Shown piece after piece: positions 1 to 48,448 of a stretch of DNA of 48,448 bases. Within the stretch, counting starts at the first letter, position 1. The number at the start of each line of letters is the position of its first letter. The stretch covers positions 1 through 48,448 of the forward strand of contig JAOABU010000100.1 in the NCBI GenBank assembly GCA_026418195.1, given 5' to 3'. The notes beneath the pieces were generated by a model. That model did no database searches. It saw only the letters and a program-made list of their open reading frames with translations, and was not told the origin of the DNA. The translations under genes and the position numbers were made by a program. The DNA is from Spirochaetota bacterium (GTDB taxonomy: Bacteria > Spirochaetota > Spirochaetia > DTKZ01).

Positions 1-19
1 AGATGTGTATAAGAGACAG
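1..19 (+). other. Tn5/Nextera mosaic-end adapter
   Basis: The first 19 bases, AGATGTGTATAAGAGACAG, are identical to the transposase mosaic-end sequence used in tagmentation libraries. They are a library artefact at the contig end and not genomic DNA. The gene reading into this edge should be taken as ending at base 20. Confidence 0.97.
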
Positions 20-949
20 GGTATACGGTGCTGCGTAAGTTCTTAGAATAGTTCCCCCATTTTCGAACCAGAACATACTGGTGTTGGGAAACGCAACCAG
101 ATTCCCTTCGGTAATCTGTAATCGCCAAGTTCCATTCGTTTCGCTCCCTATGGGATAACTAGTTGTGGCAATATCAGTAGGCCATGTGGTTCCATTCCCC
201 GAAACAGTGGGTGCGGTAAGCGGATTTCCACTTTTGTTCCAGGCTGCCAGGGATTCATCGTTATCCATATCCCAGTTTCGATAATCAATGTTTCCGGTAG
301 CGTTATCCGGTACAAAGGGATAGAGGTTCCAGGTAGTTCCCACATTATTCAACAATGCTAGGGTCCAGCAATACGCAAAGGCTCGAATTTCAGTAGATCC
401 TGTAGGACTTCCGGAATTGGAAAAGGAAACATCCAATTGATACCCATTTTTGTTTCCATTCGGAGCGACTGCTACAACTTTAAAGTAGTACTTGTTTCCA
501 ATTTTTTCCCCTTGGCTTGGCAAAACCCCCGCAAAATAGTACCACCCTGTTTCGTTCGTAAAGGAGCGAGTATCCAGAATCGTACCCGTAGTAGCTTCTG
601 CCAAATTTGCAAAAGTTAGCTGCCGAGAAATGGGGGAGGAAAGAGTACCATTTCCCCCTATCAGATAGTATGTCCAAGTACCTCCAGTATTTTGATCTGG
701 ATCAGTTCCCGTACATCCAGGGTGATTGATGGCAAAATAGAGGGTAGAAGTAATCGTATCGGGCACTTCATAGAACACCACCATGTAGGGATCTTGATCC
801 CCATTGGCAGGACTTCCTGTTGTCTGAATGTAGTTCGTTACTTCTGCTGGGATTCTGCTTTGGGCGAATACAGATGAAACGCCCCATATGCATAACGTTG
901 AAACAAGTAGTAATAGGGTTTTCCTTACCGGTCCAAACCACAAGCGCAT
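20..949 (-). CDS. Exported protein of unknown function, 3' end missing
   Basis: An open frame of 310 codons starts at the ATG at 949 and is still open at the contig end, so the C-terminus is lost. Residues 1-29 form a signal peptide: MRLWFGPVRK, then a hydrophobic stretch, then a VSSVFAQ cleavage region. The mature part is rich in Asn, Gly, Thr and Trp and resembles surface-exposed beta-rich domains; I recognise no named domain. A GGAGG lies 15 nt before the ATG, which is long for a ribosome site, and a TATACT -10-like element lies at 978-983. The protein probably acts in the periplasm or at the cell surface. A function cannot be assigned. Confidence 0.75.
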
Positions 950-993
950 ACTCCCCACTTTCTGACCTCCGGATAGAAGTATACACCGTTAAA

Positions 994-1025
994 GAGAGGT
1001 TTTCCTACACTTCCCTCTCTGTAGG
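994..1025 (-). promoter_or_regulatory. Candidate RNA pseudoknot upstream of the exported-protein gene
   Basis: On the minus strand CCTACA (1020-1025) can pair with TGTAGG (1004-1009). The loop of that hairpin contains GAGAGG (1014-1019), which can pair with CCTCTC (994-999). This is an H-type pseudoknot arrangement, or two competing hairpins. It matters only if transcription starts upstream of it; the -10-like TATACT at 978-983 would exclude it from the transcript. Confidence 0.25.
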
Positions 1026-1087
1026 GGCAAAAGGCTTTTAAAATTATTCTAACATTTGCCGCTCACACGTTATCCTGTAACCTTTTT

Positions 1088-1189
1088 CTATAGTGCTGCG
1101 AGGATCCCGCCGTCCACATAGATGATCTGTCCGTTGATAAAATTCCCTGCGTCACTGGCAAGAAGAAGGGTGCCGATGAGTTCACCCAA
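1088..1189 (-). pseudogene. 3' remnant of a short-chain dehydrogenase/reductase gene
   Basis: The last 33 codons before the stop at 1088 read as a typical SDR C-terminus: LASDAGNFINGQIIYVDGG followed by ILAAL. This pattern (LASD...F.NGQ..YVDGG) is characteristic of the gluconate 5-dehydrogenase/KduD group. Upstream of about 1189 the similarity stops in all three minus-strand frames. There is no Rossmann fold, no catalytic Tyr-x-x-x-Lys and no plausible start. The fur stop codon lies 65 bp upstream. This looks like the tail of a gene whose body was deleted when the fur segment was joined to it. Confidence 0.75.
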
Positions 1190-1253
1190 GAGCCATGCAT
1201 TGTTTGTCCATCCTATGACCCCTTCCCATGGAGAAATACTGTACACTTGCAAT

Positions 1254-1664
1254 TTAAGGCGCCCCAAGAGCACTATCTGCAGATTCTCGAACGTTCAGGC
1301 ATCTAGCACAGATCCCCGTGAAATAGAGAGTATGGGTAGCAATTCGTACCCCGAATTGAGTCTCTAATCGAATGACTTGGGTATCCAACTCACATTTCCC
1401 TAAATCCAGGAAGGTATGACATTGTTCACAGTGGAAAAAGTGCACGTGGGGTTCCCGTCTACGGTAATAATACCTTTCTGTACGCTTGTCAGTACAGGTG
1501 AAACTGAAGGACTCCAAAAAACCATTGTCTTCCAGGTACTTCAATGATCGATAGACGGTAACCAGATCCATTGGACGAGTTATCTTCTTGTGGATTTCGC
1601 TGGCAGATAAGGGGACCGGAGAATCTTCTACTGTATCCAGAATTGTCTTCCGTGCCTTTGTCAT
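1254..1664 (-). CDS. Fur-family metalloregulator
   Basis: The product is 136 residues, normal for the family. An N-terminal winged helix-turn-helix (about residues 1-60, including VTVYRSLKYLEDNG) is followed by the dimerisation domain. HVHFFHCEQC holds His73, His75 and the first Cys pair (Cys79/Cys82); GICARC holds the second pair (Cys119/Cys122), as in Fur, Zur and PerR proteins with a structural zinc. The start is supported by GAGG six bases before the ATG. It is a DNA-binding repressor responding to a metal or peroxide; which one cannot be decided from sequence. It is transcribed away from hisA across a 74-bp gap. The last residues (about 125-136) are atypical and lie near the SDR remnant junction. 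Confidence 0.9.
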   Translation of the reverse strand: MTKARKTILDTVEDSPVPLSASEIHKKITRPMDLVTVYRSLKYLEDNGFLESFSFTCTDKRTERYYYRRREPHVHFFHCEQCHTFLDLGKCELDTQVIRLETQFGVRIATHTLYFTGICARCLNVRESADSALGAP

Positions 1665-1703
1665 TCCTGACCTCTTTCCGGAAGGTATCTAGGGCTTTTC
1701 CTA

Positions 1704-1732
1704 TTGTCAATAATAGAGTAGGCGTCTATAGT
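1704..1732 (+). promoter_or_regulatory. Sigma-70-type promoter of hisA, predicted leaderless
   Basis: TTGTCA (1704-1709), a 17-bp spacer, then TATAGT (1727-1732). Six bases separate the -10 box from the ATG at 1739, so the predicted transcription start falls on or next to the start codon. There is no Shine-Dalgarno sequence before this ATG. Confidence 0.7.
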
Positions 1733-1738
1733 TGCACC

Positions 1739-2545
1739 ATGGTGATCATCCCAGCCATCGATCTTTTAGGCGGATCTTGCGTTAGGCTCTATCAAGGCAA
1801 CTATGAAACTGCAGTACGCTATCCCAGAAATCCTGTAGAACAGGCAACGTATTTTGCGGATTGCGGTGTGAGGAGAATCCACATAGTAGACCTTGATGCC
1901 GCAAGAGGCCAGGGAAACAATCGGTCGTGGATCCAGAAGATTCGACAGGCAGTACCTTGCGTGTTAGAGGTCGGGGGAGGAATTCGAACAGAAGCAGATG
2001 TACACGAATTACTTGATTTAGGAGTACAAAGACTTGTCCTTGGAACTGTCTTTATACGCGATCCAGATACAGTTTGCCGCTGGGTACATCAATATGGAAA
2101 CCTATTTTTAGCGGGAATCGATGCCCGGGGAGGGATTGTACGCGTTTCTGGCTGGCAGGAAGACTCGATGCTTTCCGATACAGAGGCTGCCCTACTGGCT
2201 CAAAAGATTGGTATGTGTGGCATTATCTATACCAACATCGAACGAGATGGGACCCTGAAAGGGCCTGATGCTGCTCAGGCTCTGCGGATAGCAGAAATTT
2301 CCCATCTTGCGGTTATCCTATCCGGTGGGATATCCTCACATGAGGATATCCACCGAGTTGCCCAGAACGCAAAAAGCTCTGTTCACACTAAGAACCGTTA
2401 TCAAGAACATCTGAGTAGCCAGATTCATGGTCAACCGAACTGGGGTATCGTTGGAATCATCATTGGGAAGGCGTTTTACGAAGGTAATATCAATCTATCG
2501 GAAATCCTCTTACGGTATCCACAACCAGAGCAGATGCCCTGGTAG
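1739..2545 (+). CDS. hisA: Phosphoribosylformimino-AICAR-phosphate isomerase (HisA)
   Basis: HisA is a TIM-barrel isomerase that converts ProFAR to PRFAR, the fourth step of histidine synthesis, in the cytoplasm. The 268-residue product opens MVIIPAIDLLGG with catalytic Asp8. The second catalytic Asp is Asp128 in GIDARGG, and the phosphate loops VGGGIR and LSGGIS are present. The frame is open upstream to 1571, but family alignment and the promoter position support 1739. An unusual polar insertion of about 28 residues (about 208-235) precedes the last strand GIVGIIIGKAFYEG. The neighbouring downstream gene carries the HisE domain, so two histidine steps are adjacent; other his genes are not in the window. 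Confidence 0.95.
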   Translation: MVIIPAIDLLGGSCVRLYQGNYETAVRYPRNPVEQATYFADCGVRRIHIVDLDAARGQGNNRSWIQKIRQAVPCVLEVGGGIRTEADVHELLDLGVQRLVLGTVFIRDPDTVCRWVHQYGNLFLAGIDARGGIVRVSGWQEDSMLSDTEAALLAQKIGMCGIIYTNIERDGTLKGPDAAQALRIAEISHLAVILSGGISSHEDIHRVAQNAKSSVHTKNRYQEHLSSQIHGQPNWGIVGIIIGKAFYEGNINLSEILLRYPQPEQMPW

Positions 2546-2553
2546 AGATTCGA

Positions 2554-2562
2554 TGGTATACT
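2554..2562 (+). promoter_or_regulatory. Extended -10 promoter candidate for the hisE gene
   Basis: TGG followed by TATACT gives an extended -10 element with no good -35 box. Predicted transcription would start about 43 nt before the ATG at 2612, leaving a leader with an AAGGAG ribosome site. Readthrough from hisA is equally possible. Confidence 0.4.
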
Positions 2563-2611
2563 GCGAGATGGAACACATATAAAAAGGAACCATCGGGAAA
2601 GGAGTTTCCCC

Positions 2612-3169
2612 ATGCAGGAAGATCACCGTCCTTTGATCGTGTGCGATGAATCTGGTAGATTCCTTTTCCTTGCGTACACAGATTCAAAGGGATACAAGAG
2701 CAGCCTCGAGAGAGGCACGCTATGGGCTGTACACTCTGAATCGGATCGCCTTCTTCCTACAGGGAATGAAGGGATTCTCCAACGTATCGAAGACCGAGGT
2801 TCTTACTTCTATGCAGAAGTCTCCATTTCTTCGTATCATCCTGGTGTCACAGAAGAGAAAAATGAAAACTTACTCCCCCCTCCTTCCGTATCCCTAAGCG
2901 TAGATAAGCAATTAGCTATCCTTCTGGAGATCATCAGAGAACGAAAAGCAAGAAGGCCCAAAGAATCTTACACCGGCCAATTATTCGAGTTGGGCATTGA
3001 AAAAATCCGGAAAAAATTGGGAGAGGAAGCTGTAGAACTGATTCTTGCCCGTAAGCGGGAGGAAGCAATCGTGGAAGCTGCAGACCTGCTGTATCATCTT
3101 CTTGTTTTCCTCGAAGCCGAGAACATCGACTTTTCCTTAGTGCTGGAAGAATTGAACCACCGTATATAG
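2612..3169 (+). CDS. hisE: Phosphoribosyl-ATP pyrophosphatase (HisE) with degenerate HisI-like N-terminal domain
   Basis: The 185-residue product has the layout of a HisIE fusion. The C-terminal half (about 98-185) is a normal HisE/MazG-type helical domain: [23 protein letters not shown] with its metal-binding acidic residues, and [14 protein letters not shown]. The N-terminal half (about 8-75) still resembles the PRA-cyclohydrolase fold ([17 protein letters not shown], then WAVHSES). It lacks the Asp-x-Asp-x-Asp magnesium motif (EDRGSYFY stands in its place) and both zinc-binding cysteine positions. I expect pyrophosphatase activity only. AAGGAG eight bases before the ATG supports the start. 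hisA ends 66 bp upstream. Confidence 0.85.
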
Positions 3170-3231
3170 AGTTCTTACCCTTTGCGAAAAAAGAAAAATC
3201 CGGTATCTTCCCTATCATGGAGGCAAACACA

Positions 3232-5208
3232 ATGGATATCAAAGGATTACAAGCGGTAGCTTTGTCCGTTCGGACTCTATCGATGGATGCTATCCAAAAG
3301 GCAAACTCAGGTCATCCCGGCTTACCTTTAGGCTGTGCCGAGCTCGGGGCCCTTTTATATGGGGAAATCCTCAAGCACTATCCAAAGGTTCCTACATGGC
3401 CTAATCGGGACCGATTTATCCTTTCCGCCGGTCATGGATCGATGTTCCTCTATTCGCTGTTACACCTTGCGGGTTATGATCTAACCCTTGAAGATCTCAA
3501 GAACTTTCGTCAGCTCCATTCCCGTACTCCCGGTCACCCTGAATATGGACATACCCCAGGGGTAGAAACCACTACAGGTCCCCTTGGACAAGGAATTGCC
3601 AATGCAGTTGGAATGGCCATTGCTGAGCGAATGCTAGCCGCAAAGTTTAACACGACTGCTCACAGGATCATAGACCATTATACCTTTGCTTTAGCAGGGG
3701 ATGGTTGTATGATGGAAGGAATTGCATCAGAAGCCGCGTCACTAGCGGGGCACTTAGGTCTGGGCAAATTGATTGTTTTCTATGATTCCAACCGAATTTC
3801 TATCGAAGGTCCTACGGATATTACCTTCACCGAGGATGTAGGGAAACGGTTCGAAGCGTATGGGTGGCAAGTATTGCAGGGTGATATGTATGATATACCT
3901 GCTATAGCAAATATTGTATCCAAAGCCAAAGCTGAATCACAAAAACCTACTCTTATCATCCTTAAATCCATCATCGGTAAAGGCGCACCTAATAAACAAG
4001 GCTCCCACGAAGTGCATGGTGCTCCCTTAGGAGCCGATGAGGTACGGGCAGCTAAACGTGCAATGGGTGTACCCGAAGATGCAGAGTTCTATATCCATCC
4101 CGATGCGCTTACCTACTTCAAAGAACGAGCAGTTCAGTTTGAAAAGGCTTATAAGGAATGGGAACAACTGTTCGAGAATTGGAGTAAGGCAAATCCAGAG
4201 CTTCGCAAGGAGTGGGATCGTTGGATGGTTAAATCGCCAAACCTTTATCAGGCTCTTCAACTTCCCTCCTTCAAGGTAGGAGATTCGATCGCTACACGAT
4301 CCGCTAGCGGCAAATGTTTACAAATCATCGCCAAACAGGTGCCAAACTTAGTGGGTGGATCTGCAGACTTAGCCCCTTCCAATAATACGGCCATGCCCGA
4401 GTTTGGGGATTTCAGTGTAGCCAACCCTAAAGGCAGAACCTTGCATTTCGGAGTACGGGAACATGCTATGGGTGGTATTGTGAATGGGATGAGCCTGTAT
4501 GGAGGGCTAAGACCCTTCTGCGCTACCTTCCTCGTGTTTTCCGATTATATGAAGCCTGCTATACGACTGGCAGCTCTGATGAAGCAACCCGTGATTTACA
4601 TCTTCACTCATGACTCCATTTTTGTGGGGGAGGATGGTCCTACTCACGAACCCATTGAACAACTTGCCGCCCTTCGAAGCATTCCTAACCTGAGAGTTCT
4701 ACGTCCAGGAGACGCGGAAGAAACTGCCTGGGCATGGAAGGAGGCTCTCCTGCGAATGGAGGGTCCAACTGCTCTTATCCTTAGCAGACAGAACCTCGAG
4801 GTCTACCCCAAGGCCGATCCCAAATGGCAGGAAACTGCAAAGCGAGGCGCGTATATCGTGAAAGATTCTCCTGGGAAACCTGAAGTGATCATCATTGCTA
4901 CAGGCTCAGAGGTGTCCTTGGCCTTGAAAGCTTCTGAACAAACAGGGATGCAAAACATTCGTATTGTTTCGATGGTCTGCCGGGAACAATTCCTGAACCA
5001 AGAACCCGAGTTCCGGAACACCATCCTTCCATCCGGTGTTCGCACCATCGTAGCAGAGCTAGGCAGTTCCCTTGGATGGGATGGGTTTGTTCAAGACAGG
5101 GATGATCTGTTTTGTTTAGATTGTTTTGGTCTATCTGCTCCAGGACAAAAGGTTGCTGAAGCTCTAAATAGAGGAGTTCAGCATTTAGTACAATTGATCA
5201 AAAGATAG
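3232..5208 (+). CDS. tkt: Transketolase
   Basis: Transketolase is a thiamine-diphosphate enzyme of the non-oxidative pentose phosphate pathway that transfers two-carbon units between ketose and aldose phosphates. The 658-residue length is normal. The N-terminal TPP domain has [22 protein letters not shown] and GDGCMMEG followed by the Asn of FYDSN. The middle pyrimidine-binding domain has FGVREHAMG and [15 protein letters not shown]. The C-terminal domain starts near residue 525. The start at 3232 is chosen because GGAGG lies eight bases upstream; an in-frame ATG at 3217 would place that site inside the gene. It sits 62 bp after hisE and converges on the hybrid kinase gene. Confidence 0.96.
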
Positions 5209-5280
5209 AGCTCTTTGTCGCTACCGATGTGCTTCAAAATCCTGAAGTGACGCGGAAGGAGGCAGAGGGGTATTCTCGCT

Positions 5281-8250
5281 CTATCCTTTTGAAAGGAGTT
5301 GTTTCTCGTTTTTAATCAGCATTAGATCAATGTGTTCTCGATAGGATAGAAGGATAGGTGCCACTTGTTGGAAAATGTGAACACAGGATTCTTGATCCTT
5401 TTGCTGGGAACTGGACTGGAGTTGGGAAAGGGGCTCAGATAGGTCGTACCGTTCCAGAAGCATTGCAATATTCTGGAGAGTACGAGCCCCCTCCGATAGG
5501 ATACGAAAGTCGAACTCTCTAAGTGCTTCCTCCATCCGAGGTAAAAGATTCGTGATGTCTTGGGCAAAACTTTTATATAAACCAATTATGAACGCCCGAT
5601 TACCGTTATACTTTTCGAGCAACCATCGAACTTCTTCCTCTAACCGAGTTTCCATGGACCATTTGTCCGTAGTTTGCCGTTTCTCCCCTCCCCCTCCTAC
5701 AGAAGGAAAGATCTCAAGAACCATATTGTAGAGTTTCTCTCGACGAATTGGTTTTGTTAAGTATCCATTCATTCCAGCAGCAGCGGTCTTTTGTTTAATT
5801 TCTGGTAGGATATGAGCAGAAAGAGCAACAATGGGAACTCCTTTATTTCTTTGGCCCGCATCACCGGATCGAATGCGCTGGGCTGTTTCTATTCCATCCA
5901 TTTCAGGCATTTCAATATCCATCAACACTAAATCAAAGGGTTGGTTCGTAAGGAGATTTATTGCCTCTAACCCATTGGAGGCCACAATACATTCCCATCC
6001 TAAACTTTGAATCATCGCTTCCCCCACCATCCGGTTCATTTCATTGTCCTCTACCATAAGAATCCTTAAGGGAGTGATAGAAATAACCGCTTCATCTGGT
6101 TCGGTGCTCGTAAAGGAGGAAACATGTTTCGGATGGGCAACCGTTTGGGCAACGATAGAGAAAGAAAAGGTACTTCCCTTTCCTTCTATACTGGTAACCC
6201 GAATTTCCCCTCCCATTAGGTCAACCAAACGTTTGGAAATGGTAAGGCCTAATCCTGTTCCTCCAAACCTGCGAGCAATGGAGGAATCTGCTTGCACAAA
6301 GGAATCAAAGATGGAATGAATTTTATCTTTGGGTATCCCTATCCCTGTATCCGTCACTTGAAACTCCAACTGCATAAATCCTGGTTGATTCAAAAGTTCC
6401 TTTGATTGTATGGAGACATCAACTCCTCCACACGAGGTGAACTTAACTGCATTCCCGATTAGATTGGTAAGAACTTGCTTTAGCCGGATGGGATCTATGA
6501 GAATTTCGTGTGGGCACTTCGGATCAATGGAATACCTAAGATAGAGTCCCTTTTTTTCCACCAAAGGTCTAAAGAATCCTACCACCTCCTGCATCAAAAC
6601 AGCAAGGTTGGTTTCAATTGCTTCCAATCGAATCGTTCCTGCTTCCAGCCTGCTCAAATCGAGGACATCATTGAGGATTACTAAAAGCCCTTCTGCCGCT
6701 GTCCGTAGTGTCTGAACGTACTCGATTTGTGTAGCGTTTAACGGTGTACGCTCTAAAAGTTCCGTGATTCCAACCACTACGTTCATGGGAGTTCGAATCT
6801 CATGGCTCATCATGGCGAGAAACTTGCTTTTTGCTTCATTTGCTGCATTCGCCGCTTGCACCGCTTGGGCTAAAGAAGAGTTCATTTCCTGGAGTTCTCG
6901 AGTTCTTTCCTGCACAAGGGATTCTAGGTACTGTGCCTGTTCCTTCCGCTCTTGTGCGATCAATCTCTGTTGCTCGAACAAATAAGAAAATCGCTTTCCC
7001 AATACAACTGCTAGTGTAAGGATGAATAACACGTATCCAAAAGGACTATAGAAAGAGTTGTCCCACAATCGATCGGAAGCAATATGAAGATCCCTCACTA
7101 CTGTAGTTACTAAAATCGTGAACCCAACTAGGAGGATCCATCCCTGAACATTATGCTGGAGGATTCCTCGAATCAAAAGATAAAGAACAGCAATTGCAAG
7201 GAGCCCCACATACAAAGGAAAAATCGAAAGAGTAGGTACAAAAATCCTAGAGGGAGTAACAAGAGTGAAGAGTATAGTTCCGGCCGAAAGAAATCCTATC
7301 CCAAAATCCAACATCCTGAGCTGACGTAGTTCCTGGGTATATCCTGAATCACTTGAAGTTGTAGAAAAAGTATGCAAATGTCTGAAAAACCCCCAGACAC
7401 ACACAGGGAGGAGAAATAGGGTGAGGTATCGAATCTTATTGATCCCCTCTACCCCCAGCACGAAAAAAGAAGCATAGACCATTTCTCCATGGGTAATCGT
7501 TCGAAGAGCAAATAAAAACGAGGATAGACCCAGGAATAGCAACGTTTGAGCCCTTCTTTCTATAATATACATGATGAAACAATACAAACCCACAAACATC
7601 AACACTCCAAAGGCAAGCAACTCTGATGTTGCCCTTATCTGGTACCGCTTTTCTACAATTTCTGGGGATCCAATCCGCAGAGGGTAAAAGTATCCACCTG
7701 TATTCATAGAGTAATCGGAAATCTGTAAGACAATTTCCACTGTAGGTTTTCGGATCGAAACACGAATCACCTGGGGTTTCCACTCTCCCCTGTACGTATC
7801 AGGGGAAAAACCAATTTTTCCATTCGATGCTACTTGTTGACCATCTATCCATAAAGAGTACGCGGAATGCTGCGGGGGAAGATATAGGCCAATTTCCCCT
7901 ACCTGGTTAGGCAGAAGTATAACAAGACGGTATGTTCCATACCCACCGTACCCAAAATCGAAGGGGAAATCGTTAGGAAACTGAGTTCGCCATCCTCTAG
8001 GTCCCCAGATGTATACGGGGTCTCCTTTCACTTCCCATGAGTGCCAATAAAACTCAAACTCTCCTGAAATGGGGAGGGTTTCGATGGAATGAAAATTCAC
8101 CCCTCTCAAGTCGAGCACCCCCCAGACGGCAGTAGGAAGTTTCTCCACTGTTCGGTTGAAGAAAAAACAAGAGTTGAATACAAGCACAAGACAAACTAAT
8201 AACCCAAGAACGAAACAGCTCTTTAGGCTGGAAACACGGGTCTGCATCAT
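5281..8250 (-). CDS. DISM-7TM hybrid histidine kinase with receiver and degenerate Hpt domain
   Basis: A 989-residue membrane sensor. An N-terminal membrane anchor (about 10-30) is followed by an extracytoplasmic beta-sandwich of the 7TMR-DISM extracellular type (about 40-195). Next come seven transmembrane segments (about 207-420), a coiled coil (425-475), and HisKA with phospho-acceptor His483 in MMSHEIRTP. The ATPase domain has N-box [11 protein letters not shown]1 DTGIGIP and G2 GGTGLGL. The receiver (about 728-845) has Asp778 and Lys833. The C-terminal helical domain (about 865-985) resembles Hpt, but its motif reads [10 protein letters not shown], with Arg923 where the phosphorylated His should be. 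The ligand is unknown, possibly a carbohydrate. No strong ribosome site or promoter is visible. It converges with tkt. Confidence 0.93.
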
Positions 8251-8374
8251 TCCGGATACCTGTGATTAGATTATCCTGAAATATATAAAATCGCAATAAT
8301 TTTTCTTTTCTAAATTGAAGCAATCCTATTCCCCTCACTGTTATGTATAGTAAACACTACTTTAGGAGGTTTCC

Positions 8375-8794
8375 ATGAACAGTCTCAATTCAATTTTGGT
8401 TGAGGGGAATCTGGTACGGGATCCTGTGCTTAGTTTAACTCCAAAAGGAACTCCCGTATGCTCTTTCAGCCTAGCGACCAATCGGTTCTATAAATTCGAG
8501 AATGAAACTCAAAAAGAGGTATCATTCTTCGAAATAGAAGCTTGGTCAAAACTAGCTGAAAGTTGTAAAGAAAACTTACACAAAGGCCGTGGTGTGCGTG
8601 TGGTGGGAAGGTTGAAACAGGACCGTTGGCAGGATACGGAAGGAAAGCCACATAGCAAAATTAAAATAATCGCTGAACATATCGAGTTTAAACCGGATTT
8701 TTCTTCAAAGAGAAACTCGGAGAAAGGAAAAGAATCTTCCACTCCTGAAACGGAAGAAGAACTGGAAGCGAAAGTGTTATCTGGTATCCTGTAA
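8375..8794 (+). CDS. ssb: Single-stranded DNA-binding protein
   Basis: The 139-residue product has an OB fold spanning residues 1-108: NSILVEGNLVRDPVL, CSFSLATNRF, FEIEAWSKLAE and GRGVRVVGRLKQDRW. It coats single-stranded DNA during replication and repair. AGGAGG six bases before the ATG fixes the start. A short acidic tail ends EELEAKVLSGIL and lacks the DDIPF-like tip that usually recruits partner proteins. TATAGT at 8346-8351 is a plausible -10 box without a clear -35. A strong terminator follows the gene, so it appears to be a single-gene transcript. Confidence 0.93.
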   Translation: MNSLNSILVEGNLVRDPVLSLTPKGTPVCSFSLATNRFYKFENETQKEVSFFEIEAWSKLAESCKENLHKGRGVRVVGRLKQDRWQDTEGKPHSKIKIIAEHIEFKPDFSSKRNSEKGKESSTPETEEELEAKVLSGIL

Positions 8795-8819
8795 CGAACT
8801 GACACCTTCCCGATCCACC

Positions 8820-8862
8820 GGGCTTTCTGGAGGTCTAGAAACACCTTCCAGAAAGCCCTTTT
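8820..8862 (+). terminator. Intrinsic terminator of ssb
   Basis: GGGCTTTCTGGAGGT pairs with ACCTTCCAGAAAGCCC (one bulge) and is followed by TTTT. It lies 25 bp after the ssb stop. Confidence 0.9.
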
Positions 8863-8884
8863 ACTATAAAACGGGCCTAAAAGC

Positions 8885-8913
8885 TTGCGAAGAACCTTTT
8901 GAAGTAGTACAAT
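8885..8913 (+). promoter_or_regulatory. Promoter candidate of the LysM protein gene
   Basis: TTGCGA (8885-8890), a 17-bp spacer and TACAAT (8908-8913). The predicted start is near 8920, giving a leader of about 13 nt before the ATG at 8933 with no proper ribosome site. An alternative TTGAAG at 8899-8904 has only a poor -10 partner. Confidence 0.5.
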
Positions 8914-8932
8914 TAATGTCGATTATATAGGT

Positions 8933-9781
8933 ATGATAGGAATCAAGACAGCAGATGGGAAACTCTTTCCCATCTTACAAGAAGATGAGAAAACGAAAAA
9001 ACGGGTGATTCTGACTACTGTACGGGATGATCAACCATTGGTTCACATCGATCTCTACCGAGGAAAAGGGGAACAGATGGAAGCTGCCGAACTTGTAGGA
9101 CGTCTGCGAATCGAACATGTACCCCCCTCCAAGCAGGGTGAACCAGATATTGAATTGCTCCTGGGTATGGATACGGAGGGAAACCTGATCTCCAAAGCAA
9201 AGGTAGATTCCCCCAATACGCAAACCGAAGAACAAAGCTTAATCGTTCGGTTGAACGAACCCCATGAACCTTCCGGAGAGTTTTCCGTAAACGACTTTAC
9301 CATAAAAGAATCAGAAGCAACAGAAGATATCAATGCGAATGGAAGCAAAGAGTTATACTTTAATTCTTACGCTACAGAAGAAAAAGAAAGACAGAGACGA
9401 AGAAATTATCTTCTTATCTTGGCGGGAGTTTTCGCAGTAATTGCCATTCTAATCCTAGGATACGTTCTATTCTTCCGCAATGCTACTCCTACACCACCCA
9501 AAAGCACTGCCGAAACCCCGGCACCGACCACCATACCTCCTACCCTACCCACCTCCAAGCCCGAAGGGAAAACAGAAGCTCCTCAAGTGCAGAAACCAGA
9601 TAGTGTTGGTGTATGGTATTCCACTGTGAAAGGGGATAATCTCTGGAACTTAGCCCGGTCTTTTTATCGCAATCCATGGTTATATAAAAAAATTGCAGAA
9701 GAAAATGGGATCCCCAATCCTGACTTTATTCTGCAAGATGTACGACTGTACATCCCAGATGTAGAAACGGGTAAGCGATAG
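8933..9781 (+). CDS. Membrane-anchored LysM-domain protein
   Basis: The 282-residue product has a cytoplasmic N-terminal region (1-155) opening MIGIKTADGKLFPILQ with a FHA/beta-rich look. A charged RQRRRN precedes one transmembrane helix (about 157-180). A Pro/Thr-rich linker (182-223) leads to a C-terminal LysM domain (about 228-280, GDNLWNLARSFYRNPWLYKKI...NPDFI). LysM domains bind peptidoglycan, so this protein probably ties the inner membrane to the cell wall. The gene lies 9 bp before the coiled-coil membrane protein gene and is very likely co-transcribed with it. I recognise the architecture from spirochaetes; the exact role is unknown. Confidence 0.85.
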   Translation: MIGIKTADGKLFPILQEDEKTKKRVILTTVRDDQPLVHIDLYRGKGEQMEAAELVGRLRIEHVPPSKQGEPDIELLLGMDTEGNLISKAKVDSPNTQTEEQSLIVRLNEPHEPSGEFSVNDFTIKESEATEDINANGSKELYFNSYATEEKERQRRRNYLLILAGVFAVIAILILGYVLFFRNATPTPPKSTAETPAPTTIPPTLPTSKPEGKTEAPQVQKPDSVGVWYSTVKGDNLWNLARSFYRNPWLYKKIAEENGIPNPDFILQDVRLYIPDVETGKR

Positions 9782-9790
9782 GATAAGAGT

Positions 9791-12169
9791 ATGAGTCTAT
9801 TGAAAAAGGCAAAAAAGGTGAGATCCCATGAAGGAGCATCCCCTCCTGTGGTAGACCCTTCCGAGGAAATCGTGTTTGATACCAATTCTGGCATTTCAGA
9901 AGAGGATCAAAAAGAAATCCTTGCAAAGATTGAACAAATTGCCAAGCAGAATAGACTCACCATATCTCCTGAAATTCTTGCAGTTAAAGCACCCAAAAGA
10001 GGATACTTTTTCCCCTTTCTGGTGAACCTCAGTGCATTGGCCATTCTTGCCATTGGATTTCTACTTCTTTCAGCTTTTTTCAAACAAAGCGAGTCTGAAT
10101 TACGGGGTGAACTAGGAGCACTAAAAACAGCAGAAGCGAAGTTAATTCAAGAGATAAAAAAGGAGACTGAAGAGCAACTCAAGAGGAAAGAACAGGAAAT
10201 CAATTCAATTCAATCCCGATTGAAGGAAATCGATAAAGAGCGAACCGAATTAGCTGCCAACATGAACGCGAAGATCAAGCAGCGTGAAGAAGAACTCCGA
10301 AAAGCCCTGGAAAATGAGTTAGCTGAAGAGCGAAGACGACTGAACGCGCAGGGATTATCTGCAGCTGCAATTGAAGAACGCTTGAAAAAACTCGAGCAAG
10401 AGAAGAATGCACAGTTCAATGTTCAGCTGGAAGCGTATCGAAGACAAGCAGAGGCGGAACGAGCTAGAATGGAGGCAGATCTTACGAAATTACAAAACGA
10501 TTTTCAGCGAAATCTATCCACCCTCACTGCGGAACGCGATCGAATCCTGGACGAATCCCGAAAACGGGAAGCATCCCTGCAAGCTCAATTAGAAGAACGT
10601 ACTAAAGCTCTGGAACAAGAAAAAGCACGGAGTAAAACAGAACTTTCCAGAGCAGAAGCCGAAATCAAAAGTTTACAGGAACAACGGGAAAAGCTACAAC
10701 TGGTAGAAGGCCAAATCATGGGATTCTTCACTTCAATCCGCGGGGCCATTGGGGAAGGCAACCTGGAGCGAGCAAAAGAACTCCTAGTCAACCTGCGTTC
10801 TTACTTGAACGATGAATCCATCCAACGTCTCACGGGTATGCAGCAACGAAGGGAAATAGACCTTCTAACTGCAGAAGCACTCTCGGTATTAATCGAAGGA
10901 AGTTTACGGAAACAACGGGAAACTACAGCCATTTCTGAAGTATTGAAAGCAGGAGCCCTAGTAGAAGAGATCCGAGCCCTCGTGTCCCAAGCACAGCAAG
11001 CCCTCACTGCTGGGAACCCTCCATCCGCCGAACAAGCCTATACCCAAGCGCTGGGAAAAGTCCCTGAAGTCCTCACAGCGCATCAATATTTTCTAACCAA
11101 ACAGAAACAGGAGGAAGCTGCCCGTAAACAAGCCATTGAACAAGCCTTGAATGAAGCAGAAGATGCATTCAAACAAGGTGCCTATCAAAAGGCTATAACT
11201 GCATACACCCGAGCCTTTTCCTTTCTTCCCATTGATCGGGATCGTTTGGATCGAACAGTCATGAATGTACAAAAATCCGGGTATGAACTCCTCTTCGCAG
11301 AACAGAAGCGCCTTGCTACAGTAGATGCAGCTACTACACTCACTGAGGCGAATCGATCGCTGAATGAGGGACGATACTCCCAGGCTGTTGCGAGTTACCT
11401 GATCCTTCTTCAAAAGTATCCGCATAGCGCTCAAGTCCCCCAGGCAATCGAAGGAATCCGGAAGGCGTTCGACGGGCAAACTTCTCAAATGGCTGCACGG
11501 ATTACCCAACTTGAAGGGAATATAAACTCCCTACAGCAGGAAAAGTATGCTCTTCAGGCATCTTTACAACAGCTAAGGGAAACTTCAGGAAGTCGTGCCG
11601 AGTTCAACCAACAGATCGAAGCGTTGAAGAATCAGCATACCCAGGAGAAAATCTCCTTAGAGCGAGCGTATCAGGCAAGGTTGGCAACATTAGAGCAGGA
11701 AATTGGGGAACTTCGCAGGCAGAATGCTCAATTGGCCACTACAGCTCAAGGAGGGGTCATCCCTCAATCGACTCTAGAGCAACTAAAGAGATTAGAAGCC
11801 ATCGAAAAGGAATACAACGAAGTCAAAGCCGCATACAGAGATTATTCTTTAAAAGAGGACACCCTTTTGAAGGCTAAAGGCTCATCGGGATTGGTAGAAA
11901 CCAAACTTTACCTAGATGCCTTCCTCGCTTCGGAACAAATCCGAAAGTCTTTTCCAGGGTTCGATCTTCGGATCAAGCAGTACGACCGGGCATTCCAGAC
12001 CGCAGGAAGAAATGCTGCGTTCATGGAAGCTGCAGATATCGTCTATCAACTTTCCGCTTATACCTCCAAATCCGAACGGGTCAGATTCATCAATTCCCTT
12101 ATCTCTGTTCGAAAAGAGGAAGAAACTGTAATAGACTTTCTTAAGACTCTCCGAACCTTATTAGATTGA
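9791..12169 (+). CDS. Large coiled-coil membrane protein with TPR-like segments
   Basis: A 792-residue product. A cytoplasmic N-terminus (1-70) precedes one transmembrane helix (about 72-96, FPFLVNLSALAILAIGFLLL). Long heptad-rich coiled coils rich in Glu, Lys, Gln and Ala follow (about 100-310). A central helical region (about 310-570) has TPR-like repeats such as AEDAFKQGAYQKAITAYTRAF. A second coiled coil spans about 575-690, and the C-terminus is helical. It is probably periplasmic after the helix and may be structural. The gene follows the LysM gene by 9 bp, so the two products may form one envelope complex. It converges with the lipoprotein gene at 12182 with no terminator between them. 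Confidence 0.8.
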   Translation: MSLLKKAKKVRSHEGASPPVVDPSEEIVFDTNSGISEEDQKEILAKIEQIAKQNRLTISPEILAVKAPKRGYFFPFLVNLSALAILAIGFLLLSAFFKQSESELRGELGALKTAEAKLIQEIKKETEEQLKRKEQEINSIQSRLKEIDKERTELAANMNAKIKQREEELRKALENELAEERRRLNAQGLSAAAIEERLKKLEQEKNAQFNVQLEAYRRQAEAERARMEADLTKLQNDFQRNLSTLTAERDRILDESRKREASLQAQLEERTKALEQEKARSKTELSRAEAEIKSLQEQREKLQLVEGQIMGFFTSIRGAIGEGNLERAKELLVNLRSYLNDESIQRLTGMQQRREIDLLTAEALSVLIEGSLRKQRETTAISEVLKAGALVEEIRALVSQAQQALTAGNPPSAEQAYTQALGKVPEVLTAHQYFLTKQKQEEAARKQAIEQALNEAEDAFKQGAYQKAITAYTRAFSFLPIDRDRLDRTVMNVQKSGYELLFAEQKRLATVDAATTLTEANRSLNEGRYSQAVASYLILLQKYPHSAQVPQAIEGIRKAFDGQTSQMAARITQLEGNINSLQQEKYALQASLQQLRETSGSRAEFNQQIEALKNQHTQEKISLERAYQARLATLEQEIGELRRQNAQLATTAQGGVIPQSTLEQLKRLEAIEKEYNEVKAAYRDYSLKEDTLLKAKGSSGLVETKLYLDAFLASEQIRKSFPGFDLRIKQYDRAFQTAGRNAAFMEAADIVYQLSAYTSKSERVRFINSLISVRKEEETVIDFLKTLRTLLD

Positions 12170-12181
12170 GGCGCAGCCACC

Positions 12182-13327
12182 CTACTCTTTTAGTTTTGAT
12201 AGATCGTCAGTGGGTAACGTGTAGGTTTCATAGAAGAGCTGTCCGCCTTCTGCCCGTTGATCGATGACTTCAGTGAAAACTATGGTGGGAGTACCGTTTA
12301 GGTAGAGCTCATACGGAATGGACAGAGTTCCCAATCCAAACTTGTATTGGAATCTTCCATCCGAACTATACAGCATCCCATACCTACCGTCTTCACATAA
12401 TAAATCGCCGGAGGAAAGAATCGTAGACACTTTACCCTGTAAAGGGATTTCTCGGAGAGTCCTCTCTTCATCCCAGTAGAAAGTCCAATACCTCCCTTGC
12501 TGGTAGACCTGCGCATAACTCTTTTTAGAAGCAGGAGAATAGAAGTATCGACCTACTGTGGTTTCTGAGAATGGAGAAGAGTTAAATTCTAGGTATGTAA
12601 TACCACTACTCCGATTAGCAACAAGGTTTAAGTTGAACGACACGGTACCTGAGGTATCCATTCGAAAGGAAAGTTCGTAGTATCGGTTGGTCGATTTCTG
12701 AAGAATAAAGGTGTCGATATACACTTCAGTAGGTAATATAGACGCCCGCAATTGGAGACCTAATAGGTATAGATCGTTAGCGGTGATGCTAGGATCTGTG
12801 ATGCTGAAATAAAGAGAAACAGCTAGATCGGATAGGATCTTTTTCATTATAGTGGGCCCTTGAAGGGAAGATGAAGCAACATCGTAAGAAAACACGAGTA
12901 GGTCAGACCCCCCTATAGACGGATTGGAGAGGTAGGGAAAGTAAATGACTATCAAGGGCTGGCCTGTATAATTCCCCAATACAAATCCATAGAAACTCTC
13001 TAATCCAGGGATGGTAGGAATCGGCTCCCCCCCTTCGATCGGCCCTTTAAGGGAAGAACCTTTCAGATAATAGAGTTTTGGGTAATCTTTAATAGTTACA
13101 CCGAGGAATCCTCCCATACTGCCAGCTGGTACAGGGAAATAGGATATATGAGTAGTGGGTAAGGATATACGATTGGTACTAACCGCATGCAGATAGTTCA
13201 ATTTTGGTTTGGATAAGCTTGCCAAGGATACTTCTTCATTGAAGGTAGGAGAAAAACATGCTACGAGAGACAAAGTCACCTGCACAAACACCACAAGCAT
13301 TCGGATATCGATGGGAAGCAGGGACAT
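12182..13327 (-). CDS. Lipoprotein of unknown function (last gene of the cyclase operon)
   Basis: The frame is open back to 13405, but the start at 13327 gives a coherent lipoprotein signal: MSLLPIDIR, a hydrophobic stretch and the lipobox LSLVAC. The 381-residue product is beta-rich with many Tyr and Ser residues. Several segments have repeated sheet-like character (for example GRYGMLYSSDGRFQYKFG), suggesting a propeller-like or beta-repeat fold. It resembles in style the other lipoprotein of this operon at 14715-15848, and both follow an outer-membrane-type gene. Function unknown. Confidence 0.65.
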   Translation of the reverse strand: MSLLPIDIRMLVVFVQVTLSLVACFSPTFNEEVSLASLSKPKLNYLHAVSTNRISLPTTHISYFPVPAGSMGGFLGVTIKDYPKLYYLKGSSLKGPIEGGEPIPTIPGLESFYGFVLGNYTGQPLIVIYFPYLSNPSIGGSDLLVFSYDVASSSLQGPTIMKKILSDLAVSLYFSITDPSITANDLYLLGLQLRASILPTEVYIDTFILQKSTNRYYELSFRMDTSGTVSFNLNLVANRSSGITYLEFNSSPFSETTVGRYFYSPASKKSYAQVYQQGRYWTFYWDEERTLREIPLQGKVSTILSSGDLLCEDGRYGMLYSSDGRFQYKFGLGTLSIPYELYLNGTPTIVFTEVIDQRAEGGQLFYETYTLPTDDLSKLKE

Positions 13328-13401
13328 TCTCGTTCGAACATATCTCTCCGGTCGAGACGCCAAGCAGATCGTATGCCTGGAGTTATAAATCTGTCTCAAT
13401 C

Positions 13402-14703
13402 TCATAACCGTACCCTGTATCCCAGCCGAAAGGAGATCAACTCCAACCAGAACAACTCTTCTACAGAAGTACCGCTGATCAGACTATCTTTGAAAAATGC
13501 GGTTTGCAGGTACGATTCCATCGGTACGCTTCCTTTAGTTTGGGTGTCTAGAAGGATGATCCTTGGAGTGTATTCAAAAAACACGCTGTTCCCCCGTTTG
13601 GGAGCATACTCCACTCCAATCAACGGATACCCTCCAAAGGGTAATACAGGATCCAACATCGTTCGCAGATCGGAATAAAACACTCTTAGGAACACCCCTG
13701 CTCCCACATATACTCGAACAGTCGCGTCGGAGGAACTTAAGTATCCGCCCATCTGTAAGTCCACTGTCATTAAAGGATAGGAAACAAAGGGCTCAAACTT
13801 TGCATCGTTAGCTAGGAACGGTCCAATCCCTGAAAAAAAGCTGGTAAGGCCAAGTTTCAGAAAAAGCGTGTTCGGTATCGGGAAAAAACCCATGTAAAAA
13901 GCTGGAAATTGACCATTCAAAAGGGAAAAATCCAGATTGAGTAGAGTCCCTCGTCTCTGGACAAGGAGGATATCTCCTCCTTTTTCTTTCAGTAGTACCT
14001 GCTGTTCAAAAGGCTCGTATCCAAGTTTCTCCGCTCTAAATGTATAGGTAGCAGGAGTGGGAGCAGCAAAGGTCGCGATTCCTTTTGCATTTAATTCCTT
14101 CACTCCCCCCGGTAATCCAAAAACCCTCGTACCCGGAATGCCACGAAGGGTAAATACCGGATCTTTCGGAAGGGGAGGAAGTTCCCGAAGAGCTTCTCGA
14201 ATGGGTTTCCAGAAGAAAGTTGAACGATCTCGAGCAGAAGGGAACTCCGTTGCATACTTCGCTTCGGCTCGGTAGGATTCATAGGGAATGTCATACAGTT
14301 GATAGCTTACTTCTATTGCGTCGGCCTGTTTTTTTACCTGTACCAGAAACCACGAATCGCATGCCCGTCTGAACGAAACGCTAGCTCTTTCATTCAGGGA
14401 ATCCGGTCCTGTGATAGGTAAACCTTCTACGATCCGTTTATTGTAGGGATTCCCCTGTAGAAAGATCACCAATGAGTCATAGAAGATAGTGGACTCTTCT
14501 GAGCCCATCCCTTCGGTACGGAAGAAAACCATCACCTTCCTGACTGGATAAGAGGGTTCTTCGGTTCTTCCCTCTTGATTGGGTAGCCCTGATGTCTCTG
14601 TTGTGGATACCTGTGCCCACCCTTTATCCAGGGTAAGGGGGAGGAAACTTAAGACGCATAGAAGTCCTATCATGACGAAGGTTTTCCCTATTGGCCCATT
14701 CAT
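13402..14703 (-). CDS. PEGA-like outer-membrane-type protein
   Basis: The start at 14703 (MNGPIGK) follows GGAAGG and lies 11 bp after the upstream stop. The 433-residue product has a signal peptide (hydrophobic core up to GWAQ), a domain of the type that assesses secreted ABC-like components (about 50-190), and a PEGA-like beta segment (FTLRGIPGTRVFGLPGG...YTFRAEKLGYEPFEQQVLL). A C-terminal region of amphipathic strands follows, consistent with a small beta-barrel ending FRLGYRVRL. It shares its layout with the gene at 15842-17080. It is probably in the outer membrane. No specific function is visible. Confidence 0.65.
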   Translation of the reverse strand: MNGPIGKTFVMIGLLCVLSFLPLTLDKGWAQVSTTETSGLPNQEGRTEEPSYPVRKVMVFFRTEGMGSEESTIFYDSLVIFLQGNPYNKRIVEGLPITGPDSLNERASVSFRRACDSWFLVQVKKQADAIEVSYQLYDIPYESYRAEAKYATEFPSARDRSTFFWKPIREALRELPPLPKDPVFTLRGIPGTRVFGLPGGVKELNAKGIATFAAPTPATYTFRAEKLGYEPFEQQVLLKEKGGDILLVQRRGTLLNLDFSLLNGQFPAFYMGFFPIPNTLFLKLGLTSFFSGIGPFLANDAKFEPFVSYPLMTVDLQMGGYLSSSDATVRVYVGAGVFLRVFYSDLRTMLDPVLPFGGYPLIGVEYAPKRGNSVFFEYTPRIILLDTQTKGSVPMESYLQTAFFKDSLISGTSVEELFWLELISFRLGYRVRL

Positions 14704-14714
14704 TCCTAACCTTC

Positions 14715-15848
14715 CTACCACCATGTTCGTGCTCGGGTTACCCGCAGGGTTTCTGTATCGAAGATATAGAACCACCTACCATCTACGGTGAAATGATAAA
14801 CCTGTGACTTATCGATACGGATGGTCGGCCCTTCGATCTCCGACGTAGAAACGGTCAAGATCGAAAAGACAGGATCAACCTTGAAAGGGAACAACAACCA
14901 AGGGCCTTCGTCACTCAACCGCACAATCCCATCTACAGTATAGAAGTACAGATCATCCCTAAAGATCGCGTCCATTCTGAAATTACCGTAGGGACTCGTG
15001 TAATTGAAGTCGGATACCAAGGGAGTAATGGTAACAGGTGCACCTAAAGGCAGCCTGTACACTACCCATCCCCTTTCATCATTCTGGTTGACCGCGCGGA
15101 ATAAGAGGGCTGCCTGATTCCTGACAGGGTCCTTTACGTATTGGGAAATCGTGAAGAGGGGTGCATTACTGGAAAATACCTGCACGTTCGTTCCCGAAGC
15201 AGGGGGTGCGAGTGCAGGAGGAGTATAAGTCGCTGGCAGGAGGGTGAAATTCAAGGAGTTGTTATTAAATACCTGCACAATCCAGGTACCACCACCCGAA
15301 TCTAGGGTAGGAATACCCCCTTGAAACGATACACATACCCCATTCGGATCAGCCTGGATAATGGGAACTTCGCTACCTGTTGGATCAAAAGCCACCAATT
15401 GCGATTGCAACGTTGGGTTGTCTCCTACGTATTCAAATCCGATCAGGATGCGATTTCCATATCCCGGACTGAAAAGGGTTCCCATCTTATACCCAAACGG
15501 TAGCTGGAAGGTGGAACGGTCATAGATTTGCTTGTACTGAAGATCCTCTGTAAGAAGGATCAAAAGATCATCGATTGCTTTCTCTTTAAACAGTACCTGA
15601 ATGACCAGGTATCTCTCACTATTGAAGGAAAGGGATAGGAGTCGCGCTTGAAAGGTTTGTCCCTTTAAGACTCGAAAAACTTCTGGGATATCCGATAGAT
15701 GGATCACTTTGTCTGATCGCTGGAGGTAAGCTGGATAGATTGTAGAGGTAAAGTATCCTTTACAGGATCCTAGAGCTAGAGTGATTCCGAACAAGGTAAG
15801 AAGCGAAATGCCCTGGAAACTCCATCTGAACATGGATCGTCTTACCAT
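14715..15848 (-). CDS. Lipoprotein of unknown function
   Basis: The 377-residue product has a lipoprotein signal peptide (MVRRSMFRWSFQGISLL, then the lipobox ALGSC). The rest is beta-rich, with repeated short strand-turn units resembling propeller or surface proteins. AGGAG ten bases before the ATG supports the start, and the ATG overlaps the TGG-TAA end of the upstream gene, so translation is probably coupled. It sits between the two PEGA-like genes, and the pattern outer-membrane protein/lipoprotein is repeated twice in the operon. Confidence 0.65.
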   Translation of the reverse strand: MVRRSMFRWSFQGISLLTLFGITLALGSCKGYFTSTIYPAYLQRSDKVIHLSDIPEVFRVLKGQTFQARLLSLSFNSERYLVIQVLFKEKAIDDLLILLTEDLQYKQIYDRSTFQLPFGYKMGTLFSPGYGNRILIGFEYVGDNPTLQSQLVAFDPTGSEVPIIQADPNGVCVSFQGGIPTLDSGGGTWIVQVFNNNSLNFTLLPATYTPPALAPPASGTNVQVFSSNAPLFTISQYVKDPVRNQAALLFRAVNQNDERGWVVYRLPLGAPVTITPLVSDFNYTSPYGNFRMDAIFRDDLYFYTVDGIVRLSDEGPWLLFPFKVDPVFSILTVSTSEIEGPTIRIDKSQVYHFTVDGRWFYIFDTETLRVTRARTWW

Positions 15849-17080
15849 TTTCTACGAACTCCTAAGGTGATGGGGACTCCTCCTTCCTGAATGGTGAAGA
15901 ATCCTCGGCCTAGAACATGGTTCCCCATCCCCAAGCCATACTGCACTCGTAGCATAAGGAATATCGCCCATGGGTTATAGTTCAATTCAATAAAAGGACT
16001 TCCCAGATTGAAGTAATAATCCGTATACACGGGCATATCCGAAACAGTAAAGGAAGTGATCACTACTCCTGCTCCAAGGGTAGCTCCGATGCGTATTCGA
16101 TTGTTGTAGGGGCCTACATATCCTCCTATGGAAAGAGAAACATCGTTGTGGAGAACCGGATGACTTCCTTTAAGGGAATCGTACTGAGAATAGAAGCGCT
16201 CGGTTATAGAAACGAATAAGTAGTCCGGTTCTACATACCGCCGGTATTCCATCGCCACTCCCAAGGCTTCTCCTACGGTCCAGCCCACACCTACTTCATT
16301 TCTGAACTTTTTCTGCAAAGGGGTCAAGGTGATACGATTCTCGCCAGGTCGAAGGGCTACACGTTCCACCTCTGGATAGTATCCTTCTTTTTCTTTGCGG
16401 ACCAGGATCGTGCTGTCTACCTTGAAGGGTACGTAAGGAACTTCCAGCTCACCTTTTACGATTCTTCCCGATGGCTCCCGCCCATCGAGGCTTACCAGCA
16501 TTCCTTCATCCTTCGATTGAAAAACTAGGGAAACGATCGCTTCCAGAGTGATGGGTTCATTCGGATCGTATTGCGCCCGGTACTTGGTCAAACTCTCAAC
16601 AAACCGAAGTGCCGACTGTTCACTCAAGGCAAACCCCGCCAATCCGGCAAACCCAGTTTCAGAAATAGCTGCAGCCAACCGTGAGGTACGCACATCAAAC
16701 CCCTTGATGTGAATAAACATCCGGTTTCCTTCCAGCCCATAGGTTGTAGCTACTACGATGTTGGCCTGCAAGGATCTGCCAATAGGAACTACCCGCTCTG
16801 CAGGCAGGAATGTTTCCCCCTGGATGGCTTGGAACTCTGAACTGGACTGTAAAAGATCCCTACTCATAACTTCGAACCGCTGCGAAGCCAACTGTTCTTC
16901 TAACGATCGATAGAGAACCGGGAGATATACCAACGTATCTTCTGTTTGGACAATCGGTTTAGGGGGTAGAATTAGGACAGAGAAAATCCGTTCCTGAGCA
17001 TAGAGAAGACTTAAGGACTGGATCAGAAAAACGATGGTGATGTACTTTAAGCGAGGGATCACTTTGGTCTCCCGTAGCAT
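15842..17080 (-). CDS. PEGA-like outer-membrane-type protein
   Basis: The start at 17080 (MLRETKVIPRLKYITIVFL) gives a 412-residue protein with a signal peptide ending near LLYAQ. The frame remains open to 17119, but that would overlap the cyclase gene and spoil the signal peptide. Residues about 25-190 resemble a periplasmic alpha/beta domain (FSVLILPPKP...). Next is a PEGA-like segment (about 215-275, with VSLDGREPSG and KEKEGYYPEVERVALRPGENRITL), then about eight amphipathic strands ending in ITLGVRRKW, a barrel-like end with a terminal aromatic residue. It directly follows the cyclase stop by 5 bp. Function unknown. Confidence 0.65.
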   Translation of the reverse strand: MLRETKVIPRLKYITIVFLIQSLSLLYAQERIFSVLILPPKPIVQTEDTLVYLPVLYRSLEEQLASQRFEVMSRDLLQSSSEFQAIQGETFLPAERVVPIGRSLQANIVVATTYGLEGNRMFIHIKGFDVRTSRLAAAISETGFAGLAGFALSEQSALRFVESLTKYRAQYDPNEPITLEAIVSLVFQSKDEGMLVSLDGREPSGRIVKGELEVPYVPFKVDSTILVRKEKEGYYPEVERVALRPGENRITLTPLQKKFRNEVGVGWTVGEALGVAMEYRRYVEPDYLFVSITERFYSQYDSLKGSHPVLHNDVSLSIGGYVGPYNNRIRIGATLGAGVVITSFTVSDMPVYTDYYFNLGSPFIELNYNPWAIFLMLRVQYGLGMGNHVLGRGFFTIQEGGVPITLGVRRKW

Positions 17081-17085
17081 CCTGT

Positions 17086-18744
17086 TCACTTTGTCTTCAT
17101 TACTTCCACACCATCCCACCCTTCGGGGGGAGGATCTTTTGCATATTCAATGCACCGATCCAGAAGTTGTTGCGCATTGAAGTCCGTTGGATCTTCCGCT
17201 AGAACTGCTCGGAATTTGGATGCAGCCTCGTTGAACTTTCGGTCATAGTACAGTTCCATTCCTTCGTTATGAAGTGCCCATCTTCGTTCTTCCTCTGGTG
17301 TTAAAGAACGCTTAACCGTGTAGATCTTAACCCCCCGAGTTTTCCCTTTAACAGCCACCGTATCCAGTAAGCGACAGGGGAGATGATCCTTAATCTTCAT
17401 GTGGAGAGACTCGGAAATAAGGATTTCCTGATGATAGGTCTTGGTAAGACCTTCCATTCTAGAAGCAAGGTTCACCATGTCTCCGATAACGGTATAGTCC
17501 ATCTTTCGCTCGCACCCGATGTTCCCAACAGTCACGACTCCATAGTTGATTCCGATTCCGATTTTAAACTCAGGCTTTCCAATTTCTCTTTGTTTCTGAT
17601 TGAAGACCTTGACCGCTTCCAACATTTCTAGACCTGCAAGGACTGACTGTAGGGCGTCGTCTTCGTGCTTCACCGGTGCTCCCCAGAATGCCATAATGGC
17701 ATCCCCGATGTACTTATCGATGATACCATTCCGATTCATGATGATATCTACCATAATAGTGAAATAGCGATTCAGGCAGTTCACCAGATCATCCGGAGCC
17801 ATGGCCTCGGAAATCGTAGTAAAGCTCCGGATATCAGAGAATAAAATGGAAAGTACCCGATTATCCCCAACCAACATGGATTCAGGATTAGCGAAGAACT
17901 TATCAATCAGTTCCTGGGGCACGTACTTTTGGAAGATATGGCGGATTCGTTCCTCCTTCTTTTGGGCCAATACTGCTTCGAAAGCATACCGCTTGATCTG
18001 TTTATAGGCCCTCTCCAGTTCACTGATCATCAGGTTGAAGGTGTGGGAAAGGGTACCGATCTCATCCTGGTACTCTATCTCTACCCGATGGGACAGGTCT
18101 CCCGATTTGATGATTCCCTGCATCGTATCTACCACTCGTACAAGAGGCCGCATGAGAACATTGGTGAAGATGAGGAGCATAAGAACCGCCACAATGGAAG
18201 CGGCCGCCATGATGTAGATCGTTTGCTGGGTGATTTTATTCACATCTCGATAGTAGGCGCTCTTCTCTTCGGTAAGGAGGAAATACCAACGAAAGGGTTC
18301 GAAAAAGAAACCTCGAGCCACTCGTTCTTTCCCCCCTAAAAGCGGTGTCATCAGCTCTGTTTTCCGCTCCTTTGCTGCCTGCCGAAGAAAAGGTAACTCC
18401 TCTGGTTTGATTTCTATAGGAGTGGTAGTCATTTTGACTGCTCCCACTTCATCAACGGCAAGAATAATCTCTGTGGGGCTTCGAATGATACTGCGAGCAA
18501 AGGATTCGATTCCTTGTTGAGTGGCCAAAACCATCTCGGGTCGATGGGTGAACTTGTTCTCAACGAGGAGATCCCATTGGCTTTGGGCATATTTCTCGAG
18601 TTCGTAGGCTTTGAAGTCCAGGAATTCCTTTGCAATTCGGGTGATCCCATTGGCAGCTTGGAAGTAAGAGGCAGTACCGGCAAGAAGAAGAGTTACTATA
18701 ATCAGAGGCAGAACCACGAAGATGATTTTTAGCCGAATACTCAT
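17086..18744 (-). CDS. Membrane class III adenylate/guanylate cyclase with HAMP and TPR-like tail
   Basis: The 552-residue product begins MSIRLKIIFVVLPLIIVTLL. Two transmembrane helices (about 7-28 and 172-195) flank a short sensor domain (about 35-170) and are followed by HAMP (about 195-250). The class III catalytic domain (about 290-455) has metal-binding Asp residues in LFSDIRSF and YIGDAIMAFWG. The Lys of IDKYIGD and the Asp of TVIGDMVNLASRM fit adenine recognition, favouring cAMP over cGMP. The C-terminus carries a TPR-like pair of helices. It heads an operon encoding two pairs of envelope proteins, linking a second messenger to envelope components. Its promoter predicts a leaderless mRNA. 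Confidence 0.93.
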   Translation of the reverse strand: MSIRLKIIFVVLPLIIVTLLLAGTASYFQAANGITRIAKEFLDFKAYELEKYAQSQWDLLVENKFTHRPEMVLATQQGIESFARSIIRSPTEIILAVDEVGAVKMTTTPIEIKPEELPFLRQAAKERKTELMTPLLGGKERVARGFFFEPFRWYFLLTEEKSAYYRDVNKITQQTIYIMAAASIVAVLMLLIFTNVLMRPLVRVVDTMQGIIKSGDLSHRVEIEYQDEIGTLSHTFNLMISELERAYKQIKRYAFEAVLAQKKEERIRHIFQKYVPQELIDKFFANPESMLVGDNRVLSILFSDIRSFTTISEAMAPDDLVNCLNRYFTIMVDIIMNRNGIIDKYIGDAIMAFWGAPVKHEDDALQSVLAGLEMLEAVKVFNQKQREIGKPEFKIGIGINYGVVTVGNIGCERKMDYTVIGDMVNLASRMEGLTKTYHQEILISESLHMKIKDHLPCRLLDTVAVKGKTRGVKIYTVKRSLTPEEERRWALHNEGMELYYDRKFNEAASKFRAVLAEDPTDFNAQQLLDRCIEYAKDPPPEGWDGVEVMKTK

Positions 18745-18751
18745 ACCGAAT

Positions 18752-18780
18752 AGTGTAAATCAAGTGTCTTTTCTTTTCAA
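18752..18780 (-). promoter_or_regulatory. Sigma-70-type promoter of the cyclase operon, predicted leaderless
   Basis: On the minus strand TTGAAA (18775-18780), a 17-bp spacer and TACACT (18752-18757). Seven bases separate the -10 box from the ATG at 18744. No Shine-Dalgarno sequence is present. Confidence 0.75.
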
Positions 18781-18784
18781 TGCA

Positions 18785-18793
18785 TGGTACATT
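18785..18793 (+). promoter_or_regulatory. Extended -10 promoter of polA, predicted leaderless
   Basis: TGG followed by TACATT (18788-18793) forms an extended -10 element. Seven bases separate it from the ATG at 18801. No convincing -35 box and no ribosome site are seen. It lies back to back with the cyclase promoter inside a 56-bp gap. Confidence 0.55.
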
Positions 18794-18800
18794 AATGATC

Positions 18801-21548
18801 ATGAAAGATCCGTTATATCTATTGGACGGGTATAGTTTGATCTACCGTTCCTATTTTGCTTTTATCCGAAATCCTCTTCGAAACCCCGAAGGCAGGAACA
18901 GTTCAGCTGTGTTCGGATTTTTTAACTCCCTATTAACGTTACTGAAAAATCGCACCCCTCCCTACTTTGCCATCGTACTCGATTCCAGGATCCCCACTTT
19001 TCGGCATACTTTGTATCCCGAATACAAAGCTACAAGGCAGAAGACGCCAGAGGACCTCCACGCTCAGGTACCTGTGATTGAGGAACTTGCCACCTGCCTT
19101 GGAATCCCTATTCTCCGATTTGATGGGGTAGAAGCGGATGACCTCATGGCTACCTTGGCGAAACTTTGCCGACAGGAAGGAAGACCTTGCTACATTATCT
19201 CCGGCGATAAGGATTTACTCCAACTGGTGAATGATCCAGTGAGGATCCTTAAACCTGAGAAGGGGGATTTCCTTGAATTGGATAGGGAAGGAGTGTATCG
19301 CCACTGGTCGGTGTATCCCGAACAGATCGTAGACTACCTATCTCTCGTTGGGGATGCTTCCGACAATGTTCCAGGGGCGAAGGGCATTGGTGAAAAAACA
19401 GCTGTTGCCCTTCTATCACAATTCGGGAGTTTAGAGGGAATCTACAGAAACCTAGATGCTCTTCCACCCTCTCAGAGGCAAAAATTAATCGAAGCTCGTG
19501 AAGCAGTAGAATTGAGTAAACGGTTGGTTACGTTAAAGGACGATGTTCCTGTACATTCCGATGTGATAGAGGCGTTCCGTCTCCCCCCCCTTAAAGTTGA
19601 AGACGCCCTTCCTCTTTTCTATCGTGAGGGGATGAAGAATCTCGCCCAGGAGTTCTATTCGTTTAAAACCGGTGCTCCCCTCAAGATAGATAAAGGCCTT
19701 CCTCTACAGAAGGACTCCCTGATTTTCTCCTCTTCCCCTTCTACCCTCACAGGCTTTTCTTCTCCTGGAACCTATAAGACCATCTCTTCGGGAGAAGAAC
19801 TTTCTACCCTTTTGGAACAAGCTCGAAACGCGGGAACCGTCGCCTTCGATACGGAAACCACCGATCTAGATCCCTTTCACGCAAAATTAGTAGGTTTTTC
19901 TCTATCCTTCGAATTGGGGAAAGCGTTCTATATCCCCATTCAAGCTCCCTCAGGAGGGTTAGGCGAAGGAGCGACCCTACCCTTACTGGAAAAGTTCCTA
20001 TCGGATCCTACAGTTCGCATCGTCGGGCAAAACCTGAAGTTCGACTATAAGATTCTTCGACTTCTAGGTATCCAGCTTCCCATGCAGTTCGATACCATGA
20101 TCGCCGCATGGCTCCTAGATAGCGGCGAAAGTTCCTACAACTTGGATCGGTTGGCGGAAATCTATCTGGGATACCAGACCGTTCGCTACCAAGACGTTGT
20201 GGCCAAAGGTCAGACCTTTGCGGATGTACCTCTGGATCTTGCCACTCGGTATGCAGCAGAAGATGCCGATATTACCTATCGCCTCTACCGCGTGTTGGAG
20301 CCGTCTTTGAAGGAACGGAAACTAGAAGATCTCTTTTATACACTAGAGATGCCCTTGGTTCCAATTCTGGGGGATATGGAGCTAGAGGGGATTCGGCTGG
20401 ACGTGTCGGTTCTAAAGACGTATGGATTCGAATTGGAAAAAGAGATCGATCGGATTCAGAGACAAATCTACCAACTCTGCGGAAAGGAGTTCAACATCAA
20501 CTCCACAAAACAGTTGCAGGAAGTACTGTTTATCGATCGCAAGCTCCAGCCAACCCGCAAAACAGAGAAGAAAACAGGATTTTCCACCGATACTTCCGTG
20601 CTAGAAGAATTAGCCCAGCAAGACCCTGTGCCTGAACTGGTCCTTCAGTATCGAATGTTGCAAAAGTTGAAATCCACCTATGTGGACGCGTTACCACAGA
20701 TGGTGAATCCCAGAACTGGACGCATTCACACTAGTTTTAATCAAACCGGCACCGCAACAGGTAGGTTATCCAGCAAGGACCCTAATTTACAGAACATTCC
20801 TATCCGGGATGAAGAAGGGAGGCGGATCCGTTCTGCCTTCATTCCCCGGGAAGGATGGAAGTTCCTAAGTGCCGACTATTCACAGATCGAATTGGTCATT
20901 CTTGCTCACCTTTCAGGCGATCCTGGTCTCTGTGAAGCTTTTCAAACAGGTTCGGACGTGCATCGAAGAACGGGGGCCTTGATATTTGGGGTCCCTGAAG
21001 ATCAGGTTACGCCCGAACAGCGGAGGGTTGCAAAAACCATCAATTTTGGCGTTATGTACGGTATGTCTTCCTTCCGACTTTCCCGGGAACTAGGGATTCC
21101 TCGAAAGGATGCTGATCGATTCCTTGATTTTTACTTCCGGCAGTATCCCCGGATTCAGTCCTTCATTGGAGAAACCATACGAAAAGCAGAACAGAGCGGA
21201 AAAGTCAGCACCATTCTCGGGAGAGAACGTCCTGTACCCAACATCAATAGCCGCAACAAGACGGAAAAAACAGCAGCAGAGCGGATAGCCATCAATACTC
21301 CGATTCAGGGGAGTGCTGCTGATATGGTGAAATTGGCTATGCTTCGGATCGTGGAACGGTTAAAAAAAGAACACTACAATGCCCGATTGATCCTTCAAGT
21401 GCATGATGAGTTGATTTTCGAGGTGCCGCAGGAAGAACTGGATGGGGTAAAAGAGTTGGTTCAAAAAGAGATGGAACAAGTGTATCCTCTAAGGGTGCCC
21501 TTGAGAGTCAGTATTGAAACAGGTTCTAGTTGGGGAGAACTCCATTGA
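18801..21548 (+). CDS. polA: DNA polymerase I
   Basis: Polymerase for repair and Okazaki-fragment processing. From ATG 18801 the product is 915 residues; an in-frame ATG at 18780 is less likely because the family starts at KDPLYLLDGYSL. The 5'-3' exonuclease (1-~285) has VEADDLMATL, SGDKDLLQLV and GDASDNVPG. The 3'-5' exonuclease (about 325-520) keeps all its acidic motifs (FDTETTDLD, NLKFDYK, YAAEDADITYRLY), so proofreading should be active, unlike in several bacteria. The polymerase domain has motif A SADYSQIELVILAH, motif B RRVAKTINFGVMYG and motif C QVHDELIFEV. It overlaps coaE by four bases. Confidence 0.96.
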   Translation: MKDPLYLLDGYSLIYRSYFAFIRNPLRNPEGRNSSAVFGFFNSLLTLLKNRTPPYFAIVLDSRIPTFRHTLYPEYKATRQKTPEDLHAQVPVIEELATCLGIPILRFDGVEADDLMATLAKLCRQEGRPCYIISGDKDLLQLVNDPVRILKPEKGDFLELDREGVYRHWSVYPEQIVDYLSLVGDASDNVPGAKGIGEKTAVALLSQFGSLEGIYRNLDALPPSQRQKLIEAREAVELSKRLVTLKDDVPVHSDVIEAFRLPPLKVEDALPLFYREGMKNLAQEFYSFKTGAPLKIDKGLPLQKDSLIFSSSPSTLTGFSSPGTYKTISSGEELSTLLEQARNAGTVAFDTETTDLDPFHAKLVGFSLSFELGKAFYIPIQAPSGGLGEGATLPLLEKFLSDPTVRIVGQNLKFDYKILRLLGIQLPMQFDTMIAAWLLDSGESSYNLDRLAEIYLGYQTVRYQDVVAKGQTFADVPLDLATRYAAEDADITYRLYRVLEPSLKERKLEDLFYTLEMPLVPILGDMELEGIRLDVSVLKTYGFELEKEIDRIQRQIYQLCGKEFNINSTKQLQEVLFIDRKLQPTRKTEKKTGFSTDTSVLEELAQQDPVPELVLQYRMLQKLKSTYVDALPQMVNPRTGRIHTSFNQTGTATGRLSSKDPNLQNIPIRDEEGRRIRSAFIPREGWKFLSADYSQIELVILAHLSGDPGLCEAFQTGSDVHRRTGALIFGVPEDQVTPEQRRVAKTINFGVMYGMSSFRLSRELGIPRKDADRFLDFYFRQYPRIQSFIGETIRKAEQSGKVSTILGRERPVPNINSRNKTEKTAAERIAINTPIQGSAADMVKLAMLRIVERLKKEHYNARLILQVHDELIFEVPQEELDGVKELVQKEMEQVYPLRVPLRVSIETGSSWGELH

Positions 21549-22165
21549 AATTCATCGTTGGTCTTACAGGCCTATACTGTGCCGGGAAGAATGAGGCAGC
21601 GAAGGTTTTTGTAGAAACAGGGTTCCGGGAGATCGATGTAGATGCCCTAGGGCATGTAGTCTTAGAAGAAAAAAAGAAAGAGATTCTTAACTCGTTTGGA
21701 GATGGAATTGTAACTCCCAGTGGACAGATAGACCGAAAGCGGTTAGGGAACATCGTTTTCAGGGATCGAAAGGAACTGGAAAAGCTGGAACAGATCGTTC
21801 ACCCTTCCATGGTAGTACAAGTAAAGCAATTGATTGACCAGGAAAATTCCCCGATCGTAATCAATGCTGCCCTTCTCTATAAAATGAAACTGGATTCCCT
21901 CTGCAACCGTATCGTAATTATTCGGGCCCCTCTCCTAGAACGAATCAATCGCTGTATGGATAGGGATGGACTAGATGTATTCTCGACGTTATACCGGATT
22001 TTCGCTCAGCGAAAACTGATCCCTCAATCTTCTTTACACCGTGCCGATACTGTAGTTGTGAACAATCGAGGGACCCGGGGAGAACTTCGGGTGAAAATCC
22101 TCGAACTTATCCGTCAATGGACTGAGGAAATGGGGTTGGTATGGAACAGAATAAAACTCTCCTAA
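21545..22165 (+). CDS. coaE: Dephospho-CoA kinase
   Basis: CoaE phosphorylates dephospho-CoA in the last step of coenzyme A synthesis. The TTG at 21545 is chosen as the start: it overlaps the polA stop (TTGA), has GGGGAG seven bases upstream, and yields MKFIVGLTGLYCAGKN. An upstream TTG at 21530 would lie before that ribosome site. The 206-residue product has a Walker A variant GLYCAGKNEAA with Asn where Ser/Thr is usual, the IDVDALGHVV motif with the catalytic Asp, and a DRKELEKLEQIVHP segment. Coupled translation with polA is likely. Confidence 0.9.
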   Translation: MKFIVGLTGLYCAGKNEAAKVFVETGFREIDVDALGHVVLEEKKKEILNSFGDGIVTPSGQIDRKRLGNIVFRDRKELEKLEQIVHPSMVVQVKQLIDQENSPIVINAALLYKMKLDSLCNRIVIIRAPLLERINRCMDRDGLDVFSTLYRIFAQRKLIPQSSLHRADTVVVNNRGTRGELRVKILELIRQWTEEMGLVWNRIKLS

Positions 22166-22821
22166 TCATAGTGTCGGTAGCCCTCTTCTTAGCTTCCCTT
22201 CTTGGACTAGGACTTTGGTTATTTTATCCGAGGGGAAAACCTGCCGAGAGAGGACCTATAGCCGCCACAGAGAAAAGTCCTAACTTTGATCCCATTGAAT
22301 GGGTACGAACCAAAGAAGACTACCCCCAGCTACAACAAAAACCTGAAGAGAAGAAAGAAGATGTGGTGATTCTCTATGGTGAAAAACCGGGGAAAAAGTC
22401 GGAAACTCCTCCTGCCCCGTCTGCACCGAGCACAGTGCCAGAAACCGTAAAGCAAGCTCCTGTAAAAACTCCTAGTCCTGCTCCATCGATAACGCAGAAA
22501 CCAGTTCCCTCAACAGAACCATCGGTAAAAAAAACACCGGAAAAACTTAAAACCGTCACTGTGAAAGAGTACATCATTCAAGTAGGCTCCTTCACCAGTC
22601 TGGATAAAGCAGAGGAAGCGGGAAAACTGCTTAAAGCAAAGGGATTGAATGGACAGATAGTTGTTCGGGAAGTGGGAGGAACGCGCTACTATCGATTGAG
22701 AATCGGGCCTTACGAAAATAAGGAGGAAGCGGAAAAGTTCCTCTCCTGGGTAAAGGAAATTCGGGGCTTCGAAGGTAGCATGATTTTTGAAGGGAAAGGG
22801 ACCAGAACAGTGGCAAACTGA
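22141..22821 (+). CDS. SPOR-domain membrane protein
   Basis: The 226-residue product has one N-terminal transmembrane helix (about 7-28). A Pro/Lys-rich periplasmic linker (about 35-140) leads to a C-terminal SPOR domain (about 146-220, YIIQVGSFTSLDKAEEAGKL...TRYYRLRIGPYENKEEAEKFL). SPOR domains bind denuded glycan strands at division sites, so a role in septal wall metabolism is likely. It overlaps the end of coaE by 25 bases, indicating one transcript polA-coaE-spor. It converges with cysE across 9 bp, with no terminator visible. Confidence 0.85.
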   Translation: MEQNKTLLIIVSVALFLASLLGLGLWLFYPRGKPAERGPIAATEKSPNFDPIEWVRTKEDYPQLQQKPEEKKEDVVILYGEKPGKKSETPPAPSAPSTVPETVKQAPVKTPSPAPSITQKPVPSTEPSVKKTPEKLKTVTVKEYIIQVGSFTSLDKAEEAGKLLKAKGLNGQIVVREVGGTRYYRLRIGPYENKEEAEKFLSWVKEIRGFEGSMIFEGKGTRTVAN

Positions 22822-22830
22822 ACGGTGGGT

Positions 22831-23745
22831 TCAACCTTTGGGGATCATTATATACTCGGTAGATTTATTGTATACCCGACTGTAAGGTGGAACAGATTCA
22901 GTGATCCATACATTCCCCCCTATAACGGAACCTTTCCCTATCACCGTATCACCTCCTAAGATCGTAGCTCCCGCATAGATGGTCACCTCATCTTCGATCG
23001 TGGGATGTCTCTTCCTATCGGATAGTTCTTTCCTGATGCTAAGAGCGCCTAGTGTAACTCCCTGATAGATCTTTACATCCCTTCCTATAACAGTGGTTTC
23101 CCCGATCACAACACCGGTACCATGGTCGATAAAGAAGGATTCCCCTATGGTTGCACCTGGATGAATATCGATTCCCGTTTTTCCATGGATATACTCGCTC
23201 ATCATCCGTGGAAGCAGAGGGATATTCCGTATCCAGAGTTCGTGGGCAAACCGATGGATTGCGATGGCTTCCAACCCAGGATAAGCCAGAATCACCTCTT
23301 CGTGAGATTTAGCTGCAGGATCCCCTCGAAAAGCAGCCTCTACATCGAGATGGATCTTTCGCCGCAACTCAGGAAGTTGGGATAACAATTCTAGGGTTAC
23401 CTGTTCGGCTTCCAATTCGCACCGCCGGTCCCAGAATGATTCACCCACACAGAGGCTACCCTTTTTTTCTGCTTTCCGAGTCCTGAAGCAGATGCATTTC
23501 CCAATTTCCTTGATGAGGTTTCTCGCCAATCGATGAAGAAGTTCCGTGATTTGGTAGGGTACTTCTCCCCGGTGAATCGGCTGTTCAGATGTGAAGCCAG
23601 GAAATACGATAGACTGGTAATCCTCTAATATAGAAATCACTCTTATACGAGAGGGGAGGTTGGATCCATCTAGATGATTGATGCCTCCAATTTCCTCATA
23701 GGATCGAAGAACGTTCTGCCCAACCTGTTTCAAGGCTTCTATCAT
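22831..23745 (-). CDS. cysE: Serine O-acetyltransferase
   Basis: It acetylates L-serine from acetyl-CoA to O-acetylserine, the first step of cysteine synthesis. The 304-residue product has the N-terminal helical SATase domain (about 1-185) and the left-handed beta-helix hexapeptide domain: [56 protein letters not shown]. The active-site His residues (DIHPGA, IDHGTG) are present. It is the longer EpsC-type form. There is no ribosome site before the ATG; the promoter position predicts a leaderless mRNA. sodA lies downstream on the same strand's upstream side with its own promoter. Confidence 0.93.
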
Positions 23746-23752
23746 GCAGTTC

Positions 23753-23782
23753 AGTATGTTCGGTTCCCTAGAAACAGGTCAA
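23753..23782 (-). promoter_or_regulatory. Sigma-70-type promoter of cysE, predicted leaderless
   Basis: On the minus strand TTGACC (23777-23782), an 18-bp spacer and CATACT (23753-23758). Seven bases separate the -10 box from the ATG at 23745. No Shine-Dalgarno sequence is present. Confidence 0.65.
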
Positions 23783-23791
23783 GGCATAGAA

Positions 23792-24409
23792 TTACCCATT
23801 CTTTCGAGCTTCCTCGAACCTCCGTTCTACCTCCGGCCAATAAATGACGTTGTAGAAGGCTTCTACATAGTCCGCCCTTCTGTTCTGATACAGCAGGTAG
23901 TATGCATGTTCCCACACATCCACACCAAGGAGTGGAATATCTCCCTGCATTAACGGGGTGTCTTGGTTCGGGGTCGAATAGATTTCTAAGTTTTTGTTTC
24001 TATTCACCACAAGCCAAGCCCACCCACTTCCGAATCTTCCTAAAGCAGCTTGGGAAAATTTTTCCTTGAACCCAGCAAACCCCCCAAACGTACGATCTAT
24101 AGCCTCCTTTAGAATTCCCTTCGGTTCCCCTCCACCCTTAGGGCTCATCCATGTCCAGAAAAGGGAATGGTTATAGTGTCCTCCCCCATTGTTCCGTACC
24201 GGAGTCCGGATCTGCTCAGGCAACGAATCCAGATTTTTCAACAGAAATTCAAGGGGACGCTCTGCATACTCGGTTCCCTCAAGGGCTTTGTTCAGATTAT
24301 TCACATAGGTACCGTGATGTTTCGTGTGATGAATGGTCATAGTCCGCTCATCAATATAGGGTTCCAATGCATTGTAAGGATACGGTAGTGAAGGAAGTTG
24401 GTGTGCCAT
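23792..24409 (-). CDS. sodA: Superoxide dismutase, Mn type
   Basis: It dismutates superoxide in the cytoplasm. The 205-residue product carries the four metal ligands: His in MTIHHTKHH, His in [10 protein letters not shown], and Asp and His in DVWEHAYYL. Gly residues in NNGGGHYNH and the Gln of NQDTPLM match the manganese subgroup better than the iron one. The start has GGAGGG six bases upstream. A consensus-like promoter and an inverted repeat precede the gene. Its presence suggests the cell meets oxygen at least transiently. Confidence 0.94.
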
Positions 24410-24429
24410 ACAGTCCCTCCTCTTAAGGT

Positions 24430-24485
24430 ATATCCCGTTACCGGGTATTTATTATTAAATTAGTAATATTTATTCATTTCGTCAA
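24430..24485 (-). promoter_or_regulatory. sodA promoter with overlapping inverted repeat
   Basis: On the minus strand TTGACG (24480-24485), a 17-bp spacer and TAATTT (24457-24462). Just downstream, at the predicted transcription start and before the ribosome site, lies an inverted repeat, ATACCCGGTAACGGGATAT (24430-24448). It could be an operator or a 5' mRNA hairpin. Confidence 0.55.
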
Positions 24486-24532
24486 GCAACTTTACACGTT
24501 TCAAGATTTAGGAAAGCTGATCCTGAATTCTC

Positions 24533-24561
24533 TCGACAACTCGCATGAGTTCAGCTACAGT
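24533..24561 (+). promoter_or_regulatory. Sigma-70-type promoter of the ACT-domain gene, predicted leaderless
   Basis: TCGACA (24533-24538), a 17-bp spacer and TACAGT (24556-24561). Six bases separate the -10 box from the ATG at 24568. There is no Shine-Dalgarno sequence. Confidence 0.7.
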
Positions 24562-24567
24562 ATGGGC

Positions 24568-25119
24568 ATGCAAGAGAAACTGAGCTACAAGGTGATTACG
24601 GCGGTTGGCCCTGATCGGGTAGGGATTGCAGATGATCTGGCTGAAATTGCCTCTCGAACTAGATGCAATATAGAAGAAAGCAAAATGGCTGTACTCGGGG
24701 GTGAGTTCGCTGTAATTATGCTTGTATCTGGTAAACCTGAAAACCTACACTCTTTATCTGAGGAAATGAATCAAAGAGGTGAAAAGCTCGGACTTCAGAT
24801 CTTTGTGAAGAACACTCAAGAACCTGTCGTCCCTCCCAGGGGAATCCCGTACACCCTACAAACCATTTCCCAGGATACACCGGGAATCGTTCATGCCGTT
24901 ACTTCGATCCTCCGACGATACAGTATCAATATCGAGGATTTAGAAACCGAAACAAGTTTTGCACCCTGGAGCGGAGCTCCCCTTTTTCATATGCGTGCCA
25001 GGATTCTCGTACCCCAGGGCGTTCCCATTCATGAACTCAGGGAAGAATTGCTTTCCCTAGAGATGCAGCAGGACCTCCATATTGAACTCAAGCCATTCTT
25101 CCCTGCTCCAAGAGAATAA
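24568..25119 (+). CDS. Double-ACT-domain regulator, GcvR-like
   Basis: The 183-residue product contains two ACT domains (about 5-80 and 90-175). The first begins YKVITAVGPDRVGIADDLAEIASRTRCNIEESKMAVLGGEFAVIMLVSG, the second YTLQTISQDTPGIVHAVTSILRRYSINIEDLETE. This arrangement is that of GcvR, the accessory repressor of glycine cleavage, and of related amino-acid-sensing proteins; the ligand here is unknown. ATG 24568 is preferred to ATG 24562 because the promoter -10 box abuts 24562. No gcv gene is nearby. Confidence 0.85.
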   Translation: MQEKLSYKVITAVGPDRVGIADDLAEIASRTRCNIEESKMAVLGGEFAVIMLVSGKPENLHSLSEEMNQRGEKLGLQIFVKNTQEPVVPPRGIPYTLQTISQDTPGIVHAVTSILRRYSINIEDLETETSFAPWSGAPLFHMRARILVPQGVPIHELREELLSLEMQQDLHIELKPFFPAPRE

Positions 25120-25125
25120 TTTTTT

Positions 25126-25347
25126 TCAAGCACTTTTAGGAACTGCGATAGTAGAACTGTTCAGGGGAGTAAGGTACCCCGTACGAAGGCAGGTATCAAA
25201 GAGCTTTCTGGGCATCCTTTCTTTCTTTTCTACCTCATACCCTTCTTTGAAGGTCACTAAATGAACGTATAACTGGTCTTCCGTTTCTGCCAGAATATTC
25301 ATATACGTTTCGTTCCCTGGATTAGATTTTACTTTATACTGAAACAT
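25126..25347 (-). CDS. Small conserved-looking protein of unknown function
   Basis: The 73-residue product starts MFQYKVKSNPGNETYMNILAE, with GGAGG five bases before the ATG at 25347. It is charged, has no signal peptide or transmembrane segment, and contains an FKEGYEVEKKERMPRKLFDTCLRTGYLTPL stretch, which I give only as a region (about residues 32-62). It converges with the ACT gene, 6 bp apart. I do not recognise the family; the good ribosome site makes it a likely real gene. Confidence 0.6.
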   Translation of the reverse strand: MFQYKVKSNPGNETYMNILAETEDQLYVHLVTFKEGYEVEKKERMPRKLFDTCLRTGYLTPLNSSTIAVPKSA

Positions 25348-25425
25348 ATTTTCCTCCAATTTAAGGGCTCTCTACAGTATACGTATCGTCTAGAATCAGC
25401 CCTCATCTTAGCTTTTCCTTTTCCT

Positions 25426-26616
25426 ATGAGTATATTCAATCCAACAGGTATGAATACAAAACTCAGAGTCGGAATTCACTCTACTGCGTTAGAAATTCCG
25501 ACAGAACAATGGAATGCATTGGTAAAAGAAGAAGATATCCCCTTCCTTGAATGGGAATGGTTCGCTGCACTGGAGGGTTCTAAGAGTATCTGCCCTGAAA
25601 CGGGTTGGCAGCCCTGCCATATTTCCCTTTGGGATGGGGCTAACCTCGCAGCACTTGCCCCTCTTTATATCAAGAACCACAGTTGGGGTGAGTTTGTGTT
25701 TGATTATTTCTGGGCAGAGGCTGCACAAATGCTCCGTAGATCCTACTATCCCAAGTTGGTAGGAGTCATTCCCGCTACCCCTGTTGTAGGATACCGGTTC
25801 CTAACAGCATCCGAATACGATCCTTTAGAAATGCAATCCATTCTTCTGGAGATAGCGGAGCATCTTTGTCGTAGTCAGGGTATCCATGGGATCCATTTTC
25901 TTTTTGCAGAACCCTCCTGGGGGGAAACCCTTCCTAAGATGCGATTCATTCCCTGGAAACATCATCATTACCTGTGGAAAAACCAGGGATTTAAAGATTT
26001 CTCCCAGTACCTTTCCATTTTCACGAAATACCAACGAAAGAATATCCGTAAAGAACGGAAAGAGGTAGCGGATGCAGGGATTCAAATACGAGTCGTGGCT
26101 GCGAAGGATGCTGATCAAAATCTTTTCCAGCATATGTTTCGATTGTACACCCGGACCAATGATAAGTTTGCCCCCTACGATGCCCGATATGTAAACGAGG
26201 AGTTTTTTCTAACCCTGCACGAAACATTTCGCCATCGGATCCTATTCGTTCAAGCTTACGGTTCAGTAGATTCTCCCATAGCACTGGCTTTCCTAGTCCA
26301 GAAAGGGACTAGCCTATGGGGAAGGTACTGGGGCACGTACCAGGAAATAAAGGATCTTCATTTCGATGTATGCTACTATACCCCCATACAGTACGCTATA
26401 GAAAGGGGAATTCGAACCATTGATGCCGGAGCCGGATCCCCCCATAAAGTTCGAAGGGGCTTTTTAGCCCATCCACACTATAGTTATCATTGGTTGATGG
26501 ATCCATTGATGGACCAGGTATTCCGGATGAATATCGATAAGGTGAACCAGATGGAAGAAGAAACGATCCAGGAAATGAATCGGTCCTCACCATTAAAATC
26601 AGGTCACCCTTTCTGA
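25426..26616 (+). CDS. GNAT/FemAB-like protein (DUF482-type)
   Basis: The product of 396 residues (388 if the ATG at 25450 is used) resembles the FemAB-like group of GNAT proteins annotated as peptidoglycan biosynthesis or recognition. Signs are FLEWEWFAALE near residue 40, YYPKLVGVIPATPVVGYRFL near 105, FTKYQRKNIRKERK near 203, and the C-terminal WGRYWG...LHFDVCYYTPIQYAIERGI...GAGSPHKVRRGFLAHPHYS. Such enzymes transfer amino acids or acyl groups; the substrate here is unknown. Neither start has a clear ribosome site. It converges with the nuclease-fold gene 10 bp away. Confidence 0.8.
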   Translation: MSIFNPTGMNTKLRVGIHSTALEIPTEQWNALVKEEDIPFLEWEWFAALEGSKSICPETGWQPCHISLWDGANLAALAPLYIKNHSWGEFVFDYFWAEAAQMLRRSYYPKLVGVIPATPVVGYRFLTASEYDPLEMQSILLEIAEHLCRSQGIHGIHFLFAEPSWGETLPKMRFIPWKHHHYLWKNQGFKDFSQYLSIFTKYQRKNIRKERKEVADAGIQIRVVAAKDADQNLFQHMFRLYTRTNDKFAPYDARYVNEEFFLTLHETFRHRILFVQAYGSVDSPIALAFLVQKGTSLWGRYWGTYQEIKDLHFDVCYYTPIQYAIERGIRTIDAGAGSPHKVRRGFLAHPHYSYHWLMDPLMDQVFRMNIDKVNQMEEETIQEMNRSSPLKSGHPF

Positions 26617-26626
26617 GTTCCTCGCC

Positions 26627-27694
26627 CTAGTTCTGTCCCATCCGGAGTTCCACCCATAGGGGTAAATGATCCGAGTACGTAGGGTTCGGTTGCCCATCCA
26701 AATGGAGTAGGTATGCAAGGGTCACTACCCGAAAACGGGAAAACACGAGGCGAGGGGGGACTAGAAGCTGGGCAGAAAGGAGTACATGATCAATAGTTTC
26801 CCAATTTCCCCGGTACCAATAGGATCCCTTTCCCGTCCCTTCGGCAAACCAGGGGGAGTAAAGAACATATGGATATTCATCAAGAGCACTTATAGTAGGA
26901 TCCCTCGATACTACCATGGATATCGTTTCGGAGGATGCCGCTTCCAGGGGAATTAACGCGGTAGGATATTTACCCTCGACTTGATTGTACTCATCGATAT
27001 TTTCGTTTAAATCCCCCAGTACCAGAATCTCCTGGGATGGATTCTGTTTGAGTAGTGTTTCCATGCGATTTCGAATCAGTTCAGCCGAAGCCACACGATT
27101 CCGTTCTGTAGCCTCTGCTCCTTCCGTCTTTGACTTGAAATGACAGAGGAAAACCAGAAGGGACGCCCCCCCGCAGTCCACTTCCACTTCGAGAATGGGC
27201 CTTTGAGGGAAACCTCGGGATACTGGTTGATGTGTTTTACAACTCAAAACAGGAAGTCGGGTAATGAATCCCAAACCCATAGGAGAATTGGAAAACTTCA
27301 CCACCGTATACTCTCGATAGCCCATCCGGGGGAGGTATAGCTCGATCAACTCTTTCAATATCCGTTCATGTTCAATCTCGTAGATAGCAAGGAAATCCGC
27401 TCCACCAGGAGAGGATTCCCGGATCACCTTGCTCAGGTTTTCCAATTTCTTGAGATACTGAGTTCGACTCCAGGTTCCCTTCGCTACACTATATTCGGGA
27501 TACTCGGTACCATCATCTTGGTCATCGAAAAGATTATGCACGTTGTAGGATAGAAAGGTAAAGGTGTTGGCATCGTCCTGTTCCTCCCACTGAAACGAAC
27601 ATCCTCCACAGCACGGGAAAAGGATGAGAATGGAAAAAAGAACCACCGTTTCTCTTAGCGGCATCGAACCCTGCAGGTTTAACATACTCCTCAT
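26627..27694 (-). CDS. Endonuclease/exonuclease/phosphatase-family lipoprotein
   Basis: The start at 27694 follows GAGGGGGA by seven bases. The 355-residue product has a lipoprotein signal (hydrophobic core, then FPCCGGC). The exonuclease-endonuclease-phosphatase fold has its catalytic residues: Asn in LSYNVHNLFD, Glu in IYEIEHERI, Asp and Asn in LGDLNENIDEY, and SDHLPLWVEL near the end. It is likely anchored on the outer face of a membrane, where it may degrade extracellular nucleic acid or phosphoesters. It is 85 bp after purC on the same strand. Confidence 0.85.
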   Translation of the reverse strand: MRSMLNLQGSMPLRETVVLFSILILFPCCGGCSFQWEEQDDANTFTFLSYNVHNLFDDQDDGTEYPEYSVAKGTWSRTQYLKKLENLSKVIRESSPGGADFLAIYEIEHERILKELIELYLPRMGYREYTVVKFSNSPMGLGFITRLPVLSCKTHQPVSRGFPQRPILEVEVDCGGASLLVFLCHFKSKTEGAEATERNRVASAELIRNRMETLLKQNPSQEILVLGDLNENIDEYNQVEGKYPTALIPLEAASSETISMVVSRDPTISALDEYPYVLYSPWFAEGTGKGSYWYRGNWETIDHVLLSAQLLVPPRLVFSRFRVVTLAYLLHLDGQPNPTYSDHLPLWVELRMGQN

Positions 27695-27779
27695 CGTGAA
27701 GTCCCCCTCAAGGATACGCCATTTCAAAGGTGTGCAGCCTATCCTTCCGGTCCCCCCGAGAAGGACACCCTTTGGAAGA

Positions 27780-28715
27780 TCAGCGGAACCTTTCTAGGTA
27801 CGACAACACGATTTGAGTTTCTGCTTCAGGATTCTCTGCTAAAGGATAAAATGGAACTCCTTCAATCGCCTCAAAGGCTTCTATGTACCGTTCAGATACG
27901 GCCCTTCGAACCTCAACAGGAATACTGGGAGCGGGTCCATTACCCTGGAACCCCTTAGAAAGTAACCATGCTCGAAAGTATTCTTTATCTAGTTGCCTAG
28001 GATCTTTTCCGCTTGCGAAAGCTTCCTCGTAAGAACTCAGGTACCAGTATCGGGAGGAATCGGGGGTATGCAGTTCATCCACCAGGTACAAGGTACCATC
28101 CTCAGACAATCCGAACTCATACTTCGTATCCACCAGGATCAATCCCCTCTTTCGAGCGATCTCCGTGCCACGGCGGAAGACAGCAAGAGCTTTGTCCTTC
28201 ACCTGTTCCCACAGGGAAGGGGAAAGGATCTTTCGATGGAGAATCTCTTCTTCTGATATGGGTTCATCGTGAATACCTACGGACTCCTTGGTAGAGGGTG
28301 TAATCAGAGGTCGGGGAAAAGGTTCGTTTTTCTTCATTCCTTTAGGAAGATGGATCCCTGAGACAGGTTTTCCTTCCTGGTAGGCCCTATATGCAGAGCC
28401 GGTGAGATACCCCCGCACCACCACTTCCAGCGGTAAAACCCGGGTTTTTCGAACCACCACTGTGCGAGGAGAAAGCTCCTCTAGAATGTGAACGGGAACG
28501 AGATCGGACACCTGAGAGAACCAGGAGCAACTAATCCGGTTCAGGATTTCCCCCTTGTGGGGGATCGTGGTAAGCACCCGATCAAAGGCAGAAATTCGAT
28601 CCGTGGTAGTGATAAGGAGCCGATCACCCACGTCAATGATATCTCGAACCTTTCCCCGAAAAATCGGTATACCTGGAGGCAAACCTTCTAGCTGTTCCAG
28701 ACACCTATCACCCAT
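27780..28715 (-). CDS. purC: SAICAR synthetase
   Basis: PurC joins aspartate to CAIR in de novo purine synthesis. The 311-residue product has GKVRDIIDVGDRLLITTTDRISAFD at its start, the central VVVRGYLTGSAYRAYQEG, and VDTKYEFG with SRYWYLSSYEE further on. It is of the longer eukaryote-like form rather than the short bacterial one. AAGGA before the ATG supports the start. It follows clpP by 33 bp on the same strand and is probably co-transcribed with it. Confidence 0.95.
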   Translation of the reverse strand: MGDRCLEQLEGLPPGIPIFRGKVRDIIDVGDRLLITTTDRISAFDRVLTTIPHKGEILNRISCSWFSQVSDLVPVHILEELSPRTVVVRKTRVLPLEVVVRGYLTGSAYRAYQEGKPVSGIHLPKGMKKNEPFPRPLITPSTKESVGIHDEPISEEEILHRKILSPSLWEQVKDKALAVFRRGTEIARKRGLILVDTKYEFGLSEDGTLYLVDELHTPDSSRYWYLSSYEEAFASGKDPRQLDKEYFRAWLLSKGFQGNGPAPSIPVEVRRAVSERYIEAFEAIEGVPFYPLAENPEAETQIVLSYLERFR

Positions 28716-28748
28716 GGTTTTCCTTACTGAACCCCCAAACGGTTCTCC

Positions 28749-29345
28749 CTATACGGGTAGGTCAGAGCGACTTCGTACAATCCGACCAATGAGACCATAG
28801 TTCTTTGCTTCCTCCGCATCCATCCAGAAGTCACGATCTGTGTCCTTCTCGATCTGTTCGAGAGGTTTACCCGTTTCTTCTGCGATGAAGCGGTTGATTC
28901 GATCTCGTACCTTTTCCAACTCCCTGGCATGGATTTCGATTTCCGTGGCCACACCCCGCATCCCGCTCAAGGGTTGATGAATCAGATAATGGGAATTGGG
29001 AAGCCCAAACCGACGTTCCTTGGGAGCCCCTAAAAGTACCAGGGCTCCGGCAGATGCTACCAGCCCCATCCCAACGGTGTATACTTCTGGTTTGATGAAT
29101 CTCATCATGTCAATGATAGCATACCCCGCATCCACATCCCCCCCGGGGGTATCAATGAAAATCTTGATGGGGCTTTCCCCTTCTGCTTCGAGTAGAAGAA
29201 GTTGTCGAATCGTACGCTCCGCCAACGTTTTATTAATCTCTCCCGAAAGGATAATCGTTCGAGTCTTCAGAAGTCTCTGGAATAGAGCTTCCCCCTCTGG
29301 AGAACGCTCTTCCTTTCCTTCGTTTTCTTCCTGAAATCGTGCCAT
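28749..29345 (-). CDS. clpP: ClpP-family serine protease, divergent paralogue
   Basis: The 198-residue product is a Clp peptidase. The catalytic triad is visible: Ser in GLVASAGALVLLGA (the usual context is QAASMGA), His in SHYLIHQP, and Asp in DTDRDFWM. The N-terminus is more acidic than in housekeeping ClpP and the Ser region is diverged, typical of second ClpP copies that form mixed or separate rings. TAGGAG seven bases before the ATG supports the start. No clpX or tig flanks it, also unlike the housekeeping locus. Co-transcribed with purC. Confidence 0.9.
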   Translation of the reverse strand: MARFQEENEGKEERSPEGEALFQRLLKTRTIILSGEINKTLAERTIRQLLLLEAEGESPIKIFIDTPGGDVDAGYAIIDMMRFIKPEVYTVGMGLVASAGALVLLGAPKERRFGLPNSHYLIHQPLSGMRGVATEIEIHARELEKVRDRINRFIAEETGKPLEQIEKDTDRDFWMDAEEAKNYGLIGRIVRSRSDLPV

Positions 29346-29358
29346 GAATCACTCCTAC

Positions 29359-29388
29359 TTGATGGAAACATTCCCTTGTAATATACCA
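29359..29388. promoter_or_regulatory. Overlapping divergent promoters of clpP and era
   Basis: On the plus strand TTGATG (29359-29364), a 17-bp spacer and TATACC (29382-29387) lead to era. On the minus strand an extended -10, TGG then TATATT (29380-29388), leads to clpP. The two -10 boxes share bases, so polymerase could occupy only one at a time. Confidence 0.5.
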
Positions 29389-29410
29389 ATAGAACCATAG
29401 AGGGTAAAGG

Positions 29411-30304
29411 ATGCAAGAAACGGAAACCCAGAAAAAGAGTGCTGTAGTCGCTATTGTTGGGAGGCCAAGTGCGGGAAAATCGACCCTATTGAACCATTTT
29501 TGTGGTCAAAAAGTAGCGATTACCTCTCCGGTTCCTCAGACTACCCGCAATCGAATCCGAGGAATTCTTACCACTGCCAGGGGACAGTTGATCTTCATCG
29601 ACACTCCGGGATACCACAAATCAGAGAAAAAGTTCAATCTCTACCTAAAGAATCTTGTGGAACAAACCCTGCAGGAAGTAGATATTGTACTGTACGTGAT
29701 TGATACCAGCAGAGCACCGGGTGAGGAAGAAGAACTCATCGCAGAGAGAGTTTCTACCTTTCAGGGACCTATTCTTATCGCTTTGAACAAAATTGATATC
29801 AAACCTACCTTCATCGAACAAATAGAGATGTTCTTAACCCTCCGTCTGCCTAAGGCTCTCCGATTCCGAGTTTCTGCAACGACGGGAGAAGGGATTCCTC
29901 AACTGATCCAAGTTCTCTTCGATATAGCACCCGAGGGGGATCTCCTCTATCCAGAAGAGTTCTATACGGATCAGGATCCCTCTTTTCGTATCGCTGAAAT
30001 TATCCGGGAGAAGGCTGTGTGGGAAACGCGCCAGGAAGTCCCTCACTCCCTATATGTCGAAATCTCTGACTTAGAGCAACGGGAAAACGGTTCTCTTTGG
30101 GTGAGAGCTTTTCTTATTGTGGAACGGGAGTCTCAAAAAGGGATTCTCATCGGCAAAGGGGGTTCGAAGATCAAAACGATCAGACTTCTGGCAGAAAAAG
30201 AATTAGTAGAGATCTTTCCCTATCCTGTGTACTTAGATCTCCGAGTGAAGGTAGATCCTAAATGGAGGCAGAACGATAAACTCCTGACAAAGCTTTTTCA
30301 GTAA
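29411..30304 (+). CDS. era: Ribosome-biogenesis GTPase Era
   Basis: Era binds the 3' end of 16S rRNA in late 30S assembly. The 297-residue product has the G domain (1-~175) with G1 GRPSAGKST, the switch region with TTRNRIRG, G3 DTPGYHKSE, G4 NKID and G5 SATTGEG. The C-terminal KH domain (about 205-290) contains ILIGKGGSKIKTI. GAGGG upstream of the ATG supports the start. Transcribed divergently from clpP across 65 bp. Confidence 0.96.
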   Translation: MQETETQKKSAVVAIVGRPSAGKSTLLNHFCGQKVAITSPVPQTTRNRIRGILTTARGQLIFIDTPGYHKSEKKFNLYLKNLVEQTLQEVDIVLYVIDTSRAPGEEEELIAERVSTFQGPILIALNKIDIKPTFIEQIEMFLTLRLPKALRFRVSATTGEGIPQLIQVLFDIAPEGDLLYPEEFYTDQDPSFRIAEIIREKAVWETRQEVPHSLYVEISDLEQRENGSLWVRAFLIVERESQKGILIGKGGSKIKTIRLLAEKELVEIFPYPVYLDLRVKVDPKWRQNDKLLTKLFQ

Positions 30305-30327
30305 GCCGATCTTCGAAAGATCTCCTA

Positions 30328-30356
30328 TTGTATCTAGTAGAACTCTACGATATATA
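30328..30356 (+). promoter_or_regulatory. Promoter candidate of the MFS transporter gene
   Basis: TTGTAT (30328-30333), a 17-bp spacer and TATATA (30351-30356), 12 bases before the ATG at 30369. The leader would be only about six bases and has no ribosome site. Confidence 0.5.
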
Positions 30357-30368
30357 GAATGACTGATT

Positions 30369-31628
30369 ATGAAAAGCATCGTAGTGAAACATCTAGGGTT
30401 GACTTTTTCTGTTTTAAAAAGTTTTCAGGGCAATACCCGCGCATGTATTCTAGTAGAACCTCTTTGGGGGATTCCCTTTAACCTGTTCGCTCCCTATGCA
30501 TCCTTGTACATGCTGGCATTAGGATGTACGAAAGCTCAGGTAGGGACCATCACTGCTATCGGTTTGATCTTTCAAATGCTATTTGCTATCATTGGAGGGT
30601 ACATCACCGATCGATTAGGTCGAAAGCGTACTTCATTGATCTTCGATCTTCTTTCCTGGTCGATTCCCACGCTAATTTGGATGGTAGCTCAGGATTATTA
30701 CTACTTTTTGGTAGCTGCGATCTTAAATGCAATGGTTCGAATCGTCCAGAACTCATGGAATTGTCTCATGATCGAGGATGCCCCCCCTGAACAGAGGGTA
30801 CACATCTACACCTGGGTAGAAGTGGCCAATATCTTGGCAGGATTCTTCGCGCCCCTCTCTGGGTACCTAGTTGAACGTTTTACCCTTGTTCCTGCTGTAC
30901 GAGGATTATACGGTTTTGCGTTCCTTTCCATGACCTTCATGTTCTTTCTACGCAACAACCATACCGAAGAAACGGTCATTGGGCGGAAAAAGATGCAGGA
31001 GGCAAGACTTCACACTCTGGGGTCTGCGTTCCGCGAATATCCAGTTCTGATTCAGGATTTAGTGAGGAACCCTGTAACTCGGGCTGCATTTCTTTTGGTC
31101 ATGCTGAACAACGTGCAGATCGTCTTGCGTAATACCTTTCTTGGTATCGTTCTGAACAAAGGGATTGGTCTATCCCAGGAATCGTTGGGGTTATTTCCTG
31201 CTATCGGGTCCGCAGTCGTGATGTTCATCTATATTTTCATCATGCCTGTGGTCGGATCTCGCCATCCTGCAAAACCCCTTCTCTTTGGTCTCACCTTCTT
31301 TCTCACAGGCACCATACTTCTCCTTCTAACGCCCTCTGGAACCCTTATCTGGGCGTTGGGAGCGCATTTTATCGCATCCATTGGTTCTGCCTTCGTTACA
31401 CCTTTCGTGAACGGAAACATTGCCAATCGTGTCATGGACGAACACAGGGCAAAGCAGATGGCCATCGTGTATGCTGTGGTCTACGGTGGAAGTGCCCCCT
31501 TTGGTTGGATAGCCGGTTCGGTCGCCATGATAGATGCACGATACCCCCTATTCATTGCCTTACTTGCGGGTGTTACATCCCTCCTACTCGTTCGAACCGC
31601 TACGAAAAACGCTGCAACCCCGAGATGA
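30369..31628 (+). CDS. Major facilitator superfamily transporter
   Basis: The 419-residue product has about twelve transmembrane segments. The signature between helices 2 and 3 reads GGYITDRLGRKRTS (the MFS motif G-x-x-x-D-R-x-G-R-R/K). A second, degenerate copy lies near PVVGSRHPAKP between helices 8 and 9. The substrate cannot be predicted; related proteins are annotated as drug or sugar exporters. No ribosome site precedes the ATG. It converges with the GntP-family gene. Confidence 0.88.
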   Translation: MKSIVVKHLGLTFSVLKSFQGNTRACILVEPLWGIPFNLFAPYASLYMLALGCTKAQVGTITAIGLIFQMLFAIIGGYITDRLGRKRTSLIFDLLSWSIPTLIWMVAQDYYYFLVAAILNAMVRIVQNSWNCLMIEDAPPEQRVHIYTWVEVANILAGFFAPLSGYLVERFTLVPAVRGLYGFAFLSMTFMFFLRNNHTEETVIGRKKMQEARLHTLGSAFREYPVLIQDLVRNPVTRAAFLLVMLNNVQIVLRNTFLGIVLNKGIGLSQESLGLFPAIGSAVVMFIYIFIMPVVGSRHPAKPLLFGLTFFLTGTILLLLTPSGTLIWALGAHFIASIGSAFVTPFVNGNIANRVMDEHRAKQMAIVYAVVYGGSAPFGWIAGSVAMIDARYPLFIALLAGVTSLLLVRTATKNAATPR

Positions 31629-31671
31629 AGTACCTAAATCGATTTTCTGGGTAATTGTATCCCTCAGAAAT

Positions 31672-31696
31672 GGAAAAGCCGCTCCCTAGGAGCGGC
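31672..31696 (-). terminator. Intrinsic terminator of the GntP-family permease gene
   Basis: GCCGCTCC (31678-31685) pairs with GGAGCGGC (31689-31696) across a 3-base loop. On the minus strand it is followed by TTTTCC. It also marks the 3' boundary of the convergent MFS gene, but has no T-run on that side. Confidence 0.85.
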
Positions 31697-31722
31697 TCCA
31701 TGAACCCCTTTGATCCTGATAA

Positions 31723-33054
31723 TTATATAAAGATAGACATAATCATCACTGCCATGATGCCGACGATCCCTTCTACCAAGGTGGCACTGGTATAGATTTT
31801 ATAGGCCACTGAAACTTCCATGTTACTAAACTGGGAGACCACCCAGAAGTAGGAATCGTTGGCGTGAGATACTACCATGGAACCCGCACCGATGGCGATG
31901 ACTGTGAGGGCCGGATCCAATCCCAGGGTACCGAGGAGGGGTGCCATAATCGCCGAGGTTGTGATGATGGCCACGGTGGAGGAGCCCTGAGCGGTCTTTA
32001 ACGCTGCAGCAATGATGAAAGGCATCAACATCCCCAGGTGCATTCCAGAAAGGTTAGCCTTGATGAACTCCACCATGGGGGACTGCTGTAGAATTCGCCC
32101 GAAGGAGCCTCCTGCAGCTGTAATGACAAGGATAATGGCGGCATCCCGAATTCCGTGTCCCATCCATTCATGGTAGGCTGTTCGGAGGGAGTGCTTTGGC
32201 ACAAGGAATAGACTCAAGATAACACCGATCATGAGGGCAGTTACCGGGTCCCCGATAAAACTGATGAATGCCGCAAATCCACCCCCTCCAAAGGGTTTTG
32301 TAGGAAACTCAGCAATGGATTTCAGAAGGATCAACACGATGGGGACTACGAGGGGAAGAAAGGACATAACTGTGTTCGGGAGTTTTCCCTGTTGTTTAAT
32401 GAGTTCCTCGTAGGAAGTTTCAATGTCTGCTTCGATCCAGTATTTCTGGGCAACTTTTTTAGCCCAAAGATACCCAGCGATCATAGCGGGGACAGCTGCT
32501 ATCATCCCAAGCAGGATCACCAGTCCCAGATCCGCTTTTAACGCACCCGCAGCCGCTATAGGACCAGGTGTAGGGGGTACCATGGTATGGGTGGCATATA
32601 AACCTGTAGACAGAGCTACAGCCATTACAGCCATCGATGTCTTTGTTTCTTTAGCCAATGCTTTATTCAACGGTGTTAGGATGACATATCCTGAGTCACA
32701 AAAAACAGGGATGGACACCACGTAACCTGCAATGCTCATGGCGAACGCCGATCTATCTCGACCTACTACCTTTAGGATCGCCTGTGTCATGGATAGAGCA
32801 GCCCCTGTCTTTTCTAGAATATACCCCATGATGGTACCGCACACGATCACGATACCGATGGCACCCAGCGTGTTACCGAAACCCGTTCGCACATGAGCAA
32901 CCACATCCTTCAAAGGCATCCCAATGGCGATCCCATAGAGAAAGGCCACACCAATGAGCACCACAAAGGCGTTCATCTTATATTTTGCTGTTAGAACAAT
33001 GATGACGATGACCGCCACCAATAAGAGAAACAATGCGAGTCCACCTGAGACCAT
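31723..33054 (-). CDS. GntP-family gluconate/carboxylate:H+ symporter
   Basis: The 443-residue product has about twelve to fourteen transmembrane helices. GntP-family signatures are visible: FGNTLGAIGIVIVCGTIMGYILEKTGAAL near residue 65, SIPVFCDSGYVIL near 125, HTMVPPTPGPIAAAGAL near 165, and the C-terminal TAQGSSTVAIITTSAIM with SHANDSYFW. It imports gluconate or a related sugar acid. The start at 33054 has GGAGG five bases upstream; the frame is open 6 codons further. The SDR remnant near 1088 is also of sugar-acid type, but far away and not functional. Confidence 0.92.
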   Translation of the reverse strand: MVSGGLALFLLLVAVIVIIVLTAKYKMNAFVVLIGVAFLYGIAIGMPLKDVVAHVRTGFGNTLGAIGIVIVCGTIMGYILEKTGAALSMTQAILKVVGRDRSAFAMSIAGYVVSIPVFCDSGYVILTPLNKALAKETKTSMAVMAVALSTGLYATHTMVPPTPGPIAAAGALKADLGLVILLGMIAAVPAMIAGYLWAKKVAQKYWIEADIETSYEELIKQQGKLPNTVMSFLPLVVPIVLILLKSIAEFPTKPFGGGGFAAFISFIGDPVTALMIGVILSLFLVPKHSLRTAYHEWMGHGIRDAAIILVITAAGGSFGRILQQSPMVEFIKANLSGMHLGMLMPFIIAAALKTAQGSSTVAIITTSAIMAPLLGTLGLDPALTVIAIGAGSMVVSHANDSYFWVVSQFSNMEVSVAYKIYTSATLVEGIVGIMAVMIMSIFI

Positions 33055-33086
33055 AGATACCTCCATAAACAATAGTTAGTTGTAGT

Positions 33087-33116
33087 ATTCTAAACTGACA
33101 TCTTAAAAATTGGCAA
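33087..33116 (-). promoter_or_regulatory. Promoter of the GntP-family permease gene
   Basis: On the minus strand TTGCCA (33111-33116), an 18-bp spacer and TAGAAT (33087-33092), giving a leader of about 26 nt with a GGAGG ribosome site. Confidence 0.65.
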
Positions 33117-33202
33117 ATTTTTTTTGATGTATAAACCTTGTTGCAGTCTGTAGGGAAAATGGAGTACCTCAGTTTGTCCCTAATCTTTACCTAATTCAGG
33201 CC

Positions 33203-33231
33203 TTGACAATAGTAAAAATCCATCGTATAGT
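33203..33231 (+). promoter_or_regulatory. Strong sigma-70-type promoter of the pyrimidine leader
   Basis: TTGACA (33203-33208), a 17-bp spacer and TATAGT (33226-33231): the best match to consensus in the window. Transcription should begin near 33238, about 234 nt before the UMP synthase start codon. Confidence 0.85.
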
Positions 33232-33237
33232 CGATGA

Positions 33238-33386
33238 AACTATGAATGCAATGCACCCTGATTTCATAGGTAATGGGAAGGTGAAAGCAAAAAGGGGTGC
33301 AATTTTTTCCAGGAAAACCTTTCCTGGGGTACTGATTTTCCCGGGTGCATTTTCAAGAGGAGCCATGAAAGGCTCCTCTTTTTTTA
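33238..33386 (+). ncRNA. Structured leader RNA/attenuator of the UMP synthase gene
   Basis: The leader has these parts. Hairpin P1: CTATGAA (33240-33246) with TTCATAG (33263-33269). Its 16-base loop holds AATGCACCC (33250-33258). That strand can pair with GGGGTGCA (33294-33301; seven Watson-Crick pairs plus one G-U), making a pseudoknot, or with GGGTGCATT (33343-33351; nine perfect pairs). Between the two partners are a run of six T (33303-33308) and hairpin CCAGGAAA/TTTCCTGG (33309-33327). The second partner ends just before the terminator. I do not recognise a known riboswitch, and see no PyrR-binding consensus. It may act as a cis attenuator or release a short RNA of about 150 nt. Confidence 0.6.
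33355..33385 (+). terminator. Intrinsic terminator inside the pyrimidine leader
   Basis: AAGAGGAGCC (33355-33364) pairs with GGCTCCTCTT (33371-33380) across a 6-base loop, and a run of seven T follows the G/C stem. It lies 87 bp before the UMP synthase start codon, so it must be bypassed for expression from the upstream promoter. Confidence 0.92.
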
Positions 33387-33414
33387 TACTCACCAGTGTA
33401 ACTCTCCTTTCACG

Positions 33415-33432
33415 ATCCATCTTCGGATGGAT
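33415..33432 (+). promoter_or_regulatory. Stable UUCG-capped hairpin before the UMP synthase gene
   Basis: ATCCATC (33415-33421), TTCG loop, GATGGAT (33426-33432): a 7-bp stem closed by C-G with a UUCG tetraloop. No T-run follows, so it is not a terminator. It may mark the mRNA 5' end, protect the transcript or impede scanning structures around the ribosome site. Confidence 0.5.
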
Positions 33433-33471
33433 GTATTCTCACGTATTCTTAATAATCAAGGAGCAGATGCT

Positions 33472-34887
33472 ATGTCCCAAACGAACCTAATCCTAGACCT
33501 AGAAAATGCGGGCGCGGTAAAGTTCGGAAACTTCGTGCTGAAAAGTGGAAAAGTAAGCCCCTTTTACTTCGATCTTCGGGATATTGTGTCAAAACCAGAG
33601 ATTTTCCAACGGATGGTAGATTTGCTGGTAGAGAAAGTACGACCAATGGAGTTCGATGTGGTAACAGGCATCCCTTACACTGCCCTTCCCTATGCAGCTG
33701 TGGTTGCCCAACGGTTAGGGAAACCCCTTATCTACTGTCGAAAGGAGGAAAAATCCTATGGACTTGGAGGCAGCATCGTAGGGAGTTATCGGAAGGGAGA
33801 TAGGTGTTTGGTGATAGACGATCTCATCACCACCGGGGAAAGTAAACTTGAGACTGCTGAGGCTTTCGAGTCGGCAGGACTTGTCGTAAAGGACTTTGTT
33901 GTGTTCATAGACCGAAGCCTTAAGGCCAAAGAGGTGCTAGGTTCCCGTGGGTATCGACTCCATAGTTTGGTGAACCTAGAAGAAATCCTCACTACCCTTC
34001 TTTCCCATGGGAAAATCACTGCTCATCAGGCAGAACAGGCCCGAACCTTTACCCGAAACCTGGAAGCCAGCCAAGCAGACACCCGAGTAAAGAACCCCTT
34101 TGCCGACAAGCTTTCCGAACTGATGTATCGGAAACAGACAAATCTAATTTTAAGCCTTGACGCTACAAACAAAGCTGACTTTTTCCGCATCCTGGAAGCT
34201 ACAGCGTCCGAGATTGCCATGGTGAAGGTCCATGTAGATATTCTAGAGGACTTCGATCCCACCTTCCCGGTTCGACTCTCTGCTCTCGCCGAGGAGGAAG
34301 ATTTCTACATTATGGCGGATAGAAAGTTCGCCGACATTGGGAACACTGCTCGGATGCAGTACCGAGGCGGTATCTACCGGATTGCGGATTGGGCCGATGC
34401 GGTGACTGTTCACCTTATTTCAGGGGAAGACATCCTAAAAGGGTTGTTCGGAGATGCGGAAGGACGTTCCATTGGCAGCGCCTTCCTTCTTGCAAGAATG
34501 TCCTCCCGGAACAACCTGATCAATGAAGGGTATACTCGAAAGGTGATCGAAATCGGCCGGCAGTATCCTGCCTGGGTAGCCGGATACATCGGTCATGGGG
34601 AATCGTTAGAGGACTTGAAACGGTTCAGGGAAAAACTTCCCGAAGGCCAGCTACTTCTCATGCCGGGTGTGCAACTTCGAAAGGGAAAGGACGAACTCGG
34701 TCAGCAGTACATGACAGTAGAGGACGCGGTTATCGGTGGAGCAGATGGGATCATCGTGGGTCGAGGGATCTACGGTGCCCCGGACCCCGCTTCCAGCGCC
34801 AAGATCTACAGGGAAAAAGGCTGGGAAGCCATGGAAGCCCATCGGTCCCCTAAACTCGTACACTCTTCGATGGCGACGATCGCATAG
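33472..34887 (+). CDS. pyrEF: UMP synthase fusion: orotate phosphoribosyltransferase plus OMP decarboxylase
   Basis: One 471-residue chain carries the last two steps of UMP synthesis. Residues 1-~205 are the phosphoribosyltransferase, with FGNFVLKSGKVSPFYFDLR and the PRPP loop CLVIDDLITTGES. Residues ~220-471 are the decarboxylase, with the catalytic DRKFADIGNT (Asp-x-Lys-x-x-x-Asp) and the phosphate site DGIIVGRGIYG. The domain order is that of eukaryotic UMP synthase, and the decarboxylase is of the DRKFADIG group rather than the common bacterial one. AAGGAG eight bases before ATG 33472 sets the start; the frame is open to 33427 but that ATG lies inside the UUCG hairpin. Confidence 0.94.
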   Translation: MSQTNLILDLENAGAVKFGNFVLKSGKVSPFYFDLRDIVSKPEIFQRMVDLLVEKVRPMEFDVVTGIPYTALPYAAVVAQRLGKPLIYCRKEEKSYGLGGSIVGSYRKGDRCLVIDDLITTGESKLETAEAFESAGLVVKDFVVFIDRSLKAKEVLGSRGYRLHSLVNLEEILTTLLSHGKITAHQAEQARTFTRNLEASQADTRVKNPFADKLSELMYRKQTNLILSLDATNKADFFRILEATASEIAMVKVHVDILEDFDPTFPVRLSALAEEEDFYIMADRKFADIGNTARMQYRGGIYRIADWADAVTVHLISGEDILKGLFGDAEGRSIGSAFLLARMSSRNNLINEGYTRKVIEIGRQYPAWVAGYIGHGESLEDLKRFREKLPEGQLLLMPGVQLRKGKDELGQQYMTVEDAVIGGADGIIVGRGIYGAPDPASSAKIYREKGWEAMEAHRSPKLVHSSMATIA

Positions 34888-34890
34888 GTT

Positions 34891-35664
34891 CTAGAATCGG
34901 TACTGGATCCCTACAGTGGTGTAATGAAAATAAGAGAACGTATACACCTCCTTTGAATCGGACCCTCCCTCGAGGAACCGGTATCCCAAGCGCACCGACA
35001 GATCACTCCAGAGCTTGTACCCTACAGCCACCAATACATCTTCAGCCCTACCCTGGGGAGCGGCCAACGCATCCGCTTCGAGTAGGAAAAATAGGTGCTT
35101 CTGCGGCTCGAAAACGGTGTATAGATGGATCAGGGGTACAAATCCTACGTTCTCTTTAGAACTCAGAAGGGAAGGAGTTTCTAGACGAACTTCCGCATCC
35201 CTGATTTTTCCCGTCACCCCTAGAGCTACCTTCCAAGGTTTTTCCTGGATCAGCTCGTATCGGTAGGTAAAACGGTACGAGTTGAAGCGGTACGTGGCTT
35301 CTACCGATGAGTCTTCCGGAAAGATTACGCCTGCAAAGGTGGTATCCTTCTCTAAAGTGCCTGTGTACCGAAGGGTAAGAGGAGCTACGAGCACACTGAC
35401 GGTATGCCGATCAAGGAAATCATACCCCAATCGCATGCGAGCCGTAGCAGCACTCTCCTGCTCGAAGTGAGAAGCTAGGTTAAACCGAGTGCCTGAGTCT
35501 CCCGGTATTTGCACTCTATTGTAATGAGTAAACACAAGCCCGAGTTCGACGTCGATCCAAGGCTCCCCAAGGGCTTGTACCTGAGAAAATCCTACCCCCA
35601 GAATGCTGAGAAGAAGAACGAACGGTTTTATCCTCTGAAAACCCTTGAACAACTGTTTCTTCAT
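34891..35664 (-). CDS. Outer-membrane beta-barrel protein
   Basis: The 257-residue product has a signal peptide (MKKQLFKGFQRIKPFVLLLSI... to about VQALG). About ten alternating amphipathic strands follow, for example HTVSVLVAPLTLRYTG, SYRFTYRYELIQ, DLSVRLGYRFLEGG and YTTVGIQYRF. The C-terminal Phe is the usual barrel-assembly signal. It is probably a small outer-membrane protein; function unknown. The ATG has no ribosome site. A minus-strand TTGGAA(35705-35710)/CATAGT(35682-35687) pair with a 17-bp spacer could be its promoter, lying within the start of the opposite gene. It converges with the UMP synthase gene 3 bp away. Confidence 0.75.
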   Translation of the reverse strand: MKKQLFKGFQRIKPFVLLLSILGVGFSQVQALGEPWIDVELGLVFTHYNRVQIPGDSGTRFNLASHFEQESAATARMRLGYDFLDRHTVSVLVAPLTLRYTGTLEKDTTFAGVIFPEDSSVEATYRFNSYRFTYRYELIQEKPWKVALGVTGKIRDAEVRLETPSLLSSKENVGFVPLIHLYTVFEPQKHLFFLLEADALAAPQGRAEDVLVAVGYKLWSDLSVRLGYRFLEGGSDSKEVYTFSYFHYTTVGIQYRF

Positions 35665-35684
35665 GGCTATAAGATACTACAACT

Positions 35685-35888
35685 ATGAAGACTTGTGCTA
35701 TTGATTCCAATTTGAAACACTGCAATTGCACCTATCCCTGCTCACGGAAGGGAGTTTGTTGCGAATGCATTGCGTACCATCGGAGTGCAGGAGAACTTCC
35801 GGCCTGTTACTTTCCGAAAGAAGCGGAGCGGACTTACGACCGCTCCGTCTCGTTCTATTTGCAGTGTAAGAAACCAGGGAGAGGATGA
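35685..35888 (+). CDS. Small cysteine-rich protein, DUF6485-like
   Basis: The 67-residue product is rich in cysteine: [19 protein letters not shown], then [18 protein letters not shown]. The Cys spacing and the YDRS segment match the DUF6485 group as I remember it. The six Cys before residue 30 suggest a zinc or iron-sulfur site. The ATG lies only 20 bp from the ATG of the divergent barrel gene and has no ribosome site. A TTGAAC(35645-35650)/TATAAG(35668-35673) pair with a 17-bp spacer inside the opposite gene may be its promoter. Function unknown. Confidence 0.75.
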
Positions 35889-35895
35889 ACTATAA

Positions 35896-37383
35896 CTATT
35901 GTGTTCTCTGTTTCCTCTCCTTAATCACTGAATAGACAACGGATGCCACGGCAATAATCAGAAAGATTCCCGATACCGGTTTGGTAAGGAAGGGGAGGAA
36001 GTTTCCTTGGGTCATCATCAATCCCCGCCTGAGGTTCGTTTCCGCTATGGGCCCTAAAATGAATCCAAGAATCACGGGTGAAAGGGGGAATCCCCACTTT
36101 TCGAACACATAGCCGATCACTCCGAACAGCATCACCGACCAGGCATCGAATACACGGTTGTTCAGTCCATACGCTCCTACAACGCAGAACACAATGATAA
36201 TGGGAAGCATGATATGCTTTGGAATCTTAAGTAATCGAACGAAGAAGCGAATCCCAAAGTATTCCATCAACACCATGACGAAGTTCGCTACGATGAGGGC
36301 GGCAAAAATGCCATACACAATGTCACCCGACGTAGTGAAGAGAAGCGGGCCTGGCGAAAGACCATGAATCATGAGACCGCCCAATAGCATCGCGGTAACC
36401 GTGTCTCCGGGGATACCCATGGCAAGTAGGGGAACTAGCGCCCCTCCAATTGAAGCATTGTTCGCTGTTTCCGAGGCGACGACCCCATCTAGGATGCCCG
36501 TTCCAAACTTTTCCGGATGTTTGGACATTTTTTTTGCAGCGATATAGGAAAGGATATTGGAAGTTCCTCCACCGATTCCCGGCAGGATCCCAATTCCCGT
36601 TCCAATCAGGCTGGAGCGGATAAAGTTCCCCATCTGTTCCATGAACTCTTTTGCCGAGAAACCGAACCCTTTGATCTTATAGTTGGCGATATTCTCCAGT
36701 TTGATCTCCACATCCGATTCTGCGGTCTTTAAAATCTCTGTAATGGCGAATAATCCAACGAGAGCCGGAAGAAGATTAAATCCACCATCCAATTCCCTGA
36801 ACCCGAACGTAAAGCGTGGAAAAGCGTCTATCGGAGCAGTTCCAACGCAGGAAAGTAGGATCCCCACAATTCCGCTCATCAAACCCTTGATGGTAGAACC
36901 TGTGGAAAGACTCGCAATAAGGGTGAGAGAGAATATCGCGATGGAAAAATACTCGGGAGGTCCAAACTTCAAGGCGATATCTGCAAGAGGAGGTGCAATG
37001 AAGAATAGTACGAGGAAGCTGAACCAACCACCCAGGAAAGAATAGAAGATCCCCGCACCCAACGCTTTCCCTGCCTCTCCTTTCTGGGCCATCGGATACC
37101 CGTCGAAGGTGGTGGCGATGCTGGAAGGGGTTCCAGGAATTTTAATTAGGATGGCCGAAATGAGTCCTCCGGAAACTCCCCCGATGTATAAGCCGATCAA
37201 AAGGGCCATTCCCTGCACCGGATGCATTCCGAAGGTCACAGGTAGAAAGAGCGCTACAGCCATGGTGGCCGTTAATCCAGGAATGGCACCAAAAATGATT
37301 CCTACCCCTACTCCCAGGAAAATAAGGATTAGAGGTTTCAATGCCAGGATTTGAGAAAATCCCACATAGAACATTTCCAACAT
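35896..37383 (-). CDS. tctA: TTT transporter large membrane subunit (TctA)
   Basis: TctA is the large, about twelve-helix subunit of tripartite tricarboxylate transporters, which take up carboxylates with a periplasmic binding protein. The 495-residue product has the family signatures GVGVGIIFGAIPGLTATMAVAL near residue 25, GGLISAILIKIPGTPSSIATTFDGYPMAQKGEAGKALG near 70, and ILPGIGGGTSNILSYIAAKKMSK near 255. The ATG at 37383 has AGGAG six bases upstream; the frame's earlier TTG does not. It follows tctB by 9 bp and shares its sigma-54 promoter. It converges with the small Cys-rich gene. Confidence 0.95.
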   Translation of the reverse strand: MLEMFYVGFSQILALKPLILIFLGVGVGIIFGAIPGLTATMAVALFLPVTFGMHPVQGMALLIGLYIGGVSGGLISAILIKIPGTPSSIATTFDGYPMAQKGEAGKALGAGIFYSFLGGWFSFLVLFFIAPPLADIALKFGPPEYFSIAIFSLTLIASLSTGSTIKGLMSGIVGILLSCVGTAPIDAFPRFTFGFRELDGGFNLLPALVGLFAITEILKTAESDVEIKLENIANYKIKGFGFSAKEFMEQMGNFIRSSLIGTGIGILPGIGGGTSNILSYIAAKKMSKHPEKFGTGILDGVVASETANNASIGGALVPLLAMGIPGDTVTAMLLGGLMIHGLSPGPLLFTTSGDIVYGIFAALIVANFVMVLMEYFGIRFFVRLLKIPKHIMLPIIIVFCVVGAYGLNNRVFDAWSVMLFGVIGYVFEKWGFPLSPVILGFILGPIAETNLRRGLMMTQGNFLPFLTKPVSGIFLIIAVASVVYSVIKERKQRTQ

Positions 37384-37392
37384 ATTCAACTC

Positions 37393-37887
37393 CTAACCTA
37401 GAATTCCTGCAGGAAGAAAAAGCACAAACACTTTTACAAATAAGTAGTAGATAATGACCGAAGTCGAAACAGCAATGATTCCATAAAGAGGAAGATTCGG
37501 TTTTCTGCGGCTTAACACCCAGAATTGAAAAAACAAGTATAGAGCCGTTGTGATGAGGAATCCGATTGGTTCCAAAAAGATCAAATATAGGAGAATCAGC
37601 AGAAAGGTTAAGCGTACCCTCTGTTTTCGCTTTGCATCAGACTCTGTTTCTTGTTCAGATGTTACATCAACTTTAGAAGAATCATTGGGAGCGCTCAGTA
37701 CGGATTGAAGAATGAGGATGAGGCTTAAAATACCAAGTATCGTTGCGGCCAATTGAGGAACAAAGGAAGAACTTATTCGAGCTACCACCAGATGTTTGAT
37801 GGAAAGAGAAGCTATCCAGACCCCTATGGAGAATAATAAAAACCCAATCCCCAAGTAGAGATCTCGCTTTCTTGATTCTACACGCAT
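37393..37887 (-). CDS. tctB: TTT transporter small membrane subunit (TctB)
   Basis: The 164-residue product has four transmembrane segments in the TctB pattern: two near residues 11-28 and 40-62, then a charged loop (SSKVDVTSEQETESDAKRKQ), then two C-terminal segments. The start at 37887 is chosen because AGGAGG lies nine bases upstream and a sigma-54 promoter ends just before it. The frame stays open to 38040, but that extension would cross the promoter. It forms an operon with tctA. Confidence 0.88.
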   Translation of the reverse strand: MRVESRKRDLYLGIGFLLFSIGVWIASLSIKHLVVARISSSFVPQLAATILGILSLILILQSVLSAPNDSSKVDVTSEQETESDAKRKQRVRLTFLLILLYLIFLEPIGFLITTALYLFFQFWVLSRRKPNLPLYGIIAVSTSVIIYYLFVKVFVLFLPAGILG

Positions 37888-37911
37888 GTCCAAAATCCTC
37901 CTACAAAGCTT

Positions 37912-37929
37912 ATGCAAGATATATGCCAA
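37912..37929 (-). promoter_or_regulatory. Sigma-54 promoter of tctBA
   Basis: On the minus strand TTGGCATATATCTTGCAT holds the -24 GG and -12 GC dinucleotides exactly ten bases apart, close to the TGGCAC-N5-TTGCA consensus. The predicted start is near 37902, just before the tctB ribosome site. The sigma-54 activator gene lies next upstream. Confidence 0.8.
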
Positions 37930-38029
37930 TTTAAGCAAACTAATGTATCTCGTTAATTCCTCGAAAGATAGATCAACATACCTTCTCCACCGACACCTCT
38001 CCATGTGTTCACTTGGAACAGGGTTTTCA

Positions 38030-38040
38030 AAATGTTTCAA
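38030..38040 (+). promoter_or_regulatory. Putative activator-binding half-site for tctBA
   Basis: AAATGTTTCAA matches 10 of 11 bases of the AAATGTTTCAT arm found upstream of the activator gene. It lies about 100 bp upstream of the tctBA -24 element, a normal distance for a sigma-54 enhancer, and touches the activator stop codon. An inverted repeat TGTTC-N5-GAACA is nearby at 38006-38020. Confidence 0.45.
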
Positions 38041-39962
38041 ATCAGTTCAAGGGCTTTCATTCTCCTCCACAAAGTAGTGCGACTGATACCCAATGTTTTG
38101 GCTGCGATGTTCTTGTTGAATGCTGCCTGCTTCAATGCGGTTAGTACCCGTTCCCGCTCGAATTGTTGCAGGGAATCCTTCATGGTGATTACGGTCGGCT
38201 GTACGGTCACTGTATTGGTAGGATAGCTAGCAACCGAACCTTCTACATCCCGCTCGTCAATAACTTGACATTGACTGAGGACGACTAATCGTTCGCATAG
38301 ATTCCGTAACTGTCGAATATTTCCAGGGAACTCCAACGACATTAATTTCCGTTTCGCACGTTCAGTAAGTTGAACAGGTGGAAGACCAAATTGAGCGGTA
38401 AAACGTTGGAGCCAGTATTCTGCAATGGCCGGAATATCTTCCCTTCTGTCCCCAAGCTCGGGCAGTTCTAGAGTGAGAATATCAATCCGGTAATAAAGAT
38501 CCTCTCTGAAGGTTCCCGCTTTCACCAGGTCTAGCAGGTTCCTATTCGAAGCGGCTATGATCCTTACATCCACAGGAATTACACGATCATGTCCCAACCG
38601 CATGATTTCTTTTTCCTGAATGGCTCTTAAAAGTCTTCCCTGAAGTTTAGGTGGGATCTCGGAAATCTCGTCTAAAAACAAAGTTCCCCTGTGAGCTAAT
38701 TCGAACAATCCAGGCTTACCCCCTTTGGAAGCACCCGTGAACGCTCCCTCAACGTATCCGAATAACTCACTTTCCAGGAGAGTTTCCGGCAAGGCTGCAC
38801 AGTTCACCGCTACGAACGGGCCATTCTTTCGGGGACTATACGTGTGGATGCTCTGAGCAAAGAGTTCTTTACCTGTTCCTGTTTTCCCAAGGATTAAAAT
38901 ATTCGAATCCACCACACTGTATCGCTTGGCTGTATGGATAGCTGAGAGGATTGCAGGGCTCGTTCCAATAATATCTTCGAAGGTATGCTTAGCATAATGT
39001 CCTCGAAGATAGATCTTCTCCCGTAACCGGGTTTCCAGTTCCTGGATTTTAGAAACCTCTTGAAGTGTGTAAATCCGCCCTATGCTTTCCCCTCGGAGTC
39101 TTACCGATGTTCCTCGTACACTGAGTTGTTTTTTTTCATACTGAAGGATTTCAGGAATGGAACCATCTTCAGTCTCTGTGATAGTTGTCCCTTTCAGGCC
39201 GGGAAGTATTTGATCTACAGGCTTCCCAAGAACGTCAATACTGGATTTAGAGAGTAAACGAGAAGCTGCGTGATTGAAAACAGTGATCTTCTGGGAAGCA
39301 TCTACGGCAATAATACCCTCAAAGGATTTGTTTAAGATGGCTTTCAAGTTCTCGGACTGTTCTTCCACTCTCCGGCTTACGTGGGCTATACGTTTCGCTT
39401 CTGTAATACTGTGCCACATCGATTCCTTGCCTGACTCTAGAAGCACGAAGGGGACGCCCAGTTCATGGGCATATGAACAGGTTCGCACTCCTCCAATGAC
39501 CACATCCGTCCCTTGAGTTACGGCCTCTAATACCGCCGATCGGATTTCATCCGTAGAGTTGAGCACTACCTGTCTCACTTCCAATCCGAAGATGTCTCCG
39601 TACTTCTCCACCCCCATCACCATATTGAGGGAACCTAAAACCGTAACCCGCTTAGCCTGAAACTCACTTTTCGCCCTTTTGAGACTCTGCACTAAATCTC
39701 CCGCCGCTACGGGCACTTCTACCACGGGAATGTATGGATCCATCCTTCGAAGCTCGATGGACACGAATCCCCTACAGATGATCACTTCGAAGTCTAAATC
39801 TAGGCCTTGGATCTCCGACGGCCAACTGGCAACCACCGTATGGAGGGAATACTTTTCTGGCGCCACCCCTTGTTGGATTTGAGCCGCGTTGTGCTCCTCA
39901 AAAACTCGCTGGAACTGATCGGCAAACTCCTGGTAAGGAGCAATGAGCAGCATCCGTATCAT
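38037..39962 (-). CDS. Sigma-54-dependent activator, PrpR_N/PAS/AAA+/Fis type
   Basis: The 641-residue product begins MIRMLLIAPYQEFADQF. Residues about 5-190 form a PrpR_N-type sensor, known to bind small carboxylates or their CoA or methylcitrate derivatives in PrpR. A PAS domain follows (about 205-300). The AAA+ domain (about 330-560) has Walker A GKTGTGKE (359-366), GAFTGA (406-411) for sigma-54 contact, and Walker B GTLFLDE. A Fis-type HTH ends the chain (NKNIAAKTLGISRTTLWRRM). It sits between tctBA and the UroD-like/tctC operon, both with sigma-54 promoters. Its own promoter is sigma-70-like and predicts a leaderless mRNA. Confidence 0.94.
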   Translation of the reverse strand: MIRMLLIAPYQEFADQFQRVFEEHNAAQIQQGVAPEKYSLHTVVASWPSEIQGLDLDFEVIICRGFVSIELRRMDPYIPVVEVPVAAGDLVQSLKRAKSEFQAKRVTVLGSLNMVMGVEKYGDIFGLEVRQVVLNSTDEIRSAVLEAVTQGTDVVIGGVRTCSYAHELGVPFVLLESGKESMWHSITEAKRIAHVSRRVEEQSENLKAILNKSFEGIIAVDASQKITVFNHAASRLLSKSSIDVLGKPVDQILPGLKGTTITETEDGSIPEILQYEKKQLSVRGTSVRLRGESIGRIYTLQEVSKIQELETRLREKIYLRGHYAKHTFEDIIGTSPAILSAIHTAKRYSVVDSNILILGKTGTGKELFAQSIHTYSPRKNGPFVAVNCAALPETLLESELFGYVEGAFTGASKGGKPGLFELAHRGTLFLDEISEIPPKLQGRLLRAIQEKEIMRLGHDRVIPVDVRIIAASNRNLLDLVKAGTFREDLYYRIDILTLELPELGDRREDIPAIAEYWLQRFTAQFGLPPVQLTERAKRKLMSLEFPGNIRQLRNLCERLVVLSQCQVIDERDVEGSVASYPTNTVTVQPTVITMKDSLQQFERERVLTALKQAAFNKNIAAKTLGISRTTLWRRMKALELI

Positions 39963-39968
39963 GACAGT

Positions 39969-39997
39969 ATCTTACCCGTATCTTTTCAACCTGTCCA
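39969..39997 (-). promoter_or_regulatory. Sigma-70-type promoter of the sigma-54 activator, predicted leaderless
   Basis: On the minus strand TGGACA (39992-39997), a 17-bp spacer and TAAGAT (39969-39974). Six bases separate the -10 box from the ATG at 39962. No ribosome site is present. The -35 box lies 3 bp from the inverted repeat at 40001, which would allow autoregulation. Confidence 0.65.
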
Positions 39998-40000
39998 GGG

Positions 40001-40034
40001 AAATGTTTCATATCAATGCAACAATGAAACATTT
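40001..40034. promoter_or_regulatory. Perfect 11-bp inverted repeat, putative enhancer of the sigma-54 activator
   Basis: AAATGTTTCAT (40001-40011) and its exact reverse complement ATGAAACATTT (40024-40034) are separated by 12 bases. The site lies about 130 bp upstream of the sigma-54 promoter at 40163 and beside the activator's own -35 box. The related half-site at 38030 supports a binding function. Confidence 0.65.
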
Positions 40035-40162
40035 TTAGCTTCCTCTTCGTTTCGGATTTCTCCTAGGGGTGCATTCATCGTTCCTAAATTAAATCCATCT
40101 AGCCCATAGAAATACGATATACTCACGAAAATTACAAGGATCTCTTATTTTAAAAAGCATGA

Positions 40163-40180
40163 AAGGCACAATTATTGCTA
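40163..40180 (+). promoter_or_regulatory. Sigma-54 promoter of the UroD-like/tctC operon
   Basis: AAGGCACAATTATTGCT has GG at 40165-40166 and GC at 40177-40178, ten bases apart, and matches GGCAC-N5-TTGCT. The predicted start is near 40190, 12 nt before the ATG at 40202. Confidence 0.8.
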
Positions 40181-40201
40181 TCTAATCATACGAGTAGCTC
40201 C

Positions 40202-41224
40202 ATGACAAACCAGGTTTCCTTAAAACCGAACCTCCTATTCTATCCCTTGCGATCATCGATGAATAATTTTCCTTGTGGGATAGAAGTTCAGCCTTCTCAC
40301 TTACAAGAAGCATGGAACCTGCGGAACCTCGAAAAAGAATACGAGATGTGGACAACCTTACATCGACCTTTCCCCTGGGCAGCAGAAATCTATCCCGATT
40401 TCCCTTGGATGGAAGCCATATGTGGATGTACCATCCGCATTTCAAAGAATGGATACTCTGTCTACCCTCTGGATTCCCCCGTACTCACCAGAGATTTACA
40501 GACTCTGGAAGCTATCCTTTCTAAGAATCCATGGATAGACAGTTATTTCACCTTGTTGGAGACAGTCTCCCAATGTGGAAAATTCCCTATTGCCATACCC
40601 TACCTGACAGGTCCTGTCCACCTGTTGCTGTCTTTGTATGGGAAAGAAAGTTTGAAACAGTTGCTTGCCACCGATCTGCGGTGGGTCGAGAGCATCTTCC
40701 AACAACTCACTTCCATTTATGTCGCCTTCTATAAAAAAATATTGAACAGAATCACACCCACTCCCTTGGGCTACATAGCGGGTGGCTGTTTTTTTCCCTC
40801 ACCCATACCCGTTTTAGTCTTGAAAGACCCTGCCTGGATGGAGTTTCAACACCTAATTCCTATGAAAAGAATGTTCTATGAGATGCTGGCAGGACACGTT
40901 TCTTTTACAGTATTCCTGGCTACTCCAGCCCCGGCGCTCCGCTGGTTTGAGCCCTGTGAATCTTGTATTGCGTTTTTTAAAGGGATTATTGTAGAAAAGA
41001 AGGATGCGACTCTCCCCTGGGAGGATCTAGTGTCTATCTTTCGTATGATTCAAGCTGCAGGTAAGACATTGATCTTGGCAGGTCCACCGGAGATGGAAGA
41101 CTGGGAGTTTGCCCAACGAGATCTGGAACCGAAAAACCTAATGGTATTGTTTTACACATCAACCTTTTCGGAGGTGCGATTCTGGTCAGAATACTTACTA
41201 GGCAAAAACCGTAGAAGCCATTGA
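40202..41224 (+). CDS. Diverged UroD/methyltransferase-fold protein
   Basis: The 340-residue product is similar along much of its length to the gene at 42336: FPWMEAICGCTIRISKNG corresponds to IPWIEGMLGCRIKRKGN, and both continue with a TYIQF/SYFTLLE-like helix and a PIxxPxLxGPxxLLLxLxG stretch. The fold is probably the uroporphyrinogen-decarboxylase (UROD/MtaA-like) barrel. The usual HxH-type segment is replaced here by SFTVFLATPAPALRWFEP, so chemistry may differ or be lost. ATG 40202 is the start; the frame is open to 40175 inside the sigma-54 promoter. It has only a weak ribosome site. Substrate unknown. Confidence 0.65.
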   Translation: MTNQVSLKPNLLFYPLRSSMNNFPCGIEVQPSHLQEAWNLRNLEKEYEMWTTLHRPFPWAAEIYPDFPWMEAICGCTIRISKNGYSVYPLDSPVLTRDLQTLEAILSKNPWIDSYFTLLETVSQCGKFPIAIPYLTGPVHLLLSLYGKESLKQLLATDLRWVESIFQQLTSIYVAFYKKILNRITPTPLGYIAGGCFFPSPIPVLVLKDPAWMEFQHLIPMKRMFYEMLAGHVSFTVFLATPAPALRWFEPCESCIAFFKGIIVEKKDATLPWEDLVSIFRMIQAAGKTLILAGPPEMEDWEFAQRDLEPKNLMVLFYTSTFSEVRFWSEYLLGKNRRSH

Positions 41225-41275
41225 ACTTCTTCGGTTGTAATAAATAGAACCTAATATTCGTTTTAGGAGGAGTGT

Positions 41276-42250
41276 ATGAAAAAAAGCGTAGCGATTCTGT
41301 TGGTGATGCTACTAGCATCTCCCATACTGTTTGCAGCAGGTGGGAAAGAAGCAGCCAAGCCCGCGTACCCCCAAAAACCGATCCAGGTAGTGGTACCGGC
41401 TGGTGCAGGGGGGGACACGGACATTAACTGCCGGCTTTTAGCAAAATATTTAGAGAAAGAACTTGGGCAGAGCGTAGTTACCGTGAATGTAGGGGGAGCT
41501 GGTGGGACCCTGGGAACACGGAAAGTCAAAGAGGCGGCGCCTGATGGATACACTGCCCTGTTCTTTCATCCAGGGATGTTACTGAACAAGGTGCTGGGGT
41601 TAGCGGATTATTCCTTTCAGGAATTCGAAGTAGCTGCCATGGCGGTGTTAGATGAAACGAACATCTTCGCAGCCAATGCAAAGGCTCCCTATAATAACAT
41701 GGCAGAACTGGCCAAAATCCTTAAGGAAAAACCTAAATCCCTCTCCTTTGCCACCGAAGTAGGGAGCTTCACACACCTACATGTGTTAGCTTTTCAAGAA
41801 GCCGCTGGGGTAGAGTTCAACATTGTGGATGTAGGAGGAGCGGCTGCAAAAACCGCTGCCTTGAAAGGAGGACAGATCGATGTGATCGGTACTCAGTACG
41901 GGCTGGTAAAGGATTACATAAAGAACGGCGATTTCAAGGCAATCGGTGTATTGTCGGATAAGCGCAACCCAGCCTTCCCCGAGGTGCCCACCTTCAAAGA
42001 ACTGGGATACAACATCGCCTTCACCAAGTTCTTCTTCTATTCCTTCCCCAAGGGAACACCGAAAGAAATCATTGATCGGTTTAGTGCAGCTGTGAAAAAG
42101 GTAGTGGAAAATCCCGAGTACCAGAAAGCGGCTTTCGATGCTTTGTATGTAACAGCTGTATACATGGGACCGAAGGAGACCTTCGACTTCCTCACCCAGC
42201 AAGAAGCTTTGTACAAGAAGTACCTGGGCGGAATTCAGATGAAAAAGTAA
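41276..42250 (+). CDS. tctC: TTT transporter periplasmic binding protein (TctC)
   Basis: The 324-residue product has a signal peptide (MKKSVAILLVMLLASPILFAAGGKE). The Bug/TctC fold shows YPQKPIQVVVPAGAGGDTDINCRLLAKYLEKELG, VVTVNVGGAGGTLGTRKVKEAAPDGYT and the C-terminal PEVPTFKELGYN with FFFYSFPKGTPKEIIDRFSAAVKK. GGAGG eight bases before the ATG fixes the start. It captures a carboxylate for TctAB, encoded 3.4 kb away on the other side of the activator. It is 51 bp after the first UroD-like gene, in the same sigma-54 operon. Confidence 0.94.
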   Translation: MKKSVAILLVMLLASPILFAAGGKEAAKPAYPQKPIQVVVPAGAGGDTDINCRLLAKYLEKELGQSVVTVNVGGAGGTLGTRKVKEAAPDGYTALFFHPGMLLNKVLGLADYSFQEFEVAAMAVLDETNIFAANAKAPYNNMAELAKILKEKPKSLSFATEVGSFTHLHVLAFQEAAGVEFNIVDVGGAAAKTAALKGGQIDVIGTQYGLVKDYIKNGDFKAIGVLSDKRNPAFPEVPTFKELGYNIAFTKFFFYSFPKGTPKEIIDRFSAAVKKVVENPEYQKAAFDALYVTAVYMGPKETFDFLTQQEALYKKYLGGIQMKK

Positions 42251-42266
42251 CGCATTCGCTGATTCA

Positions 42267-42318
42267 GGGAGCCTTGGAAGGATTTATTCCTAAGAAAGGC
42301 TCCCCTTACCTCTTTTTT
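42267..42318 (+). terminator. Partial terminator/processing hairpin between tctC and the second UroD-like gene
   Basis: GGGAGCCTT (42267-42275) pairs with AAGGCTCCC (42296-42304); the loop contains a second small stem GGAA/TTCC. Six T follow only after a gap of eight bases, so termination should be incomplete. It may lower expression of the downstream gene or protect the abundant tctC mRNA. Confidence 0.55.
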
Positions 42319-42335
42319 CCCATTAAAAGGGTGGT

Positions 42336-43430
42336 ATGGTGAACCAACTTTCAGGGTCCCACCAAGAGTTCGAGCAGTTCTACTCATTCTGGAACAACAA
42401 ACCGGTTTCAGTTCCCCTGCTAGGGTACGATTTGGGGGGATGGTTTCCGTTTCACCGCTTTTCCGTACTGAAGGGAATCAAAGAAGATCAGTACATAGAA
42501 CCTCAACAATTGGATCCTGAAGAATGCATTGAGGATTACCAAATGTACTTTTCCCGATTACGGGAAGTATCAGATGATCTAGTGAAAGGAGTTGCCCCGA
42601 TTCCTGCCATTCCCTGGATTGAGGGTATGTTAGGATGCCGTATCAAACGAAAAGGGAATAGTTTCTGGGCTGAAGAACGAAAAGCTCCGTATGAGGAACT
42701 GAAATCCTTCGATTCCTTCGCTTCATCCCCATGGTACCATACCTACATCCAATTTGTTAGAACCCTGAAGCGTTCGTTCGGACCTACCGTTCCAGTAGGA
42801 CTTCCCATACTCCGCGGGGTAAGTGACCTCCTTGGAGTTCTTCGAGGTCATGAGGATGCCATCCTAGATGGGTTGGAACAGCCTGACTGGACAAAGCACA
42901 CTGCTTTGAAACTCGCACGAGTGTTGATTCAACTTACCCGAACCCATCATCGGGAAGCAGGGCTTTTCCGGGGAGGCACGATGATCGAGCAGTACGGTCT
43001 TTGGGCTCCGGGCCCAATCGTTCGTATGCAGGAGGATGCTTCCGCGCTGTATTCACCAGAGTTATTTCGAACCTGTATCCTTCCTGCTGACCGAAAGATT
43101 GCCCAGGAGTTTCCCTATAGTCTTCTACACCTCCATACTTCTTCCCTATTTTTGATAGAAGAATTCCTTTCCATTAAGGAGATAGGCGTATTCCAGGTAA
43201 ATCGGGATGTAGGAGAAATGGGCCTTCCGGAAATGTTCCCGTATTTAAAACGAATCCAGGAAAAAGGTCGAAGACTTCTCTTGCGGGGTCCTTTCTCACT
43301 GGAAGACTATCGATGGATCAAGGAACACCTCTCCCCTACTGGTCTCATCGTTCAAACAGTGGTCGCTTCCCTAGAGGAAGGTAAAACTCTATTAGAAGAA
43401 GCCCGACGTATTTTTCTTCCCTTACGATAA
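42336..43430 (+). CDS. UroD/methyltransferase-fold protein
   Basis: The 364-residue product resembles the uroporphyrinogen-decarboxylase superfamily that includes corrinoid methyltransferases (MtaA type). Signs are PLLGYDLGGWFPFHRF near residue 27, IPWIEGMLGCRIKRKGN near 95, VGLPILRGVSDLLGVLRG near 150, and SLLHLHTSSLFLIEEFLSIKEIGVFQVNRD near 270, with the His-x-His typical of the active site. It is a diverged paralogue of the gene at 40202. Such genes often lie next to TTT transporters, but the substrate is unknown. A GGGTGG precedes the ATG. No corrinoid protein gene is present. It overlaps the end of valS by 9 bp, in the opposite orientation. Confidence 0.75.
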   Translation: MVNQLSGSHQEFEQFYSFWNNKPVSVPLLGYDLGGWFPFHRFSVLKGIKEDQYIEPQQLDPEECIEDYQMYFSRLREVSDDLVKGVAPIPAIPWIEGMLGCRIKRKGNSFWAEERKAPYEELKSFDSFASSPWYHTYIQFVRTLKRSFGPTVPVGLPILRGVSDLLGVLRGHEDAILDGLEQPDWTKHTALKLARVLIQLTRTHHREAGLFRGGTMIEQYGLWAPGPIVRMQEDASALYSPELFRTCILPADRKIAQEFPYSLLHLHTSSLFLIEEFLSIKEIGVFQVNRDVGEMGLPEMFPYLKRIQEKGRRLLLRGPFSLEDYRWIKEHLSPTGLIVQTVVASLEEGKTLLEEARRIFLPLR

Positions 43431-46067
43431 ATCCGCAAGATATTCTCGCATTTTCGTTAGCTTCCGGATCGTCTCTTCCTGTTTTGCTCTTTGCTCTGCG
43501 ATTATCTCGGGTCTCGCCTTTTCTAGGAATCCCGAATTACTGAGCTTCCTGTTCACCGAGTCGAGAAACGCTTCCGCTTTACGGATTTCCTTTGTGAGAC
43601 GATCGATCTCTTTGGGTACGTCGATCACATCCCGGATGTAGACAAACGCTTCGAATCCGGTTCCCACCACAGCCACGCTTCCTTTCTCCTGTTGCTGAAA
43701 CTCCCCGATTGTAATTTCAGAAGCTCCCACCAGTAATCGAATGAGATCCTCTTGTCTTCGCAGGTACGCATCGGCAAAGAACCCGGGTTCTGTTTTTATC
43801 GATACCCGAATTTTTCGGTCCGGCGGAATGGTGAACTCACTCCGGAGGGTTCTTACCAACCGCACGAGTTCCTGTAGCACTGCATATGATTCTGCTTCTT
43901 CCGGGAACTCTCGGTCAGTCCGTTTTTCTGGATAGGGAGCCACAATGCAGGCTTCCTGTTTTCGAGGGAGCTTCTGATAAATCTCCTCGGTCAAGAATGG
44001 CAGGAAGGGATGCAGGAGCCTCAAAGCCTCTTCCAATATTCCTACTAAAATGGTGACCACCCTGTCCTTCTCTGCATCATCGCCCATGTAGAGGGACAGC
44101 TTGGTAGACTCGATATACCAATCGCAGAACTCATTCCAGAAAAATTCGTAGCAGGCAGAAGCGGCTTCATTGAACCGGTACCCAAGTAGGGCATCCCGAA
44201 CGATGCCCGCCGTCTCATTCAATCGGTGCAGAATCCACTTGTCCACCTCGGTCTTGGGAACTTGCTCGAAATCAAGGAGTTGCCTTCCTTCTAGATTCAT
44301 CAATAAGTATCGGCTGGCGTTCCAGATCTTGTTGGCGAACCTCGATCCTACTCCAAAGCTTTCCTTACTTATTAGGACATCCTGCCCCTGAGCTGCCAGG
44401 AAGGCAAGGGTAAACTTCATGGCGTCCGCCCCATATTCATCTACAATTTCCAATGGATCGATGCCATTCCCCAGCGATTTAGACATTTTCCTACCATGAA
44501 TATCCCGCACCAACCCGGTAATATAGATATCCCGGAAAGGCACTTCTCCCATGAACTCCAGGGAGGCCATAATCATGCGGCTGACCCAGAAAAAAATGAT
44601 ATCGTATCCTGTTACGAGGGCAGTAGTGGGGAAGAAAGTCTTTAGATCCTCCGTTTCTTCTGGCCAACCGAGGGTGGAAAAGGGCCAGAGCCAGGAAGAG
44701 AACCATGTATCGAGAACATCTTCGTCCTGGTGAATGTTCTTGCTCCCGCATTGGGAACAGGTAACAGGATCCTCTCGAAGCACCAGGGTAGTACCACAAG
44801 CATCACAGTACCATACGGGAATCCGATGCCCCCACCAGAGTTGCCGGGAAATACACCAGTCCCGAATATTCTCCAGCCAATGGACATACGTATTTTCCCA
44901 TTTTCTGGGGTAGAATATGATCTTTCCATCCTTCCAGGCTTTTAGAGCTTTATCCGCCATACTCTTCATCCGCACGAACCATTGTTCGGAAAGGTACGGT
45001 TCTATGACAGTATCACACCGGTAGCAATGCCCTACCTGATGTACATGGTCTTTTTCCCCGATAAAATACCCCTGGGCCTTCAGATCCTCTACCACTTTAC
45101 GTCGTGCGGTTTTTACATCCAAACCCTGGTATGGCAGAGGCACTTCCTTGGAGAGAGTCCCATCCGGATTCAAGATGTTCACGATGGGGAGGCTATGCCG
45201 TTTCCCTACCTCCCAGTCGTTTGGGTCATGGGCAGGAGTGATTTTTACCGCTCCAGTCCCAAAGCTCATATCCACATAGGTATCAGCGATAATGGGAATT
45301 TTTCGTCCCACGAGGGGCAGAATTACGTACTTGCCTACAGATCCTTTATACCTAGGATCCTCTGGATGAACCGCTACTGCAGTGTCCCCCAGCATCGTCT
45401 CCGGACGTGTAGTGGCTATTTCGATTCCTCCACCACCATCTGCAAAAGGATACCGGATGTGGTACATCTTCCCATGGGCCTCCTGATGCTCCACTTCATC
45501 GTCGGAGAGAGCCGTTCCACAGGAGGAACACCAGTTCACTAAGTATTTCCCGCGATAGATAAGCCCTCGTTCGAACAAACCCACAAACACTTCCCGTACC
45601 GCTCGGGATAGGCCTTCATCCAATGTGAACCGTTCCCGGCTCCAATCGCAGGACGAACCGATTTTTTTCAACTGTTGCACAATAATGGACTTGTGTTCTA
45701 ACGCGGTTTTCCAAGTTTCCTCAAGAAACCGTTCTCGCCCTAGTTGTCGTCGATCTAAGCCTTGGGCTCGAAGTTTCTTTTCCACAACATTTTGAGTAGC
45801 GATTCCTGCATGGTCGGTTCCCGGCACCCAGAGGGTAGGTTCTCCCAGCATCCGATGAAATCGAATCACGATATCCTGTAAGGAATTGTTTAATCCATGT
45901 CCCATATGAAGAACCCCCGTTACATTGGGTGGGGGAATCACGATCACGTACGGTTTCTTTCCCGAGGTTCTTTTCGGTTTGAAGTATTCTCGATCCATCC
46001 AGAACTGGTATATTCGATCCTCGAACTCTTTGGGGTTGTATGTCTTTGCTAGCTCGATTGCCTTCAT
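43422..46067 (-). CDS. valS: Valyl-tRNA synthetase
   Basis: It charges tRNA-Val. The 881-residue product has the class I motifs HIGH-equivalent VTGVLHMGHGLNN and KMSKSLGNGIDP, the editing domain (about 190-340, with ATTRPETMLGDTAVAVHPED), and CxxC zinc pairs in WCSSCGTAL and YCDACGTTL...CSQCG. A C-terminal coiled coil (VPKEIDRLTKEIRKAEAFLDSVNRKLSN) is typical of ValS. ATG 46067 is chosen: GGAGG lies seven bases upstream, and the ATG at 46073 lies inside that spacing. Confidence 0.97.
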   Translation of the reverse strand: MKAIELAKTYNPKEFEDRIYQFWMDREYFKPKRTSGKKPYVIVIPPPNVTGVLHMGHGLNNSLQDIVIRFHRMLGEPTLWVPGTDHAGIATQNVVEKKLRAQGLDRRQLGRERFLEETWKTALEHKSIIVQQLKKIGSSCDWSRERFTLDEGLSRAVREVFVGLFERGLIYRGKYLVNWCSSCGTALSDDEVEHQEAHGKMYHIRYPFADGGGGIEIATTRPETMLGDTAVAVHPEDPRYKGSVGKYVILPLVGRKIPIIADTYVDMSFGTGAVKITPAHDPNDWEVGKRHSLPIVNILNPDGTLSKEVPLPYQGLDVKTARRKVVEDLKAQGYFIGEKDHVHQVGHCYRCDTVIEPYLSEQWFVRMKSMADKALKAWKDGKIIFYPRKWENTYVHWLENIRDWCISRQLWWGHRIPVWYCDACGTTLVLREDPVTCSQCGSKNIHQDEDVLDTWFSSWLWPFSTLGWPEETEDLKTFFPTTALVTGYDIIFFWVSRMIMASLEFMGEVPFRDIYITGLVRDIHGRKMSKSLGNGIDPLEIVDEYGADAMKFTLAFLAAQGQDVLISKESFGVGSRFANKIWNASRYLLMNLEGRQLLDFEQVPKTEVDKWILHRLNETAGIVRDALLGYRFNEAASACYEFFWNEFCDWYIESTKLSLYMGDDAEKDRVVTILVGILEEALRLLHPFLPFLTEEIYQKLPRKQEACIVAPYPEKRTDREFPEEAESYAVLQELVRLVRTLRSEFTIPPDRKIRVSIKTEPGFFADAYLRRQEDLIRLLVGASEITIGEFQQQEKGSVAVVGTGFEAFVYIRDVIDVPKEIDRLTKEIRKAEAFLDSVNRKLSNSGFLEKARPEIIAEQRAKQEETIRKLTKMREYLADLS

Positions 46068-46194
46068 GTCCATTCCTCCGCGAATAGGGGCATTCTACAG
46101 ATTTTTCCTATCTGGAGCAAGGAATCTCTTCAAGACCATATTGACCGACCCAGCTTCCTATGATGAAGTTGCAAGCAAAAAGGAAGGGACACAG

Positions 46195-47082
46195 ATGAAA
46201 CCATGGGCACTGGTACTCTCTGGCGGGGGAGGTAGGGGGCTTGTATACGTCGGCGTATTCAAAGCTTTGAGCCGCCTGAACCTAACTCCTTCTTTCATAG
46301 CAGGCACCTCTATTGGAGCTATTCTAGGAGGACTCTACTGTGCGGGGATGAGCCCCCAAGAACTGGACACCTTTGTACGGGAGGAGTTCGATCTTCGGGA
46401 CTACTTGGAGGGAATTACCTTCCGACTAGGAGATGGTGCGTTTTTCCGGTTCTTACAGGCCCAGGAAGCGTTGAATCATCTCTCTCGAGGGAGGGGGATC
46501 GACAGTGGGAAAAAAATCCTTGAAGTGCTGAAAAGGTTCACCAAGGAAAAACGGTTCGAAGACACCTCACCCCCCTTCGCTTGTAATGCAGCGGATCTTT
46601 TGACCGGGAAAGAGGTTATTTTGGATTCAGGTCCTCTTGCAGAGGGGATTCGAGCTTCTATGTCAGTTCCTGGTATTTTTGCTCCTGTCTCCTTCCCTCC
46701 TTACTTACTGGTAGATGGCGGGATCCTCAATAATCTCCCCGTTCGGATTGCACGTAAGAAAGGTTACCAGCGGGTTATCGCCATCAACTGCAGCCCCTTC
46801 ACCTCGGTGAAACCGGAAGACCTCCCTACGGGAATTTCGGTCTTCTTCCGTGCTCTGGCAGTGGCAGGGAACGATCGACCAATACATCCCAAATGGGATA
46901 TTCCCGATTTAGAGATTCGGATTCCTCAGAAACATTCGGAGTTCGATTTTTCCCAGAGGGAAGAACTGATCGATCTAGGGGAACGAACGATTCTCAAAGG
47001 CGAACCCTTGATCCGACAGATCTTAACAGCTTGGCATTTCCCTAAAAAACCTTCTCCTAAAGTGTTCGAATATTCTCCTTGA
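46195..47082 (+). CDS. Patatin-like phospholipase
   Basis: The 295-residue product has the patatin oxyanion loop SGGGGRG (about 9-15), nucleophile Ser in GTSIG (about 43), and catalytic Asp in LVDGGILNNLPV (about 185-190). It is predicted to hydrolyse acyl esters of phospholipids or other lipids. No signal peptide is seen, so it is probably cytoplasmic. The start at 46195 follows GGAAGGG. The frame stays open to 45925, but that would run through valS. Its stop codon overlaps the promoter of the next gene. Confidence 0.9.
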   Translation: MKPWALVLSGGGGRGLVYVGVFKALSRLNLTPSFIAGTSIGAILGGLYCAGMSPQELDTFVREEFDLRDYLEGITFRLGDGAFFRFLQAQEALNHLSRGRGIDSGKKILEVLKRFTKEKRFEDTSPPFACNAADLLTGKEVILDSGPLAEGIRASMSVPGIFAPVSFPPYLLVDGGILNNLPVRIARKKGYQRVIAINCSPFTSVKPEDLPTGISVFFRALAVAGNDRPIHPKWDIPDLEIRIPQKHSEFDFSQREELIDLGERTILKGEPLIRQILTAWHFPKKPSPKVFEYSP

Positions 47083-47123
47083 CATACATTTTGTCATGAG
47101 AATATACTAATTTTAATTAAAAT
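47079..47123 (+). promoter_or_regulatory. Promoter of the second TTT operon with palindromic operator candidate
   Basis: TTGACA (47079-47084), an 18-bp spacer and TATACT (47103-47108), then a perfect palindrome ATTTTAATTAAAAT (47110-47123) at the predicted transcription start. The palindrome could be bound by a dimeric repressor. AT-rich promoters often produce such symmetry, so the operator call is tentative. Confidence 0.7.
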
Positions 47124-47144
47124 CCTAAGGAAAGGAGTATGGGT

Positions 47145-48182
47145 ATGAAAAGACTTTCGAAGCTATGGATAAGCTTGATCATCCTTAGTTTTCTTGCTGC
47201 TACAGTGGCGATGGCCGCAGGGAAAAAAGAGGACACCGGAGGAAAGTGGAAACCTACAAAACCGATCACCATCATTGTCCCCTGGGGCGCAGGCGGCTCT
47301 ACTGACCAGATCACCCGGGTTTGCGCTGGCGAACTAGAGCCCTACCTGGGAACCAAGATCGTCATCGTGAATCAGCCGGGTGCCTCGGGCTCGGTAGGGA
47401 CAAAGAGCGTGATGGACGCACCCAAAGATGGGTACACCTGGGCATCGGGAGCAGCCGTTGATGTAGCTGTCTACAAGATCTTGGGTATGTTGGATACCGA
47501 TATACGGAAGGATTGGCATTTGTTCTTAAGTATCGCAAATGTGATGGTTTTTGGAGTGAATCCCAACACTCCCTATCAAACCTTCGATGATCTATTAAAA
47601 GCCTTCAAAGAGAAACCTGGTCAGATTCCGGTTGGCACAGCTGGACAGAGTTCTGCTGGGCATATTGCAATGGAGATACTCCGGAAATATACAGGAATTG
47701 AATACAAGCATGTTACCTACGATGGGGGGAACCCTGCAGTGATCGCAACAGTAGCAGGAGAGGTTCAGGTGACTCCCCAGTTAGCTAGCGAACAAGCAGA
47801 GATGATCCGGGGTGGGAAAATCCGACCTCTGGCAGTTCTATCGGATAAGCCACTTACCTTCACTGGTTACACTGGTTCCATTCCTCCCATCACCAACTGG
47901 ATTAAGGACTACAAACCGGGGATGAACTACTTTGGGATTTTTATTCCTCGCGGGGTACCACAGGAAGTAATCACTACGATGGAAATGGCATGGAAAGAGG
48001 TAATCATGAACTCCCAGAAAGTGAAGGAGTATGCCGCTGCTAGGGGAGCCGTATTTGCCCCTGTGTACGGTGAGGAAGCCCAGAAAAAAGCTTTCGACTA
48101 CTACCAGACCGTTGCGTGGCTCTACTACGAAGCTGGAAAAGCAAAGATCTCTCCCGATACTGTGGGAAGGCCCAAACCGTAA
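47145..48182 (+). CDS. tctC: TTT transporter periplasmic binding protein (second TctC)
   Basis: The 345-residue product has a signal peptide (MKRLSKLWISLIILSFLAATVAMAAGKKE). The Bug/TctC fold shows PTKPITIIVPWGAGGSTDQITRVCAGELE, VIVNQPGASGSVGTKSVMDAPKDGYTW and the C-terminal GIFIPRGVPQEVITTMEMAWKEV. The ATG at 47145 has AGGAG seven bases upstream; an ATG at 47139 does not. It differs clearly from the TctC at 41276, so the two probably bind different carboxylates. The gene has its own terminator and is followed by a tctB. Confidence 0.93.
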   Translation: MKRLSKLWISLIILSFLAATVAMAAGKKEDTGGKWKPTKPITIIVPWGAGGSTDQITRVCAGELEPYLGTKIVIVNQPGASGSVGTKSVMDAPKDGYTWASGAAVDVAVYKILGMLDTDIRKDWHLFLSIANVMVFGVNPNTPYQTFDDLLKAFKEKPGQIPVGTAGQSSAGHIAMEILRKYTGIEYKHVTYDGGNPAVIATVAGEVQVTPQLASEQAEMIRGGKIRPLAVLSDKPLTFTGYTGSIPPITNWIKDYKPGMNYFGIFIPRGVPQEVITTMEMAWKEVIMNSQKVKEYAAARGAVFAPVYGEEAQKKAFDYYQTVAWLYYEAGKAKISPDTVGRPKP

Positions 48183-48200
48183 AAAAACCTGTACACTTTT

Positions 48201-48227
48201 GAGCAGGGCGACTGCCCTGCTCTTTTT
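48201..48227 (+). terminator. Intrinsic terminator after the second tctC
   Basis: GAGCAGGGC (48201-48209) pairs with GCCCTGCTC (48214-48222) across GACT, followed by TTTTT. It lies between tctC and the downstream tctB, so the binding protein is probably expressed in excess over the membrane subunits. Confidence 0.92.
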
Positions 48228-48328
48228 GTTTCAGGGCTGAAGATATGCGGTAAGGTAGATTCATGACGTGTCTTCTACCTGCTTATTGTCTGTTGCTCTG
48301 AACCTACAAACTTTCTTTAGGGGGCCTT

Positions 48329-48448
48329 ATGAAAGAAGAGAATATGCCTAAAGCGGATTTCTATACATCGATCGTTTTGATGGCCTTTGGCATGATCGTT
48401 CTAATTCTCTCTTTAAAAATGCCTACCATGGCAGAGCAGAGTAAAAAT
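48329..48448 (+). CDS. tctB: TTT transporter small subunit (TctB), 5' part
   Basis: The open frame from ATG 48329 runs off the window after 40 codons (MKEENMPKADFYTSIVLMAFGMIVLILSLKMPTM...). The hydrophobic stretch of residues 12-30 and the K-x-P end match the first helix of TctB. AGGGGG upstream supports the start. Together with the preceding tctC it begins a second TTT operon. Confidence 0.75.
   Translation, partial: MKEENMPKADFYTSIVLMAFGMIVLILSLKMPTMAEQSKN

Follow-up and report, generated by a model that had tools for sequence, protein, structure and literature searches.

A putative ribosome-coupled attenuator, probably responsive to UTP, ahead of a spirochaete UMP synthase gene

Introduction

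What kind of switch lies between the promoter and the UMP synthase gene of this spirochaete? The window analyzed here is a stretch of 48,448 nucleotides, and a sequence-only reading of it had placed ahead of that gene a riboswitch-like transcription attenuator, in which one strand of the leader, AATGCACCC, would choose between two partners under the control of a ligand or of coupling. For E. coli pyrBI and pyrE, it is established that ribosome-coupled sensing of UTP controls pyrimidine synthesis. We compared the leader with those of related genomes and with E. coli K-12 pyrL-pyrBI, which was read with the scripts used for the spirochaete leaders. The element is most likely not a ligand-binding riboswitch but a translated leader frame laid over a terminator. 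Judged from the sequence, it is probably a ribosome-coupled attenuator of the pyrBI/pyrE type that responds to scarce UTP.

Results

A promoter and a strong terminator precede the UMP synthase gene

Positions 33203–33386 of the window hold a promoter, a U6 tract, an 8-bp hairpin and a strong intrinsic terminator, with the UMP synthase gene downstream (Table 1). The promoter is near consensus, as the sequence-only reading had it, and the T6 tract and 8-bp hairpin that it listed are both present. With a terminator ahead of the gene, the region does look like a transcription attenuator before UMP synthase. Promoters of three relatives (G001, G002 and G003) have identical hexamers and spacing, and their leader ATG likewise lies 10 nt from the −10 box. 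The UMP synthase gene is flanked by a GntP-family gluconate-type permease gene (31723–33072, minus strand) and by a probable TctA/TctB tricarboxylate transporter pair (35896–38040, minus strand; read from sequence), and no pyrimidine link was seen for either.

Table 1. Features of the UMP synthase leader and gene, in window coordinates.
Feature	Positions	Strand	Description
Sigma-70-type promoter	33203–33231	+	TTGACA-17-TATAGT; 11/12 matches
Leader reading frame	33242–33490	+	82 codons, MNAMHPDFIGNGKVKAKRGAIFSRKTFPGVLIFPGAFSRGAMKGSSFF...; ATG 33242, 10 nt past the −10 box; TAA 33488–33490; open in all six leaders
Two-partner strand of the sequence-only reading, AATGCACCC	33250–33258	+	Probably codons; at most an auxiliary 5–7 bp helix to 33295–33301
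U6 tract, candidate UTP-sensitive pause region	33303–33308	+	Inside the leader frame; kept in G001 and G002, reduced in G003
8-bp hairpin, candidate pause hairpin	33309–33327	+	CCAGGAAA/TTTCCTGG, arms 33309–33316/33320–33327; 8, 6, 8 and 8 of 8 pairs in the four genus members
U4 tract, second candidate pause site	33336–33339	+	9–12 nt after the 8-bp hairpin; four U invariant in the genus members as aligned (U7 in G003)
Intrinsic terminator	33355–33385	+	Stem 33355–33364/33371–33380 (10 bp), loop of 6, T7; hairpin −17.7 kcal/mol; in-frame reading SRGAMKGSSFF
UMP synthase gene, controlled gene	33472–34887	+	Orotate phosphoribosyltransferase–OMP decarboxylase fusion, PyrE-PyrF order; TIGR00336 and TIGR01740 over cut-off

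An open reading frame runs through the terminator

The sequence-only reading overlooked an open frame that takes up the whole leader and continues through the terminator. The frame that begins at the leader ATG crosses the terminator in frame and shares its last 19 nt with the start of the UMP synthase gene. In each of five relatives, G001 (locus L031), G002 (L033), G003 (L032), G005 (L005) and, at a greater distance, G009 (L051), a promoter is likewise followed by an ATG whose frame crosses that leader's own terminator. Together with the window's leader (G000), the ATG frame is open through the terminator in 6/6 spirochaete leaders, a sample of six in which G000–G002 are closely related. The G005 and G009 leaders are unrelated in sequence and peptide and have the layout in common. 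Shuffled leaders stayed open to the gene start (or to their own stop) with P of 0.03, 0.03, 0.007, 0.009, 0.14 and 0.13 for G000, G001, G002, G003, G005 and G009, respectively.

The four genus members (G000–G003) show the same relation of frame to gene at variable lengths. The distances from leader ATG to gene ATG are 230, 203, 296 and 227, each leaving a remainder of 2 on division by 3, and the overlaps of frame and gene measure 19, 19, 19 and 4 nt. When the columns of the alignment were shuffled, all four frames remained open in 5/5000 trials, the amino-acid similarity was at least that observed in 7/5000, and both occurred together in 0/5000. Coupling had been named as one possible means of control, and it is compatible with the conserved feature of these leaders, a frame that stays open across the terminator as in the known layout of pyrBI/pyrE attenuation.

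The leader frame in the window's family probably starts without an untranslated leader. Its ATG lies 8–10 nt past the −10 box, which at the usual spacing between a −10 box and the start site would leave 2–4 nt of leader, pointing to a probably leaderless mRNA. No Shine-Dalgarno-like site precedes the leader ATG in the leaders of the family. This lack, and the position of the ATG inside a possible 7-bp hairpin in G000–G002, count against the attenuator reading. The predicted start site has no T run, and reiterative transcription of the pyrBI type is accordingly not expected.

The terminator is the predicted default

In partition-function calculations on the naked leader RNA, the 5′ arm of the terminator pairs within the terminator with P 0.991 and upstream with P 0.000. 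Over the six leaders P(terminator) is 0.991–0.996 and upstream pairing at most 0.001, as thermodynamic predictions only; E. coli pyrL-pyrBI, with its terminator within the leader frame and a U5 tract upstream, gives 0.999. Values of about 0.99 in all six leaders, as in E. coli pyrBI, make an RNA antiterminator unlikely. The leader as a whole is more stably folded than its shuffles (z −3.3), an advantage owed mostly to the terminator, and with the terminator removed z is only −1.4.

The longest T run is 6–7 in every leader, which is not above dinucleotide shuffles (P 0.09–0.75), so pausing at these tracts can be called plausible at most. The 8-bp hairpin followed by the U4 tract looks like a hairpin-stabilized pause. 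Because pausing in E. coli pyrL is reported to show no NusA response (PMC9291695), we offer this likeness as an idea only.

The mechanism that we infer, with UTP as the signal, polymerase pausing, translation of the leader and a leaderless start, would work as follows. Transcription would begin a few bases 5′ of the ATG at 33242, and a ribosome would load on the leader frame while the RNA is still emerging. When UTP is plentiful, RNA polymerase would cross the U-rich stretch fast, the ribosome would lag, the terminator at 33355–33385 would fold and the gene would be off. With scarce UTP, the polymerase would pause at 33303–33308 and 33336–33339, perhaps aided by the hairpin at 33309–33327. The ribosome would then catch up and translate into the terminator stem, the stem would be unable to fold, and the polymerase would read on with the gene switched on. 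UTP is the likely signal because the regulated gene makes UMP. The anatomy of the leader supports coupling only and would also suit a ribosome-coupled attenuator that senses another signal, such as GTP, general translation capacity or an amino acid. We consider this unlikely, since the leader peptides hold no runs of codons for one amino acid, no RNA antiterminator is predicted, and the target gene is a UMP-making one.

The competing-helix switch stays at chance level and lacks conservation

A riboswitch binding UMP, UTP, PRPP or orotate, with AATGCACCC choosing between a pseudoknot and a 9-bp duplex, would account for the complementary partners, which are indeed present. AATGCACCC forms a perfect 9-nt inverted repeat with GGGTGCATT (33343–33351), it has an alternative partner in GGGTGCA (33295–33301), and the 7-bp hairpin P1 (33240–33246/33263–33269) is present as well. 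The alternative helix, TGCAC(CC)/(GG)GTGCA at 5–7 bp, is kept in the four genus members (7, 7, 6 and 6 of 7 pairs, mostly unchanging pairs) and is present in the alignment fold. Competition between the partners as a switch did not hold up. A perfect inverted repeat of at least 9 occurs in 26/500 dinucleotide shuffles of 33240–33354 (about 5% by chance). The 9-bp pairing decays across the four genus members, with 9, 7, 7 and 5 of 9 pairs kept, and P1 is lost in G003.

Covariation was counted in an ungapped genus alignment (A3) that comprises only four alignable sequences. Of the helices counted, P1, the 7-bp helix, the 8-bp hairpin and the terminator show no double change in it, and the 9-bp helix shows one, a number reached by half of the shuffles. 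Covariation at both competing stems, on which the sequence-only reading had staked its switch, is therefore absent beyond shuffle level in the genus. Moreover, both partners of AATGCACCC lie clear of the terminator, and choosing between them therefore cannot open it. The G005 and G009 leaders do not share the sequence, and an Rfam search of the leader at gathering and relaxed thresholds gave nothing credible, in line with the earlier remark that the leader fits no familiar riboswitch. With the 9-bp duplex not conserved and the terminator arm paired locally in the predicted fold, we rejected the competing-helix switch, and a ligand-controlled version of it seems to us quite improbable.

The leader peptide is under weak selection

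Within the genus the dN/dS of the leader peptide is 0.45–0.92 (ratio of computed values), which indicates weak selection and gives the peptide less weight than its translation. Such weak selection is as expected if translation, not the peptide, is what counts; it also makes the proof of coding weaker. An 82-codon frame and the partial similarity of the genus peptides could instead reflect a conserved small protein gene followed by an ordinary terminator, without regulation. This is very improbable, because the terminator lies inside the frame, the peptides of G000, G005 and G009 have no visible likeness, and a Pfam and NCBIfam search of the leader peptides gave nothing above cut-off. Protein-dependent antitermination or PyrR-type attenuation, whose layout also has a terminator ahead of a pyr gene, is just as improbable, given that PyrR was not found over cut-off in 13 genomes (G000 among them), that the Rfam search gave no PyrR element and that no antiterminator pairing is predicted, as the sequence-only reading had already judged of PyrR.

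The layout was found at few UMP synthase loci

A search for the layout covered 79 named UMP synthase loci with a gene start, from spirochaetes, Cloacimonadota, Neomarinimicrobiota, Bacteroidetes and others. Among these, only loci of the window's genus and of G009 (L031–L033, L051) had a leader frame that crosses a terminator with a clean T run; the hairpin of L049 is weak and its T tail poor. Chryseobacterium/Kaistella loci have terminators with no frame across them. In G004, of the window's family, the attenuator is seemingly absent, since the 133 bases read ahead of the gene hold a promoter only. Other Spirochaetia whose UMP synthase has the PyrF-PyrE order have no such attenuator leader.

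We also looked at other pyrimidine genes. No aspartate carbamoyltransferase was over cut-off in G000, G001, G002 and G005. The G000 matches examined were an ornithine carbamoyltransferase and a YgeW-like protein, and the dihydroorotase match was hydantoinase-like; pyrD-like genes (pyrK-pyrD in G001 and G002) were found, as was UMP synthase. The de novo pyrimidine pathway in these four genomes may be incomplete or may use unrecognized enzymes. In G001 and G002 (L157 2042–7615 and L158 1953–7424), pyrK-pyrD follows a complete branched-chain-type ABC transporter set on a common strand, and this transporter is possibly a pyrimidine or orotate-related importer. Upstream of carA in three genus members (L132–L134), inspection by eye found two tRNA-like genes, a terminator and an AT-rich Arg-box-like palindrome, and no attenuator. 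At one contig edge in G000 (L150, contig C66), AGATGTGTATAAGAGACAG resembles a Nextera transposase adapter that the assembly retained.

Discussion

Our searches of the open-licence literature found no description of ribosome-coupled UTP sensing in spirochaetes. To our knowledge, transcription-translation coupling has hardly been studied in these bacteria, and a spirochaete attenuator would be a natural test of it in that phylum. We put forward more tentatively, as a possibility slightly short of an even chance, that the window's element is a leaderless UTP-sensing attenuator outside the Proteobacteria, independent of enterobacterial pyrL, in which the ribosome passes on to the overlapping UMP synthase start. 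If true, control of transcription and of translation would be coupled in one element. A second lineage with both classic (G009) and probably leaderless forms would suggest that the design evolves readily.

Known attenuators resemble the spirochaete leader to different degrees. PyrR-dependent pyr attenuators share with it an intrinsic terminator before a pyrimidine gene; the spirochaete leader differs in having no PyrR, PyrR-binding element or antiterminator. Mycobacterial leaderless short-ORF attenuators of the polycysteine type (cited in PMC13236596) likewise have a leaderless regulatory upstream frame. They respond to cysteine through runs of cysteine codons, whereas the spirochaete leader has no codon run and its terminator would be covered directly.

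The E. coli systems are closer. UTP-sensitive attenuation operates at both pyrBI and pyrE (PMC4491880), and coupling across pyrL keeps the terminator from forming (PMC5021804). In E. coli rph-pyrE, as proposed here, orotate phosphoribosyltransferase is controlled and translation must reach the terminator; a deletion that brings the end of the rph frame just beyond the pyrE attenuator is believed to lift attenuation (PMC2784333). There the leader is a full gene (rph), whereas in the spirochaete it is a dedicated short frame. With pyrBI/PyrL the likeness extends to a terminator that is embedded in the leader frame and forms by default, a leader frame that stops close to where the pyr gene begins, and a U-rich tract upstream, which in the spirochaetes is a plausible pause region at most. 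The G009 leader is classic and pyrL-like, with AAGGG upstream of the ATG; it has 43 codons (44 in E. coli pyrL), an ATG 26 nt past the −10 box (~25 nt) and a stop 16 nt past the U tract (17 nt). The spirochaete element differs from pyrBI in its host, in its target, a PyrE-PyrF fusion, and in the reiterative transcription expected only of pyrBI. In the window's family it differs further in the short distance from −10 box to ATG, in the missing Shine-Dalgarno-like site and in a longer frame that overlaps its target gene.
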